This document shows, piece by piece, positions 1 to 64,000 of a DNA stretch of 64,000 bases. Made by a program: the position numbers and the translations under genes. Source of the stretch: Bacteroidales bacterium (GTDB lineage: Bacteria > Bacteroidota > Bacteroidia > Bacteroidales > F082); contig WGCY01000009.1 in the NCBI GenBank assembly GCA_015493525.1, positions 1 through 64,000 on the forward strand, given 5' to 3'. Numbering within the stretch: position 1 is the first letter of the stretch; every line of letters begins with the position of its first letter. Under the pieces are notes generated by a model. It searched no databases. It had not been told where the DNA came from and was given only the letters and a program-made list of their open reading frames with translations.

Positions 1-424
1 CGGATTTTTTACCACCAAGGAACACGAAGGACAACACAAAGGATACCAAGGATTTTGCAAAAAAAAATAACACCTAACTTCTTCAACGCTTAACGCCTAA
101 CTTTTTTAACCACGAAGGAACACAAAGGACACCACGAAGGACACCAAGGAGGTATTTCTCAGACATTCTTTTTTCTCCCAGCGTTCAACCCTGAGGCAAT
201 CAGCGTTGGCCATTACGGGGGGCATTGCCGTGAGGGTCTTCGCATTTTTTTTATCGTTTAGCTCTGAGACAATTAGCGAAAGCTTTGCGGGCGGTAATTG
301 TCGTGAGAGCCTTCGTGTTTTGAAACGGAAAACATTTGTTGCAAAGATTCTCACAGCTTGTCCCGTTCCAAACGGGGCCGCACGCTTCCCACATTCCCCG
401 CCCCATGCGACTCAGAAATAAACG
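1..424. repeat. Long dispersed repeat R1, left copy
   Basis: This stretch is nearly identical to 3220-3645: both run from CGGATTTTTT through CACGAAGG/CACAAAGG heptamer-like motifs, a TTTTTT-rich spacer, two hairpin elements and a CCCGTT/AACGGG mini-hairpin, ending at CAGAAATAAACG. The copy may begin before the window. No convincing gene lies in it; short open frames here have no family match that I can see. Confidence 0.85.
188..310. repeat. Paired hairpin elements (type 1 and type 2)
   Basis: Type 1 (188-237) has outer stem ACCCT/AGGGT, an internal loop GA opposite GTG, and inner stem GGCAAT/ATTGCC. Type 2 (261-310) has outer stem GCTCT/AGAGC, the same GA/GTG internal loop and inner stem GACAATT/AATTGTC. 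A further CGTTT/AAACG pairing (255-259 with 323-327) encloses type 2. Both types recur further along the first 4.1 kb with compensatory base changes. Confidence 0.7.
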
Positions 425-440
425 GATGGTGGATATTTAT

Positions 441-730
441 TATCGTTTAGCTCTGAAACAATTAGCGAGAGCCTGGCGGGCAGGAATTGTTGTGAGAGCC
501 TTCGGGTTTTGAAACGGAAAACCACAAAGTCCCACCAAGGATATTCACAAAGTCTCACCAAGTTTTTCCCAACGAATTACACCAATTACACGAATCTTTT
601 TATCCCTCTGTCCCTTCGTCTCTTCGTCACTCTCACCCTCTCATCCTCTCACCTTTTCACCCTTTCACCCTTTCACCCCCTCATTCCTTCGTGCCTCCTT
701 TGTGAAACCCCTTCGTGCCCCTTCGTGGTA
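441..730. repeat. Dispersed repeat R2 with hairpin and C/T-rich tail
   Basis: Closely matches 4051-4361. It opens with a type 2 hairpin (450-499: GCTCT/AGAGC, GA/GTG loop, AACAATT/AATTGTT), continues with CACCAAGG-like motifs and the phrase ATTACACGAATC, then becomes an almost purine-free C/T tract (about 600-690) made of TTCGTC and TTTCACCC units. I see no gene. Confidence 0.8.
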
Positions 731-740
731 AAAGTTAAAC

Positions 741-910
741 CAAAAAGGAACACCAAGGATATTCACGAAGTCCCACCAAGGTTTTTTCCCAACGAATGGC
801 ACCAATTACACGAATCTTTTTATCCCTCTGTCCCTTCGTCTCTTCGTCTCTTCGTCCCTCTCACCTTTCACCCTCACACCCTCACACCTTTTCACCCCTT
901 CGTGGTTAAA
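741..910. repeat. Second R2-like copy and C/T-rich tract
   Basis: A partial repeat of R2 (AAGGATATTCACGAAGTCCCACCAAGG, then ATTACACGAATC and CCCTCTGTCCCTTCGTC units) ending in a C/T tract with CTCACACC and TTTTCACC words. It abuts the promoter of the next gene. Confidence 0.7.
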
Positions 911-923
911 CCAAAGAATTTTC

Positions 924-931
924 TACCTTTG
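924..931 (+). promoter_or_regulatory. Bacteroidota -7 promoter element
   Basis: TACCTTTG matches the Bacteroidota -7 consensus TAnnTTTG and lies 27 bases before the ATG at 958. The same octamer precedes the gene at 4539. No clear -33 TTG element is placed. Confidence 0.6.
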
Positions 932-957
932 CCCTACACCCCATAATAAAAGACAAA

Positions 958-2799
958 ATGCTAGAAAAAATAATCACCAAATCACAAAAACTAATGCGAA
1001 AGGGAACAGCGAAAGCTAAAAACTACGCCCGAAAAAACATTCTAACACCAATAATAATAGGAACAATAGGAATAGCAAGCATACTAAACCCCCAACAAAC
1101 AACAGCACAAACAATAAAAACAGACACCATATACGGAAACGGAATAATACAAACAATAGATAGTGCAACAAACAATTTTCTAGGAGACGTAACATTATAC
1201 CTAAGACCAGAAGAAAACAGCAAACTACCAGACACAACATACGAACTAAAAACAGACATAGATGGAATGACCGATTTCAACCTACCAATAAGCATAGACA
1301 CAATAACAACAGGAATAAAACAATACAAAAACCAAAAAAACATAAAAATATGGCCAAACCCAGCAAACGGATTCAACACAGAAACAACAAAAAACCAAAT
1401 AAAAGAAATAAAAATATACGACATACAAGGAAGAACAATAAAAGACGAACAAGAACAAAACACAAAACACGCATTCACAAGCCTAAAAAACCAACCAAAC
1501 GGAACATACATATACGCAATAAAACTAGACAACAACAACACAATAACAGGAAAATTCATCAAAACAAACAAACCAGCAAGAAAAACAAACAACAACAACT
1601 ACAACAACACAACAAACAACAAACCACTAAACCTAAAAACAAACGAAATAAAAACAGCAAACTACTGGATCAAATGGGAAAAAAAAGGATACAAAACAGA
1701 CAGCACACTAAAAACAATAAAAGGAAAAACAGACTGGAGCCAAATAATAAACATATACCTAAACAAAAAAGCACCACTACCACCAGGAACAATAACATTC
1801 ACAAGCACAGCAAGAAGCCTAGACAGCCTAATAGCATACAACAACAAAGGAGACAGCATACCAGCACCACTAAAAGGAGCAATAGCATACCTAATAGACT
1901 TTAACAAAAATAAAGTAATAGGAATAGACACAACAGACGAAAACGGAAAATTCACATTCCACAAAATACCACAAAACATCGAAACAGTATTCCTAATAGG
2001 AAACAAAAAAGGATACTACTCATTCGGAGGAATACATTACATCACACCAAACAACATAAAAGCAGGAACAGACAGCACAATAGAAAACGTATTCAACGCA
2101 ACACTACCAAAAATAAGAATAACAACAAAAGGAGACACAGTACCAGCAAGCCACATAGCAGACCAAAACCTAGACGGAACAGTAATGGGAACAATGATAA
2201 TAGACTCAACAACATTAAAACCAATAACAGACACAACAGGAACAATAAAAATAGAATTCACAAAAAACAAAGACCCAACAAACACCTCATACGGAATGGA
2301 ATACACCCAAGCACAAAAAGACACAATAATAGCAAGAATACAAGAATACATAAGAGAAGAAGGAAACAGGTACAAAATACAAGTAGTAAACAAACTACCA
2401 AGAGACAAAAACGGAACAATAAGAACAGGAATACTAATAAGCCCAGGAAGCAACGCAACAAACGCCAGCCAAATAGAATACAAAACACCACTAGGAAAAA
2501 ACTACCCAACAATATGGGCGAAAATGCACCTATCACCAGGAGGAGAATACAAAGGAATAGTACACGAAATGAAAAGAGCATTCGGATTCGGGGAAACAAG
2601 CTACTCAAACAGCGTAATGAACCAATTCGCAAAAGTATACACAGCAGAGGACAAAGAAATAGGAAAACTAAGCAGAGATTATCACAGGTACGAATACCAC
2701 ACAATGCCCCACACACCAAAAAACACCATAATAACAAACCCGAACCTAAGCAACATAAGAGCAAAAGCATACACAGTGAAAGTGGCGAATGAAAAGTGA
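958..2799 (+). CDS. Exported protein with A/C-only wobble codons
   Basis: A 613-residue protein of unknown function. Residues about 28-51 form a hydrophobic stretch ending TTAQ, compatible with an export signal. Residues about 126-205 look like a T9SS sorting-type beta domain (WPNPANG, IKIYDIQGR, NGTYIYAI), but placed internally. After an Asn/Lys-rich linker come Ig/carboxypeptidase-regulatory-like segments (GIDTTDENGKFTF). Near residue 536, HEMKRAFGFGE resembles a metzincin HExxHxxGxxH motif with the second and third ligands missing. Codon choice is extreme: Ile is ATA, Leu CTA, Thr ACA, Gly GGA, Asn AAC, with almost no T or G at third positions until the final codons. It is flanked by R1/R2 repeats and a promoter-like TACCTTTG. 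A transferred or specially selected gene is possible. Real gene: likely; function: unknown. Confidence 0.75.
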   Translation: MLEKIITKSQKLMRKGTAKAKNYARKNILTPIIIGTIGIASILNPQQTTAQTIKTDTIYGNGIIQTIDSATNNFLGDVTLYLRPEENSKLPDTTYELKTDIDGMTDFNLPISIDTITTGIKQYKNQKNIKIWPNPANGFNTETTKNQIKEIKIYDIQGRTIKDEQEQNTKHAFTSLKNQPNGTYIYAIKLDNNNTITGKFIKTNKPARKTNNNNYNNTTNNKPLNLKTNEIKTANYWIKWEKKGYKTDSTLKTIKGKTDWSQIINIYLNKKAPLPPGTITFTSTARSLDSLIAYNNKGDSIPAPLKGAIAYLIDFNKNKVIGIDTTDENGKFTFHKIPQNIETVFLIGNKKGYYSFGGIHYITPNNIKAGTDSTIENVFNATLPKIRITTKGDTVPASHIADQNLDGTVMGTMIIDSTTLKPITDTTGTIKIEFTKNKDPTNTSYGMEYTQAQKDTIIARIQEYIREEGNRYKIQVVNKLPRDKNGTIRTGILISPGSNATNASQIEYKTPLGKNYPTIWAKMHLSPGGEYKGIVHEMKRAFGFGETSYSNSVMNQFAKVYTAEDKEIGKLSRDYHRYEYHTMPHTPKNTIITNPNLSNIRAKAYTVKVANEK

Positions 2800-2950
2800 A
2801 AAGTGAAAAGTGAAGAGTGAAAAGTGAAAAGTGAAAAGAGAAAAATGAAAAATGAAAAATGAAAAATGAAAAAGGAAAAAAAAAGAATAAAACAAAACAA
2901 AATGAAATAAAACAAAACAAAACAAAAAGAAACAGACAAAACAAAAAAGA
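2779..2950 (+). repeat. G/A-rich tandem heptamer tract
   Basis: The end of the preceding gene runs into tandem GTGAAAA/GTGAAGA units (about 2779-2840), then AAAAATG repeats, then AAAACAAAACAA repeats. The tract is nearly free of C and T up to about 2880, and is roughly the reverse complement of the C/T tracts upstream of the gene. The remaining bases to 3168 hold no gene that I can support. Confidence 0.8.
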
Positions 2951-3168
2951 GGGTCAAAAACACAAAGAACCACGCCCCACGCCAAACGCCGAACTCTGAA
3001 CGCAAAACGCTGAACTCCGGCATCCGGTCTTCCCGCCGCCCTGCCAAAACAGCCAAAGATTGGCAAGCACAGGGCTAAGATGGCGTGCGCCCAAAGCCAA
3101 AAGCACGCAACAAACTAATGTTCAGCAAGTTACAAAACGGAAAACCCAACCCCTCCATTCCCCGTTCA

Positions 3169-3216
3169 ACCCTGAGGCAATTAGGGCAGGTTGTGGGTTA
3201 GCATTGCCGTGAGGGT
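3169..3216. repeat. Hairpin element, type 1
   Basis: ACCCT/AGGGT outer stem, GA/GTG internal loop and GGCAAT/ATTGCC inner stem, with a loop sequence different from the other type 1 copies. It leads directly into the right R1 copy. Confidence 0.65.
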
Positions 3217-3219
3217 CTT

Positions 3220-3645
3220 CGGATTTTTTTACCACGAAGGAACACGAAGGACAACACAAAGGATACCAAGGATTTTGCAAAGAAAAATAACGCCTAACTT
3301 CTTCAACGCTTAATGCCTAACTTTTTTAACCACGAAGGAACACAAAGGACAACACGAAGGACACCAAGGTGGTATTTCTCAGATATTCTTTTTTCTCCCA
3401 CCGTTTAACCCTGAGGCAATTTGCGCTGACCTTTGCGGGTGGAAATTGCCGTGAGGGTCTTCGCATTTTTTTTATCGTTTAGCTCTGAAACAATTAGCGA
3501 GAGCCTGGCGGGCGGGAATTGTTGTGAGAGCCTTCAGGTTTTGAAACGGAAAACATTTTCAGCGCAGATTCTCACAGCTTGTCCCGTTCCAAACGGGGCC
3601 GCACGCTTCCCACATCACCCGCCCCGTGCGGCTCAGAAATAAACG
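3220..3645. repeat. Long dispersed repeat R1, right copy
   Basis: Near-identical to 1-424, in the same orientation. It contains a type 1 hairpin at 3408-3458 (inner stem GGCAATTT/AAATTGCC) and a type 2 hairpin at 3482-3531 (inner stem AACAATT/AATTGTT). The two R1 copies bracket the A/C-wobble gene; the GIY-YIG gene follows immediately. Confidence 0.85.
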
Positions 3646-3671
3646 AATAATGAGTATATTTGAAGAAGATT

Positions 3672-3968
3672 ATGGAACGGGGAGGATATACGTATATTAC
3701 CACAACAAAAAGAAACACCGTATTATATACCGGAGTAACGTCAGAACTTCGGACAAGAATATGCCAGCACAGGACCAAAGCGTATCCTAATTCATTTACA
3801 GCACGTTATAATGTGGACAAACTTGTTTACTTTGAATATTTTCATTACATAAGTGAAGCTTACGATCGGGAAAAACAAATTAAATCATGGAAACGGGATA
3901 AGAAAATAGCGTTAATCAACCGGTTTAATCCCGAATGGAAGGACTTGTATGATGAAATTGAAGAATGA
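3672..3968 (+). CDS. GIY-YIG domain nuclease-like protein
   Basis: A 98-residue single-domain protein of the small UPF0213-like GIY-YIG type. The N-terminal strand pair reads YTYI...LYTG in place of GIY...YIG, followed by the conserved Arg/His region (TSELRTRICQHR), the acidic DRE (EAYDREKQIKSWKR) and the C-terminal PEWKDLY seen in this family. An in-frame TTG at 3660 would add four residues; the ATG at 3672 starts just before the domain and is preferred. It lies wholly between R1 and R2 repeat copies. Members of this family often sit beside dispersed repeats, but whether it acts on these repeats is a guess. Nuclease activity is inferred from the fold only. Confidence 0.85.
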   Translation: MERGGYTYITTTKRNTVLYTGVTSELRTRICQHRTKAYPNSFTARYNVDKLVYFEYFHYISEAYDREKQIKSWKRDKKIALINRFNPEWKDLYDEIEE

Positions 3969-3986
3969 TTTCCTTTCCCCCGTTTA

Positions 3987-4109
3987 ACCCTGAGGTAATC
4001 AGCGTTGGCCATTACGGGGGGCATTGCCGTGAGGGTCTTCGCATTTTTTTTATCGTTTAGCTCTGAAACAATTAGCGAGAGCCTGGCGGGTAGAAATTGT
4101 TGTGAGAGC
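3987..4109. repeat. Paired hairpin elements (type 1 and type 2)
   Basis: Type 1 at 3987-4036 has inner stem GGTAAT/ATTGCC, so a G-T (G.U in RNA) pair replaces one G-C of the other copies. Type 2 at 4060-4109 has AACAATT/AATTGTT. Both keep the GA/GTG internal loop. They follow the GIY-YIG stop codon by about 20 bases. Confidence 0.7.
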
Positions 4110-4470
4110 CTTCGGGTTTTGAAACGGAAAACCACCAAGTCCCACCAAGGATATTCACAAAGTCTCACCAAGTTTTTCCCAACGAATTGCACGAATTACA
4201 CGAATCTTTTTATCCCTCTGTCCCTTCGTCTCTTCGTCTCTTCGTCCCTTCGTCCCTTCGTCACTCTCACCCTCTCACCTTTTCACCTTTTCACCCTTTC
4301 ACCCTTTCACCCCCTCATTCCTTCGTGTCCCCTTTGTGAAACCCCTTCGTGTCCCTTCGTGGTTAATTTTTTCCTCATTTCTTCGTGTTCCTTTGTGAAA
4401 TCCCTTTGTGTTCCTTCGTGGTTAATTGTTCCTTCGTGGTTAAACTTCCTTCGTGGTTAATCCCTATATC
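4051..4470. repeat. Repeat R2, right copy, and TTCGTG tract
   Basis: Matches 441-730, with the same hairpin, CACCAAGG motifs and C/T tract, then continues as repeated CCTTCGTGTCC / CCTTCGTGGTTAA words to about 4460. Those words are the reverse complement of the AACCACGAAGG motifs at 108-155 and 3328-3375. No gene is supported here. Confidence 0.8.
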
Positions 4471-4511
4471 TTTCTCCGAAAAGGAAAAAGTCCGGGCAAA
4501 AAGAATTATCC

Positions 4512-4519
4512 TACCTTTG
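4512..4519 (+). promoter_or_regulatory. Bacteroidota -7 promoter element
   Basis: TACCTTTG, 20 bases before the ATG of the endonuclease I gene at 4539. Confidence 0.65.
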
Positions 4520-4538
4520 CCGCTAAAATTTTCTGCTT

Positions 4539-5585
4539 ATGAAGCGTTTACTGCTATCTGCGTGGTTTTTATTTCTTGGGTTTGTACTGGCAGCCCAGGT
4601 GCCTGCCGGCTATTACGATGCCGCATCCGGCTTAAAGGGCGATGCCCTGAAAACTGCTTTGTACAACATTATTAAAGGACAAAAAACCTATCCTTATACC
4701 AGTAACAGCAGCACCGATGTCTGGGATATCTTAAAAGAAACCGACCGTGATACGGCCAATGCTGCCAATGTCATCCTGCTTTATTCAGGGCGTTCTGTTA
4801 ATGCCGCACAAGAGTATAATTCGGGCAAAGGCTGGTCGCGTGAGCATGTGTGGGCAAAGTCGAGGGGCGATTTTGGAACGGAACCACCGGCGGGAACAGA
4901 TGTGAATAACCTCCGTCCGGTTGATGTCTCGGTGAACAGTACCCGGAGCAACCGTTGGTTCGATACCTGCTCTGTTTCTGTTGTTGATCACGGATTTGTT
5001 ACCGGAAGCTACAAGAGCAATACGCGATGGGTCTGGCAACCACGGAAAGAGGTGGTGGGCGATGTGGCCCGGATGATTTTTTATATGGCTACCCGGTACG
5101 AAGGCGAAAATGGGGAGCCTGATTTGCAGATAATTGATTATCTGCCCGAAGACAAGAGGTCTAAAAAACCACTGTTTGCCATGCTGCACACTTTGTTGAA
5201 ATGGAATGCAGAAGATCCGGTAGATAATTTTGAACGCCATCGTAATGATGTGGTTTATAGCTACCAGCATAACAGGAATCCGTTTATTGACCATCCTGAA
5301 TATGTACAGCTGATTTGGGGCGATTCAACTGTTTCGGGAGTTACCGCTCATGGACAAAAAACTTATCTTGTTTATCCCAATCCTGTTTCCGCTGTTCTCC
5401 ACTTTTCAGCCCCGAAGCAAAGTGAAAAATACCTTTATTCCATAAAGGGCAAATTGTTGAGATCAACCGAATCACAGCAGATGCAGGTGAGCGGTTTGCC
5501 TGCCGGAATTTATCTTCTCTTGTTTAAAGATAAAAATACGGGGAAAACCCTTGGCCGCCAAAAAGTGATAAAAGTACTTCGATGA
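4539..5585 (+). CDS. Secreted endonuclease I with T9SS sorting domain
   Basis: 348 residues. A signal peptide (MKRLLLSAWFLFLGFVLAAQ) precedes an endonuclease I (EndA/NucM-type) domain at about residues 22-260. The beta-beta-alpha-metal signature is visible as WSREHVWAKS (about 98-107) with the downstream DVNNLRPVD and STRSN elements typical of the family. Residues about 275-348 are a Por secretion tail (YPNPVSAVLHF, SIKGKLL, LPAGIYLLLF). It therefore probably cuts extracellular DNA or RNA at the cell surface or outside the cell, exported by Sec and then T9SS. Its stop codon overlaps the start of the next gene by four bases (ATGA), which suggests co-transcription, although the products are unrelated. 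Confidence 0.9.
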   Translation: MKRLLLSAWFLFLGFVLAAQVPAGYYDAASGLKGDALKTALYNIIKGQKTYPYTSNSSTDVWDILKETDRDTANAANVILLYSGRSVNAAQEYNSGKGWSREHVWAKSRGDFGTEPPAGTDVNNLRPVDVSVNSTRSNRWFDTCSVSVVDHGFVTGSYKSNTRWVWQPRKEVVGDVARMIFYMATRYEGENGEPDLQIIDYLPEDKRSKKPLFAMLHTLLKWNAEDPVDNFERHRNDVVYSYQHNRNPFIDHPEYVQLIWGDSTVSGVTAHGQKTYLVYPNPVSAVLHFSAPKQSEKYLYSIKGKLLRSTESQQMQVSGLPAGIYLLLFKDKNTGKTLGRQKVIKVLR

Positions 5586-6940
5586 GGGAAAAAAAGGTAG
5601 CCATCATCGGAGCCGGGATTACCGGTCTGGTAACCGCTTTTTATTTGAAAAAAGCCGGCATTGCCTTCAGGATTTTTGAGAAGACAAATCATATTGGGGG
5701 CGTGATAGAAACCTGTAGAAAAGATGGTTTTGTTTACGAAAAAGGCCCCAACAGCGGGGTCCTTGCCAACACGGAAACGGTTTCGTTTTTTGAAGACCTG
5801 GGCGGGAAATGTCAGCCCGAAATAGCGGATGCTTCATCAGCCAAACGGCTGATATGGAAAAATGGAAAATGGTATCCGTTGCCTTCCGGGATTATTGGCG
5901 GGATTACAACGCCCCTTTTCAGTACAAAAGACAAACTACGCCTGCTTGGCGAACCTTTTCGGAAGAGGGGTGCCAATCCCAATGAAACCCTTTCCCGGCT
6001 AGTTGTCCGGAGAATGGGGCGAAGTTTTCTCGATTATGCCATCGACCCTTTCATCCTCGGGATTTATGCCGGCGACCCGGCTTATATTGTTCCCAAATAT
6101 GCCCTTCCCAAATTATATAACCTGGAGCAGGAATATGGTAGTTTTATCGGTGGTGCCATTAAAAAGAAGCGGCAAAAGAAAAGCCCGCAAGAGCAAAAAG
6201 TTACGCGTGAAATCTTTTCCATTGAGAATGGACTGCAAAGGCTCACTGAAACGCTGACAGAAATTATAGGACGGGAAAACATTACGCTGGGATGCGAAAA
6301 TATCTTTGTGGAAGAAATCAACCGCGATTTTCGTGTTCATTTTGAAAAAAAGACAGAAGACTTTACCCACGTGGTGAGCACTATTGGCAGCGACAGGCTG
6401 CAGCGAATGTTCCCGTTTGTGGAGACAAAATCCTGGGAACCAATTGTCAACCTGCAATATGCAAAGGTTACCGAAGTGGCCATTGGGTATAAAAAATGGA
6501 AGGGGTTGCCGCTGGATGCCTTTGGCGGGCTAATTCCATTCAAAGAGGACCGGAATATTCTCGGTGTATTGTTTATGTCGGGCCAGTTCAAAAACAGGGC
6601 CCCCGATGGCGGGGCACTCCTGACAACTTTTGTCGGTGGAATGCGTAAGCCCTGGCTGGCAGATTTGCAGGGGGACGAACTTTTTCAGCTGATAAAAAAT
6701 GAACTGGAAATAACCATGGGCATTGGCAATGTTGAGCCGGACCTGTTTCAGTATTCCACTCACCGGCGGGCTATCGCCCAGTATGGTGCCGATTCGGAAG
6801 CACGTTTCAATGCAATTGAAACCATTGAATCGCAACATCGGGGGATGTACCTTGGCGGAAGCATACGCAATGGCATCGGCATGGCCGACAGGATAAAGCA
6901 GGCCCGTACTATGGCCGAAGACATTGCCCGGATTGAATAA
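5582..6940 (+). CDS. hemG: Protoporphyrinogen oxidase, FAD-dependent
   Basis: 452 residues of the flavin-dependent protoporphyrinogen oxidase family (oxygen-dependent HemY/PPOX type), which converts protoporphyrinogen IX to protoporphyrin IX in haem synthesis. The N-terminus is a dinucleotide-binding motif (AIIGAGITGL) followed by FEKTNHIGG and the substrate-side YEKGPNSG. The C-terminal FAD motif appears as GMYLGGSIRNGIGMADRI. No signal peptide is present, so the enzyme is expected on the cytoplasmic membrane face. It overlaps the preceding endonuclease gene by four bases. Other haem genes are not in the window. Confidence 0.9.
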   Translation: MREKKVAIIGAGITGLVTAFYLKKAGIAFRIFEKTNHIGGVIETCRKDGFVYEKGPNSGVLANTETVSFFEDLGGKCQPEIADASSAKRLIWKNGKWYPLPSGIIGGITTPLFSTKDKLRLLGEPFRKRGANPNETLSRLVVRRMGRSFLDYAIDPFILGIYAGDPAYIVPKYALPKLYNLEQEYGSFIGGAIKKKRQKKSPQEQKVTREIFSIENGLQRLTETLTEIIGRENITLGCENIFVEEINRDFRVHFEKKTEDFTHVVSTIGSDRLQRMFPFVETKSWEPIVNLQYAKVTEVAIGYKKWKGLPLDAFGGLIPFKEDRNILGVLFMSGQFKNRAPDGGALLTTFVGGMRKPWLADLQGDELFQLIKNELEITMGIGNVEPDLFQYSTHRRAIAQYGADSEARFNAIETIESQHRGMYLGGSIRNGIGMADRIKQARTMAEDIARIE

Positions 6941-7035
6941 CCGGCTTATTTAAACCTTTTTTATATTGCATAACGGGCTTTACAAAGGGGGCGTTTGTTT
7001 GTAATTTAGCCATTCAAAAATCCGAAAAATTAAAG

Positions 7036-7413
7036 ATGAAAATGAAAAAAGAACTTGTTCTTGATATTGTTTGTCCTTATTGCCATCATTCATTAATGGA
7101 TGAGGAGGTAAAAATAAAAGGAATTGCCAGTGTGGGCTTAAACGTTCGGCTGGAGGATAATAAAAAAGGAAAGGTTCATCTTTGTGCAGCATACGAATGC
7201 TTTGACCATCAGGTAGATTTGCCCGTAGCGGATGGCGAAATATTGGGCCTTTGCTGTCCGTATTGTCATAAAGAATTGCTTACATCGGAAACCTGTCAGG
7301 TTTGTGGTGCCCCCATGGCCGATTTGAGCTTGTCCACAGGCGGGTTTGTCAGGATATGTTCACGTTTTGGATGTTTCAATCATTTTCTCAGTCTTGAAAT
7401 CCCAGCCGTATAA
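7036..7413 (+). CDS. Small multi-cysteine zinc-ribbon-like protein
   Basis: 125 residues, family not recognised. Cysteine pairs appear as CPYCHHS (about 14-17), CAAYEC (about 55-60), CCPYCHKE (about 76-81), CQVCGAP (about 89-92) and CSRFGC (about 109-114), giving an internal duplication: CPYC followed by a C-x4-C then FDH/FNH in each half. This is the pattern of two zinc-binding knuckles, so a metal-binding, possibly redox or nucleic-acid-related cytoplasmic role is plausible but unproven. It stands alone between hemG and the citrate lyase genes, with about 95 bases upstream and 71 downstream. Confidence 0.7.
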   Translation: MKMKKELVLDIVCPYCHHSLMDEEVKIKGIASVGLNVRLEDNKKGKVHLCAAYECFDHQVDLPVADGEILGLCCPYCHKELLTSETCQVCGAPMADLSLSTGGFVRICSRFGCFNHFLSLEIPAV

Positions 7414-7455
7414 AAAATTCGGTCCCATCCCTATGGCCATTCGGAAAACAGAATG

Positions 7456-7463
7456 TATCTTTG
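7456..7463 (+). promoter_or_regulatory. Bacteroidota -7 promoter element
   Basis: TATCTTTG, ending 21 bases before the ATG at 7485. It overlaps an in-frame TTG at 7461, which argues against that codon as the start of the citrate lyase fusion. Confidence 0.6.
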
Positions 7464-7484
7464 AGCCTTAAAAGGAACATATCC

Positions 7485-8714
7485 ATGGATAAAACAGGAA
7501 CAGCCGGCAACAAAGGGCCCGGCATTCGCTCTGATGTGTGGGTTGCAGTAACACCAGCCTCTGCAGGAGGGTTGCAAATAGATATCAGGAGCAAGGTTAA
7601 GACGTTGTTTGGTAGGCAGATAAAAGAATTGACCGAAAAAATCCTCCGCTTTTTTGAACTGGAGAATGTTCGGGTGGCCTTAGAAGATGCCGGTGCGGTG
7701 GATTTTGTGTTGGCAGCCCGTTTGGAGGCAGCCATAAAACAGGTGGTAAAAACGGACAAAGAATTTTTGCTGCCCATGTTGGAAGAAAACCAAACGGCAA
7801 CCGGAAAGGATGATTTTCGCTTTTCGCGGTTATACCTGCCGGGAAATTCTCCCAAACTCATGCTCAATGCGGGCGTGCACAAGCCCAATGGCTTAATCCT
7901 TGACCTGGAAGATGCTGTGGCACCGGCAAAGAAAACCGAAGCCCGGTATCTCGTGCGAAACGCTTTGCGTAACCTGCATTTTTATGGTGCCGAGCGTATG
8001 GTGCGCATCAACCAGGGCGAACGGGGGCTCGAAGACCTGGAATTTGTGGTTCCCCATTATGCCAATATGGTTTTGATTCCCAAATGCGAAGGGGCGGAAG
8101 ATGTGTTGCGCGTGGCCGAAAGGGTTCAGGAGTTGCTTTTGCAAAATAACATGACCCATTCGGTATGGCTTATGCCTATTGTTGAAAGTGCCCAAGGGGT
8201 CATCAATGCTTACCAGGTTGCTGCTGCTGATAAACAGGTGGCCGCAATGGCCATCGGGCTGGAAGATTATACCGCCGACCTCGGCACCCGCCGTACCAAT
8301 GAAGGGACAGAGTCGTTTTTTGCCCGTTCCATGGTGGTCAATGCTGCCCGTGCTGCCGGTATTCAACCCATCGACTCGGTCTTTTCCGATGTGTCGGACA
8401 TGGAGGCACTGGCCGAAAACGTAAAACGTTCAAAGGCCCTGGGTTTCGATGGCATGGGTTGTATCCATCCGCGGCAAGTCAGGGTGGTTCACGAAAATTT
8501 TGCCCCGGATGCCCCTGAAATTGAAAAAGCCAAAAAAATATACCTTGCTTTTAAGGAGGCGGAAGCCAAAGGCCTGGGCGTTGTTTCCCTCGGTACTAAA
8601 ATGATTGACCCGCCGGTGGTGAAAAGGGCTGTTACAACTATTGAACTGGCGATAAACACAGGAAAATTAAATATTCATTGGCTGGATAGAGAAAAGGTAA
8701 AAGTAAAAAGGTAA
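7485..8714 (+). CDS. Citrate lyase CitD-CitE fusion
   Basis: A 409-residue fusion of the citrate lyase acyl carrier (gamma, CitD; residues 1 to about 95) and the citryl-CoA lyase beta subunit (CitE; about 110-400). The CitD part shows TAG near the N-terminus, SDVWVAV, KTLFGRQI and ALEDAGAVDFVLAARLEAA. The carrier serine is not obvious: the family ESSD/ESGD is replaced by IRSD, leaving only Ser16. The CitE part has LYLPGN, DLEDAV, RINQ, PKCEGAEDV and MAIGLEDYTADLG of the HpcH/HpaI-CitE fold. With CitF downstream it would cleave citrate to acetate and oxaloacetate. No citC, citX or citG is seen nearby. It ends inside an A/G-rich repeat. Confidence 0.9.
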   Translation: MDKTGTAGNKGPGIRSDVWVAVTPASAGGLQIDIRSKVKTLFGRQIKELTEKILRFFELENVRVALEDAGAVDFVLAARLEAAIKQVVKTDKEFLLPMLEENQTATGKDDFRFSRLYLPGNSPKLMLNAGVHKPNGLILDLEDAVAPAKKTEARYLVRNALRNLHFYGAERMVRINQGERGLEDLEFVVPHYANMVLIPKCEGAEDVLRVAERVQELLLQNNMTHSVWLMPIVESAQGVINAYQVAAADKQVAAMAIGLEDYTADLGTRRTNEGTESFFARSMVVNAARAAGIQPIDSVFSDVSDMEALAENVKRSKALGFDGMGCIHPRQVRVVHENFAPDAPEIEKAKKIYLAFKEAEAKGLGVVSLGTKMIDPPVVKRAVTTIELAINTGKLNIHWLDREKVKVKR

Positions 8715-8920
8715 AAGTAAAAAGTAAAAAGTTAAAAAGTTAAAAAGTAGAAGGTAATAACAAATTGGTAAAGCAAGTGTCTGGCAACCGTTTGACTACT
8801 GTCTGACAACTGTTTGACCATTGTCTGACAATCTTAGTACGCTCCTCCGGATTTGCAATCCGGAGGTTATGGGGCAGGGGGATTTTAAATCCCCGGTCTT
8901 TCGGGTTTACAACCCGAAAG
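8700..8920. repeat. Low-complexity tract and REP-like triple hairpin
   Basis: About 8700-8760 is a tandem (G)GTAAAA(GT) tract overlapping the end of the CitDE gene; 8780-8832 repeats TGTCTGACAA-type words. Three strong hairpins follow: 8844-8866 (CCTCCGGATT/AATCCGGAGG), 8877-8894 (GGGGATT/AATCCCC) and 8898-8920 (CTTTCGGGTT/AACCCGAAAG). The same architecture recurs at 37.4-37.6 kb and 45.4 kb. Confidence 0.8.
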
Positions 8921-8967
8921 AGCCACAGGATACTTAAACAACGAAAAAAAATAAATAGTTATTGACT

Positions 8968-10530
8968 ATGAAAAAATACGATGAAGTTGTCAAAAATGCT
9001 GCCGGCAGACTGGTTCCCACTATCCTCAACGGTGAAGAACATATCCCGTTTAAAGGGGTGGGGAAATACAAACCTGCCGGACGGAAATTCGGGCCGCGTA
9101 TTGCCAGCTGTGCCGATTATCCCGAAGATGGCAACAAGGTGTTGGGCAGTTTAAAAGAGGCCCTTGTGAAAGCCGGTTTGCGCGATGGCATGACCATCTC
9201 CACCCATCACCATTTTCGCAACGGCGATTTGGTTGCCAACCAGATTTTTGACATTGCCCATGAAATGGGGATTAAAAACCTGCGTTGGTTTCCGTCGGCC
9301 AGCTTCCCGTGCCACGAACATTTGATCCCTTATCTCGAAGATGGGACCATTCAGCGTATTGAAGGCAGTATGAACGGTGCACTCGGGAGGTTTTGTTCCG
9401 AAGGTAAAATGGCGGGACTGGGCATTCTGCGCTCGCATGGTGGCCGTTATCAGGCTGTTCAGGATGGCGAAGTGAAAATTGATATTGCCGTAATTGCTGC
9501 GCCCACCGCTGATCCTTTCGGGAATGCCAATGGTGTAAATGGCACGGCAGCCTGTGGCTTGCTGGGCTTTGCCCTTGCCGATTCGCAATATGCCGACAAA
9601 GTGATTGTGGTTACGGATAACCTGGTTCCGTTTCCGGCTGTTCCGTGGCAGATACAGGGGAATTATGTGGATTATGTGGTGAAAGTGGACCAGGTGGGCA
9701 TTGCCGAGAAGATTATCTCAGGAACGACAAAAATTACCAAAAGCCCCGACCGGTTGCTGATTGCAGAAATGACCGCACAATTTTGTGAGGCAACGGGTTT
9801 AATTTACGATGGCTTTTCTTACCAGGCGGGGGCCGGCGGGACGGCATTGTCCATCGGGAATTATTTCGGTGATATCCTGCGAAAAAATAACTGGAAAGCA
9901 CGTTTTATCCGTGCCGGAAGCAACAAATATCCGGTGGAAATGCTGGAAGAAGGTCTGGTAGAATATATTTTGGATGGCCAGACTTTTGACCTCGATGGGG
10001 TACGTTCCATGCGCGAAAATCCCAACCACGTATGGACTTCTCCTTTCACATCCTACAACTATCACGGCAAAGGCAATTTCGCTTCCCTGGTGGATATTGT
10101 GGTGTTGGGCGCAACGGAGGTTGATGTTAATTTTAATGCCAACGTGGTAACGCATTCGGATGGTTACCTGCTGCATGGCATCGGTGGCTGGCAAAACACC
10201 CTTTTCGGGAAAACAACCATCCTGCCCATTCCGCTTTTCCGCGACCGTATTCCGGTTATCCGCGATGAGGTTACCACGCTTTGTGCACCCGGTGAAATGA
10301 TTGATGTAATCGTTTCTGAACGCGGCATTGCCATCAATCCGCTGCGGCAGGATTTGATAGAGAAAGCCAAAAACAGCGGGTTGCCCATCAAAACTATCCA
10401 TGAGCTGAAAGAAGAAGCCGAAGCCATCTGTGGCGTACCGGATAAGCCAAAGTTTGGCGATGAAATTGTGGCCGTGATTAAATGGGTGGATGGCACGGTG
10501 TTGGATTCGGTACATAAAGTACTGAAATAA
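8968..10530 (+). CDS. citF: Citrate lyase alpha subunit (citrate CoA-transferase)
   Basis: 520 residues from the ATG at 8968; an upstream TTG at 8962 adds two. This is the CitF family: it swaps acetyl for citryl on the carrier domain, making citryl-thioester for CitE. Visible family blocks include ISTHHHFRNGD near residue 80, GSMNGALG, ILRSHGGRYQA, AAPTADPFGNANG, the glutamate-bearing QAGAGGTALSIG region and GLVEYILDGQTFD. It is cytoplasmic. It lies downstream of citDE with a 250-base gap filled by hairpin repeats, so the pair may or may not share a transcript. The subunit set D, E and F is complete. Confidence 0.95.
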   Translation: MKKYDEVVKNAAGRLVPTILNGEEHIPFKGVGKYKPAGRKFGPRIASCADYPEDGNKVLGSLKEALVKAGLRDGMTISTHHHFRNGDLVANQIFDIAHEMGIKNLRWFPSASFPCHEHLIPYLEDGTIQRIEGSMNGALGRFCSEGKMAGLGILRSHGGRYQAVQDGEVKIDIAVIAAPTADPFGNANGVNGTAACGLLGFALADSQYADKVIVVTDNLVPFPAVPWQIQGNYVDYVVKVDQVGIAEKIISGTTKITKSPDRLLIAEMTAQFCEATGLIYDGFSYQAGAGGTALSIGNYFGDILRKNNWKARFIRAGSNKYPVEMLEEGLVEYILDGQTFDLDGVRSMRENPNHVWTSPFTSYNYHGKGNFASLVDIVVLGATEVDVNFNANVVTHSDGYLLHGIGGWQNTLFGKTTILPIPLFRDRIPVIRDEVTTLCAPGEMIDVIVSERGIAINPLRQDLIEKAKNSGLPIKTIHELKEEAEAICGVPDKPKFGDEIVAVIKWVDGTVLDSVHKVLK

Positions 10531-10625
10531 AGGTACTGGCGGACGCTTGCACAAGAAAGAAAAAATGAAGGTACAAGCGGACGTTTGCACCAGTAAGTAT
10601 ATGTTTGTACCGGAAAGTGATTTTT

Positions 10626-11525
10626 ATGTATCCCGGAGAACTGATAAAAACAGCATTGGAAAATTATGGCCTGGGCACACTTCAATCGTATGTCAGGCTG
10701 AAACATGGATTTGCCAATGAGAGTTACAGGATAGTAACGGGGAAAGGCGTTTATCTTTTTCGTGTTCACCTTCAGCAGTCTTTTGAAAGTGTTGAGAAAG
10801 AGCATAATATGCTTGCCATTTTAAAAAAGGAACATTTCCCGGCAGCTTTTCCTGTGGCCGATAGCAAAGGAAATACCGTGCAATTCATGAACAATCATCC
10901 TGTTTCTGTTTATGATTTTGTGGAGGGACAGATACCGGAACTGAACCCGAAAACTGTGGCTGAAATTGCCGGAGCTTTGGCCGTGCTTCATACCATGGAT
11001 TTTAGCGGGATTCCCGAAAAAGGCAACAGTATCCGACCGGAGAATGTGTCCGGCCTCGTTAGAAAATTTCCTGTGGCCACAAACCCAATACCGGATATTT
11101 TTCATCAGTTTACCCGCCTGTGGGAATGGATGGAACCCGCTCTCCATGAGGAACTTCCCACAGGTCTGGTTCACGGGGATGTTTTCCCTGACAATACGCT
11201 GTTTGAAGGCAATAAGTTGAAAGCCATCATCGATTTTGAACAATTTAGTATCGACCAGCTGCTTTTTGATGTGGCCATGTGCATAAATGGTTTTTGCTTT
11301 TTACACAACCGTCCGGATACTTCCCTGTTGGAGGTATTTCTGGATGCCTATAACCAAAAGAGGCCCATGGAAAACATTGAAAAAAAGTTGTTGCCCCTTT
11401 ACATTCAATGGACAGCGTTGGGTATGGCATCGTGGCATTTGAATTATCATTTGATGTTCAGGGCGGATGCCCGTCAGGAAAGCAGGGTGCGTGAATTGCT
11501 GGACAGGGTGGAATATTTGGTTTAG
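10626..11525 (+). CDS. APH/homoserine-kinase-type phosphotransferase
   Basis: 299 residues from the ATG at 10626; an in-frame TTG at 10605 lies in a repeat-like spacer. Protein-kinase-like fold of the choline kinase/aminoglycoside phosphotransferase superfamily, closest in look to the ThrB2-type homoserine kinase group: KHGFANESYRI as nucleotide loop, LVHGDVFPDNTLF as catalytic HGDxxxxN (about residues 181-193) and IIDFEQ as the metal-binding Asp. The true substrate cannot be told from sequence; homoserine, a sugar or an amino alcohol are all possible. The preceding spacer has two copies of an AAGCGGACG-type short repeat. Confidence 0.75.
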   Translation: MYPGELIKTALENYGLGTLQSYVRLKHGFANESYRIVTGKGVYLFRVHLQQSFESVEKEHNMLAILKKEHFPAAFPVADSKGNTVQFMNNHPVSVYDFVEGQIPELNPKTVAEIAGALAVLHTMDFSGIPEKGNSIRPENVSGLVRKFPVATNPIPDIFHQFTRLWEWMEPALHEELPTGLVHGDVFPDNTLFEGNKLKAIIDFEQFSIDQLLFDVAMCINGFCFLHNRPDTSLLEVFLDAYNQKRPMENIEKKLLPLYIQWTALGMASWHLNYHLMFRADARQESRVRELLDRVEYLV

Positions 11526-11558
11526 GTATTCTCAGGCACAAGTGGACGCTTACGCCAT

Positions 11559-12152
11559 TTAATGGGCCAGCTGTCCAAATTCAGGGTGGATGCTAAGGTA
11601 AACCGGTGATTTTTTGACCTTTGAAGCTATCCGGTACCATGGTTTTATTTTCAAGACTAATCCCAGCTTTTCGTATTCGGCTTTGCTGCCATTGCCGAGG
11701 ATGATATGAAGCATTTGGTCCAGCGATTTGCTTTTCAGCAATTTGGACAGGTTGAAGTTGGCTTTTACCGGAAAGCGTACCGTCTCCCCTGGTGGTATTG
11801 TTACCGGTCGGTTGAGGGTTCCTGTCGCCAACGTGTCTGTTTTGGCCTGAAGTATCCAGTCCATGCCCGAAATAGCGGCTTTTTCGTTTGTTGTGTTCTG
11901 CCCCTGAATTGTTAGCCGGACGACCGAAGGCAGGTCGCCTTTTACAAACCGCAGCCCAAGGGCAATCATCTGGCTGAAATCAAGGTCGGCGGCATTTCCC
12001 TTTTGCGAAACATCGATACCGGCTATGGACAGGACTTTCACATCCTGAACGGCAAACCTGCTGTGCACAAAGCGTTCGTATTCTTTGGCCTGCCTGAAAA
12101 GGCTGCATGAACTAAAAGAAAGTATCAGAAAAAACAATATCAGGCTGGACAT
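11559..12152 (-). CDS. Lipoprotein, LEA/WHy-like
   Basis: 197 residues starting at the ATG at 12152, which puts a lipoprotein signal (MSSLILFFLILSFSSC) at the extreme N-terminus; a longer frame reaches 12212 but would bury the signal. After Cys16 the protein reads as a beta-rich domain with FAVQDVKVLSIAGIDV, LRFVKGDLPSVVRLTIQGQ and a second strand set (TVRFPVKANFNLSKLL), resembling LEA-14/WHy-type lipoproteins. It is probably anchored in a membrane facing the periplasm. It lies 76 bases downstream of typA on the same strand and may be read with it. Function unknown. Confidence 0.7.
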   Translation of the reverse strand: MSSLILFFLILSFSSCSLFRQAKEYERFVHSRFAVQDVKVLSIAGIDVSQKGNAADLDFSQMIALGLRFVKGDLPSVVRLTIQGQNTTNEKAAISGMDWILQAKTDTLATGTLNRPVTIPPGETVRFPVKANFNLSKLLKSKSLDQMLHIILGNGSKAEYEKLGLVLKIKPWYRIASKVKKSPVYLSIHPEFGQLAH

Positions 12153-12228
12153 TGTGTTTCCGGATTTTTCCGGAAACAGCGCGCGGCTTTTATGGGAAGA
12201 AGGCATTGACATGATTCGTCTGTGCAGC

Positions 12229-14031
12229 TTAATTTTTGTTGGCCCGTTTCCGTTTGGTTTCGTCCAGGATGATTTTCCGCAGGCGCAAAGAGCGTGGGGT
12301 TACTTCGAGGTATTCATCTTTGCGGATAATCTCCATGTACTCTTCAAGGGAAAACTTAATGGCCGGGGGAATCAATACTTTGTTGTCCGAACCGGAGGCA
12401 CGCATGTTGGTCAGCTTTTTGCCTTTGTTGACATTGATTACGATGTCTTTGTCGCGGGTGCTCTCGCCAATAACCTGTCCGGCATATACCTGGTCGTTGG
12501 GAGAGATATAAAACCGGCCGCGGTCAATCAGTTTCCAAATGGCAAAAGCAACAGCCGTACCGGTCTCCATGGAGATTAAAGCAGCATTGTTACGGGTTTG
12601 AAATTCCCCTTTCCATGGCTCAAAAGCTTTGAAACGGTGGGCAATAATGGCTTCGCCTTCCGTTGCGGTGAGGATAGCGTTGCGCAAGCCAATGATACCG
12701 CGTGAGGGGATACTGAATTCCAGCAACATCCTGTCGTTTTTCGGTTCCATATTCTCAAATTCCCCCTTGCGTTGGGTAACCATATCGATAACCCGTCCCG
12801 AGAAATCTTCCGGTACTAACACGGTGAGGCTTTCCACCGGTTCGTGTTTTACGCCATCGATGGTTTTGATGATGACCTTGGGTTGTCCCAGTTGAAATTC
12901 ATAACCCTCGCGGCGCATGGTTTCGATAAGGATGGAAAGATGAAGGATTCCCCTTCCGAAGACGAGATAGGTATCTGCCGAATCGGTTTCTTCCACACGC
13001 AGTGCCAGATTTTTCTCTGTTTCGTGAAAAAGGCGGTCGCGCAAGTGGCGCGAAGTAACGTATTTTCCTTCTTTGCCAAAAAATGGTGAGTTGTTGATGG
13101 TAAACAACATACTCATGGTAGGCTCGTCGATTTTGATGGGAGGCAATCCTTCCGGATTTTCATAGTCGGCAACGGTGTCGCCAATTTCAAAATCTTCGAT
13201 GCCCATGAGGGCGATGATGTCGCCGGCATAGACTTCGCCTTTGTATTTTTCTTTTCCCAGTCCTTCAAAGCGGTAAAGTTCTTTGATTTTGGACTTTTTG
13301 ATGCTGCCATCCCGTTTTACGAGGGAGACGTTCATCTCGGCTTTCAGTTTGCCACGCAGTAGCCTGCCAACGGCAATACGTCCCACATAAGAGGAATAAT
13401 CCAGCGATGTAATTTGCATCTGTGGTGTACCTTCAATATATTTTGCAGAGGGAATATGTTCCAAAATCTGATCCAACAAATAAGAGACATCGGTGGTCGG
13501 GTTTTGCCAGTCGGGGCCCATCCAGCCCTGTTTTGAGGAGCCGTAAACCGTTGGAAAGTCCAACTGCTCTTCGTTGGCACCCAGGTTAAACATAAGGTCG
13601 AAAACGGCTTCCTGTACTTCTTCGGGACGGCAGTTGGGTTTGTCCACTTTGTTGATAACCACGATGGGAATCAGTTTCAGATCGATGGCTTTCTGCAGGA
13701 CAAAACGTGTCTGCGGCATGGGGCCTTCAAAGGCATCTACCACAAGCAAAACGCCGTCGGCCATATTCAAAACGCGTTCCACTTCGCCACCGAAGTCGGA
13801 GTGACCGGGGGTGTCGATGATGTTAATCTTGACCCCTTTGTAACGAACGGAGACATTTTTGGACAGAATGGTGATACCCCTTTCTCTTTCGAGGTCGTTG
13901 CTGTCGAGGATAAGGTCTCCCATGTTTTGGTTTTCGCGGAAGAGCTTTACCTGGTATAAAAGTCTGTCAACCAGTGTAGTCTTGCCGTGGTCAACGTGTG
14001 CGATAATGGCAATATTTTTAATTTCTTTCAT
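12229..14031 (-). CDS. typA: Translational GTPase TypA/BipA
   Basis: 600 residues, the usual length. An elongation-factor-type GTPase that binds ribosomes and helps assembly and growth under stress or cold. G1 is [10 protein letters not shown] (about 11-20), followed by the switch I region GITILSKN, G3 [12 protein letters not shown]4 NKVDKP and the EF-Tu domain 2 and EF-G-like domains; the C-terminal domain reads [17 protein letters not shown]. Strand and promoter (TATCTTTG on the minus strand at 14061-14068) indicate transcription towards the lipoprotein gene. Confidence 0.97.
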
Positions 14032-14060
14032 CTGTTTTACAGGGTGTTAAATTCGGGCTG

Positions 14061-14068
14061 CAAAGATA
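14061..14068 (-). promoter_or_regulatory. Bacteroidota -7 promoter element for typA
   Basis: On the minus strand this reads TATCTTTG, about 30 bases before the typA ATG (14031). Confidence 0.65.
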
Positions 14069-14579
14069 CATCTAATATTGAGACGGAATACGTGGGGGTG
14101 GAAAGGTGGGTGGGGGGGTAGTAGGGTTGAAAGGTTGAAAGGTGGGAGGGTGGTAGGGTTGAAGGGTTGAAGGGTTGAAGGGTGAAAAGGTGAAAGGGTG
14201 AGGGGGTGAAAAAGAGAAATTGCGAGGGGATGAAAGGGTGAGAGAGGGTTTGGATGGTTGTTTGGTTGTCAGGCGGTTGTAAGATAGTTGTCATACAATT
14301 GTCAAACGGTTGTCAGGCGGTGGCCAAAACTTTTGTTTTTTGTTTTTTTCTTTTTGTCTTGTATTCTGCGGCAGGGATGGAAACGGATAGCCCGGAGTGC
14401 CAAAGCGGATGAAGGCCGGCAGGGGCGGAGCGACGGCAGGAGCTACCGCAAATGCCCTGGCCGACACCGCTGTGGCGCGAGGACTATGAGTGGACAGCCC
14501 GTGATGGCCTTGCGGGACGGCCCGCCCAAAAAAAGATTCTCCCGAAACTTTTCTGCCGGGTGCTTTGCTGTCAGTTTTG
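14069..14579. other. Gene-free, G/A-rich repeat spacer
   Basis: The divergent gap between typA and prfA. About 14090-14240 is a purine-rich tract (GGTTGAAAGG, GGGTTGAAGGG, GGTGAAAGGG units), the reverse-complement flavour of the C/T tracts near 650 and 4290. About 14240-14320 repeats GGTTGTCAGGCGGTTGT-type words. The remainder to 14579 is GC-richer (CCGGCAGGGGCGGAGCG) without a gene I can support. Confidence 0.6.
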
Positions 14580-14587
14580 TATCTTTG
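14580..14587 (+). promoter_or_regulatory. Bacteroidota -7 promoter element for prfA
   Basis: TATCTTTG, 19 bases before the GTG at 14607. It lies inside the longest possible prfA frame, supporting the downstream start. Confidence 0.65.
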
Positions 14588-14606
14588 CCGGCAAAAGAAA
14601 AAAACT

Positions 14607-15680
14607 GTGGAAATTTTAGAGAAGCTGGAGGCCATCAAGAACCGCTGGGAGGAAATTGCCGAGCAAATGAGCGACCCTGCCGCTATGGCGGACATGAAGC
14701 ATTTTGTGAAGCTGAACAAGGATTACAAAGAGCTGGAACCGGTTGTAAATGCTTATAAAACCTATAAAAACCTGCTTGGAAATATTGAAAATGCCAAGGA
14801 AATACTGGCCAATGAGCAGGATGCGGAGTTTCGGGAAATGGCCAAAGATGAGCTGGAGGCGTTGCAGCCGAAACAAAAGGAGATGGAGGAGCAGATTCGG
14901 CTGTTGCTGATTCCGAAAGACCCGCAGGATGCCAAAAATGCCGTGATGGAAATCAGGGCGGGAACGGGCGGCGATGAGGCTTCTATCTTTGCCGGCGACC
15001 TGTTTCGCATGTACCAGAAATATTGTGAGGGCCGCGGATGGAAAGTGGATGTGGTAGAGCTGAATGAGGGGACTGCCGGCGGGTTTAAGGCCATTGTGTG
15101 CAATGTGATTGGCAATGGGGCTTATGGTACGTTGAAATTTGAATCGGGGGTACACCGGGTGCAGCGCGTGCCGAAAACGGAAACGCAGGGGCGCATTCAT
15201 ACTTCGGCGGCTTCGGTGGTGGTGCTTCCGGAAGCGGATGAGTTTGATGTGGAGTTGCACGACAAAGACATCCGCAAGGATACGTATTGCTCTTCCGGTC
15301 CGGGCGGCCAGTCGGTGAACACGACCTATTCGGCCATACGGCTGACGCACATTCCATCGGGTATTGTGGTTACCTGCCAGGATGAGAAATCGCAGATAAA
15401 AAATCTGGCCAAGGCTATGAAAGTCTTGCGTACGCGCCTTTATGAACAGGAATACAATAAATACCTCGATGAAATGTCTTCCAAACGGAAGACCATGGTT
15501 TCTACCGGCGACCGATCGGCAAAAATAAGAACCTACAACTGGCCCCAGGGACGGGTAACGGACCATCGCATCGGATTGACGCTCTATAATTTACAGCCGA
15601 TTATCGATGGTGATATTCAGGAGCTGATTGACAAGTTGCAAATGGCCGAAAATGCCGAGCGGCTGAAAGAGGAACTTTGA
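14607..15680 (+). CDS. prfA: Peptide chain release factor 1
   Basis: 357 residues from GTG 14607 (VEILEKLEAIKNRWEEIA...), the usual RF1 length. It ends translation at UAA and UAG. The N-terminal coiled region (about 1-100) is followed by domain 2 with GTGGDEASIFAGDLFRMY, the VHRVQRVPKTETQGRIHTS anticodon-recognition region, and the catalytic GPGGQSVNTT (GGQ) near residue 235, whose Gln is normally methylated. It is transcribed away from typA. No prmC methylase gene is adjacent. Confidence 0.96.
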   Translation: MEILEKLEAIKNRWEEIAEQMSDPAAMADMKHFVKLNKDYKELEPVVNAYKTYKNLLGNIENAKEILANEQDAEFREMAKDELEALQPKQKEMEEQIRLLLIPKDPQDAKNAVMEIRAGTGGDEASIFAGDLFRMYQKYCEGRGWKVDVVELNEGTAGGFKAIVCNVIGNGAYGTLKFESGVHRVQRVPKTETQGRIHTSAASVVVLPEADEFDVELHDKDIRKDTYCSSGPGGQSVNTTYSAIRLTHIPSGIVVTCQDEKSQIKNLAKAMKVLRTRLYEQEYNKYLDEMSSKRKTMVSTGDRSAKIRTYNWPQGRVTDHRIGLTLYNLQPIIDGDIQELIDKLQMAENAERLKEEL

Positions 15681-15850
15681 GGATGTGGGGATGTGGGGAT
15701 GTTTGGATGTTTGGATGTGGGGATGTGGGGATGTGAGATGTTTGGATGTGAGATGTTTGGATGTGAGATGTGGGAATGTGGGGATGTGAGATGTTTGGAT
15801 GTTTGGATGTGAGATGTTTGGATGTGGGGATGTTAGATGTTTGGAGGTGG
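15681..15850 (+). repeat. GGATGT tandem repeat tract
   Basis: About 165 bases of irregular tandem units GGATGTGGGGATGT, TTTGGATGT and GTGAGATG, containing almost no C. It separates prfA and pyrF and begins right after the prfA stop. No spacers or palindromic repeats are present, so it is not a CRISPR array. Confidence 0.9.
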
Positions 15851-15879
15851 AATTTTTGAAATGTATTTTTTTATAGGTG

Positions 15880-16722
15880 ATGACTTACGAGGAACTTTTT
15901 GGGCAGATACAGAAGAAGCGTTCGTTTTTGTGCGTGGGGCTGGATACGGATTTGGCCAAAATTCCTGCGCATTTGCTGCTTGAGGAAGACCCTGTTTTTG
16001 CTTTTAACCGTGCCATTGTGGATGCTACTCTGCCTTTTGCCGTAGCGTATAAGCCCAATCTGGCTTTTTATGAGGTGATGGGGGCAGCGGGCTGGGAGAG
16101 CCTGAAAAAAACGGTGGCTTATATTCGTTCGCAAAGTGCGGACATGTTTGTGATTGCCGATGCCAAAAGGGGCGATATCGGTAATACTTCCGAAATGTAT
16201 GCCCGCACTTTTTTTGAACAGCTTACGGTGGATGCCGTTACGTTGTCGCCATACATGGGAAAGGATACGGTAATGCCCTTTTTACAGTTTGAAGATAAAT
16301 GGGCGGTACTGCTGGCATTGACTTCTAATCCGTCGGCTACTGATTTTCAGTATTTTGAAGATAAAAACGGACAGTTGCTGTATGAAAAGGTACTGCAAGC
16401 TTCCCGTGAATGGGCCTCATCGCATCAGCTGATGTACGTGGTGGGGGCTACGCGGGCGCAGGAGTTGTCAAAAGTTCGTGAGATTGTTCCGGGGCATTTT
16501 TTGCTGGTTCCCGGTGTGGGCGCACAGGGTGGCAGCCTGGAAGCGGTGGCCCGTTACGGGATGAACAACCATTGCGGATTGCTTGTCAACTCTTCGCGGG
16601 GGATTTTGTATGCTTCTTCGGGAACGGATTTTGCACAAAAGGCAGCAGAAGCGGCTTCCGTGCTGCAGCAGGAGATGGCGCGGCTGTTGTCGGCCCGCGG
16701 CCTGATAACGCGTCCGCAATAA
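15880..16722 (+). CDS. pyrF: Orotidine 5'-phosphate decarboxylase
   Basis: 280 residues from the ATG at 15880; a GTG lies one codon earlier. Catalyses OMP to UMP, the last step of pyrimidine synthesis. It is of the longer type 2 form: [14 protein letters not shown] near the N-terminus, the catalytic [18 protein letters not shown] (Asp-Lys pair at about residues 90-95), [21 protein letters not shown] and [14 protein letters not shown] for phosphate binding. It is cytoplasmic and probably transcribed on its own after the repeat tract, with the tRNA-Arg promoter following. Confidence 0.95.
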
Positions 16723-16782
16723 GTATTGTTTTTGGCTTCGAAAATCTTTTTTCTACGCGTTTTCCGGTTTGCTCATTTTTTT

Positions 16783-16790
16783 TACTTTTG
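16783..16790 (+). promoter_or_regulatory. Bacteroidota -7 promoter element for tRNA-Arg
   Basis: TACTTTTG, 47 bases upstream of the tRNA 5' end. Confidence 0.5.
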
Positions 16791-16837
16791 CAGCCTCTTT
16801 GAAAAAGAACAGTGCCCTGCTTTTCGGGTATTTTTTT

Positions 16838-16911
16838 GGTCCGGTAGCTCAGTTGGATAGAGCAGCAGCCTTCTAAGCTGCGGGCCGCGGGTTCGAGTCC
16901 CGCCCGGATCA
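16838..16911 (+). tRNA. tRNA-Arg (anticodon TCT)
   Basis: A 74-base cloverleaf: acceptor GGTCCGG/CCGGATC with one G.U pair, D arm AGCTC...GAGC, anticodon stem GCAGC/GCTGC with loop CTTCTAA (anticodon TCT, reads AGA), T arm GCGGG TTCGAGT CCCGC and discriminator A. CCA is not encoded. A terminator follows directly. Confidence 0.97.
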
Positions 16912-16925
16912 CAAGATCAGCGCAA

Positions 16926-16955
16926 AAGGCTTGCCCGAAAAGGCGGGCCTTTTTT
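16926..16955 (+). terminator. Rho-independent terminator after tRNA-Arg
   Basis: A 10-base-pair stem AAGGCTTGCC / GGCGGGCCTT (two G.U pairs) with loop CGAAAA, followed by a T run. Confidence 0.85.
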
Positions 16956-17060
16956 GTTCCGATGCCTGTTTTTTTTCTGTTGTGTGCTAAAATACATGGC
17001 CTTTTAAACTTTTTTAAGAAACAACCATTTGTATTTTGTGAAATATTAAACAAATTTTTG

Positions 17061-17068
17061 TATGTTTG
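17061..17068 (+). promoter_or_regulatory. Bacteroidota -7 promoter element
   Basis: TATGTTTG, 65 bases before the small gene at 17134. Confidence 0.5.
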
Positions 17069-17133
17069 TTGGCAATCAAAAAAGTGCTGCCGGCAAGGCA
17101 GCTATTCTGTAAACTTTAGAAAATTTAATATAC

Positions 17134-17340
17134 ATGGGAAGACCGCCAACGAGACCGAAAAAACTGAGAGACGGATATTATATAGAGGTGAGAAATAAAG
17201 GTTCCAAAACGGGTATTAAAATTGTCAGGAATACCAAAGAGGAGATGCTGAAAGCGATAAAAGATTATTCAAAAACCAAAGAGGTTATTGTCCTCGGCGA
17301 ATCTAAAAACGGAAAGTGGGTCGTACAACAAAAGAAGTAG
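17134..17340 (+). CDS. Conserved small basic protein
   Basis: 68 residues, rich in Lys/Arg, beginning MGRPPTRPKKLRDGYYIEV. I recognise the pattern (GRPPTRP, GYYIEVRNKGSKTGIKI, KEVIVLGESKNGKW) as a conserved short Bacteroidota protein without a known role. The basic N-terminal tail and short alternating strands might suit RNA or DNA binding, but that is conjecture. It is preceded by its own promoter-like TATGTTTG and the tRNA-Arg terminator, so it is transcribed apart from the tRNA. Confidence 0.75.
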   Translation: MGRPPTRPKKLRDGYYIEVRNKGSKTGIKIVRNTKEEMLKAIKDYSKTKEVIVLGESKNGKWVVQQKK

Positions 17341-17431
17341 TGAAGCCGCTTTTTATAATATCTTTTTACTGTTAATCACCCCATCGGAAAGGTATTGCCG
17401 TATCCGGATTTTACTTTGAACCTTTTCAGAA

Positions 17432-18661
17432 ATGGAGCATCACCGATTGTATCTTGCACTTCCGGTACTGAACGAGTTTTCGCAACTTCCACAGTTTTTA
17501 CATTCTTTGGAAAATCAGCAGTTTACTGATTTTGAGCTTGTGGTATGTGTCAACCAATACGATCATTGGTGGCATGAGGCTGAAAAGAAAGCGGCTTGTG
17601 AAGACAACCAGAAGAGCCTGCAATGGCTGCGCCAGTACGATAAATTTCCTTTAAAAATTATCGATAACAGTTCTCCGGGCAGGGGATGGGCAGCCAAAAA
17701 AGGCGGTGTGGGGCGTGCCCGCAAAACCATCATGGATGCCATTGTGGCCTTCTCCGGCAAACAGGATATCATTGTCAGTATGGATGCCGACACCTATTAT
17801 CCTGGAAACTATCTTTCGGTTGTGGCCGGCTATTTTCGGGACAACCCGAAACATCTCGGGCTCTCTTTGCCTTATTTCCATAAGCTGACAGGCGATGAAG
17901 AAGCCGACCGGCTGATGCTCCGCTATGAAGTTTATATGCGTTATTATGCTTTGAACATGATACGCATAAACAATCCTTTTCGTTTCTCGGCATTGGGCTC
18001 TGCCATGGCTTTTCCGGCATGGGCTTATCGCAAAGTTGGCGGACTTACGCCCGTTCAGGGTGGTGAAGACTTCTATTTTTTGCAGAAGCTGGTAAAAACT
18101 GGTCCCATTGGCTATGCGGCTTCAACAATGGCTTATCCCTCTTCCCGGTTTTCGGATCGGGTCAGTTTCGGAACAGGGCCTGCATTGATAAAAGGGCGTG
18201 CGGGCAACTGGGATTCGTACCCGTTTTTTCCATCGGAGCTATTTGATAAAACGGGAGCGACGTTTGGCTTGTTTCCCGGGCTTTTTGAACACGATCTGCC
18301 CACGCCCATGGACGATTTTCTGAAAGAGACTTTCAAAACAGAAAATGTTTGGGGGCTGCTTCGCAACAATTACAAAGACCGTGTCAATTTTGTCAGGGCG
18401 TGTGAAAATAAAGTGGACGGTTTGCGCATACTCCAGTTTCTGAAGAAAAATTATGCCGGTGATGGAACGAACCTGCTGCCATTGACTTCGTTTATCCGGA
18501 AATATATGCCCGGGGCATTTTCTGAAGAAGAACTGTCAGAGCTGGAGGAGAAAGGATTTGAACGGACAAAGCTGGCCTTGCTGGCCCGGTTGAGGGAGCA
18601 GTTTTTTCAACGCGAAACCGAAATGCGGAAAGCAGGTACGGTTCAAGATAAGATATTCTGA
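17432..18661 (+). CDS. Glycosyltransferase, family 2-like (GT-A fold)
   Basis: 409 residues. The N-terminus LALPVLNEFSQLPQFLHSL is the nucleotide-sugar binding start of GT-A enzymes; MDADTYYPGNYL (about residues 113-124) supplies the DxD-type metal site; and GGEDFYFLQKL is the downstream acidic ED motif of the acceptor site. No membrane segment is evident. Such proteins add sugars to surface polysaccharide, lipids or proteins, or make compatible solutes; the donor and acceptor cannot be read from sequence. It lies alone, with no polysaccharide cluster around it. Confidence 0.75.
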   Translation: MEHHRLYLALPVLNEFSQLPQFLHSLENQQFTDFELVVCVNQYDHWWHEAEKKAACEDNQKSLQWLRQYDKFPLKIIDNSSPGRGWAAKKGGVGRARKTIMDAIVAFSGKQDIIVSMDADTYYPGNYLSVVAGYFRDNPKHLGLSLPYFHKLTGDEEADRLMLRYEVYMRYYALNMIRINNPFRFSALGSAMAFPAWAYRKVGGLTPVQGGEDFYFLQKLVKTGPIGYAASTMAYPSSRFSDRVSFGTGPALIKGRAGNWDSYPFFPSELFDKTGATFGLFPGLFEHDLPTPMDDFLKETFKTENVWGLLRNNYKDRVNFVRACENKVDGLRILQFLKKNYAGDGTNLLPLTSFIRKYMPGAFSEEELSELEEKGFERTKLALLARLREQFFQRETEMRKAGTVQDKIF

Positions 18662-18724
18662 TGCGGTGGGAGACAGTTTCTGTAATATTTCTTTGTGAAT
18701 AGGGGACATATCTCAATTAATTCC

Positions 18725-18732
18725 TATTTTTG
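18725..18732 (+). promoter_or_regulatory. Bacteroidota -7 promoter element
   Basis: TATTTTTG. It overlaps the first in-frame TTG (18730) of the longest frame, so translation more likely begins at the ATG at 18787 (or 18769). Confidence 0.55.
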
Positions 18733-18786
18733 CAAGCCTTGAAACGCTCCTACCGGATAATAAGCCGGATGTGTAAAATATGTATT

Positions 18787-20922
18787 ATGGAAAAGAAAGA
18801 CCAAATCAATCAAAATCCTGTTGACAAACAGCAGGAGGAGAAGCCCCGGGTTGAAGAAACAGCCCCCAAAACCAAACAGGGAATGAAGATGCTTAGCGAC
18901 GATGAGAAGCAGCAAATCGTTGAGATGATCCAGTCGCCGAAAAAAGAAAAAGCATCCGCGACAACGGTACCGGCAAAGACCGGCAGGCCCTCACACAAGC
19001 AGGTTCCCAAAACGCTGAAAAAGAAAATTCTAAACTTGATACGGGATGGCCGGCCTGTTGCCGATGTCGTTAAAACACCCATCCTCCCCAAAGTGGAAGA
19101 AAAAGCCATTATTTCCCAGGCTGAACGCACTTTCCTGCTCGGACTCTTACGCGATACAAGTGTGAAAGCTTCCACGCGTAATGAACAAGTAACTGAAAAC
19201 CAAGAGATTGATTTTGACCATCTGAACAAGCAGGAGCTTGTGGAAATGCTGGAAGAGGTCGTGGGCGAAAAAGACATCACGGTCATTAAAGCCCGTGTGG
19301 CAAAGATTAAAGGGGCGTTTTACCATTTGAACCGGGAGGAAATTAATCATCAAAAACAAACTTTTCTATCGGGAGGTGGTAAAGAAGAGGACTTTGTACA
19401 CGTTGAAGGCCCGCTTGAGAAACGTTTTGCTGATGCTTTTGCCATTTACCGCCACAACAGGGCGAAATATTCCGAAGAGCTCGAAAAGGTTAAACAACAG
19501 AATTTAAAGCGGAAGCTGGAGATACTGGAAGAGCTGAAAGAACTCATTTCTTCGGAGGAGACGCTGAAGAAAACCTATGACGAATTCAAACGGCTTCAGC
19601 AGGACTGGAAAGAGGCAGGATTGGTACCGGCATCGGAATTGAACAACCTGTGGCAGAATTACCATTTTCTGGTGGAGAAATTTTTCGATAAGGTACGAAT
19701 TAACAAGGAATTGCGTGATCTCGACCTGAAAAAGAACCTGGAACAGAAATTAGAACTCTGCCAGAAAGCCGAAGCTTTACTGGAGGAGAAATCACCGCTG
19801 AACTCGTTTAAGAAACTACAGCAATACCATGATGAGTGGCGCGAAATAGGCCCTGTGCCACGTGAACAGAAAGAAGTGGTGTGGGAACGTTTTAAGGCGG
19901 CTACTGATAAGATCAACCAGCTGCGGCGCGAACATTACAAAGATATTCACGAAGAACAGGAGAAAAATTTTCAAGCCAAAGAGTTGCTTTGCGATGAAGC
20001 CGAGAAGCTGATTGCAGAAGAGAAGCCGGCTTCCGTCAAAGAGTGGCAAAAAGCTACCGATAAATTTAATGATTTACTGAACCGCTGGAAAAGTATTGGC
20101 CGTGCCCCCAGAACAAAAAACGATGTTATCTGGAAACGCTTTAAAACTTCGCTGGATGCTTTTTATTCGGATAAACGTGCTTTTTTTGCTTCGCTGAAAG
20201 AGAGCCAGATGGAAAATTACAGCAAGAAACTGGCACTTTGCGAGCAGGCTGAGGCCATCAAAGAAAGTACGGAGTGGAAGAAAGTAACCAACGAACTTAT
20301 CAGGCTTCAAAAAGTATGGAAAGAGACCGGCCCTGTTCCCCGAAAATATTCCGATAAAATCTGGAAACGCTTTCGTGCCGCCTGTGATGAGTTTTTTAAC
20401 CGTAAGTCTGCTTTCTATAAAAACAACCACAAAGAGGAAGAAGAAAACCTGAAAAAGAAAGAGGAGCTGGTGGCTTCGATGCTTGAGTATGAGGTGAAAG
20501 CGGACAAAGAAGAAAACCTGACGGCTTTGAAAGAATTTCAGCAGCAGTGGCTGGCTGTTGGTCATGTGCCTTTCCATGTGAAAGACAAAATTTTTAAAGC
20601 TTACCATGACGCTTATCAGAAGCTGTTGGAGAAGATGCACCTGTCGCCGGCAGAGTTGAGTTCGAGAGGCTTTAAGAATAAACTGGAAAGTTTCAAAAAA
20701 TCTCCCGAAGGCGAGCACAGAATGCTGCATGAACGTTCTGTTTTGTCGGCCAAAATGAAAAAACTAAAAGAAGATATTTCCCTGTGGGAGAACAATATTG
20801 GTTTTTTCTCAAGCGGTAAGGCCAGCTCACTTGTAAGTGATTTTGAGAAAAAAATTGAGCAGGCCAAAAAAGATTATGAGCTGCTGAGAGAAAAAATCAG
20901 ACTGATAGACAAGGAACTTTAG
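18787..20922 (+). CDS. DUF349 repeat coiled-coil protein
   Basis: 711 residues from the ATG at 18787. A charged, disordered N-terminal third (to about residue 150, with SPKKEK and KTGRPSHKQ) precedes at least five DUF349 helical repeats of about 70 residues. Each carries a W-K-E/S-x-G-P-V/A-P-R core (DWKEAGLVPASE, EWREIGPVPRE, RWKSIGRAPRT, VWKETGPVPRK, QWLAVGHVPFH). The C-terminus is coiled coil. Function in bacteria is unclear; it is a cytoplasmic scaffold-like protein common in Bacteroidota. It is followed by an orphan methyltransferase gene 53 bases downstream. Confidence 0.85.
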   Translation: MEKKDQINQNPVDKQQEEKPRVEETAPKTKQGMKMLSDDEKQQIVEMIQSPKKEKASATTVPAKTGRPSHKQVPKTLKKKILNLIRDGRPVADVVKTPILPKVEEKAIISQAERTFLLGLLRDTSVKASTRNEQVTENQEIDFDHLNKQELVEMLEEVVGEKDITVIKARVAKIKGAFYHLNREEINHQKQTFLSGGGKEEDFVHVEGPLEKRFADAFAIYRHNRAKYSEELEKVKQQNLKRKLEILEELKELISSEETLKKTYDEFKRLQQDWKEAGLVPASELNNLWQNYHFLVEKFFDKVRINKELRDLDLKKNLEQKLELCQKAEALLEEKSPLNSFKKLQQYHDEWREIGPVPREQKEVVWERFKAATDKINQLRREHYKDIHEEQEKNFQAKELLCDEAEKLIAEEKPASVKEWQKATDKFNDLLNRWKSIGRAPRTKNDVIWKRFKTSLDAFYSDKRAFFASLKESQMENYSKKLALCEQAEAIKESTEWKKVTNELIRLQKVWKETGPVPRKYSDKIWKRFRAACDEFFNRKSAFYKNNHKEEEENLKKKEELVASMLEYEVKADKEENLTALKEFQQQWLAVGHVPFHVKDKIFKAYHDAYQKLLEKMHLSPAELSSRGFKNKLESFKKSPEGEHRMLHERSVLSAKMKKLKEDISLWENNIGFFSSGKASSLVSDFEKKIEQAKKDYELLREKIRLIDKEL

Positions 20923-20975
20923 GCCGGGTTGGTAAATATGCCGGCCTTGCTTATTTCTTTTTATTTTTAGTCCCT

Positions 20976-21869
20976 ATGGATCCGCAGCGCATTATGAATG
21001 TCGTTTTTAACCAATCGTGTCATCCGAGAATGCAGGAACTCCCTGATGCCTCGGTGGATATGATATTTACGGACCCACCCTATTATCAATACCGGGCACA
21101 GAATGTGAAAGGGTTAAAAAATCACAAGGATGTGGTTACCGAATTTGAGTTTGATGGTTTTCGTTCGGAGGAAGCGTACCTGTCTTTTCTTGAAGATGTC
21201 CTTAAAGAAGCTTACCGTGTTTCCAAACCGGGGGCCAGCGGCTATCTGTTTTGTGCCGACGATTTTGTCTCCTATCTGAACCGGATTATAGAGTCGGCCG
21301 GTTTCAAAGTGCGCAAGGTAATCCATTGGCACAAAACCAATCCTTTTCCGGCCATTTCGTCCCGGAAAATGTTTGCCAACAGCATGGAATTGATCATCCA
21401 CTTCACCAAAGGAAGTCCTGCTGTTTGGAACCACAAACCGGTAAACGAGATGCACAATTACCGGAACACGGCCATTACCAAAACCGATATCGAGGAGCTT
21501 ATTGGCAAATACCAAAGGGAAGATAAAATCGAACAGCTTTTGGTAATGATGAAGGAGGCCCTGCGCGATGGCGAATTGGACAACCTGATTGAAAACCCCA
21601 TCTGCATGGGAAAGGAGCGCACCAAACACAAGACCCAGAAACCACTGAAAGTGTGCGTTCCGTTTATTGAAATCAGCAGTAACCCGGGAGATGTGATTCT
21701 GGATCCGTTCATGGGCGCAGGTTCTACGGCGATGGCTGCCCTGAAGACAGGACGTAATTTCGTGGGATATGAAATTGATCCGGGTTATTGCCGCCTCATT
21801 CAGCAACGTTTCGATGATTTTCTTGCCGGGAATCCCGGTTTTAAAGGGAAGAAACCAGCCATTGTTTAG
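20976..21869 (+). CDS. Orphan DNA methyltransferase (DPPY type)
   Basis: 297 residues of the N4/N6 amino-methyltransferase family (DNA_methylase, N4/N6). The catalytic motif IV TDPPYY lies near residue 30, and the SAM-binding motif LDPFMGAGSTAMAA with VGYEIDPGY lies near the C-terminus, giving the beta-class order (catalytic block first). DPPY suggests adenine-N6 as target. TQKPL precedes the SAM motif as usual. No nuclease gene lies beside it, so it looks like a solitary methylase, perhaps for gene regulation or replication timing, rather than half of a restriction system. The ATG at 20994 is an alternative start. Confidence 0.85.
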   Translation: MDPQRIMNVVFNQSCHPRMQELPDASVDMIFTDPPYYQYRAQNVKGLKNHKDVVTEFEFDGFRSEEAYLSFLEDVLKEAYRVSKPGASGYLFCADDFVSYLNRIIESAGFKVRKVIHWHKTNPFPAISSRKMFANSMELIIHFTKGSPAVWNHKPVNEMHNYRNTAITKTDIEELIGKYQREDKIEQLLVMMKEALRDGELDNLIENPICMGKERTKHKTQKPLKVCVPFIEISSNPGDVILDPFMGAGSTAMAALKTGRNFVGYEIDPGYCRLIQQRFDDFLAGNPGFKGKKPAIV

Positions 21870-22066
21870 AAACCTACATTCTATTTTAGAACAAAATAAT
21901 TGTTAAACCGTGGAAATGTTCAAAAAGGCAGAGATTGCGTGAACTTTTTTTGCACATCCCCACCACGAATTCCATCTCGCCGCAGGCGGGTTTGAATTCA
22001 TATTATTGCAATGGAATAACCGAATCGTAGAAAAGGAATAAGTCTGGCTTACGGTTACAGATAATT

Positions 22067-24079
22067 TTACCGGGCGCAGTAGCGTTTGATTACATTGTAG
22101 GCATCATCGATCCCCAATTCGCCCGCTTTGCTCAAGTCTTTGCAGGCCAGGGCATTTTCTTTCAGAAAAAGTAAAATTAAAGCCCGGTTGTAATAGGCTT
22201 CGGCCATTTTTGGCTCCAGCCGGATGGCAGCGGAATAATCATCAATCGCCCGTTGGTATTTTTTTAATTTGAGCTTTAGGTTGGCCCGGTTGTAATAGGC
22301 AAAGCTCATGCCCGGATTTAGGGCAATCACTTGATCATCATCTTTCAGGCTTTTTTTGTAATCGGGGGGCGGAATTGTTTTTCTATGGCTGCCCTGTCCG
22401 AAACTGCTCCGGTTGATGCCAATCTGGCCCGAATACAATTTTTCGGCATAGTTTGTTTCCTCTTTTTCGGCACGGGTGGCCGCCCTGTTAAACCGGGCAT
22501 AGATTATGGCCGAGTCGCTGTTCAGACAGCTGTCATAATCGGCAATGGCCAACGTGTAATGGCGCATCATGCTTTCAATAATACCTTTGATGAGCAGTGC
22601 GTTGGCCGGCTCGCCCAAAAAGGAGGCCTTACGCGCAATAAGTTGTAGCCTTTGTTGCATTTCCTGTTTCTTAACGGGCCAGCGTTTGGTGGTAAACAGT
22701 AATTTTATCCCCAGTTTGTTTTTGGCATTGAAAAGTGAGATGTTCTTGTCAAGGAAAACGTCTTCGTGGTACTCGTCATAAATGGAGGGGGGGAGGTCAA
22801 AAGCATAAATGAGGTAAAAATCGGGTTTGGGTTCTATGTTGATTTTTTGAAATTGCACCCTTCCTTTGCGCATTTCTCCATTCAGAAAGTCAGCTTCAAA
22901 AGCCATGATTTTATTAAAATAGCTGGAATCGCCATACTGTTTGTACAAGGCTCGGCTGACCCTGTTATCTCCTCTTGCTTTGGCAATGATACGAGTGGCC
23001 GAATCGTGGTCGGCCAGTGCCCCCGTTGAATCACCGAGTTGCAGACGGGCATACGAGCGGTTGATGTACGCTCCCACAAATCCCGGAAAAATAGTCAGTG
23101 CTTTGGTGTAATCAATAATGGCCTGTTTTGGCTTGCGCATTTGCAACTCCACAACGCCCCGGTTATAGTAAGCATAAACATTTCGCGGATTTATCGCTAC
23201 AACTTTGTTGTAATCGGCCAAAGCCCCTTTATAATTTTTTTGCATGGATTTTATGAGGGCGCGGTTGTAATAGGTCAGGGCGTTACGGGGATCGAGCTTC
23301 AGCACTTTGTCGTAATCCTGTAAAACACGGGTTGTGTCGCCCAGTTTCAGGTAGGTGAGTGCCCGTTGGAAATAAATATACGGATAGTCCGGCTTCAGTG
23401 TGGCGGCATGGTTAAAATCTTTCAGCGCGTTTTGCAGGCTGTCCATTTCATAGCGGATCATACCGCGTTTTATCCAGGCATCCACGTTGAAATAATCCAG
23501 CTTAATTGATTTATTTACATCCAGCATGGCCAGGCTGTCCCTTTTTTGTAAATGGTAGGCAATACCCCGGTTCAGATAGGCATCACTGGCTTTGGGATTG
23601 AGCTGAATGGCTTTGGTATAATCTGCTATGGCGGCATCGAATTTGTTGATGTGCATTCTGGTATTGCCACGGGCAACGTAAATATCCGGGTTAAAAGGAT
23701 CCAGGTCCAGGGCTTTGGCAAAATCGGAAAGTGCACGACGGGCATTATTCAGCCGGTCGTAACAGATGCCCCGGTATTGGTAGGCACGGGTATAGAGTGG
23801 ATGTATTTCGATGGTACGTGTAAAATCGTTGGCAGCCCCTTTAAAATCACCCAGGCTGTATTTGGCAATTCCCCGAAGAAAATAGGCCTCAAAGCCATTG
23901 GGCTTGGAGCTAATGGCTGTGTTGAAATCATAAATGGCCTGTGTAAAATTACTTTTGGACAATTCGGCCTGTCCGGCCCACAGGAAATTTTGATAATTTA
24001 CTTGTGAAAGGGCTGATACCGGAAAAAGCAACAGCCATATTCCAGACAATAAAATAATATGTCGAACCTTTCTTTTCAA
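22067..24079 (-). CDS. Exported TPR-repeat protein
   Basis: 670 residues with an N-terminal signal peptide (ends near SALSQ, residue 26). Residues about 30-400 hold roughly ten to eleven TPR units (AYQYRGICYDRLNN, AYLNRGIAYHLQ and ALTYYNRALIKSM are typical helix A/B starts); more lie at about 490-530 and 590-670. The middle, around residues 400-480, is not TPR-like. TPRs mediate protein-protein contacts, so this is probably a periplasmic or outer-membrane-associated scaffold. It is read in the same direction as the BamA-like gene 58 bases upstream. Confidence 0.85.
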   Translation of the reverse strand: MKRKVRHIILLSGIWLLLFPVSALSQVNYQNFLWAGQAELSKSNFTQAIYDFNTAISSKPNGFEAYFLRGIAKYSLGDFKGAANDFTRTIEIHPLYTRAYQYRGICYDRLNNARRALSDFAKALDLDPFNPDIYVARGNTRMHINKFDAAIADYTKAIQLNPKASDAYLNRGIAYHLQKRDSLAMLDVNKSIKLDYFNVDAWIKRGMIRYEMDSLQNALKDFNHAATLKPDYPYIYFQRALTYLKLGDTTRVLQDYDKVLKLDPRNALTYYNRALIKSMQKNYKGALADYNKVVAINPRNVYAYYNRGVVELQMRKPKQAIIDYTKALTIFPGFVGAYINRSYARLQLGDSTGALADHDSATRIIAKARGDNRVSRALYKQYGDSSYFNKIMAFEADFLNGEMRKGRVQFQKINIEPKPDFYLIYAFDLPPSIYDEYHEDVFLDKNISLFNAKNKLGIKLLFTTKRWPVKKQEMQQRLQLIARKASFLGEPANALLIKGIIESMMRHYTLAIADYDSCLNSDSAIIYARFNRAATRAEKEETNYAEKLYSGQIGINRSSFGQGSHRKTIPPPDYKKSLKDDDQVIALNPGMSFAYYNRANLKLKLKKYQRAIDDYSAAIRLEPKMAEAYYNRALILLFLKENALACKDLSKAGELGIDDAYNVIKRYCAR

Positions 24080-24137
24080 AGATTACAAAATTAAATTTTA
24101 ATACAAAAAGCAGCCGGAAAAATCTTTACCATCCTGT

Positions 24138-25556
24138 TTATATTGGTGCCACAAAGCTAAGAAAAAAGTGGTGTTCGTGGTTGCCGTTAAAAACGTATTC
24201 GGCACGGACTACAATATCATAAAAAGTTACGAAGTCGAGGCCCACACCGGTTCCGTAAAGAAATTTGTTGTTCAGCGTACTTCCATCTTTATGGATAGTC
24301 CGGTTTGCAACATATCCCCCATCAAAGAATATGTTGGCGTACAGCCCGAATAAAAACCGGTTAAATTTTTCTGTTTTTATAAAGTTGAGGACATACGGTT
24401 TCATGGGGAAGATGGCAAACTTAATATTCGATCTGATTTGGCCAATCCAGTCGCCCCTGATGACATAAAGCTGGTAGCCGCGGATGCCCATGGGGACATA
24501 GCCCATGCCATTTTGGAGGAAGTAGGGCTGGTAGTGGTTGGGAATAACCTGTGCGGCAATCGAATAGGCAAAATACCATCGCTTGTGCAAGGGGATGTAC
24601 TGGTCGAAAATTGTGTAGAGGCTGAACAGGTTTACTTCTTTGGAAAGAATGCCCAGTCCCGTCTGTTTTATATCTGCTTCTGCATAAAATCCTTTGAGCG
24701 GATAGGGTGCATAATCACGAAAATCATATTTGAAATTGTATTCCAGCGAGAGGTAGGAAAATTTGGCGTGGGAATAGGCAAAATCAGGATTCAGCTCCAG
24801 CAGCGTATCGGCATATTCCCGGTTGTCAAAGCCCAATGTCAGGCTGTGAACATAATAATATTTCGGACGAAAAGTAGCCCTCAGTTTGGCCGTATACCAT
24901 TTTCTGGAATAGGTTTTTTCCTTATGGTAATATACCGGCTTATTGTCCTCAAGCTTATAATCCGTTTCGTGGTTAAAAATGGCCCCGGCTATAATTTCCA
25001 TTCCCCATTTTTGCTTGTCGTTGATGTATGGCACAGACCAGTCGAGTTGCAAAGTCTTGTCATACCCTCCCTGCAATACGATGTTTAGTTTCTCCATACG
25101 CCCCCTGAAGTTGTTGATTTGGAGGTTTATGCCATAGTTAATTCTTGAGAAATCGCGTGTTTCCCACCAAACGTTAAAATTACGGTCGGCATAAGTCAAA
25201 ATGGGAATGGGCCAGATGTACCATCGTTCGGTAACCTCCACATAAAGGTCCACTTTGTTGAAATCATGTCGTTTGGGCGTTATGTCCACCGTGTTGAAAA
25301 GTGAGCGGTTGATGAGGTTTTGCCTGCTTTTTTTGATTTTGTGAAGCAATTGATGGAGATAAACAGTATCCCCCTTTTTTAATTCAATTTCACGTAAAAT
25401 TATCTTGTCTTTGGTGTGTTTGTTTCCGGAAATATGGATGTTGTCCATGACAAATGTTGTGTCATTTGCCGTAAGTTTATACTGCGCATAAAGCGATTGT
25501 GTCCCGTTCAAAAGCAGGAGAAAAAGGAAAATGGAATAAAAGGTTCGATTAAACAT
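24138..25556 (-). CDS. BamA/TamA-like outer membrane protein
   Basis: 472 residues. A signal peptide (LFLLLLNGTQSLYAQ) is followed by one POTRA-like domain (about 35-115: VMDNIHISGNKHTKDKIILREIELKKGD and the VDLYVEVTER strand) and a C-terminal 16-strand-type barrel (about 120-472) with many aromatic alternations, such as YYYVHSLTLGF and FLYGTGVGLDFVTFYDIVVRAEY. One POTRA rather than five makes it shorter than true BamA, so it belongs to the surface-antigen (D15-like) group that helps insert or export proteins. It overlaps the CBS gene start side by eight bases, implying co-transcription. Confidence 0.85.
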   Translation of the reverse strand: MFNRTFYSIFLFLLLLNGTQSLYAQYKLTANDTTFVMDNIHISGNKHTKDKIILREIELKKGDTVYLHQLLHKIKKSRQNLINRSLFNTVDITPKRHDFNKVDLYVEVTERWYIWPIPILTYADRNFNVWWETRDFSRINYGINLQINNFRGRMEKLNIVLQGGYDKTLQLDWSVPYINDKQKWGMEIIAGAIFNHETDYKLEDNKPVYYHKEKTYSRKWYTAKLRATFRPKYYYVHSLTLGFDNREYADTLLELNPDFAYSHAKFSYLSLEYNFKYDFRDYAPYPLKGFYAEADIKQTGLGILSKEVNLFSLYTIFDQYIPLHKRWYFAYSIAAQVIPNHYQPYFLQNGMGYVPMGIRGYQLYVIRGDWIGQIRSNIKFAIFPMKPYVLNFIKTEKFNRFLFGLYANIFFDGGYVANRTIHKDGSTLNNKFLYGTGVGLDFVTFYDIVVRAEYVFNGNHEHHFFLSFVAPI

Positions 25557-26211
25557 TCAGATAATTCATTAACGAATTATAACGTTCTTTCAAGTCGTCC
25601 AGGTTGTCCTCTTCGTTAAAAGAAGCTTTTACAAAGTATTCAAAACGTTCAAAAGTCTTCAGTATGGGGGATATTTCCACAGTATTCAATTTTAGAAAGA
25701 CATCAAGACGTGTTGAGTTTTCGTGGTTTATGAGGAAAGTGCTGAGGATTTTGGCATCGTTTTCTTCCACAATTCTCGCCAGTTCCGTAAGACTGTAATT
25801 GTTATAGGCCATCTCCAGTACGACAATACTTCCCGGATTGTTGACCGACATTGCCCGTGCAAAAAATTTTACCAGGTTTTGTAAATTGATACAACCGAGA
25901 TAACTTCCTTTTTCGTCCAGCACGGGAACCAGGCTCAGGTTTTGTTCGTCCACCAGCTTAAGCACATCATAAATATGCTGGTTGTCGAAAACATAGGGAC
26001 TTTTCAGGGAGAGCTTGTGATTGCCCAATGGTTCATCAAAATTGTTCAGGTTATAGATGTCAAGCTCCGAGATAAGTCCCAGAAACTCCTGATTGTTCAC
26101 AATGGGCAAATGAGAAACCTTGTATTCCTCCATCCAGCTCAGGGCGGTTTTTCCCGTGTCGGAAGTCTTGAGCGGCATTATGCCATCGGTAATCAGGTTT
26201 TTAGCAATCAT
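25549..26211 (-). CDS. Tandem CBS-domain protein
   Basis: 220 residues. Two CBS domains at about 1-60 (ITDGIMPLKTSDTGKTALSWM, HLPIVNN, LGLISELDI) and 65-130 (SLVPVLDEKGSYLGCINLQNLV), followed by an extra ACT-like C-terminal region (IVVLEMAYNNYSLTELARIVEE at about 138-160). CBS pairs sense adenine nucleotides; here no enzymatic domain is attached, so it may regulate a partner. Promoter-like TATCTTTG (minus) lies at 26231-26238. It is first in an apparent operon with the BamA-like and TPR genes. Confidence 0.85.
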   Translation of the reverse strand: MIAKNLITDGIMPLKTSDTGKTALSWMEEYKVSHLPIVNNQEFLGLISELDIYNLNNFDEPLGNHKLSLKSPYVFDNQHIYDVLKLVDEQNLSLVPVLDEKGSYLGCINLQNLVKFFARAMSVNNPGSIVVLEMAYNNYSLTELARIVEENDAKILSTFLINHENSTRLDVFLKLNTVEISPILKTFERFEYFVKASFNEEDNLDDLKERYNSLMNYLNV

Positions 26212-26230
26212 TTATTTGATATTGATGCTA

Positions 26231-26238
26231 CAAAGATA
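26231..26238 (-). promoter_or_regulatory. Bacteroidota -7 promoter element
   Basis: Reads TATCTTTG on the minus strand, 20 bases before the CBS gene ATG (26211). Confidence 0.65.
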
Positions 26239-26286
26239 ACAGAAAGGATAAAAACGGGGCGTACGTTTGGGATTTTTAAGATAAAA

Positions 26287-26316
26287 AAGAAAAAGGCACT
26301 GAAAGGTGCCTTTTTC
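26287..26316 (-). terminator. Terminator after tRNA-Leu
   Basis: On the minus strand a GGCAC/GTGCC stem with a short loop is followed by a T-rich run, one base beyond the tRNA-Leu 3' end. The stem is symmetric, so it may act on both strands. Confidence 0.75.
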
Positions 26317-26317
26317 G

Positions 26318-26402
26318 TACCTGAGGCGGGACTTGAACCCGCACGAGCGCAATGCTCATTGGATTTTAAGTCCAACGTGTCTACCAATTCCACCACTCAG
26401 GC
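26318..26402 (-). tRNA. tRNA-Leu (anticodon TAA)
   Basis: An 85-base class II tRNA: acceptor GCCTGAG/CTCAGGT, D arm with TGGTAGA, anticodon stem around CTTAAAA (TAA, reads TTA), a long variable arm (TGAGCATTGCGCTCG), T arm GCGGG TTCAAGT CCCGC and discriminator A. Confidence 0.97.
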
Positions 26403-26413
26403 ATCAAGTCAAA

Positions 26414-26450
26414 GAAAAAATCCCGTCCCGAATTTAACGGGTCCGGGATT
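26414..26450 (-). terminator. Terminator between tRNA-Gly and tRNA-Leu
   Basis: On the minus strand AATCCCGGACCCG pairs with CGGGACGGGATT (one bulge, loop TTAAATT) and is followed by TTTT. It lies between the two tRNAs, so they may be separate transcripts or partly read through. Confidence 0.7.
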
Positions 26451-26454
26451 TATG

Positions 26455-26527
<73 letters not shown>

Positions 26528-26544
26528 GCTTTAAATTTGGAGTG

Positions 26545-26552
26545 CAAATGTA
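26545..26552 (-). promoter_or_regulatory. Bacteroidota -7 promoter element for tRNA-Gly
   Basis: Reads TACATTTG on the minus strand, 17 bases before the tRNA-Gly 5' end. Confidence 0.6.
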
Positions 26553-26632
26553 AAACTTTTTTTATTTATCAAACAAGTATATTGAAAAATTTCTTTAAAA
26601 ATTTGTTGTTCCGGCATCTGTTTTCTCTGTTG

Positions 26633-29242
26633 CTAAGAAATTTTCTTTAGTAAGTTCTTGATTTCGTTTAACTTCATGAGGGCTTCTACCGGAGTGAGCG
26701 TATCGATATCCGTGTTCAGGATATCCTGTTTAATTTGTTGCAGCAAGGGGTCGTCCAGCTGGATAAAACTCAGCTGAAAATCGTTGGCATCCGGGGTGTG
26801 GCCCAGCTCTTCTTCCAGTTCTTTGTGCGAATGGGCCTTCTCCAGCACTTTCAGCAACTCCTTGGCACGTTTCAATACTTTGGCGGGCATTCCGGCCATT
26901 TCGGCCACATGAATCCCAAAGCTGTGCTCGCTTCCTCCCTTTTTCAGCTTGCGCAAAAAGATGACCTTATTGCCCATCTCTTTTATGGAAATGTGGTAGT
27001 TCAGGATGCGTGGCAGGCCGGCAGCCATTTCGTTCAGCTCATGGTAGTGTGTGGCAAAAAGTACCTTGGCGCGGTAAGCCGGATGGTTGTGCAGGTACTC
27101 CACAATGGCCCAGGCAATGGAAATTCCGTCGTAAGTGCTGGTCCCGCGGCCTATCTCATCCAGTAATATCAGGCTTCGGTTGGAAATGTTGTTCAGAATG
27201 CTGGCCGTTTCGTTCATCTCTACCATAAAAGTGGATTCGCCGGACGAAATGTTGTCGGAAGCCCCCACACGGGTGAAAATTTTATCCACAAGGCCGATTT
27301 CTGCCGATGCCGCCGGAACAAAACTTCCCATTTGTGCCATAAGGACGATGAGTGCCGTTTGCCGCAGCAGGGCAGATTTTCCCGACATGTTGGGGCCGGT
27401 GAGGATAATAACCTGTTGCTTTTTGTTGTCGAGGTAAACGTCGTTGTCCACGTAGTGCTCGTCCTGCGGCAGGTTCTGTTCAATAACGGGATGACGTCCG
27501 GCCTTGATGTCGATAGCATATCCGGTATTGATTTCCGGACGGTGATAACCGTTTTCAATGGAGACGGTAGCAAATGAAACCAAACAGTCCAGTGTAGCCA
27601 AAAGGGTGGAATCCAGTTGGATGGGTTTGATAAAGGTGGCGGCATATTGAACCAATTGTTCAAAAAGCTGCTGTTCCAATCGGAGGATTTTATCTTCTGC
27701 ACCGAGGATCTTTTGTTCGTACTCTTTCAGCTCTTCCGTGATATACCGTTCCGAGTTGGTGAGGGTTTGTTTGCGGTGCCACTCTTCCGGCACTTTGTCT
27801 TTGTGGGTGTTGGTAACTTCGAGATAATAACCAAAAACATTGTTGTAGCTGATTTTAAGTGAAGGAATCCCCGTACGTTCGCTTTCGCGTTTTTGGATTT
27901 GTTTGAGGTAATCTTTTCCTGAAAAAGCAATTTTACGAAGTTCATCCAATTCTTCCGATACCCCTTCAGCCATCACGCTGCCTTTGGTTATTGAAACCGG
28001 CGGGTCTTCTTTAAGCCCGGTCTCCAGTTTGTTGACAAGTGAGCTACATGTGTTCATTTGCTCTGCCATTTTCTCCAGCACGGGCAGCCCGCTTTTCCTG
28101 CAAATTGTCTTTATTTCCGTTACTGCATGAAGGGCGCGTTGTAATTGTTTCAGCTCGCGCGGGTTGACACGGTAGGTGGCCACTTTGGAGATAAGGCGTT
28201 CCATGTCGCCCAGCTTTTTAAACTCCGGACGTAGCCTCTCCGCCACTTCCGGATGCTGAATAAAGTATCCTGTTACGTTGAGCCGTTCGTCGATGGCGGT
28301 TTTTTCTTTTAGCGGCAGCGTTATCCAGCGGCGCATAAGCCGTGCCCCCATGGGCGAATCGGTTTTGTCGATGATGCCGAGCAACGAGTCGCCCCCTTCA
28401 AACAACGGGTAAATTAGTTCGAGGTTACGCACGGTAAACCGGTCGAGCCATACATATTTTCCTTCATCAATGCGGCTGATCTTGGAAATATGGTCCAGCT
28501 TGTCGTGATGCGTTTCGTGCAGATAATGAACAGTAGCCCCCGCAGCAATAATACCTTCGGTAAGCTCCTCTACGCCAAATCCTTTAAGCGAACTTGTCTT
28601 GAAATGGCGCAGCAAAATTTCGCGGCCAAAATCTTCACGAAAAACCCAGTCATCGAAAAATGTGAGGTAAAAACGGTCCCCAAACTCCTCAAGAAATTTT
28701 ATCCTGTTCTGACGCTGGACGATGACTTCGCTCGGGGCAAAGCCCTGTAACAATTTGTCGATGTAATCTTTGTTGCCCCGGGCGATAAAAAACTCACCGG
28801 TGGAGATGTCCAAAAGCGAGATGCCGGAGATGCCATTGGTGAGATGAACGGCGGCCAGAAAGTTGTTCTCTTTCTGTTCCAGCACATTGTCGTTGAGCGA
28901 TACCCCCGGTGTAACCAGTTCGGTAACACCACGTTTTACGATTTTTTTGGTGAGCTTCGGGTCTTCCAGCTGGTCGCAAATGGCCACCCTGTATCCTGCC
29001 CTCACCAGCTTAGGCAGGTAAGTGTCGATGGAATGATGCGGGAAGCCCGCCAGCTCCACAAACGAAGCAGAACCGTTGCGCCTCTTGGTGAGCACAATAC
29101 CCAATATCCCGGAAGCTTTGATGGCATCTTCGCCGAAGGTTTCGTAGAAATCACCCACCCGAAACAACAACAACGCATCCGGATATTTCGCCTTGATGGT
29201 ATTGTATTGTTTCATTAATGGTGTTTCTACGTATTTGGCCAT
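26633..29242 (-). CDS. mutS: DNA mismatch repair protein MutS
   Basis: 869 residues, full length. Recognises mismatches and starts repair with MutL. The N-terminal mismatch-binding domain carries [13 protein letters not shown] (the Phe-x-Glu that stacks on the mismatch), followed by connector, lever and clamp helices. The ATPase core has Walker [35 protein letters not shown], Walker [17 protein letters not shown] and the FATHYHEL switch. Promoter-like TATCTTTG (minus) lies 19 bases upstream. mutL is not in the window. Confidence 0.97.
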
Positions 29243-29261
29243 GGCACGTTCAATTTTCGGA

Positions 29262-29269
29262 CAAAGATA
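29262..29269 (-). promoter_or_regulatory. Bacteroidota -7 promoter element for mutS
   Basis: Reads TATCTTTG on the minus strand, 19 bases before the mutS ATG. Confidence 0.65.
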
Positions 29270-29299
29270 AACATTGTGCTGTTTTTGGTACGCTGTAAG

Positions 29300-29590
29300 C
29301 CTGCTAAAACAAAACCTTTCTGTTTTGTACAGTGTTTTTCGTGTAATTTGTTGGCAAAAAAGCCTTTGGGAGAAGTAGCCGGAATAAATGCTTTGTGCTG
29401 GTTGTGACTTTAAATCGCGGCCAGGAGGGCTTTAGGATTTTTAATCCGGTCAGTCTGAAGGATGGCAATTCCCTGAACTCTCTAACATTCGGGTTGCTCC
29501 GAAGGAGTACCATAGCACAAACCCGAATGAGCAAAGAAATTTTCAACCTTTCAGGTCGAACCCGACCTGAAAGGTTGAAAATTTTCCAAT
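29300..29590. repeat. Gene-free spacer with a perfect 22-bp palindrome
   Basis: Between mutS and the SPFH gene. 29537-29558 and 29563-29584 are perfect 22-base inverted repeats around a 4-base AACC loop, with core CAACCTTTCAGGTC. An ATTCGGGTT/AACCCGAAT inverted pair lies just before it (about 29488-29527) around CTCCGAAGGAGTACC. Related CCTTTCAGGTC hairpins occur at 40.6 kb. It could terminate transcription from both sides. No gene is supported. Confidence 0.75.
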
Positions 29591-29660
29591 AAAAACTTGA
29601 CAAACCCTTCAGAAAGTTGTATTATTGCAATATTATTTTAATATCATAAATATATCAATC

Positions 29661-30515
29661 ATGAAAAAAGAAAAAGTATTTAAACCCATGCCGGGTTACC
29701 TCGCCCTCGTGGCTATTTTGTTGCTCATCGGCCTGCCTGTTTGGGCCATTGTCGTTCATCAGGTTTTCTGGCCTGTTGTGTTTATCGTGCTGGCCGTTTT
29801 CGGGTTGCCCGGTATTACGGTGGTCAACCCCAACGAGTCGAAAGTGCTGATTTTGTTCGGGGCGTACAAAGGGACCATCAAAGAAAACGGCTTCTGGTGG
29901 ACGAATCCTTTTTTTGTTAAAAAGAACATTTCGTTGCGTGCACGCAATCTCGACAGCGAACCCATCAAAGTGAACGACAAGTTGGGGAACCCTATCATGA
30001 TTGGTGTGGTAATGGTGTGGAAAGTAAAGGATACTTATAAAGCTGCTTTTGATGTGGACGATTACACCATGTTTGTGGACATTCAGAATGAGGCAGCTAT
30101 CCGTAAGCTGGCCGGGCGCTATCCTTACGATAACCTGGAAGATGAGAGTGCCCATTTAACACTGCGCAGCAGCAGCGATGAGGTAAACCAAATGCTGGAA
30201 CAGGAGATTACCGAACGGCTCTCCATTGCCGGAATTGAGGTGGTGGAAGCCCGGATTAACTATCTTGCCTATGCCAAAGAAATTGCCGGTGCCATGCTGA
30301 AACGCCAACAGGCTTCGGCCATTGTGGCGGCACGTACCAAGATTGTGGAAGGGGCTGTGGGCATGGTCGAAATGGCCTTGAACGAACTATCCAAAAAACA
30401 GATTATTGAGCTGGATGAAGAGAAAAAAGCGGCTATGGTGAGTAACCTGATGGTTGTGTTGACTTCCGATAAAGATATTTCACCGGTGGTAAATACAGGG
30501 ACGCTCTATCAGTAA
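29661..30515 (+). CDS. SPFH/stomatin-like membrane protein
   Basis: 284 residues from the ATG at 29661 ([16 protein letters not shown]). Two close N-terminal membrane segments (about 12-30 and 36-55) precede an SPFH/band 7 domain (about 60-230): [41 protein letters not shown] and the [24 protein letters not shown] helix. Such proteins form oligomeric rings that organise membrane microdomains or steady other membrane enzymes. No partner protease (NfeD or FtsH type) is adjacent. It precedes two related small membrane proteins by about 130 bases. Confidence 0.9.
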
Positions 30516-30634
30516 AAAAATCAAACTGCAAAAAACAAAACACAAATATAGCATAGATTCCAAATTTGAAAATGGAAGTTTTGTTTATTGGTTTTTGAAT
30601 TTTATTTGTGGTTTGAAATTTAACTTTTGTGATT

Positions 30635-30642
30635 TATATTTG
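30635..30642 (+). promoter_or_regulatory. Bacteroidota -7 promoter element
   Basis: TATATTTG, only 7 bases before the ATG at 30650, which would give a leader of a few bases or leaderless mRNA. Confidence 0.4.
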
Positions 30643-30649
30643 ATACACA

Positions 30650-31216
30650 ATGAATTACACTAAAGAACAGAAGGAAATATTTCGTGAGGAGCAACGGTTT
30701 TCGGGTAGTCCGATGATGTGGATCTTTCCACTTGTTTTTGTGGTGAGTGCGGGGGGCCTGGCTTATGGTATGTACCGGCAGCTTTCTCTGGAAAAGCCGG
30801 GGGCCAATCATCCCACCCTTGATCCTGTATTTATACTTACTGTTTCTTTTTTATTATTTTCATGGGTTGTCGTTTGGTTTGCTTCCGCAAAGTCCAGGCT
30901 GGAAGTCTTTATTGATGGGGAAGGCATTCATTTTCGGTTTCCTGTATTTATCCGGAAATGGCGCACCGTAAAAAAGGAAACTATCGCCCGTTATGAAGTG
31001 CAAAAATATTCCCCGTTGGCGTATGCCGGTTGGGGGTATCGCAGAAAAAATCGTTCCTGGGACGGTAGAAACGAAATTGTTTACACCGTTAGGGGAAAGA
31101 TGGGCTTACGGCTCTATTTTTCTCATAAACGTTTGTTGTTGGGAACCCAGCGGCCAGAGGCTTTGGATCGTGCCATGAAGAAACTGATGGGAGAGAACGA
31201 ACAGAACGATGGCTGA
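30650..31216 (+). CDS. Two-TM protein with PH-like domain, copy 1
   Basis: 188 residues, family not named. A short cytoplasmic N-terminus (FREEQRF) leads into two membrane segments (about 24-42 and 61-82), then a soluble beta-rich tail: FIDGEGIHFRFPVFIRKWRTVKKETIARYEV, YTVRGKMGLRLYF, RLLLGTQRPEALDRAMKKL. This is the layout of bacterial PH-like (bPH2-type) membrane proteins. It is clearly a paralogue of the protein at 31346 (shared EEQR, NHP, EGIH-RFPVF, KLMAEN/KLMGEN). The duplication seems local and old, as the copies differ at most positions. Role unknown. Confidence 0.8.
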   Translation: MNYTKEQKEIFREEQRFSGSPMMWIFPLVFVVSAGGLAYGMYRQLSLEKPGANHPTLDPVFILTVSFLLFSWVVVWFASAKSRLEVFIDGEGIHFRFPVFIRKWRTVKKETIARYEVQKYSPLAYAGWGYRRKNRSWDGRNEIVYTVRGKMGLRLYFSHKRLLLGTQRPEALDRAMKKLMGENEQNDG

Positions 31217-31340
31217 GAGGAAACAAATCATCTATCCCGGTGAAATAAAAAGGGTTACCATGGTCGGTAATTTAATGGTAGTCATGGGATTAGGAAAGCA
31301 CTTCCCGGTTGAATGGAATGAGATAACAAATTATTGGTAA
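31209..31340 (+). CDS. Possible 43-residue small protein
   Basis: An ATG overlaps the end of the preceding gene by eight bases (GATGGCTGA) and opens 43 codons: MAERKQIIYPGEIK then VTMVGNLMVVMGLGKHF, ending EITNYW. The overlap mirrors that between the second paralogue and its ribbon-helix-helix gene (GATGACTAA at 31.9 kb), so this may be a coupled small gene or what remains of one after the duplication. I do not recognise it. Low confidence that it is expressed. Confidence 0.35.
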   Translation: MAERKQIIYPGEIKRVTMVGNLMVVMGLGKHFPVEWNEITNYW

Positions 31341-31345
31341 ATTTA

Positions 31346-31924
31346 ATGAAAACGAAAAACAAAAAGCAGAATAAGATCTTTTTTAACGAAGAACAGCGAC
31401 TTCTTGATAGTCCCAAAAAATGGATTTTTGTGGTTGTTTTTGTTTTAGTTATCGGAATATTGGGCTATGGAATGATTAAACAACTGGTGTTTGGGAGGCC
31501 GTGGGGCAATCATCCTATGTCAAATTCAGGACTGTTACTGACTTTTTCAGTAGTTGGTTTATTTATGGATGGCATAGTTTTTCTCCAGGCACGAACAAAA
31601 CTCATTGTTTACATTGATAAGGAGGGAATTCACTACCGGTTTCCTGTTTTTGTCAGGAAAGAAAGGTTGATAAAAAAGGAACAAATTGCAGGTTACGATG
31701 TCAGGGAATTTCATCCGCTAAAGGAACATGGCGGATGGGGATTGCGTAAAAGTGCGATTTACAGAATGGCGGACAAAGGAATTAGCTATAAAATTGCTGG
31801 AAACGTGGGCCTTAAGCTTTATTTGACCGATGGGAGAAGATTACTGCTGGGCACTCTGCGCCCGGAAGCCATGAAACGCGCCATGAGAAAATTGATGGCG
31901 GAAAACGAACAAATCGATGACTAA
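31346..31924 (+). CDS. Two-TM protein with PH-like domain, copy 2
   Basis: 192 residues from the ATG at 31346. Same layout as copy 1: FFNEEQRLLDSPKKW, two hydrophobic helices (about 23-41 and 58-78), then YIDKEGIHYRFPVFVRKERLIKKEQIAGYDV and a tail ending TLRPEAMKRAMRKLMAEN. It is more basic at the N-terminus than copy 1. Its stop overlaps the start of a ribbon-helix-helix gene by eight bases, a sign of translational coupling. Function unknown; a membrane-tethered signalling or stress role is only a guess. Confidence 0.8.
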   Translation: MKTKNKKQNKIFFNEEQRLLDSPKKWIFVVVFVLVIGILGYGMIKQLVFGRPWGNHPMSNSGLLLTFSVVGLFMDGIVFLQARTKLIVYIDKEGIHYRFPVFVRKERLIKKEQIAGYDVREFHPLKEHGGWGLRKSAIYRMADKGISYKIAGNVGLKLYLTDGRRLLLGTLRPEAMKRAMRKLMAENEQIDD

Positions 31925-32096
31925 GAAAAAACCATTTGTACTTCGGCTTCAGCCGGAAATGATGAAAGCCATTGAGAAGTGGGCGGCGGATGACTTTCGC
32001 AGCATCAACGGGCAGATTGAATGGCTCTTGAGCGAGAGCTTGAAAAAAGCGGGAAGGTGGAAGAAATCCGGAGCGGAGAAGAAAGAAGAAGATTAG
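31917..32096 (+). CDS. Arc-like ribbon-helix-helix small protein
   Basis: 59 residues: MTKKKPFVLRLQPEMMKAIE, then a helix KWAADDFRSINGQIEWLLSE and a basic tail. The FVLRL beta strand, the amphipathic helix and the RSINGQIEWLL second helix fit the Arc/MetJ ribbon-helix-helix fold, which binds DNA as dimers. It is coupled to the preceding membrane protein by an eight-base overlap (GATGACTAA). This pairing of a two-TM PH-like protein with an Arc-like protein may be a regulatory unit. It is too small to show catalytic sites. Confidence 0.8.
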   Translation: MTKKKPFVLRLQPEMMKAIEKWAADDFRSINGQIEWLLSESLKKAGRWKKSGAEKKEED

Positions 32097-32147
32097 ACTT
32101 TTGAATCAGATTTAATTCCTGACTTTGTTAAAGATACTGTTGTCAGA

Positions 32148-32228
32148 CAAAAAAGTAGCGAGAATTTTTTCTATTTAGCAAAAAAAGTGGCGAGAATTTT
32201 TTCTTTTTGCTAAAATGCCGAAGATTTT
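32148..32228. repeat. Short direct repeat in spacer
   Basis: AAAAAAGTAGCGAGAATTTTTT and AAAAAAGTGGCGAGAATTTTTT recur about 30 bases apart, followed by a looser third echo (AAAATGCCGAAGATTTTTG). The arms can also pair as imperfect hairpins. Meaning unknown. Confidence 0.6.
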
Positions 32229-32352
32229 TGTTTCATTGCAAACAATAAAAAGTTTTCCGAACAGAAGTGTCAATAAGAGAGAAATGTTGGGACTTGAACT
32301 CATTTCCCCCTTTTCTTTTTTCTCTCCACGTCCCCATTTCATAAAATATTCC

Positions 32353-32360
32353 TACTTTTG
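32353..32360 (+). promoter_or_regulatory. Promoter element of the B12 locus
   Basis: TACTTTTG fits TAnnTTTG and lies just before the cobalamin riboswitch, where transcription of the B12 operon should begin. Confidence 0.6.
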
Positions 32361-32365
32361 CCATA

Positions 32366-32514
32366 GATAATGGTTAAGGGAATCCTGTGAAAAACAGGAG
32401 CTGTCCCCGCAGCCGTAAGTCGTAGTAGAAATTTCCGGCCACCTTAGTGCCACTGTCCGCCCTCGGCGTGATGGGAAGGCCGCCGGAAATGCGACAAGCC
32501 GGAAGACCTGCCTT
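32366..32514 (+). promoter_or_regulatory. Cobalamin (B12) riboswitch
   Basis: The conserved blocks are in order: GGTTAAGGGAATCCTGTG with the AACAGGAGCTGTCCCCGCAGCC core, CCACTGTCC, the CGGCGTGATGGGAAGGCCG arm, and the B12 box AAGCCGGAAGACCTGCC (32496-32512). This adenosyl/methyl-cobalamin aptamer normally represses its operon when B12 is plentiful. It leads the secreted protein, T9SS protein, btuB and btuG-like genes. No anti-terminator structure was worked out. Confidence 0.95.
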
Positions 32515-32639
32515 TATCATTTTTTCGAAGCTTTCGGTGGAAAAGCAGGAGGAAATTTCCTTTCTCCCCCTTTTATTTCCGGTTGGCTTACGAAAATTAA
32601 GTTTTAATTTTTGTAATGTTTAACTAAATGATTTTCAAA

Positions 32640-34277
32640 ATGAAAAAGAATTACTTTCTGACAGCCCTGCTCGTGGCGGGACTGTTGCTGCCTGTTTTTT
32701 TGCAGGCACAAATCTCCACTTTCGATGACATGAAACTGGATTCTGCCAATGCTTACTGGAACGGCTCCGATACATCGGGCGGCTTCCAAAGCGGAAGTGT
32801 TTACTTTTATAACAACTACAACACTGCGTGGGGCAGCTGGAGCGGCTTTGCCTATTCCAATGTTAAAAATGATACGACGGCCGGTTATACCAACCAATAT
32901 GCTGCCGTTACAACTTCGGGCGTTTTCAACTCATCAAAATATGCGGTGGTCAATGCCAATTCTCCGGCAAGCTTAAAACTGAAAGGTGCTTTGGCAGGTT
33001 CCTTGTTAAAAGGGGTTTATGTTACCAATTCCACGTATGCTGTGCTTTCTATGGAAAACGGCGATGCTTATGCCAAAAAGTTTGGCGGCGCAGACGGTAC
33101 CGACCCCGACTGGTTTATGTTGACAATAAAAGGTTATGATAAAGGTGCTTACACCGATTCTGTTAACTTTTACCTGGCTGATTTCCGGTTTCAGTCTTCC
33201 GACCGCGATTACATTGTAAAAACCTGGAAATGGGTTGACCTGCAACAATTGGGTGCCGTTGACAGCCTGACGTTTGTGTTGCATTCCAGTGATACCGGCG
33301 CCTACGGTATGAACACACCGGCATACTTTTGTATGGATAATTTTAACGATACGGTTTACAGCCATTCTGCTGTTTCGACTTTTGAGGATGTGAGCCTTGA
33401 TCCTGAAAATGCTTACTGGAACGGCTCCGATTTGGCAGGCGGCTTTACCAGCGGACATGCCTGGTTTTACAACAGTTACAACCCGAGTTGGGGAAGTTGG
33501 AGTGGATTTGCTTACTCCAATGTGAAAAATGACACTACCGCCGGTTATACCAACCAGTATGCAGCGATAACCACCGGAGGGGTGAACGGCTCCGATGGAT
33601 ATGGTGTGGCTTATGCCGGAGCTCCTGTGAGCGTAAAATTGGATACGGTACTGGCCGGAACGGTTTTGAAAGGCATTTTTGTTACCAATTCCACTTATGC
33701 GGCCCTTTCCATGGAAAACGGCGATGCTTATGCAAAAAAATTCGGTGGTGCCGATGGAACCGATCCTGACTGGTTTCTCCTGACGATAAAAGGGTATGAA
33801 AAAGGTACCTATACCGATTCCGTTAACTTTTATCTTGCTGATTTCCGTTCAGATAATGCAGCCGATGATTATATTCTGAAGTCTTGGGCATGGGTCGACT
33901 TGCAGCCACTCGGCACAGTGGACAGCCTGACTTTTGAATTGCACTCGAGCGACGTGGGGACATACGGGATGAATACGCCGGCTTATTTCTGCCTGGACAA
34001 CCTGAACGATGTTACCAATGGCGTTTCCTCTTTGCCTTCCGGCTCAAACACCTTTGATGTGAACTTGTATCCCAATCCGGTGGCCAACGCCCTTTATGTC
34101 AAAGGCGTGAAAGATGCCCGGATAAATATCTATGACATTAGCGGACGCAAAGTGTATGAAACGATGGGTGGCGCAGAAACAATCAGGATAAATGTATCGG
34201 CTTATCCCAAAGGGATTTATCTGGTACGTATCCAAAATGGGCAAACTGTAGTAACCAAAAAGTTCATCAAAAAATAA
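32640..34277 (+). CDS. B12-regulated secreted DUF4465 protein, T9SS
   Basis: 545 residues from the ATG at 32640 (another ATG at 32628 adds four). A signal peptide (ends LQAQ) is followed by two DUF4465 domains (about 22-235 and 240-455) that are close repeats of each other: both hold NAYWNGSD, SWSGFAYSNVKNDTTAGYTNQYA, YGMNTPAYFC. A Por secretion tail (LYPNPVANALYV, INIYDISGRKVYE, YPKGIYLVRI) ends the protein. As first gene after the cobalamin riboswitch it is likely a surface protein that binds or passes on corrinoids, though DUF4465 activity is not established by sequence alone. It has a nearly seamless link (three bases) to the next gene. Confidence 0.88.
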   Translation: MKKNYFLTALLVAGLLLPVFLQAQISTFDDMKLDSANAYWNGSDTSGGFQSGSVYFYNNYNTAWGSWSGFAYSNVKNDTTAGYTNQYAAVTTSGVFNSSKYAVVNANSPASLKLKGALAGSLLKGVYVTNSTYAVLSMENGDAYAKKFGGADGTDPDWFMLTIKGYDKGAYTDSVNFYLADFRFQSSDRDYIVKTWKWVDLQQLGAVDSLTFVLHSSDTGAYGMNTPAYFCMDNFNDTVYSHSAVSTFEDVSLDPENAYWNGSDLAGGFTSGHAWFYNSYNPSWGSWSGFAYSNVKNDTTAGYTNQYAAITTGGVNGSDGYGVAYAGAPVSVKLDTVLAGTVLKGIFVTNSTYAALSMENGDAYAKKFGGADGTDPDWFLLTIKGYEKGTYTDSVNFYLADFRSDNAADDYILKSWAWVDLQPLGTVDSLTFELHSSDVGTYGMNTPAYFCLDNLNDVTNGVSSLPSGSNTFDVNLYPNPVANALYVKGVKDARINIYDISGRKVYETMGGAETIRINVSAYPKGIYLVRIQNGQTVVTKKFIKK

Positions 34278-34280
34278 ACC

Positions 34281-35324
34281 ATGCCGTTCCGTAAACTGAT
34301 ATTTTTCTTCCTGTTTGTCCTGCCCTTTGCGGGGTTGGCACAATTTGCCCCGGCAGCGGGACAGGCAGGAACTACGGCTATTTACAAGGACAGCACAGCC
34401 TTTGCGGGCTGGGCTGTTTCCTGTAAAGTTACCCGCGGTTTTATCAACATTGAAGATACGACAGAAACTTACACGCAGGGCGACAGTACGTCAAACCGGG
34501 CCTTTTTCGGCTTGCCCGCCAATGCCCTGAGGGCACCCGGCAGTGCTGCCGATGTGGTCAGCCTGGGTGATGGCGGTTCGGCCACCCTTGCCTTTGCCCA
34601 TCCCATTACCAATGGCCCGGGACCTGATTTTGCCGTTTTCGAAAATGGTTTTCAGGCACAGGCTTCTCCTTTTGAGTATTACCTTGAACTGGCATTTGTG
34701 GAGGTGAGTACCGATGGAAAACGTTTTGTCCGGTTTCCTTCCGTGTCGCTTACGCAAGATACGGCCCAGATTGGTGGTTTCGGGCAACTGAATCCGGAGA
34801 AAATCCATAACCTTGCCGGGAAATATGTGGCAGATTATGGAACGCCTTTTGATTTGAAGGATATTGCCGATAGCACAGGTGTCGATATCGATAGCATCAA
34901 TTATGTGCGTATTGTGGATGTAACGGGTGATATTGATTCGGCTTATGCCCGATACGACAGCCGTGGAAACATCATCAACGACCCGTGGCCGTCCCCTTAC
35001 TGGACAGGAGGTTTCGATTTGAATGCCGTGGGGATTATCCATGAGAGAAACCTGACGAGCGTTTTGTCTTCGCGGGGTAGCCAACATAATTTTGCTGTTT
35101 GTCCCAATCCGGCGAACCGGAATGTAATGATTGAAAATCAGCGGGCTGGTGGCAAAAACTTTCGTCTTGGCGTTTATTCCCTCAACGGGAAAATAATGCT
35201 GCTGTCTGGTTCGGCAGGAAAAATATTTTCCCTGAATACATCGTCGTGGCCTAACGGATTTTATGTGGTTAGAATACAAACGGAAAACGCGATGGTTTTA
35301 AAAAAATTGATCGTTCAGCACTGA
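34281..35324 (+). CDS. B12-locus secreted protein with T9SS tail
   Basis: 347 residues. A signal peptide (ends GLAQ) and a beta-sandwich-like body (about 25-255) with ADVVSLGDGGSATLAFAHPI, GPGPDFAVFENGF, FVEVSTDGKRFVRF and SINYVRIVDVTGD, which I know as a cell-surface-protein type often found in B12-riboswitch loci of Bacteroidota. The end is a Por secretion tail (VCPNPANRNVMIE, WPNGFYVVRI). Together with the DUF4465 gene and btuB it probably helps capture or hand over cobalamin at the surface; the direct binding role is an inference from context. Confidence 0.8.
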   Translation: MPFRKLIFFFLFVLPFAGLAQFAPAAGQAGTTAIYKDSTAFAGWAVSCKVTRGFINIEDTTETYTQGDSTSNRAFFGLPANALRAPGSAADVVSLGDGGSATLAFAHPITNGPGPDFAVFENGFQAQASPFEYYLELAFVEVSTDGKRFVRFPSVSLTQDTAQIGGFGQLNPEKIHNLAGKYVADYGTPFDLKDIADSTGVDIDSINYVRIVDVTGDIDSAYARYDSRGNIINDPWPSPYWTGGFDLNAVGIIHERNLTSVLSSRGSQHNFAVCPNPANRNVMIENQRAGGKNFRLGVYSLNGKIMLLSGSAGKIFSLNTSSWPNGFYVVRIQTENAMVLKKLIVQH

Positions 35325-35334
35325 TACTGAGGGA

Positions 35335-37317
35335 ATGAAGATACCGGCACTTTTCATTGGTTTGTTTATTACGCTGGGATTGCAAGCGCAGATGCTCCCG
35401 GATACGGTGTCCATTCCCGAAGTGGAGGTGCGTTCTAAAGTGGATGTGGCTGGTGCCGGTCTCGTGCAACATCCGGTGGATACCCTGGTGATGATGCAAG
35501 AGGCAGAGGCTTCTTTGTCGGATTTGCTGGCGGCACATACTTCTGTTTTTATCAAGAGTGAAGGGCGTGGTGCGTTGGCCACAGCTTCTTTCCGCGGTAC
35601 AGATGCTTCTCATACCCAGGTTTATTGGAACGGGATGGACATCCAGTCGCCCATGCTTGGGCAGGTGGATTTTTCACAAATTCCTGTTTTTTTGATGGAT
35701 AAGGTTGTGTTACATCCGGGGGCAGGCTCGGTGGTAGATGGCAGCGGCGGGCTGGGAGGTAGTATTGATTTGGCCAGTAGTCCCGCCTGGACACAAAAGT
35801 TACAAATCAACGGGATGGCGGCTCTTGGAAGTTGGCTCACTTTTAACAATTACCTTGGCGTGAAAGCCGGAACGCAGCATTTTCAAACTTCCACCCGGCT
35901 CTATTACAACCGTTCGAAAAACGATTTCCCGTTTTACAACAAAAATGTGGCGGATATTGACCCGAAGACCGGTGAATATATCTTTCCGCTGCAGCGAAAT
36001 GAGCATGCCGACTACCTGCTGGATGGGCTTTTACAGGGATTTGCTTTCCGTTTCCGGAAAAAATATTTACTCCAACTTAATTACTGGTATCAACATTCAG
36101 ACAGGTCTTTGCCGAGGTTGAACACCTACGAAGGAGATGACCATGCCAACCTGAGCCGGCAAAACCAGCAAACCCACCGGGCAACAGCGCAACTGACCCG
36201 GTTTGGGAAAAAGGGACGGCTGGACGTGAATTTGGGATTTCAGGCCGAAAACATGATTTTCCAGGTGCAAAACCAGGTGGGCGGCCGCGGTTATTACGAT
36301 GCAGTCTATTCCGATTCCAGAACGCTGGGAAGTTACAATAAGTTGGAATACAGTTATCGATGGAATAAAAAGACGCTTTTGAAAGCTTCTTACCGGTTCA
36401 ATTATGTGCATGTAAATACTTATGACAGTGTCAACCGGACGGGCTATGATCAGTTCAGGCGGAGACATGCGCTGGTGGCTTCGTGGCAACAGTATCTCGG
36501 TAGCCGTTTTTCGACCATGGCCTTGTTGCGCAAAGAGTGGATCAACAACACTTCGCTGCCCCTGATTCCCTATTTCGGTTTTAATTGGGATGTGGATGAA
36601 AAAGCAAAGCTGGTACTGCATGGCAATATTACACGGAATTACCATTATCCTTCGCTGAACGATTTGTACTGGCAACCCGGCGGCAATCCGGCACTAAAAC
36701 CTGAAGAGGGAGTGGCTTCGGAGCTTGGCATCGGGTGGCAACCGAAAATCAAAAAGGTATCGCTGGAAACTTCCCTCAGCCTTTTTTACAACAACATTAC
36801 CAACTGGATACTCTGGGTACCCAGCCCGTTGGGGTACTGGTCGCCGGAAAACATCCAACATGTGGTGGCGAGAGGCTTTGAGGTAAAGGTGAACTTGAAC
36901 TTCTCCATTCGAAAGATTTATTTCTTTTTGAAATCAAGTTATGCTTTTACCAAAAGTACCAACGAGGGCGATGCCGGTAAATGGGGAACGGCTTCTGTGG
37001 GGAAACAAATTCCGTATGTGCCGGTACATTCGGGAAATTTCATGGGCGAAGTTCGCTGGAAAGGTTTTTTTCTGACATGGGTAAATACCAGTTATTCAGA
37101 ACGTTTTACCACTTCGTCCAATGACCTTAACCTGCGCGACAGGCTTTATCCCTACTTTATGAATGATTTGTATGCCGGGAAAAAATTTCCTTTGAAAAAA
37201 GGCAACCTCAGTTTGCAACTGAAGATTTACAACCTGTTTAACGAAACATACCGTTCGGTTTTGGGACGGCCCATGCCCGGACGAAATTATTTGCTCATGT
37301 TCACATTCAGATTATGA
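35335..37317 (+). CDS. btuB: TonB-dependent vitamin B12 receptor BtuB
   Basis: 660 residues. A signal peptide (ends LQAQ) is followed by a TonB box-like segment (DTVSIPEVEV), a plug domain (about 40-150) with FIKSEGRGALATASFRGTDASHTQVYWNGM, and a 22-strand barrel ending in LMFTFRL with terminal aromatic. It imports corrinoids across the outer membrane with TonB energy. The riboswitch upstream and the BtuG-like propeller downstream support the B12 assignment. The Phe-terminal strand and plug sequence fit BtuB-like receptors; periplasmic BtuF/BtuCD are not in the window. It lacks the N-terminal carboxypeptidase-like domain of SusC proteins. Confidence 0.88.
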   Translation: MKIPALFIGLFITLGLQAQMLPDTVSIPEVEVRSKVDVAGAGLVQHPVDTLVMMQEAEASLSDLLAAHTSVFIKSEGRGALATASFRGTDASHTQVYWNGMDIQSPMLGQVDFSQIPVFLMDKVVLHPGAGSVVDGSGGLGGSIDLASSPAWTQKLQINGMAALGSWLTFNNYLGVKAGTQHFQTSTRLYYNRSKNDFPFYNKNVADIDPKTGEYIFPLQRNEHADYLLDGLLQGFAFRFRKKYLLQLNYWYQHSDRSLPRLNTYEGDDHANLSRQNQQTHRATAQLTRFGKKGRLDVNLGFQAENMIFQVQNQVGGRGYYDAVYSDSRTLGSYNKLEYSYRWNKKTLLKASYRFNYVHVNTYDSVNRTGYDQFRRRHALVASWQQYLGSRFSTMALLRKEWINNTSLPLIPYFGFNWDVDEKAKLVLHGNITRNYHYPSLNDLYWQPGGNPALKPEEGVASELGIGWQPKIKKVSLETSLSLFYNNITNWILWVPSPLGYWSPENIQHVVARGFEVKVNLNFSIRKIYFFLKSSYAFTKSTNEGDAGKWGTASVGKQIPYVPVHSGNFMGEVRWKGFFLTWVNTSYSERFTTSSNDLNLRDRLYPYFMNDLYAGKKFPLKKGNLSLQLKIYNLFNETYRSVLGRPMPGRNYLLMFTFRL

Positions 37318-37350
37318 AAACGAAGAAACTGAAATATTTGTTTTTACTTT

Positions 37351-37582
37351 AGCTCATTCGGATTTGCAATCCGAATGTTACAGGATGGGGGATTTGAAAT
37401 CCCCCGGCTCAGAAACCTCCGGATTGCAAATCCGGAGGAGCGAAGGGTAATTTTAAGTGTCTTTTATCATCCAGCTCATTCGGATTTGTAATCCGAATGT
37501 TAGAGGATGAGGGATTTGAAATCCCCCGGCATAGAAACTTCCGGATGGCATCCGCCTGAGTCGGGCAGGAATCCGGAGGAGC
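37351..37582. repeat. Two REP-like triple-hairpin units
   Basis: Two tandem copies (37351-37442 and 37472-37582) of a unit that resembles 8844-8920: CATTCGGATT/AATCCGAATG, GGGGGATT/AATCCCCC, and CTCCGGATT/AATCCGGAG stems, joined by short linkers. The second copy has an inserted CCGCCTGAGTCGGGCAGG in its last hairpin. They separate btuB from the btuG-like gene and may reduce read-through. Confidence 0.8.
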
Positions 37583-37608
37583 GATTTATCTAATAATATG
37601 AATGAAAT

Positions 37609-38721
37609 ATGAAAAAGTGCCTTACCTGTCTGTTTTTGTTGCTGCTTACGCTGCTGTGGGCGGGATGTATGAACGATGACAGTTTGTATGATTTTCATAA
37701 GATGGTGGTCAACAAAAAAGGACATGCCGTTTTTATTGTCAACGAAGGGAATTTCATGTATGGCAATGCCTCGCTGAGTTATTATAATCCGCAAAAAGAT
37801 GAAGTGCTCAATGATATTTTTTACAACACCAATGCTTTGCCGCTGGGCGATGTGGCTACTTCCATGATTATCCACGATTCGCTGGGCTATGTGGTGGTGA
37901 ACAATTCCGGGAAAATCTACATTATCAATGTCAACACTTTCAAGTATGTGGGGAAAATTACCGGATTGACATCTCCGCGAAATATTTATTTCGTCAACCG
38001 GCATAAAGCTTACGTGACTGATCTGTATGCCAAAGCCATTACCATTGTGGATCCGGCCACACGGCAGGTTACCGGAAGCATTTCCATAGATAACCACAAT
38101 CCTGAATTTTACCAGCATTCGTCAGAGCAAATGGTGTTTTTGGGGAAATACGCTTTTGTAAACAGCTGGTCTTACGATAATAAAATACTGGTCATTAATA
38201 CATTAACTGATAAATTAGTGGATTCTGTTACCGTTGTTAAACAGCCCAACAGCATGGTAATGGATAAGAACAACAAGCTTTGGGTATTATCGGACGGCGG
38301 TTTTAAAGGAAGTGCCTACGGACAGGATACTTCGGCACTTACCCGTATTGACCCGTTGACTCGGAAAGTGGAAAAGGTTTTCCATTTCCCCGACATGGAG
38401 GCTTCTCCGACTGGGCTATGTATCAATACGGCAGGTGATAGTCTGTTTTTTCTTTATGGCAGTTGGGCGGGCGGTGCCGTTTCCCATGCCGGGGTTTATG
38501 CCCTGCCGGTGGATGCCCGCATACTTCCCGACAGGCCATTGATTCCGCAGGGAAACCATCTGTTTTATGCATTGGGTATTGACCCGGGAAGCAGCCATAT
38601 TTATGTCTCGGATGCCCGTGATTTTCTGAGCAGGGGAGCGGTTTATGTCTTTTCACACCGTGATGTGATGTTGGATAGTTTGCGTGTGGGGATTATTCCG
38701 GGGAGTTTTTGTTTTAAATGA
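37609..38721 (+). CDS. btuG: BtuG-like cobalamin-binding beta-propeller lipoprotein
   Basis: 370 residues. A lipoprotein signal (LLWAGC, Cys20) is followed by YncE/DUF5074-type beta-propeller repeats: HAVFIVNEGNFMYGNASLSYY, GKIYIINVNTFKYVGKI, AITIVDPATRQV, ILVINTLTDKLVDSV. Bacteroides BtuG is a surface lipoprotein propeller encoded beside BtuB that binds B12 very tightly and passes it to the receptor. Placement downstream of the riboswitch-btuB genes makes the same role the best reading here. It is separated from btuB by 290 bases of hairpins, so whether the riboswitch controls it is not certain. Confidence 0.8.
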   Translation: MKKCLTCLFLLLLTLLWAGCMNDDSLYDFHKMVVNKKGHAVFIVNEGNFMYGNASLSYYNPQKDEVLNDIFYNTNALPLGDVATSMIIHDSLGYVVVNNSGKIYIINVNTFKYVGKITGLTSPRNIYFVNRHKAYVTDLYAKAITIVDPATRQVTGSISIDNHNPEFYQHSSEQMVFLGKYAFVNSWSYDNKILVINTLTDKLVDSVTVVKQPNSMVMDKNNKLWVLSDGGFKGSAYGQDTSALTRIDPLTRKVEKVFHFPDMEASPTGLCINTAGDSLFFLYGSWAGGAVSHAGVYALPVDARILPDRPLIPQGNHLFYALGIDPGSSHIYVSDARDFLSRGAVYVFSHRDVMLDSLRVGIIPGSFCFK

Positions 38722-38891
38722 TGTAGCCATGCTGTCAGACAATGGCAGTTTGATGGTTGTTCAATCGTTAAACAAAGGTTATTCAGCTGTCAATTAATCG
38801 GCATTAATTCTCTGCCTGATTCCATGACAAACGCATCATAAATTTAAGATTTTCAAGGCAGTAAGATTTTTTATTGCCATTAGAACCTGCT

Positions 38892-40460
38892 TCACTTCAC
38901 CCGGTGGAAATCCAGGTCCTGAAAATCGAAACTAAAATCGGTGAGGGGCGAAACGGCTTTCATTTTTATTTCGGAAGGCGTGCCCTGGAAGTCGGAACCA
39001 AACGACACAAAGGCATCGGCATGCATGCTGCGGTCCTGCCACTTTACAATAAAAACGTGGTCTTTGTACCAAACCAGCCTGCCGGCCATACGCGGCGAAC
39101 GCTCGGAAGCCAGCCAGAGGGAACCGTCTTTCTGTGTAACTTTTACGTTGCCGAACCACACATCACGGTATATTCCGGTAAACGGCTTCAGGGCGGGAGC
39201 CTGTTGGTGCCGGGCCTGCTGTGCTTTTACCTTGTCCCAGGCCGCCTGTGTGATTTTTTTTGCCCAGGCATCCCGTTTGTCCACATTGGCTTTGTACCGT
39301 GCCACGCGGTCCACTCCGGTTACGCCCACATAGCTGTCCACAATCTGGTCGGTGATGCAATGGAAGGCAGCCCCCGATTCCTGGTTGGTGAGGACAATAA
39401 TGCCCAGCCTGAGTTCGGGGATCATGGAAATTTGTGTAACCATGCCGGCCAGCCCGCCGGTGTGCCAAATCATTTTGTAACCTTTTACGTCCTTCATAAA
39501 CCAGCCCAGGCCGTAATCCAGAAAATGGGTGTTGTAAAGGGTATCCCTACCAGCCTGCAGGATGGTTTGCGGTGAAAACATCTCATGGGCTTCTTGGGCA
39601 CTAAACAAGCGGTATTGCAGGCTGTCGCCGTAACGCCCGCCGTTGAGGCGGCATTGCACCCACTTGATCAGGTCGTGTACGTTGCTGTTAATGCCACCGG
39701 CAGGATCGGTAAGCGGAAGATTATAACGTTCCACAATGGTGAGCTTTCCGTTGGCAAAGGCGTGGGCCTCGGCAAGGTTGGAACGGTCTTTCACCCGCTC
39801 AAGGCTGGGTGCGGTTTCGGCCATGCCCAGCTTATCAAAAATATTTTTTTGCACAAAATCTTCCCAGCTCATGCCGCTGACACGGTGCACCACCTCACCG
39901 GCCACCACGTATAGCAGGTTGTCGTAGGCAAACTTGCTGCGGAAAGGGGTTTCCTGCCGGAGGTAACGCAGGTTATGGATGAGCTCGGGCAGGGTAAAAT
40001 TGTTCCCGTCGGGAAAAATCATAAAATCGCCGGCACCCAGGCCCAGTCCGCTGCGGTGGGTTACCAGGTCGCGGATCCTGAAATCGGCCGAGACATAAGG
40101 GCTGTACACCTGAAACCCGGGAATGTATTTTTGCACCCGGTCATCCCAGTGCAGTTTACCGCGGTCGGCAAGAATGGCCAGTGCCGCCGTAGTAAATGCT
40201 TTGCTGTTGGAGGCAATGGCAAACAGCGTGTGGGTATCGACCTTTTTCCCGGTTTTTATGGAACGGACACCGTAGCCTTTGGCCAGGATGACTTTTCCAT
40301 CTTTGATAACAGCCACGGCCATACCGGGCACATCGAACGTTTTCATGGAACGCTGTACCAGTTGGTCGATTTGCCTGGGAGAAAGGGGCTGTGAAAAGCC
40401 GTTGAGAATGCTTCCAAAAAGGAACAGGGCCGGAAGCAGGGTGCGTAAAATATTTTTCAT
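38892..40460 (-). CDS. Secreted beta-lactamase-fold serine hydrolase
   Basis: 522 residues from the ATG at 40460, where a signal peptide (MKNILRTLLPALFLFGSILNGFSQ) begins; a longer frame to 40556 runs into repeat-like DNA. The class C beta-lactamase/penicillin-binding fold shows the nucleophile motif SNSK (within AIASNSKAFTT), YDN as the YxN motif and HTGGLAGM as the KTG equivalent. Residues about 420-520 form the DUF3471-type C-terminal domain. Probably a periplasmic peptidase or esterase, not a true beta-lactamase. A minus-strand promoter-like TATATTTG lies 19 bases upstream. Confidence 0.88.
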   Translation of the reverse strand: MKNILRTLLPALFLFGSILNGFSQPLSPRQIDQLVQRSMKTFDVPGMAVAVIKDGKVILAKGYGVRSIKTGKKVDTHTLFAIASNSKAFTTAALAILADRGKLHWDDRVQKYIPGFQVYSPYVSADFRIRDLVTHRSGLGLGAGDFMIFPDGNNFTLPELIHNLRYLRQETPFRSKFAYDNLLYVVAGEVVHRVSGMSWEDFVQKNIFDKLGMAETAPSLERVKDRSNLAEAHAFANGKLTIVERYNLPLTDPAGGINSNVHDLIKWVQCRLNGGRYGDSLQYRLFSAQEAHEMFSPQTILQAGRDTLYNTHFLDYGLGWFMKDVKGYKMIWHTGGLAGMVTQISMIPELRLGIIVLTNQESGAAFHCITDQIVDSYVGVTGVDRVARYKANVDKRDAWAKKITQAAWDKVKAQQARHQQAPALKPFTGIYRDVWFGNVKVTQKDGSLWLASERSPRMAGRLVWYKDHVFIVKWQDRSMHADAFVSFGSDFQGTPSEIKMKAVSPLTDFSFDFQDLDFHRVK

Positions 40461-40478
40461 TGTGGTAAGATTTTTTGA

Positions 40479-40486
40479 CAAATATA
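40479..40486 (-). promoter_or_regulatory. Bacteroidota -7 promoter element
   Basis: Reads TATATTTG on the minus strand, 18 bases before the serine hydrolase ATG (40460). Confidence 0.55.
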
Positions 40487-40589
40487 GGGGATTTTCGGGT
40501 TGTTGGTCCAAGCGGACACTTGAACCATTTTGTTTTTGGGCGGATGCTTGAACCATGTTATGCGGGAGGGGTGGAAACCTGAATCGGTT

Positions 40590-40680
40590 GGTCTCCTTTC
40601 AGGTCGGTCATGACCTGAAAGGTGGGGCTTGGGGATTGCCTTTGTTTCAACCTTTCAGGACTTGTTCGACCTGAAAGGTT
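40590..40680. repeat. CCTTTCAGGTC hairpin repeats
   Basis: Two hairpins, CCTTTCAGGTC/GACCTGAAAGG (about 40596-40622) and AACCTTTCAGG/CCTGAAAGGTT (about 40649-40679), share their core with the 22-bp palindrome at 29.5 kb. They sit in the divergent gap before the HAD-GH65 gene. Confidence 0.75.
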
Positions 40681-40834
40681 ATCCAGGGTGGCTTCAATTT
40701 CACTCGTTTGCAATGGGGATTTGGCGATAAAATATTGCCCGCCGCAAAAAAGAGGTAGCGGTATGCCGTTTCGACGGGCGTTGCCACGGAAAATATTCTC
40801 ATTTTTGCAACACAAATAAGAAAAACCATAAAAT

Positions 40835-43800
40835 ATGTCCTCATACGCATTTGATGCTGTAATATTTGATTTGGATGGTGTCATCACCAAAACGGCCACG
40901 GTGCACAGCCATGCCTGGAAAAAAATGTTTGACCAATACCTGAAACTCCATTCGGAGAAAACCGGTGTCCCTTTTCGTGAATTCACACGGGATGATTACC
41001 TGACTTTTGTGGATGGGAAACCGCGTTATGATGGCGTAAAAAGCTTTTTGGCTTCGCGAAATATTGATATTCCGTTTGGAACACCCGGAGATACGCCTGA
41101 CCTGGAGACGGTCTGCGGACTGGGAAACAAAAAAAATGAAGCTTTTAACGATGTGCTGCAAAACGAGGGCGTAGAGACTTACCCTTCCACCGTAGCGTTG
41201 ATGGAAGAATTGAAAAAGCAGGGTATTCATGTGGGCGTGGCTTCGTCGAGTAAAAATTGTGAAGCCGTCTTGAAGGCTGCCAGGCTGGAACACCTCGTGG
41301 AAACCCGCGTGGATGGTGTGGTTTCAGCCACTTTGAAACTGAATGGCAAACCGTCACCGGATATTTTCCTGACAGCTGCCAAAAATGTGGGAGTGAAAGC
41401 ATCCCGGGCTGTGGTGGTGGAAGATGCCACCTCGGGTGTGGCTGCCGGGAAAAATGGCAACTTTGGTCTCGTGCTGGGGGTAGCTCGCGAAGACAACGCG
41501 GAGGCATTGCTCAAAAACGGTGCCGATATTGTAGTTACCGACCTGGAAGAGACCTCCATCAACAAGATAGATATCTGGTTTAAAACCGGCATGGAAGCGG
41601 ATAGCTGGAAGCTAGAATACTTCGACTATGACATACAAAAAGAGCGGTCGAGGGAGGCATTGCTCGCCGTGGGAAATGGCTATTTCGGAACCCGTGGTGC
41701 TATGGAAGAAGCCACGGCCAATGATGTTAACTATCCGGGTACTTACATTGCCGGTGTATATAACCGGCTGGTCACGCCTATTGCCGGAAAAGATATTGAA
41801 AATGAGGATTTTGTCAATTGTCCCAACTGGCTGCCGGTGCAATTTAAAATTGAGGATGGCCCCTGGATTGATATCAACAAAGTGGAAATTCTGGATATTC
41901 ATCGTACGCTGGATTTTAAAACGGGCTTGCTGATGCGGAAAATGACTATCAAAGACGAAGAAGGCCACATTACCCGTATCGAGTCGGAACGCTTTGCCAG
42001 CATGGACAACATGCACCTGGCGGCTTTGCGCTACCGGGTGATACCGCAGAACTATTCGGGAAACATCACCTTTATGAGTGCTCTGGACGGAACGGTTGAA
42101 AACAAGGGGGTGGAACGGTACAAAGACCTGCAATCGAAGCACCTGCAGGCCATGGAACAAGGCAGCGACAGCCAGATTGTTTTCCTGAAAGTGAAAACGG
42201 TGCAATCGGATATTGAAATTGCAGAGAGTGCCCGGCTGACACTGACCAAAAACGGCCGGTTTATCAACGACAACCTGGCGCATACCACCGAAACGGGGAT
42301 GGTGTTTTCTTTCGGCGACCAGTTTGTGGAACAAGGCGATGTGTTTCAACTGGAAAAGATTGTGACCATTTTTACCAGTCGTGAAGAGCGCAACCCGCTC
42401 ATTTCGAGCCTTTCGGCAGCCAAAGCTGCCGGCACTTACGAAGAACTGCTGGAAGCTTCTGCAGCCCGCTTCTGTGAAATATGGAAGGAAATAGATGTGC
42501 AGGTGGGAGGCAACCGCCTTTCGCAGAAGCTGTTGCACCTGCACCTATACCATTTGATGGTGTCGGCTTCACCGCACAACGAAAAACTGGATGCCAGCGT
42601 GACAGCACGTGGTCTTCATGGCGAAGCTTATCGCGGCCATATTTTCTGGGACGAGCTGTTTATCCTGCCTTTTTACGACATTCATTTCCCGAAAACCGCC
42701 CGTTCGTTGCTGATGTACCGCTACCGGCGGCTGGACAAAGCCCGCGAATATGCCCGACAGCATGGGTACAAAGGGGCTATGTTCCCCTGGCAGAGCGGCA
42801 GCGACGGCAGCGAAGAAACACAAACCATGCATTTAAACCCGGTTTCCGGCGAATGGGGTCCCGACCACTCTTCACTGCAACGGCATGTATCGCTGGCCGT
42901 GGCGTACAACGTTTGGCAGTACTACCACATCACCAACGACAAAGAGTTCCTTGAGCAGTACGGCATGGAAATAATTCTTGAAGTGTGCCGCTTTTGGGAA
43001 AGCAAGGCCGAATGGGATGAAAAAGCCGGCCGCTACAGCATTGCCGGCGTAATGGGGCCGGACGAGTTTCATGAAAAATATCCCAACAGCGACAAGGGTG
43101 GCCTGAAGGACAATGCCTACACCAACATCATGGTGGCCTGGCTGTTTAAAACGGCCGGAAAGTTGCTGGACCAAATCAGCGACGAAGCCAAAGCGAATCT
43201 GACAGAAGCCATTGGCTTTAAGGAAGAGGAGCCGACCCGATGGGAAGAAATCCGGAAAAAGCTGCGGCTGGTCATTTCGGTAGAGGGCATCATTGCCCAG
43301 TATGATGGCTATTTCGAACTGAAAGAGCTGGACTGGGAAACTTACCGGAAAAAATATGGGAACGTTTACCGCATGGACCGGCTGCTGAAAGCGGAAGGCA
43401 AATCGGCAGATGAATACAAGGTGGCCAAGCAGGCGGACATGCTCATGGCTTTCTACAACCTGGAAAAGGAGGAAGTAGATACGTTGCTATCCGATATGGG
43501 CTACCAGCTTCCGAAAGATTACCTGCAAAAGAACCTGAAATATTATCTTGCCCGCACCTCGCACGGCTCCACCTTAAGCCGCGTGGTACATGCCCAACTG
43601 GCACAAATGACCGGCGACAGCAAACTGAGCTGGGAACTTTATTCCGATGCGCTTTCCAGCGATTATAACGACATTCAGGGCGGCACCACGGGCGAAGGCA
43701 TCCATGCAGGCGTTATGGCTGGCACCATTATGATTGCACTGAATACTTATGGTGGCATCAACCTGAAAAAAGAACAACTGGAAATTCATCCGGCCCTGCC

Positions 43801-43891
43801 GGAAAGTTGGGAAACGCTGGCCTGCAGGCTGCAGTTTAAAGGGGGGAGGTATAAAATTAAGGTAGATCATCAGGGAAATATCAGCCTATGA
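40835..43891 (+). CDS. Beta-phosphoglucomutase and GH65 phosphorylase fusion
   Basis: 1018 residues. The N-terminal HAD domain (about 1-245) is of the beta-phosphoglucomutase type: FDLDGVIT, VASSSKN, GKPSPDIFL and VVEDATSGVAAGK. The rest (about 260-1018) is a glycoside hydrolase family 65 phosphorylase: ALLAVGNGYFGTRGA, RGHIFWDELF, SGSDGSEETQT, the acid catalyst in GVMGPDEFHEKYP (Glu near 743) and the phosphate loop SHGSTLSRVVHAQ with GTTGEGIHAG. It should split maltose, trehalose, kojibiose or a similar alpha-glucoside into glucose and beta-glucose 1-phosphate and convert that to glucose 6-phosphate in one polypeptide. The sugar cannot be told. Its stop codon lies inside a perfect palindrome. 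Confidence 0.92.
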   Translation: MSSYAFDAVIFDLDGVITKTATVHSHAWKKMFDQYLKLHSEKTGVPFREFTRDDYLTFVDGKPRYDGVKSFLASRNIDIPFGTPGDTPDLETVCGLGNKKNEAFNDVLQNEGVETYPSTVALMEELKKQGIHVGVASSSKNCEAVLKAARLEHLVETRVDGVVSATLKLNGKPSPDIFLTAAKNVGVKASRAVVVEDATSGVAAGKNGNFGLVLGVAREDNAEALLKNGADIVVTDLEETSINKIDIWFKTGMEADSWKLEYFDYDIQKERSREALLAVGNGYFGTRGAMEEATANDVNYPGTYIAGVYNRLVTPIAGKDIENEDFVNCPNWLPVQFKIEDGPWIDINKVEILDIHRTLDFKTGLLMRKMTIKDEEGHITRIESERFASMDNMHLAALRYRVIPQNYSGNITFMSALDGTVENKGVERYKDLQSKHLQAMEQGSDSQIVFLKVKTVQSDIEIAESARLTLTKNGRFINDNLAHTTETGMVFSFGDQFVEQGDVFQLEKIVTIFTSREERNPLISSLSAAKAAGTYEELLEASAARFCEIWKEIDVQVGGNRLSQKLLHLHLYHLMVSASPHNEKLDASVTARGLHGEAYRGHIFWDELFILPFYDIHFPKTARSLLMYRYRRLDKAREYARQHGYKGAMFPWQSGSDGSEETQTMHLNPVSGEWGPDHSSLQRHVSLAVAYNVWQYYHITNDKEFLEQYGMEIILEVCRFWESKAEWDEKAGRYSIAGVMGPDEFHEKYPNSDKGGLKDNAYTNIMVAWLFKTAGKLLDQISDEAKANLTEAIGFKEEEPTRWEEIRKKLRLVISVEGIIAQYDGYFELKELDWETYRKKYGNVYRMDRLLKAEGKSADEYKVAKQADMLMAFYNLEKEEVDTLLSDMGYQLPKDYLQKNLKYYLARTSHGSTLSRVVHAQLAQMTGDSKLSWELYSDALSSDYNDIQGGTTGEGIHAGVMAGTIMIALNTYGGINLKKEQLEIHPALPESWETLACRLQFKGGRYKIKVDHQGNISL

Positions 43892-44003
43892 ATAAATTCA
43901 TAGGCAACAAATTGAGTCGTCCGCCAGAGGCGGACTGGGATGTATGCAAGTCCTGCCATTGCAGGCGGGAAGGCTCTCAAGTAGCGGGGAATTTATTCCC
44001 CGC
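43885..44003. repeat. Hairpin repeat left of the Y1 transposase
   Basis: A perfect palindrome CCTATGAATAAATTCATAGG (43885-43904, overlapping the GH65 stop) is followed by GTCCGCC/GGCGGAC, CCTGC/GCAGG and GCGGGGAAT/ATTCCCCGC (43984-44003) hairpins. The same set recurs in the same orientation at 44563-44678, so the transposase gene sits between two copies. Confidence 0.85.
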
Positions 44004-44090
44004 ATGCTAAAAAACAGACAAAAAAGTTTAAATTTCAGGGGATTTTTTCCTGCAAAGAAGAAAAAAACTTATCTATAAAAACAAACAACC

Positions 44091-44540
44091 ATGGCCAACA
44101 CATACATAAAGGTTTATGTTCATTATGTTTTCAGTACTAAAAACCGGAAGTCGTTCATAACCCCTGCCGTTGAAAAAAGATTGTGGGCCTATATGGCCAG
44201 CCTGGCGCGGGAAATTGAGGTGGGGCCAATAGCCATCAACGGAATGGAAGACCACGTTCACTTTCTGGCTTCCCTGCCGGCAACCGTTACCCTCGCCGAT
44301 GTAATGAAAAAGGTAAAAGCCGTCTCCTCGTTGTGGCTCAGCCGGACATTTGAGGAACTGGCAGACTTTGAATGGCAGGCAGGATACGGTGCTTTCAGCA
44401 TAAGCCATTACGACCTGAAAAAAACCATTCGGTACATCAAAAACCAAAAGGAACACCACAAAAATGAGCCGTTTGAAGATGAAATCCGGGGGTTGTTGAT
44501 AAAAAATAATGTGAAGTTTGATGAAAAGAATTTGCTTTAA
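44091..44540 (+). CDS. Y1 (HUH) transposase, REP-associated type
   Basis: 149 residues, the size of IS200-type TnpA. The HUH metal-binding motif is in GMEDHVHFLASLP (about residues 48-60) and the catalytic tyrosine is in IRYIKNQKEHH (about 121-131), with the usual acidic FEDEIRGLL tail. Such single-strand transposases cut hairpin-tipped DNA. Two copies of a multi-hairpin repeat lie on either side, 80 bases upstream and 20 bases downstream, so I read this as a RAYT/REP unit or an IS200-like element. No accessory tnpB is present. The start ATG at 44091 follows AACAACC and has no strong ribosome site, as usual here. Confidence 0.9.
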   Translation: MANTYIKVYVHYVFSTKNRKSFITPAVEKRLWAYMASLAREIEVGPIAINGMEDHVHFLASLPATVTLADVMKKVKAVSSLWLSRTFEELADFEWQAGYGAFSISHYDLKKTIRYIKNQKEHHKNEPFEDEIRGLLIKNNVKFDEKNLL

Positions 44541-44562
44541 TGATATGACTATGTGTACTATG

Positions 44563-44720
44563 CCTATGAATAAATTCATAGGCAATTGGTTGAGTCGTCC
44601 CGCTTGAAGCGGGACTGGGATGCTTGCAAGTCCGCCAACGGCGGACGACTCTCAAGTAGCGGGGAATTTATTCCCCGCAAACAGACGGACGGCATCAATC
44701 ACATGGGGAATTCATTCCCC
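44563..44720. repeat. Hairpin repeat right of the Y1 transposase
   Basis: Repeats the left set: CCTATGAATAAATTCATAGG (44563-44582), GTCCCGC/GCGGGAC, GTCCGCC/GGCGGAC and GCGGGGAAT/ATTCCCCGC (44659-44678), plus an extra GGGGAAT/ATTCCCC (44705-44720). Stem sequences of the middle hairpins differ from the left copy but still pair. Confidence 0.85.
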
Positions 44721-44782
44721 GTACCCGCACCGCAACAAAAAGAAAGAAAAACAAAAAATTGAAACCAAAAAAAACAAAAACC

Positions 44783-45421
44783 ATGTTAGAAGACGTATTG
44801 TTAATTGAAGAAAAACACCGGCGTGTGGCGGCCGGCATTGTGGAAGAAATCCTGAAAAACAAAAAAGAGAAATACATTGTGGCCATTTCGGGCGAGTCGG
44901 GTTCGGGGAAATCGGAGCTGACACATGTGGTGGCCAAATCCTTGCGGCAGCATGGCATTTTTGCCAAACCCATACACCTCGACAACTTTTTTAAAACCCT
45001 GCCGCTGGAACGGCGTGCCTGGCGCGAAAAACACGGCATTGCCAACGTGGTGGGCCTCAACGAGATTGATTGGGAAGGCGTACAAAAAACCGTGGAAGAT
45101 TTTAAAGCCGGGCGTACCAGCTCCATGCCCTGTGTGGACCTGGTTACCGAGCAGGTGGACACGCTGACCACCGATTTTAAAACCATTGATATGCTGGTGC
45201 TGGACGGGCTTTATGCCATCAACACCGAGGGGGTGGACCTGCACGTTTTCATTGAGCTGACTTACCACGAAACCAAAAAAGCCCAGCTTGCCCGCGGCAA
45301 GGAAAAAACGGACGAAAACCGCTTGCAGACATTGGAAGCGGAGCACAAAGCCGTGCAGTCGTTGGAGTACAAAGCGGATTTGCTGGTGAACAGGGATTAT
45401 GAGCTGGTAAGGGCGGATTAA
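44783..45421 (+). CDS. Uridine-kinase-like P-loop kinase
   Basis: 212 residues from the ATG at 44783 (a TTG frame begins at 44759 in A-rich spacer). Phosphoribulokinase/uridine kinase family: Walker A ISGESGSGKSEL (about 35-46), AKPIHLDNFFKTLP as the substrate-binding region, and the DMLVLDGLYAI (Walker B-like) motif. It probably phosphorylates a nucleoside, pantothenate-like or sugar alcohol substrate with ATP; the exact substrate is not evident. It follows the REP/RAYT unit and may be linked to the HAD-GH65 sugar gene only by position. Confidence 0.8.
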   Translation: MLEDVLLIEEKHRRVAAGIVEEILKNKKEKYIVAISGESGSGKSELTHVVAKSLRQHGIFAKPIHLDNFFKTLPLERRAWREKHGIANVVGLNEIDWEGVQKTVEDFKAGRTSSMPCVDLVTEQVDTLTTDFKTIDMLVLDGLYAINTEGVDLHVFIELTYHETKKAQLARGKEKTDENRLQTLEAEHKAVQSLEYKADLLVNRDYELVRAD

Positions 45422-45429
45422 AAATCCTT

Positions 45430-45500
45430 TAGTCCCCAAGCTTTCAGATTACAAATCTGAAAGAGCGACGTTTCGGGTTGTGAACCTGAAAGAGCGGGAG
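45430..45500. repeat. REP-like hairpins
   Basis: CTTTCAGATT/AATCTGAAAG around ACA (about 45440-45463) and TTTCGGGTT/AACCTGAAA (about 45471-45492, imperfect) share the layout of the 8.9 and 37.4 kb hairpins. They lie between two convergent genes and may serve as a two-way terminator. Confidence 0.7.
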
Positions 45501-45524
45501 CAATACAAAAAATCCGGTCAATGT

Positions 45525-47033
45525 CTACCTGTACACCCGGCCTTTCACATCATTTGTCAGGTTTCGGGCAGTTTGCATTGCAGCTGCTGCCCTTACCAAA
45601 GAGGTTTTCTGCAAATAGCTCAGGGCTGCTTTCGGGTTTGTTTTGTAAAGTTGCAAAGCTGTTTTTTCCATGGCCGGCTGCAAGGCAAAAGCTTCCTGCT
45701 CCATTGATTCCCAAGCTTTTAGTATTTCGCCAATGCTTTTAAAGTAGTTTAGGCCACTGATGTTTTCCAAATCATTAAAAACCCAAAAGGCACGGTCGGG
45801 CCGATAGGTAAAAGTCCCGGGAAGCGGGTTGAAATGATGTGCCAGCGATTGCGTCCAGCCTCCTCCGCCCGGCACAAAATGATACGAAGCGGGTATTTTG
45901 CCCGCAACTGGATAAAAAGGAACGTAGGTGTTAACATCCGGACGGCCAAAGCTGAGCCATAATACGGGGCCTATCTCTTTTGGCAGCCCCTGCCGTAACT
46001 GTGCAACCAGCGAAAACTGCGTTGTCCGGTAACAAATTGTCCGCTCGCTGCTGCTGTTAGGGTTTCCCTTTTTGTCTTTTGTAACATCGTAAATGGTTCC
46101 TTCATAATGATCGCGCAATAGCCGCATGAGGTCTGCCGGTTTGAGTTTGTGTGCAGGTTTCACCGAAAAGGGAAGCCCGGAAGCTTTTGCCTGTGTTGTA
46201 CTGATTTTTGTGCCTGACAACATTTCCTGTCCGCGCCACTGCCGGGTGTCATATCCTCTTTCGGCAAAGTGGGGTGCACGGAATTCAGAAAAAATATAAC
46301 TAAAATCAAAGATCTTGTCTTTTTTTGGGTGGTACCAATGATGTTGAATGGCATATTCACGAATATCCTTTTTGGAGGTGATGAAATTGGCCGTGTCTTT
46401 AAAGTCAACCGAACGAATGACATAAATATTCGGCTGAAGCACCACGGCATCATCAGGAACACGTTCGGCCACCCAGTATTTTCCCGGGAGGATATCCAGC
46501 AGCCAGGCTTCCTTTTTGTCGGCAATGACCAGTGTCCGTCCGGTGGAGCCATGGGCTGCGTAACCGTAACGATCGAGCAGCCTGCCGGCTATTTCCACTC
46601 CTTCGCGGGCTGTCCTTGCCCTTTCGGCAACAATCCGGCGCAGCATGTAGCCAATACCGCCATCGGTGAGTTCGGCATCTTTCACCTTAGAACCGCAGCC
46701 ATTGCTCGCCAAAGTTACGCCCCATTCGTTCATATAAAAGTCGCTAAACGCCTGGTCAACACTTTCTATCCAGCTGAAAGCCCATGTCCTGGAAACCTGG
46801 GGAATACGTCCGCCATGGGTAAGCAGTATACTTTCCCCTTCCGGATGGGTTTGTTCGGGAACCTGCCAGAAGTTGATGAGGCGCAGGCCGCCATCATCTT
46901 CATTGTGGGCAAACAAAACAGAGCCATCAGCCGTGGCTTTTTTGCCGGCAACAACTGTGTAACAGGCCTTTGCCGAAAAAGAAACAATAAAGAATAACAA
47001 GCTGGCAAAGCTTAGGCGTAATAAATTTTTCAT
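45525..47033 (-). CDS. Secreted C69-family dipeptidase
   Basis: 502 residues. A signal sequence ends AKA just before Cys24, which would be the N-terminal nucleophile after processing (CYTVVAGKKATADGSVLFAHNED). Family C69 is an Ntn-hydrolase that cleaves dipeptides. Later blocks QAFSDFYMNEWGVTLASNGC, RTAREGVEIAGRLLDRYGY and SGRTL-like SFGRPDVNTYVPFYP fit. The exported location suggests a role in peptide scavenging. A minus promoter-like TAACTTTG lies at 47098-47105. Its 3' end meets the REP-like hairpins that also follow the kinase gene. Confidence 0.88.
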   Translation of the reverse strand: MKNLLRLSFASLLFFIVSFSAKACYTVVAGKKATADGSVLFAHNEDDGGLRLINFWQVPEQTHPEGESILLTHGGRIPQVSRTWAFSWIESVDQAFSDFYMNEWGVTLASNGCGSKVKDAELTDGGIGYMLRRIVAERARTAREGVEIAGRLLDRYGYAAHGSTGRTLVIADKKEAWLLDILPGKYWVAERVPDDAVVLQPNIYVIRSVDFKDTANFITSKKDIREYAIQHHWYHPKKDKIFDFSYIFSEFRAPHFAERGYDTRQWRGQEMLSGTKISTTQAKASGLPFSVKPAHKLKPADLMRLLRDHYEGTIYDVTKDKKGNPNSSSERTICYRTTQFSLVAQLRQGLPKEIGPVLWLSFGRPDVNTYVPFYPVAGKIPASYHFVPGGGGWTQSLAHHFNPLPGTFTYRPDRAFWVFNDLENISGLNYFKSIGEILKAWESMEQEAFALQPAMEKTALQLYKTNPKAALSYLQKTSLVRAAAAMQTARNLTNDVKGRVYR

Positions 47034-47105
47034 AATCCTGAAAAGTTACATTAAAATTTTATCGGCTGTCATTATGCTGGTTCAGCAACACCGGCTTCAA
47101 AGTTA

Positions 47106-47376
47106 ACGTATTTTTTCATTATTGAACAGGAAAAAATTGCAGGAACCACAAAGATTTTGAACAGGCATTCAGGTGTTAATGCATCCCCGTATTTCTATGT
47201 GAGACGCAAGCGGCAGGGGGCGCAGCGGCATCCCTGCCATGGCAAAGCCGATGGGAAGCAGGTGGATGGCAGCTCCTGCTTTTCGGGGCAGGAGATCGCC
47301 AGCCACCGTAGCGAAACACGGTTTTGTCGTGGCAGGATAAAGTGGAGCACCCGGCAGCCGCCCAAAAATCATTTAT
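47106..47376. other. Gene-free spacer
   Basis: Between the C69 dipeptidase and the gene ending at 47377. AT-rich to about 47170, then GC-richer with CAGCGGCATCCCTGCCATGGC and TCCTGCTTTTCGGGGCAGGA, which can form a small stem. It resembles the GC-rich part of the spacer at 14.4 kb in word use. No gene or RNA that I can support. Confidence 0.5.
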
Positions 47377-48138
47377 CTATTCATCAAATCCCGGGCGGAC
47401 AAACTTCATGGCCTGCGGGAATTCCTGTTTCAGGTGGTTGCCCATGCGCATGAGCAGGAAGCGCATTTCGTCAATTTCGGTGGTTTGTTCCGGGAAATAT
47501 TTCTGCAACCGGCTCCAGGCAATGAGAGAACGATGCATGAGCAACAGGGCGACTTTTGTTGTGCCGTCGGACTCTTTCGGCCCTGTGGGTTCGGTTTTCT
47601 CCTGCTCCTCGTGCCCTTTGGCGTAATAGGCGCGGGATAATTTCAGATAAAGTTGCAGCTGGTAGCGCATGACGACGGCAAGCATGTCGTTGGCTTCCTG
47701 CGTGGCATCGCCGGAAAGAGGCCCGGAAGTCATTTTAAAAACAGAGCCGGATTGTAGCGTGTCGATGGCAATTTGTCCGGCCGCTGCCCGGTCATCGAGG
47801 AAATCGTCCACCTTGTCTTCGTACAGCCGTCCGGCTTTCAGCACCATGTTGTTCACCGCTTTACGCTGAAAAAGGTCGAATTTGGCCCGCGTGCTTATGC
47901 CTTCGAAAACAGAGAGGTCCACGCCCCGGTCAGCGGCTTTGTTTTCGACCTCACGCACCACTTCGTCCAGTCTGCTTTCCAGCTTTTCCCAGAACAGGCG
48001 GTTTTTTTCATCATCGGTGGCCATGTTTTCCGGCTTACGGATTTCTTCGCGTGCGGCAAAAGCCTCGCATCGTGCACCGAAAGCGCAACGTTCGCACCAC
48101 CGGTCGCAAAAAGCGTATATGTTTTCAATTTTTTCCAT
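47377..48138 (-). CDS. Conserved hypothetical, N-terminal cysteine cluster
   Basis: 253 residues, family not recognised. The start has four cysteines in CDRWCERCAFGARC (about 11-24), a pattern seen in zinc or Fe-S binding stretches of Bacteroidota hypotheticals. The rest is helical and charged (KLESRLDEVVREVENKAADRG, MRYQLQLYLKLSRAYYAK) without a catalytic motif that I can see. No signal peptide or membrane segment. It follows the ABC ATPase gene by about 28 bases on the same strand, at the position where a permease would be expected in related operons. Role unknown. Confidence 0.7.
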   Translation of the reverse strand: MEKIENIYAFCDRWCERCAFGARCEAFAAREEIRKPENMATDDEKNRLFWEKLESRLDEVVREVENKAADRGVDLSVFEGISTRAKFDLFQRKAVNNMVLKAGRLYEDKVDDFLDDRAAAGQIAIDTLQSGSVFKMTSGPLSGDATQEANDMLAVVMRYQLQLYLKLSRAYYAKGHEEQEKTEPTGPKESDGTTKVALLLMHRSLIAWSRLQKYFPEQTTEIDEMRFLLMRMGNHLKQEFPQAMKFVRPGFDE

Positions 48139-48166
48139 ATCCTGATGTTGAAAGGTAAGCTACCGG

Positions 48167-49099
48167 TTATGCGCCTGTTTTGCGGCTTCCGGAGCTTACC
48201 TCGCGCATAAATATCTCATTGATGGTGGGAAGTATTTCCCTGAACGAAGTAACCTCTGCCTGGGGGATAACCTGTTGCAGCAGGTCGTTGGGCGTGCTGC
48301 CGTTCAGCAGCTTAATGGTTACCCTAAAATGATCTTCCTGCCGGCTGCTTTCTGTCAACCGGAAAGCTTCCTGTGGCAGGTCAATTTCTTTTTGTGAAGG
48401 GGAACGGTACCCCAGTTCAAAAATATTGGCCTTAAAATGGTCTTTAACCGCATTTATCTCTCCTGAAAGCACCTTCTTTCCATTGTCAATCAGTGCAATA
48501 TGGTCGCAAAGCTCCTCCACGGAAGCCATGTTGTGCGTAGAGAAAATGATGGTGGCCCCCTCTTCTTTCAGGTGGAGGATTTCAGCTTTCAGCAGGTTGA
48601 CGTTGATGGGGTCAAAGCCACTGAATGGCTCATCAAAAATCAGCAGTTTCGGTTCGTGCAGAATGGTAACGATAAACTGGACTTTCTGCTGCATTCCTTT
48701 GGAGAGCTCTTCCACTTTCCGGTTCCACCACCCGGTGATTTCAAAGCGGCCGAACCAATATTTTAGCTTTTTACGGGCTTCTGCCGCCGGCATTCCCTTG
48801 AGGCGCGCAAGATATACAGCCTGCTCGCCCACTTTCATCTTTTTGTAAAGGCCGCGTTCTTCGGGCAGATATCCAATCTTGAGGATGTCCTGCTGGCTTA
48901 TGGGTTTGCCATCGAGCAACACTTCCCCTTCATCGGCAACACTAATCATGTTGATGATGCGGATGAGCGTCGTTTTTCCGGCACCATTGGGGCCAAGCAG
49001 CCCGTAAATAGAGCCTTGCGGAATATCAATATTGATTTTGTCCAGGGCCTGGTGATGCTCAAACCGTTTGCTGATATTTACAACCCGTAGCTTATCCAT
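48167..49099 (-). CDS. ABC transporter ATP-binding protein (NatA-like)
   Basis: 310 residues from the ATG at 49099 (MDKLRVVNISKRF), which follows the dnaJ stop by four bases; longer frames overlap dnaJ. Walker A GPNGAGKTT, Q-loop, signature LSKGMQQKV, Walker B LLIFDEP and the STHN switch are intact. A C-terminal DUF4162-type domain (about 210-310) is present. Such ATPases usually drive an ABC-2 permease for drugs, sodium or lipids. No permease gene lies within the window next to it, which is unusual for the family, so its partner must be encoded elsewhere or lost. Confidence 0.88.
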   Translation of the reverse strand: MDKLRVVNISKRFEHHQALDKINIDIPQGSIYGLLGPNGAGKTTLIRIINMISVADEGEVLLDGKPISQQDILKIGYLPEERGLYKKMKVGEQAVYLARLKGMPAAEARKKLKYWFGRFEITGWWNRKVEELSKGMQQKVQFIVTILHEPKLLIFDEPFSGFDPINVNLLKAEILHLKEEGATIIFSTHNMASVEELCDHIALIDNGKKVLSGEINAVKDHFKANIFELGYRSPSQKEIDLPQEAFRLTESSRQEDHFRVTIKLLNGSTPNDLLQQVIPQAEVTSFREILPTINEIFMREVSSGSRKTGA

Positions 49100-49103
49100 A
49101 AAT

Positions 49104-50273
49104 CTATGAGAAAAATTCCCGCATACGGTCAAAATAACTTTTGTCTTTGGACGAGGGATTGGGTTTAAAATTGGAAGAATTTTTCAGATTCTCCAGTATC
49201 TTTTTTTCCTCATGGCTCAGGCTGCGCGGTGTCCAAATGTTCACGTTAACAAGGATATCCCCTTTTCCGTAACCATTCACATCCGGGAGGCCTTTCCCTT
49301 TTAGGCGTAAAACTTTTCCACCTTGTGTTCCGGCCGGAAGTTTGATACGTGCCTTGCCATCAACGGTAGGGACAGCCACGCTCGTGCCCAGTGCCGCATC
49401 AGGAAAGCTGATGTACAAATCATACAGCAGGTTGTTGCCATCACGCTTCAGGTCGGGATGTGGAATTTCTTCAATCAGTACAATCAAATCACCTGAAATA
49501 CCGCCACGGGCTGCTGCATTTCCTTTGCCGCTCATGCTCAGCTGCATACCATCATTTACACCAGCCGGGATATTAATGGTAACTACTTCCTCGGATTTTA
49601 CAATGCCATTTCCCTGACAAACCGTACATTTTTTGGTTATGATGTGCCCTTCGCCACCACACTGCGGACAGGTGGATGCAGTTTGCATCTGCCCCAAAAA
49701 AGTATTGGTAACCCTTGTTACCTGGCCGGATCCATGACATGTGGGACAGGTGGTAGGCTGCGAACCTTTTTCCGCGCCGGTTCCATGACACTCCGGACAG
49801 GGGACATATTTCTTTATTTTAATTTTCTTCTCTACGCCGTGGGCCATTTCGGCCAATGTCAACCTGACCCTGACACGCAGGTTAGAGCCCCTGTTGACGT
49901 GTCGCCTTCCGCCACCGCCACCAAAAGGGCTGCCGCCAAACGAACTGCCGCCAAACCCAAAATGGCCACCGAAGATATCGCCGAAATGGCTGAAGATGTC
50001 GTCCATAGACATGCCGCCACCGGAAAAACCACCCCTGCCGGCGGCACCTCCCACACCGGCATGGCCAAACTGGTCGTACCGGCTGCGCTTTTCGGGGTTG
50101 CTCAACACTTCGTAAGCCTCGGCTGCCTCCTTAAACATCTCTTCCGCCTCTTTGTTGTCCGGATTTTTATCAGGATGGTATTTGATGGCCATCTTCCGGT
50201 AAGCTTTTTTTATTTCGGCTGCCGAAGCGTCTTTCGAAACTCCGAGTATATCATAATAATCGCGCTTGTTCAT
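49104..50273 (-). CDS. dnaJ: Chaperone protein DnaJ
   Basis: 389 residues. The J domain (1-70) has the HPD motif in KYHPDKNP. A Gly/Phe-rich stretch (about 71-130) follows. Four CxxCxGxG zinc motifs are intact ([32 protein letters not shown]; about 150-220). The client-binding beta domains close the protein. It delivers unfolded proteins to DnaK and stimulates its ATPase. It is in tandem with grpE (41 bases upstream) and the ABC ATPase; dnaK is not in the window. Confidence 0.97.
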
Positions 50274-50314
50274 CTCTTTTTTCCTTTTCCGGAATTATAT
50301 CTTTTTCAAAAATT

Positions 50315-50923
50315 TTATTGTCCTACCACCACTTTTGCATAACGGATTACCTTCCCGTTCAGGGTATATCCTTTCTGAATGACATCCATAATTTTGCCTT
50401 TCATTTTTTTGGAAGGGGCCGGAATGTTGGTAATGGCTTCATGGAAGTCGGTGTCAAAAGGCTGCTCCATGGCTTCAATTTCTTTCAGCCCCTTTTGGCT
50501 GAGGATAGTAATCAGCTTGTTGTAAATTAACTCAATTCCTTTTTTGGCCTCTTCGCTGAGTTTGTGCTCCTCAAAAGCCTGAATGGCACGTTCCAGGTCA
50601 TCCACCACGGGAAGGATATCCAGCATCACCTCGCGTGAAGCGGATTTCTGTAATTCGATGCGCTCTTTTGCCGTCCGTTTGCGGTAGTTGTCAAACTCTG
50701 AATACAGACGCATATACTTGTCATTCAGCTCATCATACTTCTCCTGAAGTGCCTCCAGCTTTTTTTGAGAAGAAGACTTCTTGGCTTTTTTGGTCTCCTT
50801 TTTGGCAGCATGTTCCGTGGCTTTTTCCCTTACAGCCTCTTTCTCTTTGTCCGGCTGATTCTCAATAGTTACATCTTCTGCCACTTCCTGTTTTATATTT
50901 TTATCCTGTTTTTTTGTGCTCAT
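50315..50923 (-). CDS. grpE: Nucleotide exchange factor GrpE
   Basis: 202 residues. A long charged N-terminal coil (KKQDKNIKQEVAEDVTIEN..., about 1-80) leads to the dimer helix and the C-terminal beta wing: RLYSEFDNYRKRTAKERIEL, LDILPVVDDLERAIQ and FDTDFHEAITNIPAPS with VIQKGYTLNGKVIRYAKVVVGQ at the end. It releases ADP from DnaK. Placed first in the grpE-dnaJ-ABC run. Confidence 0.95.
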   Translation of the reverse strand: MSTKKQDKNIKQEVAEDVTIENQPDKEKEAVREKATEHAAKKETKKAKKSSSQKKLEALQEKYDELNDKYMRLYSEFDNYRKRTAKERIELQKSASREVMLDILPVVDDLERAIQAFEEHKLSEEAKKGIELIYNKLITILSQKGLKEIEAMEQPFDTDFHEAITNIPAPSKKMKGKIMDVIQKGYTLNGKVIRYAKVVVGQ

Positions 50924-51034
50924 ATTTCTGTATGCTTTTGTTATTTCGATTGCCTATCACAAAGTTTTTGCCAAGCGTTCATTACGGTCATAATGACAGG
51001 CGGGAACAGGGTAACTGACAATTTATTCCGGGAT

Positions 51035-52342
51035 TCAGGAAACACGGACGATATCTGCGCCAAGGGCACGTAATCGTTCGTCAATATTCTGGTAACCGCG
51101 GTCAATTTGTTCGATATTATCGATGATGCTGGTCCCTTCGGCAGACAGTGCGGCGATAAGGAGTGCAACGCCGGCACGAATGTCGGGCGAACTCATGCGG
51201 ATACCCCGCAATGGCTGACTTCCGTTAAGGCCAATGACCGTGGCCCGGTGCGGGTCGCAAAGGATTATCCGCGCGCCCATATCGATGAGTTTATCTACGA
51301 AAAACAAACGGCTCTCAAACATCTTCTGGTGAATCAGCACGCTGCCTTTTGCCTGAATAGCTACCACAAGGACAATGCTGATCAGGTCGGGCGTAAATCC
51401 CGGCCAAGGCGCATCGGCAATGGTCATAATGGAACCATCGATAAACGTCTCGATGGTGTAATGTTCCTGTGCCGGCACGTAAATATCTTCTCCTTTTTGC
51501 TCCAGAAGAATACCCAAACGGCGAAAAACCTTGGGAATCATCCCCAAATCGCCGAGCTTGACATTTTCAATGGTAATGGATGAATGCGTCATGGCGGCCA
51601 TGCCGATAAAACTGCCTACTTCAATCATGTCGGCCAGCATGGTGTGCGTTGTCCCGTTCAATGAAGAAACCCCGTGAATCGTCAGCAGGTTGGAACCGAT
51701 ACCTTCAATACGGGCACCCATTTGGTTCAGCATTTTACTCAGCTGGACAAGGTAAGGCTCACAGGCAGCATTGAAAATGACCGTTTTTCCTTTGGCCATC
51801 ACGGCAGCCATCAATATGTTGGCCGTTCCGGTAACGGAAGCTTCTTCCAGTAGCATTTCGCTGCCCCTCAAATCGTTAGCCGTAACATCGTAACGTTTTT
51901 CTGTATCATCATAACGAAAGGAAACGCCGAGTTTCTCCAGGCCATTGAAATGTGTATCAAGTCGCCGGCGACCGATTTTGTCCCCACCGGGCTGTGGGAT
52001 AACGCCCCTGCCAAAACGTGCCAGCAGAGGCCCTAAAATCATAATGCTCCCCCTGATGCTGGTCGCCTTGGTAAAAAAGTCATCACTGTTAAGGTAATCC
52101 AGGTCAAGGTCATCCGCCTGAAAGCGGTAACTTTCTTCGGCTATTTTTTCAATTTTGACACGAAAACCTTTCAGTAGCTCGATTAGCCGGTTGACATCGC
52201 GAATATCCGGAACATTGTGCAAGACAACCGCTTCCGGTGTCAGCAAGACGGCACAGATAATCTGAAGGGCTTCATTTTTTGCTCCCTGAGGACGAATGGA
52301 ACCATGAAGCTTGTTTCCCCCCGTAATTTTAAAAGAACCCAT
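51035..52342 (-). CDS. murA: UDP-N-acetylglucosamine 1-carboxyvinyltransferase
   Basis: 435 residues. Adds enolpyruvate from PEP to UDP-GlcNAc, the first committed step of peptidoglycan synthesis. Family blocks: HNVPDIRDVNRLIELL, TKATSIRGSIMILGPLLARFGRG, GGDKIGRRRLDTHFNGLE and the C-terminal LIAALSAEGTSIIDNIEQIDRGYQNIDERL. The loop residue that is Cys115 in E. coli (PGGC) is Asp here (PGGD), the form known to be insensitive to fosfomycin. It follows the DUF4290 gene with only two bases between. Confidence 0.96.
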   Translation of the reverse strand: MGSFKITGGNKLHGSIRPQGAKNEALQIICAVLLTPEAVVLHNVPDIRDVNRLIELLKGFRVKIEKIAEESYRFQADDLDLDYLNSDDFFTKATSIRGSIMILGPLLARFGRGVIPQPGGDKIGRRRLDTHFNGLEKLGVSFRYDDTEKRYDVTANDLRGSEMLLEEASVTGTANILMAAVMAKGKTVIFNAACEPYLVQLSKMLNQMGARIEGIGSNLLTIHGVSSLNGTTHTMLADMIEVGSFIGMAAMTHSSITIENVKLGDLGMIPKVFRRLGILLEQKGEDIYVPAQEHYTIETFIDGSIMTIADAPWPGFTPDLISIVLVVAIQAKGSVLIHQKMFESRLFFVDKLIDMGARIILCDPHRATVIGLNGSQPLRGIRMSSPDIRAGVALLIAALSAEGTSIIDNIEQIDRGYQNIDERLRALGADIVRVS

Positions 52343-52344
52343 TG

Positions 52345-52983
52345 TTAATAAGTTTTTCTACCGTATTTTTTTCTTTTGCCGTTATTGTTTTTTCCCTGAG
52401 AATTTTTTCTTTTTTTGCTGTTGCGGTTACCGGCAAGCACCTCACTCGTTGCCATCAGCTGCACCTCTTCTTCCAGTTTCAGTTTCCCGCCCGAAAGCTC
52501 TTCGAGCTGGCTCAGGATCATGTGATCGCTTACCGAATCGCGGTTCCAGTTCAGGTAAGACCGTTTCATTTGGTTGGCAATCATTAGGGTAATTTCTTTC
52601 TTCTCCGGCCCTTCCTCCATATCGGAAGCATATTTTATCATCTTTTCGAGATGTTTGCCATAATGTTTAAAACGAATGTGGTCTTCGCTGTATTCCAGTT
52701 TATTGGGCCGTTTCAGGATAACTTCCTTTTCGGGAGGGGGATAGGGACTGTCCACATCCAGTTTAAAATCCGAGATAAAATAGAGGTGGTCCCACAGTTT
52801 ATGCATATAATCACTCACTTCCCTGATTTGCGGGTGCATATTGGCCATAATCTGAATAATGCGTTTAGCGGCATCGTTTCGCTTTTGCCGGTCCTCAATT
52901 TCCATAACGTAATGGACCATTTTTTGGATATTACGGCCATATTCGGGAATAGCCATGTGGTTACGTGCAGTGTTGTATTCCAT
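52345..52983 (-). CDS. DUF4290 family protein
   Basis: 212 residues, a Bacteroidota-specific family (DUF4290) of unknown role. The body (1-180) is helical with MEYNTARNHMAIPEYGRNIQKM, KRIIQIMANMHPQIRE and LWDHLYFISDF. The tail (about 190-212) is strongly basic (SKKRKNSQGKNNNGKRKKYGRKTY), so contact with RNA or DNA is plausible. It is transcribed with murA in the usual Bacteroidota order. A minus promoter-like TATTTTTG lies about 110 bases upstream. Confidence 0.9.
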   Translation of the reverse strand: MEYNTARNHMAIPEYGRNIQKMVHYVMEIEDRQKRNDAAKRIIQIMANMHPQIREVSDYMHKLWDHLYFISDFKLDVDSPYPPPEKEVILKRPNKLEYSEDHIRFKHYGKHLEKMIKYASDMEEGPEKKEITLMIANQMKRSYLNWNRDSVSDHMILSQLEELSGGKLKLEEEVQLMATSEVLAGNRNSKKRKNSQGKNNNGKRKKYGRKTY

Positions 52984-53095
52984 GATTTTTTGCTAAAGTT
53001 AAAAAAGCTTTCGCTTTCAGGCAAACGGTATAAATTTTTCAGGTAAGAGGGATAATTTTTACTCTTCTCACATTTGTTTGCCGTGCAAAAATAAA

Positions 53096-53103
53096 TAAAA
53101 TTT
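53096..53103 (-). promoter_or_regulatory. Bacteroidota -7 promoter element
   Basis: Reads TATTTTTG on the minus strand, 112 bases before the DUF4290 ATG. The rest of 52984-53242 is AT-rich without a gene. Confidence 0.4.
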
Positions 53104-53242
53104 CTTAATCGCAGGTTCAATGTCTTTGGAAGCGTGCAAAACTTCCGGGAAAAGAATTGAAACTTTGTTTTCACAAATTTGTAATCGGTTTATGGTTCGC
53201 AGTAACTATGCCAGAACTTTTGATTTTTCAAATTGAAGTCGT

Positions 53243-55459
53243 TTAAAGCACCTGTTTTATGCTTATTTTTCCGCTTGTTCCGTTGGTAAAACGGCCGATG
53301 AATACAGCTTCCGAGATGCCGGCTTTGTTTAATTTTTTTAAATAATCTCCGGCTTCCTTTTCCGGCAGGGCAATCAGCAGGCCGCCGGAAGTCTGGGCAT
53401 CGCACAAAAGCAGTTGATTGGTGCGCGGATGGTTTCCGAAATCCACAAACTCTTTGACAAACTCCAGGTTGTTGTAGGTGCCGCCGGGAATGACACCGGC
53501 TGTGGCAAGGTTTTTCACTTCACGCAAAAACGGAACTTTTTCAAAATCAATTTGCACATCGCATTTTGAAGCGGCACTCATCTCTTTCAGGTGGCCCAAA
53601 AGCCCGAATCCGGTAACATCGGTGCAGGCATGCACGTCATAATGCATCATGATCTCTGCCGGAATTTTGTTCAGCATGGCCATAAGCCGGGTTACCTCTT
53701 TTCGTAATTCTTCGTCCACCATGCCGCGTTTGATGGCCGTTGATAAAATACCGGTACCCAGAGGTTTGGTTAAAATAAGTACATCGCCCGGCTCGGCCCC
53801 TTCGTTTTTCAGGATTTTATCCGGATGTAGACTGCCGGTAACCACCATGCCGTATTTGGGTTCGGGGTCTTCGATGGTGTGGCCGCCAAGGATGGCGATG
53901 CCGGCTTCGGTGGCCTTGTCCTGCGCCCCTTTCAGGATTTGTTCCAAAACCTGCATGGGCAGCGTGTCTTCCGGAAAGCCCACAATGTTCAGCGCAAACA
54001 ACGGTTTGGCCCCCATGGCGTAAATGTCGCTCAGTGCGTTGGCAGCGGCAATGGCCCCGAAATCATAAGGATCATCCACAATGGGGGTGAAGAAATCCAG
54101 TGTCTGCACTATGGCCGTCTCTTCATTGATTTTATAAACCGTGGCATCATCGGAAGTTTCGGTTCCCACCAAAACCTGCGGGTCGAACAGCGGTTTCAGT
54201 TTGGCGAGCACGCTTTCCAAATGTTGCGGCTGTATCTTACAGGCACATCCCAGCCCGTGGGTGTAATGCGTGAGCTTTATTTCTTTGGTGTCAATGTTTT
54301 CGGAAACTTTTGTATTTTCTTCTTTGGGCATGAGTGCTTTTACAGTTCGGATAATCTCTTCCGCTGCTTTTTTTACCTCATCCATGGTGAGGTTACGGCC
54401 GGTAGAAAATCGGATGGTGCCCATGGCAAAATCCAGCGGCACCAGCATGGCTTCTAAAACTGCCGAAACATCAATACTTTCGGAATGGCAGGCAGCCCCG
54501 GCACTGGCAGCTACGCCCTCCAGCCGGTCGAGCAGCGTGTTGGCCTCCACCCGCGGAAAGGAGAGGCTCAGCGTGTTGGGCAGCCGCTTTTCGGGATGCC
54601 CGTTCAGCTTGATGCCGGGCAGGGCTTCCTGCAAAAGCCGGTGCAGATAATCCCGCGTTTTGCGGTAGTGTTCCCTGTTTTCGTCCAGATGCTCTTTGGC
54701 AATTTCACAGGCTTTTCCTACCCCGACGATCTCCAGCACGTTTTCGGTACCCGCCCGCAGGTTTTGCTCGTGGTCGGCACCGTGTATCAGTTTTTCCAAA
54801 TGCACGCCGTTGCGGATGAACAAAGCACCAATGCCTTTGGGGGCATACAACTTGTGCCCGGCTATGCTGAGCAGGTCCACGCCTATCTCCTGCACGTCCA
54901 CCGCGATTTTCCCCAGCGACTGGGCTGCATCGCTGTGGAAGAATATCCTTTTTTCGCGGGCAATCTTTCCGATTTCTTCCACCGGCTGGATGCTGCCCAC
55001 TTCGTTGTTGGCGTGCATTACTGTGATTAAAATGGTTTCGGGGCGTAGGGCTTTTTCCAGTTCGTCCATTTTAATGATGCCAAATTCGTCCACCGGCACC
55101 GTGGTTACTTCAAATCCCTGTGTTTCAAGGTAACGGCATACTTCAAACACAGCCGGATGTTCCACCGCCGAAGTGATGATGTGGTTGCCCTTGTGCCGGT
55201 TGGCCAGCGCAATGCCTTTGATGGCGTAGTTGTTCGACTCGGTCCCGCCGCTGGTAAAAATAACCTCGGAAGGTTCGCAATGGATGAGTTCCGCCACCTG
55301 CCGGCGGGCTTTCTCCACGGCCATTTTGGTTTTTACGCCGTAGGCATGCACGCTGGACGGGTTGCCGAAATAAGATTCCAGATAAGGCCGCATGGCCGCT
55401 GCCACCTCCGGCACTATGGGCGTGGTGGCGTTATAGTCGAGATAGATGGGTTCTTGCAT
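53243..55459 (-). CDS. selD: Cysteine desulfurase-selenide water dikinase fusion
   Basis: A 738-residue fusion. Residues 1-385 are an IscS/NifS-type desulfurase: the PLP lysine is K203 in AGHKLYAPKG, the catalytic cysteine C324 in AGAACHSES, and HPAVFEV is the PLP-stacking region. Residues about 392-738 are SelD, with THGLGCACKI (C405 and K408 matching E. coli C17 and K20), DDATVYKI and ILGGHTIEDPEPKYG. The first half can take selenium from selenocysteine and pass it to the second, which makes selenophosphate from ATP. mnmH about 5.4 kb upstream on the same strand uses selenophosphate for tRNA 2-selenouridine. No selA or selB is seen. Its start lies six bases from a remnant of hepT. Confidence 0.95.
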   Translation of the reverse strand: MQEPIYLDYNATTPIVPEVAAAMRPYLESYFGNPSSVHAYGVKTKMAVEKARRQVAELIHCEPSEVIFTSGGTESNNYAIKGIALANRHKGNHIITSAVEHPAVFEVCRYLETQGFEVTTVPVDEFGIIKMDELEKALRPETILITVMHANNEVGSIQPVEEIGKIAREKRIFFHSDAAQSLGKIAVDVQEIGVDLLSIAGHKLYAPKGIGALFIRNGVHLEKLIHGADHEQNLRAGTENVLEIVGVGKACEIAKEHLDENREHYRKTRDYLHRLLQEALPGIKLNGHPEKRLPNTLSLSFPRVEANTLLDRLEGVAASAGAACHSESIDVSAVLEAMLVPLDFAMGTIRFSTGRNLTMDEVKKAAEEIIRTVKALMPKEENTKVSENIDTKEIKLTHYTHGLGCACKIQPQHLESVLAKLKPLFDPQVLVGTETSDDATVYKINEETAIVQTLDFFTPIVDDPYDFGAIAAANALSDIYAMGAKPLFALNIVGFPEDTLPMQVLEQILKGAQDKATEAGIAILGGHTIEDPEPKYGMVVTGSLHPDKILKNEGAEPGDVLILTKPLGTGILSTAIKRGMVDEELRKEVTRLMAMLNKIPAEIMMHYDVHACTDVTGFGLLGHLKEMSAASKCDVQIDFEKVPFLREVKNLATAGVIPGGTYNNLEFVKEFVDFGNHPRTNQLLLCDAQTSGGLLIALPEKEAGDYLKKLNKAGISEAVFIGRFTNGTSGKISIKQVL

Positions 55460-55465
55460 AAAAGA

Positions 55466-55594
55466 TCAATTGTTTTCCAATACTTTTTTTATCTGAGTTG
55501 ACACTTCTGGGATTTTATTTTTGATAACATCCCAAACAATGGAATAATTGATACCAAAATAATCATGAATGAGTTTGTCACGCATTCCTGCCAT
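55466..55594 (-). pseudogene. HepT (HEPN) C-terminal remnant
   Basis: A 42-codon frame, MAGMRDKLIHDYF... ending KKVLENN, is the C-terminal third of a HepT/DUF86 HEPN ribonuclease: RDKLIHDYFG is the RxxxxH-xY catalytic motif, and INYSIVWDVIKNKIPE is the usual tail. The first part of the same gene lies 4.9 kb away at 60425-60505, next to its MNT partner. About 40-50 middle codons are missing. I conclude that an insertion (with loss) split hepT. The motif is intact, but a 42-residue piece is unlikely to be an active toxin. Confidence 0.8.
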
Positions 55595-55624
55595 AACACC
55601 TAATTTTTCGGTTTTGCACCATGT

Positions 55625-55705
55625 TTATTTATAGTTATCATATTTGTTTTTGGCACTATCTGCCAAATGCACTATATTTTTTAATGCGGGTAATGAATCA
55701 TTCAT
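55625..55705 (-). CDS. 26-residue frame coupled to the receiver gene
   Basis: An ATG overlaps the receiver-gene stop by eight bases (ATGAATGA) and opens MNDSLPALKNIVHLADSAKN then KYDNYK before TAA. The frame continues in phase past this stop into the HepT remnant. It may be the start of a truncated third component of the inserted system, or a chance frame. No family recognised. Confidence 0.3.
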   Translation of the reverse strand: MNDSLPALKNIVHLADSAKNKYDNYK

Positions 55706-56897
55706 CTTTTATCGCTTTTTCCGGTATTGCCGGTAATCCTTGTCTATGTAAGTAAAATGCATATTTTTGCTGTATAGCAGTGATATATGGCGGTAAAATT
55801 CTACCCATTCTATCATCTTTCAAGGTATTCCATTTTTTAATTTTTATGTCATTTAATGAAAATTCTAAAATCTTTCCCGAAAGAATAAAGGGTAAATAAA
55901 TCTTATTTATCCGTTCGATAAATGCCCCCTCGATAAATCTTATTTCATTATCACTTGGCTCATTAGGATTTATATCATTTTCATTTACGATCCTGCCTTT
56001 CAAACAATATATTTCAGGGTTCGATTTTCTTGCTATGTCACATTCTGGACGTATATTCAAGTAGTATCTATCTTCATTTTCACCATCCGCTCTATATCTA
56101 TACAAATCACCAGTAAACGGCATATGCGGTAATGAATCATTTTTTATAAATCTTTCTGCTTCTAAAACTTTTCTTATCTCTTCTTTTGATAAATCATTAT
56201 CTTCTAATTTTAAAATATCTTCATCAAATTTAATGGGTTCAGTTCTTGCCATTATATTTTTGAAAATGAAATTTCCGAGTTCATAGTTTACATCAGAGCC
56301 ATCTTTTGTGAATGTTTTTTGTAAAACAGACGGCCATTTGTGATTGATATTGTAAAAATCCCAAAACAGCTTGTTTTTAGCTTCATTTAATGACTTTTCC
56401 CATTCTTTAAGTACATAGATAGACGGCGTTTTTTCTAACCAACTTTTTATAACACCAAACATCTTGAAAGAGTTATTCCGAGTAAATAATTCTTGTTTTC
56501 TTTTTACAAAAATATAATTGTTCCTTTCACTATTATATAAATTTTTATCATTAAGTTGCCTAATGATTTCATCAGGAGTTTCGTTACTAAAGATAAATAT
56601 TGGAGAGAAAGTAATTTTTCTCAATTTTCTAATAAATCTAAAATTCCTATCAATTTCACTCTCTGCAGCACTTGTCCCTTGTAAATTATTATCAAACAAC
56701 TCCCAATCAAGTAAAATAAAAGAAATATTGCTAAAATTGTTTATTATTTTGTTTTCAGGAATATCTTCAAAGGTTAATAAAGGTATTTTATTTTCTAATT
56801 TCTCAACAATTCTCAATATTAAATCATTACTTTCCGGTTTATTAATATTGTCATCAATAACTACAGCTACACCTTCGAATAATTTCTTTATATCCAT
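55698..56897 (-). CDS. Receiver-domain protein with unknown C-terminal domain
   Basis: 399 residues. Residues about 8-150 form a response-regulator receiver-like fold: acidic pair D15-D16 (VAVVIDDN), probable phospho-acceptor D64 (FILLDWELF), S104 (IFIFSNET) and K132 (YIFVKRK). It resembles the Pfam response receiver family found with Hsp90-like kinases. The C-terminal half (about 160-399) shows no nuclease or DNA-binding motif that I can name; conserved-looking patches are PHMPFTGDLYRY, YLNIRPECDIARK and RILPPYITAIQQKYAFYLHRQG. It is two bases downstream of the kinase gene, so is its natural phosphorylation partner. Probably the output or effector part of the inserted system. Strongly AT-rich. 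Confidence 0.8.
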   Translation of the reverse strand: MDIKKLFEGVAVVIDDNINKPESNDLILRIVEKLENKIPLLTFEDIPENKIINNFSNISFILLDWELFDNNLQGTSAAESEIDRNFRFIRKLRKITFSPIFIFSNETPDEIIRQLNDKNLYNSERNNYIFVKRKQELFTRNNSFKMFGVIKSWLEKTPSIYVLKEWEKSLNEAKNKLFWDFYNINHKWPSVLQKTFTKDGSDVNYELGNFIFKNIMARTEPIKFDEDILKLEDNDLSKEEIRKVLEAERFIKNDSLPHMPFTGDLYRYRADGENEDRYYLNIRPECDIARKSNPEIYCLKGRIVNENDINPNEPSDNEIRFIEGAFIERINKIYLPFILSGKILEFSLNDIKIKKWNTLKDDRMGRILPPYITAIQQKYAFYLHRQGLPAIPEKAIKDE

Positions 56898-56899
56898 AA

Positions 56900-59152
56900 T
56901 TAATCCTCTTTAACAAAACTTACAACGAAATTGGCACCGGACAATATTTTTTCAGAATTTATGTCTGCTAACCATATTGCATAATCTATTCTTTCAAGAA
57001 GTTGACGAGCTATGTATAAACCAAGCCCCCTACCTTCTTCTCCTTTTCCTGAATAAAATGGTTCAAAAATGTAAGGTACATCTTCTTTGTTTACACCGGG
57101 ACCATTGTCAGAGAAAATTAATTTACCTGCATTGCCATCAAGCGTTATTAAAATTGTCTTATCTTTTATGTTTAAGGTGCTTAACCAATAAATGGCATTG
57201 TCAAACAGGTTAATTAAAAGTTGTAATAAAATGGCATCGGTGCATTTGGCAATTAATGGTGAACCAATCTTATTAACTTTCACTTTTATTTTGCTACGAC
57301 TTAAAATATTTTTATAAATTTTAATAACTTTTTCAAGAACTTCTGAAACTCTGATATCCCTTCTTCGTTGTTTAGTTGATTTAAACATTACCTGAATGTC
57401 TTTCATTTGTGATTCCACAAAAGAGAATATGCCACGTAATTTATGAAGTTCATCTACGGCTTCTTGTGTTGATTTTGTATTATTCATTAAATCTTTTACT
57501 AAATCATCAATCCCCAAGATTCCTTTGGAAAGCATTGACATCATATCGTGTGAAGCAACCTCAACAGACAATCCGATGCTTGCTAATTCTTCTGTTGTCT
57601 CAACTCTTTTTACTAAATAATTTCGTTCAAGTTTATAGGTTTTTGAAAGGTTATTTACTGCATTTACAACAGCCTTGTTATTCTTAAAATTTTCTTTAAT
57701 TTCTTCAAGTTGTCTTTCTATTTCCTTAGTTTTAAAGACATCTTGTTCCTTTTTGTTTTTTTTATAGTTAATTAAATATTGCTTAAACTGTTTTTGGCGG
57801 TAATAGGAAAGAAATGATTGGATTAAAACAATGAAATCTTGTGGAGCATTTCCTTCATCAATTAATCCTTCTCTATTTGTTTTATCTATTAAATCTGGAT
57901 TATCTTTTTTTGAGATTTTAACGACACCGATAATTTGGTCATTACTAAAAAAATAACTTGCTCTTTCTAAACCTCTTAGCTTATCTATTTGTAGCCAATC
58001 GTCATCTTTATTTCCGTATGGATAAACTCTTATATCATCTCTATATAAATATATTCGATGTTCTCTTATTAATTCTCTATCATTTCTATCTAATTGATAT
58101 TTGAGTGGAGCATTTTTACCAAAATCGAAAATATAAAAATTAAAGGAAAAATTACCGCATTCAGGTAATCTGTATTCATCTGTACACTCCTCCTTTTTTT
58201 TCTTTTGGTCATAAGTTTTTTTACAAAAATTTTCTTTAAATAATTTAATTCCTTTAAAATGAGAATCATTTATGCTTAATAATTTGGGAATACCATTTTC
58301 TGTATAATCAAACTCCGTATTGTTGAAACTACCCTCAATTTTGAAAACCGCTTTATTTTCCAATAATCCTGATAGTTTATCTAAATAATTCTCGGATAGT
58401 GTTAACCTTTCACGGTTTATGTAAAAACCAACATCGAATTTATCTTTACTTTTCTCGGTGTGAAAAATTTTATCAAAAATTGATTGAAGTTTCTGAATAT
58501 CCTTATAGATATTCTCAACTTTTTTTCGAGACCATTTCCCTTTTAAGCCGGTAATTTCGATAATAGTTCCTTTATTATTTTGATTTACTTTCTTGTGCTC
58601 AACTTCTAATTCCTGATTAAGTAATTTTTGCGGTGCATTTATTTTGACTTCAATATTAATGTCATCGATAAAAAGCTCTTTTTCTTTCTGATTTTTAGTT
58701 AAAAAATTCTCATCATAGGCTGAAAGGTCATAATTTATCTCATATTCTTCATTCGAACTTTCAGGGCGGGTTGTAATAAGTATTTTATTTCCTAATTTCA
58801 ATATTGCAAAGCGACCAATGCCTTTTTCTCCTTGAACAATTCTTCCCTTTTTTGTAGTAAATGTTTCCCCTTTTCCTTTGAATTTATTCGGGGTAGCTGG
58901 GTTCATCCAGCTTTTTTCAATTGTTTCCAGAGTCATCCCTGTTCCATTGTCCCTGATAACAATTTTAGAATCTTCTTTTATTTCAAAATTGTCTCCAAAG
59001 TTCTCGAAACACACTTTTACCCAATTAGAATCAGCATCATAAGAATTTTTTATTAATTCCGTTAATGCAATCTGTTCATTTTTGATTAACTGCTCACCAA
59101 GCATTGTTAATAGCCTGGCATAAGGTCTTATTTTAAAAGTCTTTTTATCCAT
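56900..59152 (-). CDS. Dual GHKL ATPase: Hsp90/MORC-like plus histidine kinase
   Basis: 750 residues with two GHKL ATPase modules. The first (about 1-200) is Hsp90/MutL/MORC-like: ALTELIKNSYDAD (N box), VIRDNGTGMT (G1) and QGEKGIGRFAILKLG (G2). A long middle with a coiled segment (KKNKKEQDVFKTKEIERQLEEI) follows. The second (about 525-750) is a histidine kinase: phospho-acceptor candidate H535 in EVASHDMM, N box INLFDNAIYWL, G1 IFSDNGPGV, F box IFEPFYSGKG and G2 GRGLGLYIA. No membrane segment, so the signal is intracellular. It lies in the tight MTase-kinase-receiver operon (1-base overlap upstream, 2-base gap downstream). The pair is probably a cytoplasmic two-component system; what it senses is unknown. 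Confidence 0.88.
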   Translation of the reverse strand: MDKKTFKIRPYARLLTMLGEQLIKNEQIALTELIKNSYDADSNWVKVCFENFGDNFEIKEDSKIVIRDNGTGMTLETIEKSWMNPATPNKFKGKGETFTTKKGRIVQGEKGIGRFAILKLGNKILITTRPESSNEEYEINYDLSAYDENFLTKNQKEKELFIDDINIEVKINAPQKLLNQELEVEHKKVNQNNKGTIIEITGLKGKWSRKKVENIYKDIQKLQSIFDKIFHTEKSKDKFDVGFYINRERLTLSENYLDKLSGLLENKAVFKIEGSFNNTEFDYTENGIPKLLSINDSHFKGIKLFKENFCKKTYDQKKKKEECTDEYRLPECGNFSFNFYIFDFGKNAPLKYQLDRNDRELIREHRIYLYRDDIRVYPYGNKDDDWLQIDKLRGLERASYFFSNDQIIGVVKISKKDNPDLIDKTNREGLIDEGNAPQDFIVLIQSFLSYYRQKQFKQYLINYKKNKKEQDVFKTKEIERQLEEIKENFKNNKAVVNAVNNLSKTYKLERNYLVKRVETTEELASIGLSVEVASHDMMSMLSKGILGIDDLVKDLMNNTKSTQEAVDELHKLRGIFSFVESQMKDIQVMFKSTKQRRRDIRVSEVLEKVIKIYKNILSRSKIKVKVNKIGSPLIAKCTDAILLQLLINLFDNAIYWLSTLNIKDKTILITLDGNAGKLIFSDNGPGVNKEDVPYIFEPFYSGKGEEGRGLGLYIARQLLERIDYAIWLADINSEKILSGANFVVSFVKED

Positions 59153-60414
59153 TATTCTTTTTTTCCTATTACAATAAATTCTTCTGCATAAACCTTACGG
59201 CTACTTTTATCAGTTGTGAATTTACCATTTTTATCACGATATGGCGTTAATATTTTATTGGAAATTTTGCGCTTAGTTATCTCAATATCGGTAAATCCTG
59301 TATTAATCATACATTCTACAAGGTGTTTGGCATTATTAATTTTAACACTCTTATATTCGGTATTTCCTATAACAAAAAGAGCAATCCCATTATTATTAAG
59401 CATATTGTAAGATTTCACAATAGTATTTTGCATATCAACAAAATATTTCGCTGCTGACCTTGCTTTTCGCTTATCTTTATTGTACAGTCTAAATACTATA
59501 TCTTCACCAGTTTTGTTCAATTGCTTGGCATCTTTTATAAAATCAGTATTGTGATACAAACTACCAATAGAACCTTCTCTTAGTGTTTTATAGTCATTAG
59601 TAAAATCCAACCACAAGGTAGATAATTGATGTAAATCAGCATATTCGTATGAAGTTACATAGGGAGGACTCGTGACGATAAGATCTGCAAATGGTTTTTT
59701 GATTTTTTTATTTAAAAAGTTAATGTTTTCAATTCTTACTTGTGATTTATTATTGTCGTTTTCTTGATTTGCCAATCTCATTATATCAAATTGTCTTGAA
59801 AAATTAGTAAGAACATTAGCAGGTTTTTTGTTAGGGTCAAGTTGAGGCTTGATAGATTTTGTAAGCCACATAGAAGTAGGTTTTAATATATTGGAGAATG
59901 CAGTGAGAAAGAAGTTTAAATATTTACTTTTCTGTGGAATGCTCTGATAAATTGAATATTTCAGTTTTAATAAATTTATTATTTGCTCTTCTTTAAACCA
60001 ATATTTAATTCTTTCATTAGTTTCTAATAAATCATTCTTGCTAACATTCTTTTTGCGATAGTTATTTAATATTATGTCATAATACTTATTTAAAGTAGAA
60101 TCTTTATATACTTGGCTTTTCGTTTTTGCAATCAAAGTGGCAACAGGATTTATATCACTGCCCCAAAAATTTTTACCGTTTCTTGTTGCTTCAAAAGCTG
60201 TAGTACCGCAACCGCAAAACATGTCTCCAACCCAATCAACTTTCAACCCATAATTTTCAGCATAATCAATCGCTTTATTTGTAATAAACGCAGGAAATTT
60301 TGCAGGATAAGAGTGTATTCTATGCATTTTATTTTCTTTCACATCTCCCGTGTTCCAAAATTCTTCAATTGGGATGGAATCAAAATCAATATTTATATTA
60401 TTGTTTATTTGCAT
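59152..60414 (-). CDS. SPPY-type DNA methyltransferase
   Basis: 420 residues. An N-terminal segment HRIHSYPAKFPAF (about 31-43) is typical of large N4/N6 methylases of this kind. SAM motif I is DMFCGCGTTAFEA (D64 to T71 region) followed by GSDINP; the catalytic motif IV is VTSPPYVTSYEYAD (about 247-260), pointing to cytosine-N4 (or adenine-N6) as target. SAM motif before catalytic motif sets it apart from the methylase at 20976. It has its own target-recognition-like middle (about 100-235). First gene of the inserted operon; its TAA shares a base with the ATG of the GHKL gene (TAATG). No restriction nuclease is recognised beside it. Strongly AT-rich. Confidence 0.9.
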   Translation of the reverse strand: MQINNNINIDFDSIPIEEFWNTGDVKENKMHRIHSYPAKFPAFITNKAIDYAENYGLKVDWVGDMFCGCGTTAFEATRNGKNFWGSDINPVATLIAKTKSQVYKDSTLNKYYDIILNNYRKKNVSKNDLLETNERIKYWFKEEQIINLLKLKYSIYQSIPQKSKYLNFFLTAFSNILKPTSMWLTKSIKPQLDPNKKPANVLTNFSRQFDIMRLANQENDNNKSQVRIENINFLNKKIKKPFADLIVTSPPYVTSYEYADLHQLSTLWLDFTNDYKTLREGSIGSLYHNTDFIKDAKQLNKTGEDIVFRLYNKDKRKARSAAKYFVDMQNTIVKSYNMLNNNGIALFVIGNTEYKSVKINNAKHLVECMINTGFTDIEITKRKISNKILTPYRDKNGKFTTDKSSRKVYAEEFIVIGKKE

Positions 60415-60424
60415 ATTCTTCTCT

Positions 60425-60505
60425 TTATTGCATTACCCACAACGAAAGGATATAATCGCATTCGTCAAGAATGTGTCGGAGCAGTTCGGTGTAATGTTTA
60501 GACAT
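60425..60505 (-). pseudogene. HepT N-terminal remnant
   Basis: MSKHYTELLRHILDECDYIL followed by S matches the start of HepT/DUF86 proteins, then the frame ends six codons later. Its ATG overlaps the MNT stop (TATGTCTAA), the usual arrangement for MNT-HepT pairs. The C-terminal remnant is at 55466-55594. Confidence 0.75.
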
Positions 60506-60794
60506 ATTTCGTTTCTTTTAGGATATACGAACCAATGTGTTTGCTTAATCCGTTTTTTGTTACAATCTCAACTTTGTAACCACGGAAAGCTTTTTCAAGA
60601 ATATCGTAAACGGCCATTAAGTTATCGAAGGTTTCTTTATCTTCAAAGAAATCAACCAGCAAATCGATGTCACTCTCTTTGTGCTGGGAATCTTTAACAA
60701 AAGAACCAAACAAGCCAATATCTTTAACTCCAATCCGGGTTAATGTTGTTTTCTCTAACTTGAGAATTTCTAATATTTTTTCTTTTTTCAGCAT
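60498..60794 (-). CDS. mntA: MNT-type nucleotidyltransferase antitoxin
   Basis: 98 residues. Minimal nucleotidyltransferase: GLFGSFVKDSQHKESDIDLLVDF holds the GSF/GSxxxxD-x-D motif (about residues 29-51). In MntA-HepT modules the nucleotidyltransferase adds AMP residues to HepT near the HEPN motif and silences it. The gene appears whole, but its hepT partner is split by the inserted operon, so the antitoxin is orphaned unless another hepT exists. A promoter-like TATTTTTG (minus) lies 14 bases upstream. Confidence 0.9.
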   Translation of the reverse strand: MLKKEKILEILKLEKTTLTRIGVKDIGLFGSFVKDSQHKESDIDLLVDFFEDKETFDNLMAVYDILEKAFRGYKVEIVTKNGLSKHIGSYILKETKYV

Positions 60795-60808
60795 AGTTCT
60801 TGGTTATT

Positions 60809-60816
60809 CAAAAATA
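60809..60816 (-). promoter_or_regulatory. Bacteroidota -7 promoter element
   Basis: Reads TATTTTTG on the minus strand, 14 bases before the MNT start; could also drive the inserted operon through read-through. Confidence 0.5.
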
Positions 60817-60851
60817 CAAAAAATATTCCATTCGGCTTTTTATAAAAATTA

Positions 60852-61874
60852 TCAGGATTTCACAAACTCCAAAATGACTTTTGCATTTTCTTCCGGCTTA
60901 TCTTTTTCCAGAACCAGCTCAAAAACATTTTCCTGCGGGCGTTGCGAAGCACCGTGGGCATAGGCTTTGTCGTAATAACGTAAAGTCAGTCCTGCCACGG
61001 TTTGCAGCTTGCCGTTTTCCAACTCTTTGAGGGCTTCTTTCAGATATTGTCCTCCCAGCCGTTCCCTGATTTTTACCAGTTGCTCGGCCAGTTCTTCTTT
61101 TGTAAAAGTACCGTACTCTTTCACCAGCCGTTTTTCCCGTTCGGGTTTGGGAACCATGATTTTAATCAACGGGGCTTTCCGTAATTGTAAAAACAGCGGA
61201 TCGGGCAACGCACATTTTCCCAGTTGCCGGCTTTCGTCTTCTGTCCAAACAGGTTGCGAAAAATCAAATTTTCGCCAGGCATCGGCCAGATTATTTTCAA
61301 ACTGTTCGTTGGTGGGTTGGGGTTCCTGTCCCAGCGGGCCGAAAACCGAACCTTTGTGATGGGCAATGGCTTCAATATCCAGAAACTGTTCGCCTTGTTT
61401 TTCCAATACTTTTAAAATATCGGTTTTCCCGCTTCCCGTATAACCACCCAGTACCCACATTTTTACCGGATGGGAAAATTGTTCCCGGATAAACCGGCGG
61501 TAAGCTTTGTAACCGCCTTCCAGCGTATAGGCTTTCATGCCGGCGGTTTCAAAAAGCCAGGCCATGCTTCCCGAGCGCATGCCACCACGCCAGCAATGTA
61601 CCAGGATTTCTTTCTTTGGTGCCAGCCTTTTGGCTTGTTTCACAAAACCGGCCAGCTTGGGCCCCACAATTTCCAGTCCCAGTTGTACCGCATGTTCCTT
61701 GCCCCCCTTTTTGTAGCCAATCCCCACAATGGCCCGTTCGTCATTGTTGAAAAGCGGCATGTTTACAGCTCCGGGGATGTGCCCATGTTCAAACTCGGCC
61801 GGTGAACGTACATCCACCAGTGGCAGTTTGTCAGTCATGGGAAGAAATTTTTCTATGGAAAGGATTGTAGCCAT
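60852..61874 (-). CDS. mnmH: tRNA 2-selenouridine synthase
   Basis: 340 residues. A rhodanese domain (about 1-125) with catalytic Cys94 in LVHCWRGGMRS, then a P-loop domain with VLGGYTGSGKTD (about 141-152). It geranylates and selenates the wobble 2-thiouridine of tRNA-Lys, Glu and Gln using selenophosphate. With the IscS-SelD fusion it forms a compact route for tRNA selenation, a pairing often seen as neighbours; here the MNT-HepT and inserted genes lie between them. Promoter-like TACCTTTG (minus) lies 16 bases upstream. Confidence 0.95.
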   Translation of the reverse strand: MATILSIEKFLPMTDKLPLVDVRSPAEFEHGHIPGAVNMPLFNNDERAIVGIGYKKGGKEHAVQLGLEIVGPKLAGFVKQAKRLAPKKEILVHCWRGGMRSGSMAWLFETAGMKAYTLEGGYKAYRRFIREQFSHPVKMWVLGGYTGSGKTDILKVLEKQGEQFLDIEAIAHHKGSVFGPLGQEPQPTNEQFENNLADAWRKFDFSQPVWTEDESRQLGKCALPDPLFLQLRKAPLIKIMVPKPEREKRLVKEYGTFTKEELAEQLVKIRERLGGQYLKEALKELENGKLQTVAGLTLRYYDKAYAHGASQRPQENVFELVLEKDKPEENAKVILEFVKS

Positions 61875-61890
61875 GTTATTTTTTAAGGTG

Positions 61891-61898
61891 CAAAGGTA
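61891..61898 (-). promoter_or_regulatory. Bacteroidota -7 promoter element for mnmH
   Basis: Reads TACCTTTG on the minus strand, 16 bases before the mnmH ATG. Confidence 0.65.
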
Positions 61899-61982
61899 AG
61901 AGAAAAGGAAATGTTCTGTTTTTTTCTTTGTAAGGTTCGTTTTCCGGTGTCGTCTAATTTTTAAAATTAAGAAAGGACAAAC

Positions 61983-62246
61983 ATGAAAAATCTAATCATC
62001 ATACTACTGTTGCTTTTTGCAACTTCCGGGGTAAAAAGCCAGGAGATAAAAAGTGTGGAGCAGGCTAACGGTTTAAGTACGGGACAAAAAGCACCGGTTT
62101 TCAGTGCTTTGGATGCTGACAGTACTACGTTCCAACTTCAGAAAGCTTTACAAAACGGGCCTCAATTTACCCTGCTGTATGATGAAGGATACCGCATTGT
62201 AAAAGCCTATGATGTTGCGTTTAAACGGATGCTTAAGCAGGGTTAA
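61983..62246 (+). pseudogene. Redoxin (AhpC/TSA family) remnant
   Basis: An 87-codon frame with a signal peptide (ends VKSQ) and the start of a peroxiredoxin-like domain (LSTGQKAPVFSALDADSTTFQL). At LQNGP the expected strand with the catalytic cysteine is absent, and the frame jumps to QFTLLYDEGYRIVKAYDVAF, which normally lies tens of residues later. The C-terminus is missing too, and there is no cysteine at all. An internal in-frame deletion plus truncation best explains this. It runs 14 bases into the convergent serine hydrolase gene. Confidence 0.65.
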
Positions 62247-63357
62247 TAGCCGGAAGGAGATAGTCTTCGATAAACAGGAGCGGACGTTGCCAGTTTTTAT
62301 CTTCCGGAAACCAGGAGGTTATGGCAATGACAACCTGTAACGAAGGAATGATGACCACATACTGCCCGCCATATCCCAAAGCAATAACGGCCTGGAAAGT
62401 TTTTCCGTTGGAAACAAGTGCCCGATGCCAAAACAAATAGCCGTAGCCATCCAATTCGCCCCAATAGCGCGGGTTAAAATGAAAATATTCCCGCGTTGCC
62501 TCATTCATCCATTTTGCAGGAACAATCTGTCGGTTATTCCATCTGCCATGGCTTAAAACCAGTTGCCCCAGTTTGGCCATGTCGCGTGGTGCCAGAAAAA
62601 GGCCGCCCCCCAGTTCGGGTTCACCCACTTTGTCGGTATAAAACCATTGATATTTTTTTATGTCCAGCGGTTGAAAAAGCAGGCTGTCCATAAATTTTTT
62701 GAGGCTGAGGTGCAACGGGAGAAGGGCCGTAGTCAACATATCGCCCAGCGTATTGGTGAGGGCTGTGCGGTAGTCGAAAACGGTGCCGGGCGTATGAGCC
62801 AGCGGTTTTGAAAACATGTATCTTGCAAAGTGTGCCGGCAGCAGGCTGTCGCTGTGCTCGTTTCCGGCAAATCCGGCCGACATGGTCAGAATGTGCCTGA
62901 TTGTAATTTTATCTTTGCCGGATGACCAGTTTATGGTTGTTAGCTTTGGCAAAAGGGATTGGGCGGTTTGGTTTACATCCTTTATCAATCCGTGGTTGAT
63001 GGCAATACCTGCTACCAGCGAGGTAAAACTTTTGGTTACCGATTGCATGGTGGTGAGGTCGCCTTTGTGGTAACCAAAAGGCCCGGCGTGGTAAAATTCA
63101 TCAAATATCAAATAACCATTCCGGACAATGGTAAGGGTGTGAATATTGGAAAATGAAGTGTCATTTTTCAGGATGTTGTCTATCCGGGCGATCTTCGAAA
63201 CATCGATTTGCTGGGCTGACAGGGAGGAGACCTGCCATCCATCGTCCGTAACGGGTGGCGGTAAAAATTCAGGAGTGGGAAGCTTACATTTTATACAACT
63301 TCCCAGGAAAATTACCAGCAACAACAAAAAAGCCGCTAAACTTTTAACCTTAACCAT
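62233..63357 (-). CDS. Serine hydrolase lipoprotein (beta-lactamase fold)
   Basis: 374 residues. A lipoprotein signal ends FLGSC (Cys21). The beta-lactamase-related fold has the SVTKSF nucleophile motif (SxxK, about 107-112), YRT in FDYRTALTN as the likely YxN equivalent, and a C-terminal GYGGQYV in place of HTG/KTG. The members act as esterases, peptidases or penicillin-recognising enzymes; the substrate is unknown. It differs from the serine hydrolase at 38.9 kb in length and motif. It overlaps the sigma-54 activator stop by eight bases, suggesting a shared transcript. Confidence 0.85.
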   Translation of the reverse strand: MVKVKSLAAFLLLLVIFLGSCIKCKLPTPEFLPPPVTDDGWQVSSLSAQQIDVSKIARIDNILKNDTSFSNIHTLTIVRNGYLIFDEFYHAGPFGYHKGDLTTMQSVTKSFTSLVAGIAINHGLIKDVNQTAQSLLPKLTTINWSSGKDKITIRHILTMSAGFAGNEHSDSLLPAHFARYMFSKPLAHTPGTVFDYRTALTNTLGDMLTTALLPLHLSLKKFMDSLLFQPLDIKKYQWFYTDKVGEPELGGGLFLAPRDMAKLGQLVLSHGRWNNRQIVPAKWMNEATREYFHFNPRYWGELDGYGYLFWHRALVSNGKTFQAVIALGYGGQYVVIIPSLQVVIAITSWFPEDKNWQRPLLFIEDYLLPAINPA

Positions 63358-64000
63358 TCTTATTTTCCTTTCCTTCTTTCACTCGTTTTATTGTTTTGTG
63401 CAATGTTGTTCTGTCAATGTTTAATTCGTGGGCTGCCCGGGTAATATTATGGTCATACTTTTTCAGGATGGTTTCAATAAAATATCTCTCTATCTGGCGC
63501 GAGGCACTGTCGGCAGCTTTTTTGCGTACTTCAATCATCTCATCCCAGGTTTCCATTATGGGGAGGGTATCATCAAAGAAATTGATGTCGCCCAACCGTT
63601 GCCTGTCGGGGATGTTGAGGACAATCTCATCAGAGCTTTGCGAAAGCACCACGGCCCGCATCACAAAATTATAAAGTTCCCTCACATTTCCGGGCCAGTC
63701 GTAATGCTGCAACAGCTTTAAAGATTCTTCGGCAAAATTTTTGAGCGGTAACTTGGCCTCTATGGAAGCCGTTTTTGTAAAATGCCTGACCAGCAGGGGG
63801 ATATCGGCTTTTCTTTCCCGCAAAGGGGGAACATCGATACGCAGGATTTCCAGCCGGTAATACAAATCTTCCCTGAATTGTCCCTGTTGCACCAGCGTTT
63901 CCAGCTTCCGGTTGGTGGCAGCAATTACACGGGCATTGGTTTTTATAAGGTTGGCACCTCCCACACGGTGAAACTCTTTTTCCTGCAATACCCTGAGCAG
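63350..64000 (-). CDS. Sigma-54 activator, C-terminal part (cut by window end)
   Basis: At least 216 codons, open to the window edge (LLRVLQEKEFHRVGG at the visible start). The AAA+ sigma-54 interaction domain is seen from the sensor I/arginine-finger region: VIAATNRKLETLVQQGQFREDLYYRLEI, VPPLRERKADIPLL and DWPGNVREL. The end is a Fis-type helix-turn-helix (NITRAAHELNIDRTTLHKTIKRV, about the last 30 residues). It should activate sigma-54 promoters; any receiver or sensor domain lies outside the window. A C-terminal AAA linker to Fis of about 50 residues is slightly long. Confidence 0.92.
   Translation of the reverse strand: MLRVLQEKEFHRVGGANLIKTNARVIAATNRKLETLVQQGQFREDLYYRLEILRIDVPPLRERKADIPLLVRHFTKTASIEAKLPLKNFAEESLKLLQHYDWPGNVRELYNFVMRAVVLSQSSDEIVLNIPDRQRLGDINFFDDTLPIMETWDEMIEVRKKAADSASRQIERYFIETILKKYDHNITRAAHELNIDRTTLHKTIKRVKEGKENKNG

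Follow-up and report, generated by a model that had tools for sequence, protein, structure and literature searches.

Codon bias is usually ascribed to genome-wide mutation or to translation. In vertebrate mitochondrial DNA, strand asymmetry runs in the direction of A- and C-ending codons. Vertebrate mitochondrial genes have a strand-asymmetric composition linked to deamination of single-stranded DNA (PMC3269015). The gene described here, at positions 958-2799 of a 64,000-nucleotide stretch of a Bacteroidales genome (the window), resembles those genes in that its coding strand is likewise rich in A and C at third positions, with G and T rarer and a weaker effect at the other positions. It differs in being a single gene in a bacterial chromosome rather than a replicon, in having more A at fourfold sites (92%) than deamination transitions would give, and in belonging to a regime that starts and stops within genes. 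Here single genes or blocks depart almost wholly from usage that is normal in their neighbors. Below, G000 denotes the genome under study and G004, G084, G381, G444, G375, and G833 denote other Bacteroidota genomes.

Across all codons of the open reading frame, third positions are A.659, C.274, G.044, and T.023. Of the 41 codons with a G or T ending, 15 are ATG or TGG, and with Met and Trp excluded A and C occupy 95.7% of third positions, compared with a mean of 49.6% (sd 5.8%, maximum 64.2%) in 268 other ORFs of at least 150 aa from a 400 kb sample of the same genome. At fourfold sites the counts are A 211, C 10, G 7, and T 1 (A.916, C.045, G.032, T.006; A at 211 of 229), while A in the other 268 ORFs averages 18% and reaches at most 47%. 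These values confirm the preliminary description, which had reported near-exclusive A or C endings that neighboring genes lack; compared gene by gene, this gene stands apart, showing neither normal wobble usage nor a bias shared with other genes of this genome. Unanchored runs of A/C wobble also picked up low-complexity genes rich in Q, K, and N, by way of the second codon position; the search pattern was therefore given two NTA anchors. The anchored pattern matched 10 times in the window versus 0 in 100 shuffles, and no second gene in the whole genome matched it, all matches falling within 958-2799.

Other details of the preliminary description held in part. G and T endings had been described as nearly absent until the last codons; the last ~12 codons do deviate, but so do the first ~28, and the 26 exceptions other than Met and Trp are clustered, with 12 neighbor pairs no more than 3 codons apart versus 3.1 expected (0 of 5000 shuffles). 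The proposed use of one codon per residue needs correction for Ser, which prefers AGC (19) to TCA (6), and for Cys, which is absent from the protein.

Table 1. Features of the locus, in window coordinates.
Feature	Position	Strand	Description and basis
Direct repeat block, left copy	5..732	+	Several ungapped segments, about 88-96% identical to right copy
A/C-wobble gene	958..2799	+	613 aa, ATG start; protein predicted to be of secreted type, its T9SS type A tail internal; from ORF and codon counts, homologues in G004 and G084
Core of A/C regime, codons 29-594	1042..2739	+	ORF ends nearer ordinary; from positions of G/T-ending codons and 60-codon profile
Internal Por_Secre_tail domain, residues 131-201	1348..1560	+	Pfam PF18962 E 5.9e-9, TIGR04183 E 1.3e-10
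HExxRxxGxxE then SVM, residues 536-554	2563..2619	+	Resembles metzincin zinc site, two ligands replaced
Noncoding A-rich, T-poor 3' flank	2800..3030	+	~230 bp beyond stop
Direct repeat block, right copy	3220..4366	+	Insert carries GIY-YIG ORF
Small GIY-YIG endonuclease-like ORF	3660..3968	+	Inside right repeat block; Pfam PF01541

The wobble bias is a rule on bases, not the rule on codons that had been proposed. The fourfold distribution predicts the other synonymous classes fairly well: R-ending pairs were predicted at 97% and seen at 97%, Y-ending pairs were predicted at 87.5% C and seen at 92%, and the Ile codons were predicted at 69/3/0.5 and seen at 67/5/1. Where two A-ending codons compete, CTA exceeds TTA by 29:2 for Leu and AGA exceeds CGA by 12:2 for Arg. 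Replaced amino acids lean the same way. Among residues that differ from the G004 homologue, the net change at codon position 1 is A +47, T -20, and G -28, and at position 2 it is A +21 and T -19; relative to G084 the drift has the same direction. Val, Ser, and Phe are down with respect to the G004 protein, and Ile, Lys, Asn, and Thr are up. The noncoding 3' flank has the same lean, so that the compositional island spans ~958-3030, and positions 2871-2990 within this flank are, apart from the gene, the sole A/C-alphabet DNA that the 400 kb sample contains. A codon-level rule favoring Watson-Crick-cognate tRNAs was rejected, since ATA is used over ATC and CTA over TTA, and since the amino-acid shifts track base composition.

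The favored codons are often the rarest of the genome (CTA 3%, rank 6 of 6; CCA, 4 of 4; ATA, 3 of 3; AGA, 5 of 6), which argues against translational optimization: the codons preferred for Leu, Pro, Ile, and Arg are rarest or nearly so, and not those of a highly expressed, translationally optimized gene. Rare codons might instead serve translational control, the product being synthesized at a slow rate or only upon charging or modification of certain tRNAs. The rarity of CTA, CCA, ATA, and AGA speaks for this proposal, but GAA, AAA, and AAC are each the genome's most frequent choice within their codon set, and the first-position shifts, the amino-acid shifts, and the 3' flank are left unexplained; we consider it very improbable.

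The best-supported account, which we hold tentatively and at somewhat less than even confidence, combines a strand-asymmetric substitution pressure, local and limited by protein constraint, with patchwise gene conversion. The coding strand of a ~2 kb segment would have been pushed over the long term, base by base, toward A, toward C where A would alter the protein, and away from T and G, with purifying selection keeping the protein. The likely source would be a locus-confined, strand-asymmetric substitution process by which the template strand suffers a net loss of A and C and gains T and G, and gene conversion would then shift differently biased patches among alleles and copies. That mutation and not selection exerts the pressure is our inference, as is the origin of the patches in gene conversion. 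As in mitochondria, A and C are enriched on one strand at free sites. Transitions alone, however, would be expected to turn the composition of the G004 homologue (A.30, C.18, G.19, T.33) into an A:C ratio of ~49:51, versus the 211:10 found, which bears out the earlier remark that pure deamination of the template strand does not suffice for the preference for A. An adenine-mutagenic diversity-generating retroelement removes A and does not add it, the opposite of the gain seen here, and was set aside as a cause on that ground.

Several points count against the favored account: no lesion, enzyme, or mutator behind the bias was identified, the prediction for Y-ending pairs is somewhat low, the ends of the G000 ORF are themselves less biased, and selection on RNA also predicts base-level effects. 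A mutational pressure would point to a local, strand-specific mutator not yet described; a selective one would make the gene a very clear example of base-by-base shaping of a transcript. A literature search of incomplete coverage found no published case of one bacterial gene written in a dialect of this kind.

Selection on the transcript is a possible but somewhat unlikely explanation, in which an unstructured mRNA poor in U and G is favored, possible benefits being stability, export-coupled translation, or avoidance of pairing with other RNAs. The preliminary description had predicted an almost unstructured mRNA, and the computed folding agrees, with a mean MFE of -4.8 kcal/mol per 120 nt. 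Other genes average -26.6 (sd 4.1), and every one of the 40 sampled folds far more strongly. The same protein written in genome-typical codons gives -16.9 per 120 nt, indicating that the weak folding is due partly to the protein and for the rest to base choice. Transcript selection is consistent with the base-level effects, with the biased 3' flank (which may be a UTR), and with the confinement of the bias to coding DNA in the G381 and G444 genes described below. Furthermore, avoidance of mRNA:ncRNA pairing has been reported as a selective force across prokaryotes (PMC5028192). As the driver of the bias, however, selection for an unfolded transcript is unsupported. Among 24 base-priority rules the weakest structure is reached with A>C>T>G (MFE -3.4), which prefers T to G, whereas in the gene T is avoided more strongly than G, both at fourfold sites and in the use of AGC over TCA for Ser; its codons fit A>C>G>T at 91.7% and A>C>T>G at 89.6%. 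Unfoldedness is thus more likely a by-product than the target. Shuffling of synonymous codons leaves folding unchanged (-4.9 versus -4.8), speaking against fine placement of codons. Unfoldedness usually matters most at the 5' end of an mRNA, and here the bias is weakest at both gene ends, the 5' end included. Homologues also manage without the bias, be it in half of the gene or in the whole of it.

Homologues over most of the length were found only in G004 and G084 among 173 family genomes, both at ~33% identity, a distance that leaves ancestral states uncertain. G004 belongs to the same genus and its complete genome holds two copies, while G084 belongs to another genus and matches in part, so that homologues are equally distant within the genus and beyond it. 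A sequence search of a general genome contig collection gave one match, weak and to the tail only. The check proposed earlier, whether homologues share the A/C wobble rule, therefore rests on rare full-length homologues, and the rule is not generally kept in them, their codons being ordinary or half-ordinary. The first ~290 codons of the G004 homologue are T/G-ended and the remainder is A-rich. Because the shared N-terminal half is T/G-ended in G004 and A/C-ended in G000, the protein does not dictate the bias. Directly upstream of the G004 homologue with this T/G-ended 5' half lies noncoding DNA made up almost entirely of G and T (L064:4521-4670), and the homologue is flanked by T/G-rich repeats different from those in G000.

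Comparison of the two G004 copies over 2247 nt shows 14 differences, all of which lie in two clusters. The first cluster comprises six third-position changes in 61 bp, all synonymous, five of which end in A or C in one copy. Since all six changes fall at third positions, replacement from a long-diverged donor is likelier than a one-off mutational shower, which would hit other positions as well. Clustered differences between near-identical copies resemble gene-conversion mosaics between paralogues; the departure from such mosaics is that one patch differs at synonymous third positions only, with five of six changes toward A/C. Such near-identical copies within one genome make the question of cause testable. 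Patchwise gene conversion would account for the block structure of related genes. In a block-clustering test on 126 genes of at least 400 codons, the top five were the G444 gene, the two G004 copies, the G381 gene, and the G000 gene, all of the internal-tail kind. The G000, G381, and G444 genes had been found through composition and the G004 copies by homology, so the rank of the latter is an unbiased test.

Scans with the anchored pattern (about 950 genome scans) took in sets at the level of the phylum (395 genomes), the order (393), and the family (173) and yielded a few further A/C genes: those in G381 and G444, one in G375, and several polysaccharide genes in G833. The G381 gene has an A/C share of.87, and the G444 gene carries an A/C block at codons 480-660; in both, the bias begins and ends within the gene, between flanks of ordinary composition, which argues against a simple regional mutation process. 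Both proteins carry an internal T9SS tail, like that of G000. Their C-terminal domains show no significant likeness to the 958-2799 product by profile, and homology of the whole architecture is not claimed. The remaining in-family matches of the anchored pattern were rejected as low-complexity or ordinary genes. It is conceivable, although decidedly unlikely, that in some Bacteroidota a dedicated process rewrites selected genes patchwise into an A/C (or T/G) dialect with the protein kept, preferring secreted proteins with an internal T9SS tail. The G375 gene (L178:298-996, minus strand) encodes a response regulator of the LuxR type; its A/C wobble is 83%, in a genome that is AT-rich. Two of the G833 genes (L174:1402-2670 and 13665-14936) are UDP-sugar dehydrogenase paralogues, 88% identical in protein and 87% and 67% A/C, respectively; their first ~85 codons are almost alike, and the differences are mainly T-to-C and G-to-A at third positions.

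In G000 the gene is flanked on either side by blocks of low-complexity text that belong to an intergenic repeat family spread through the genome (81 matches; positions 1-957 and 3160-4440 of the window). The GIY-YIG ORF in the right block and another near the G004 homologue match PF01541 with E values of 4.3e-15 and 3e-15, respectively. An island bounded by such repeats, together with homologues that are rare and equally distant inside and outside the genus, fits recent horizontal transfer of the segment from an unsampled donor using the dialect genome-wide. This version of the "strange donor" suggested in the preliminary description stands as a rival, albeit an unlikely one: none of the Bacteroidota genome scans with the pattern revealed a donor-like genome, plasmids and viral contigs held no relative, and transfer alone leaves unexplained the blocks inside genes of three other genomes. 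An artefact of assembly, contamination, or chance might be suspected because the gene sits at the very start of contig C9. That reading is extremely improbable and already contradicted by the open 613-codon frame with homologues, by the genome's own repeat family on both flanks, and by a right flank that continues into normal genes.

The encoded protein is predicted to be of secreted type, exported by the T9SS, from a tail domain that scores above the curated cut-offs (PF18962, 36.5 bits, cut-off 27; TIGR04183, 41.1, cut-off 23). It shares this significant domain with T9SS type A sorting-domain proteins and differs from them in that the tail is internal, 412 residues ahead of the C terminus, instead of C-terminal. 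The tail is also internal in the G004, G084, G381, and G444 proteins. Comparable internal-tail proteins with ordinary codons are widespread, so the architecture is insufficient for the A/C bias; those at L191, L197, L199, L200, and L204, from various Bacteroidota, have a T9SS-tail-like domain near residue 100-180 followed by several hundred residues.

Near the C terminus, HE, G, and SVM occur in the order expected of metzincin metallopeptidases, but the product reads HEMKRAFGFGE in place of the HExxHxxGxxH/D zinc site. The C-terminal metalloprotease-like part has no Pfam or other profile match, a search by sequence gave no convincing PDB relative, and a single-sequence structure model was unusable (pLDDT 31). 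V-H-E-x-x-R-x-x-G-x-x-E with SVM is kept in three homologues, and the two clearest share HExxRxxGxxE and SVM. This suggests a degenerate metzincin-like (zincin) site, in a region that is probably inactive or of other function. Elsewhere in the window, positions 55698-60414 hold three AT-rich minus-strand genes with A/T-ended codons, unlike the remaining window, which are probably a transferred cluster.
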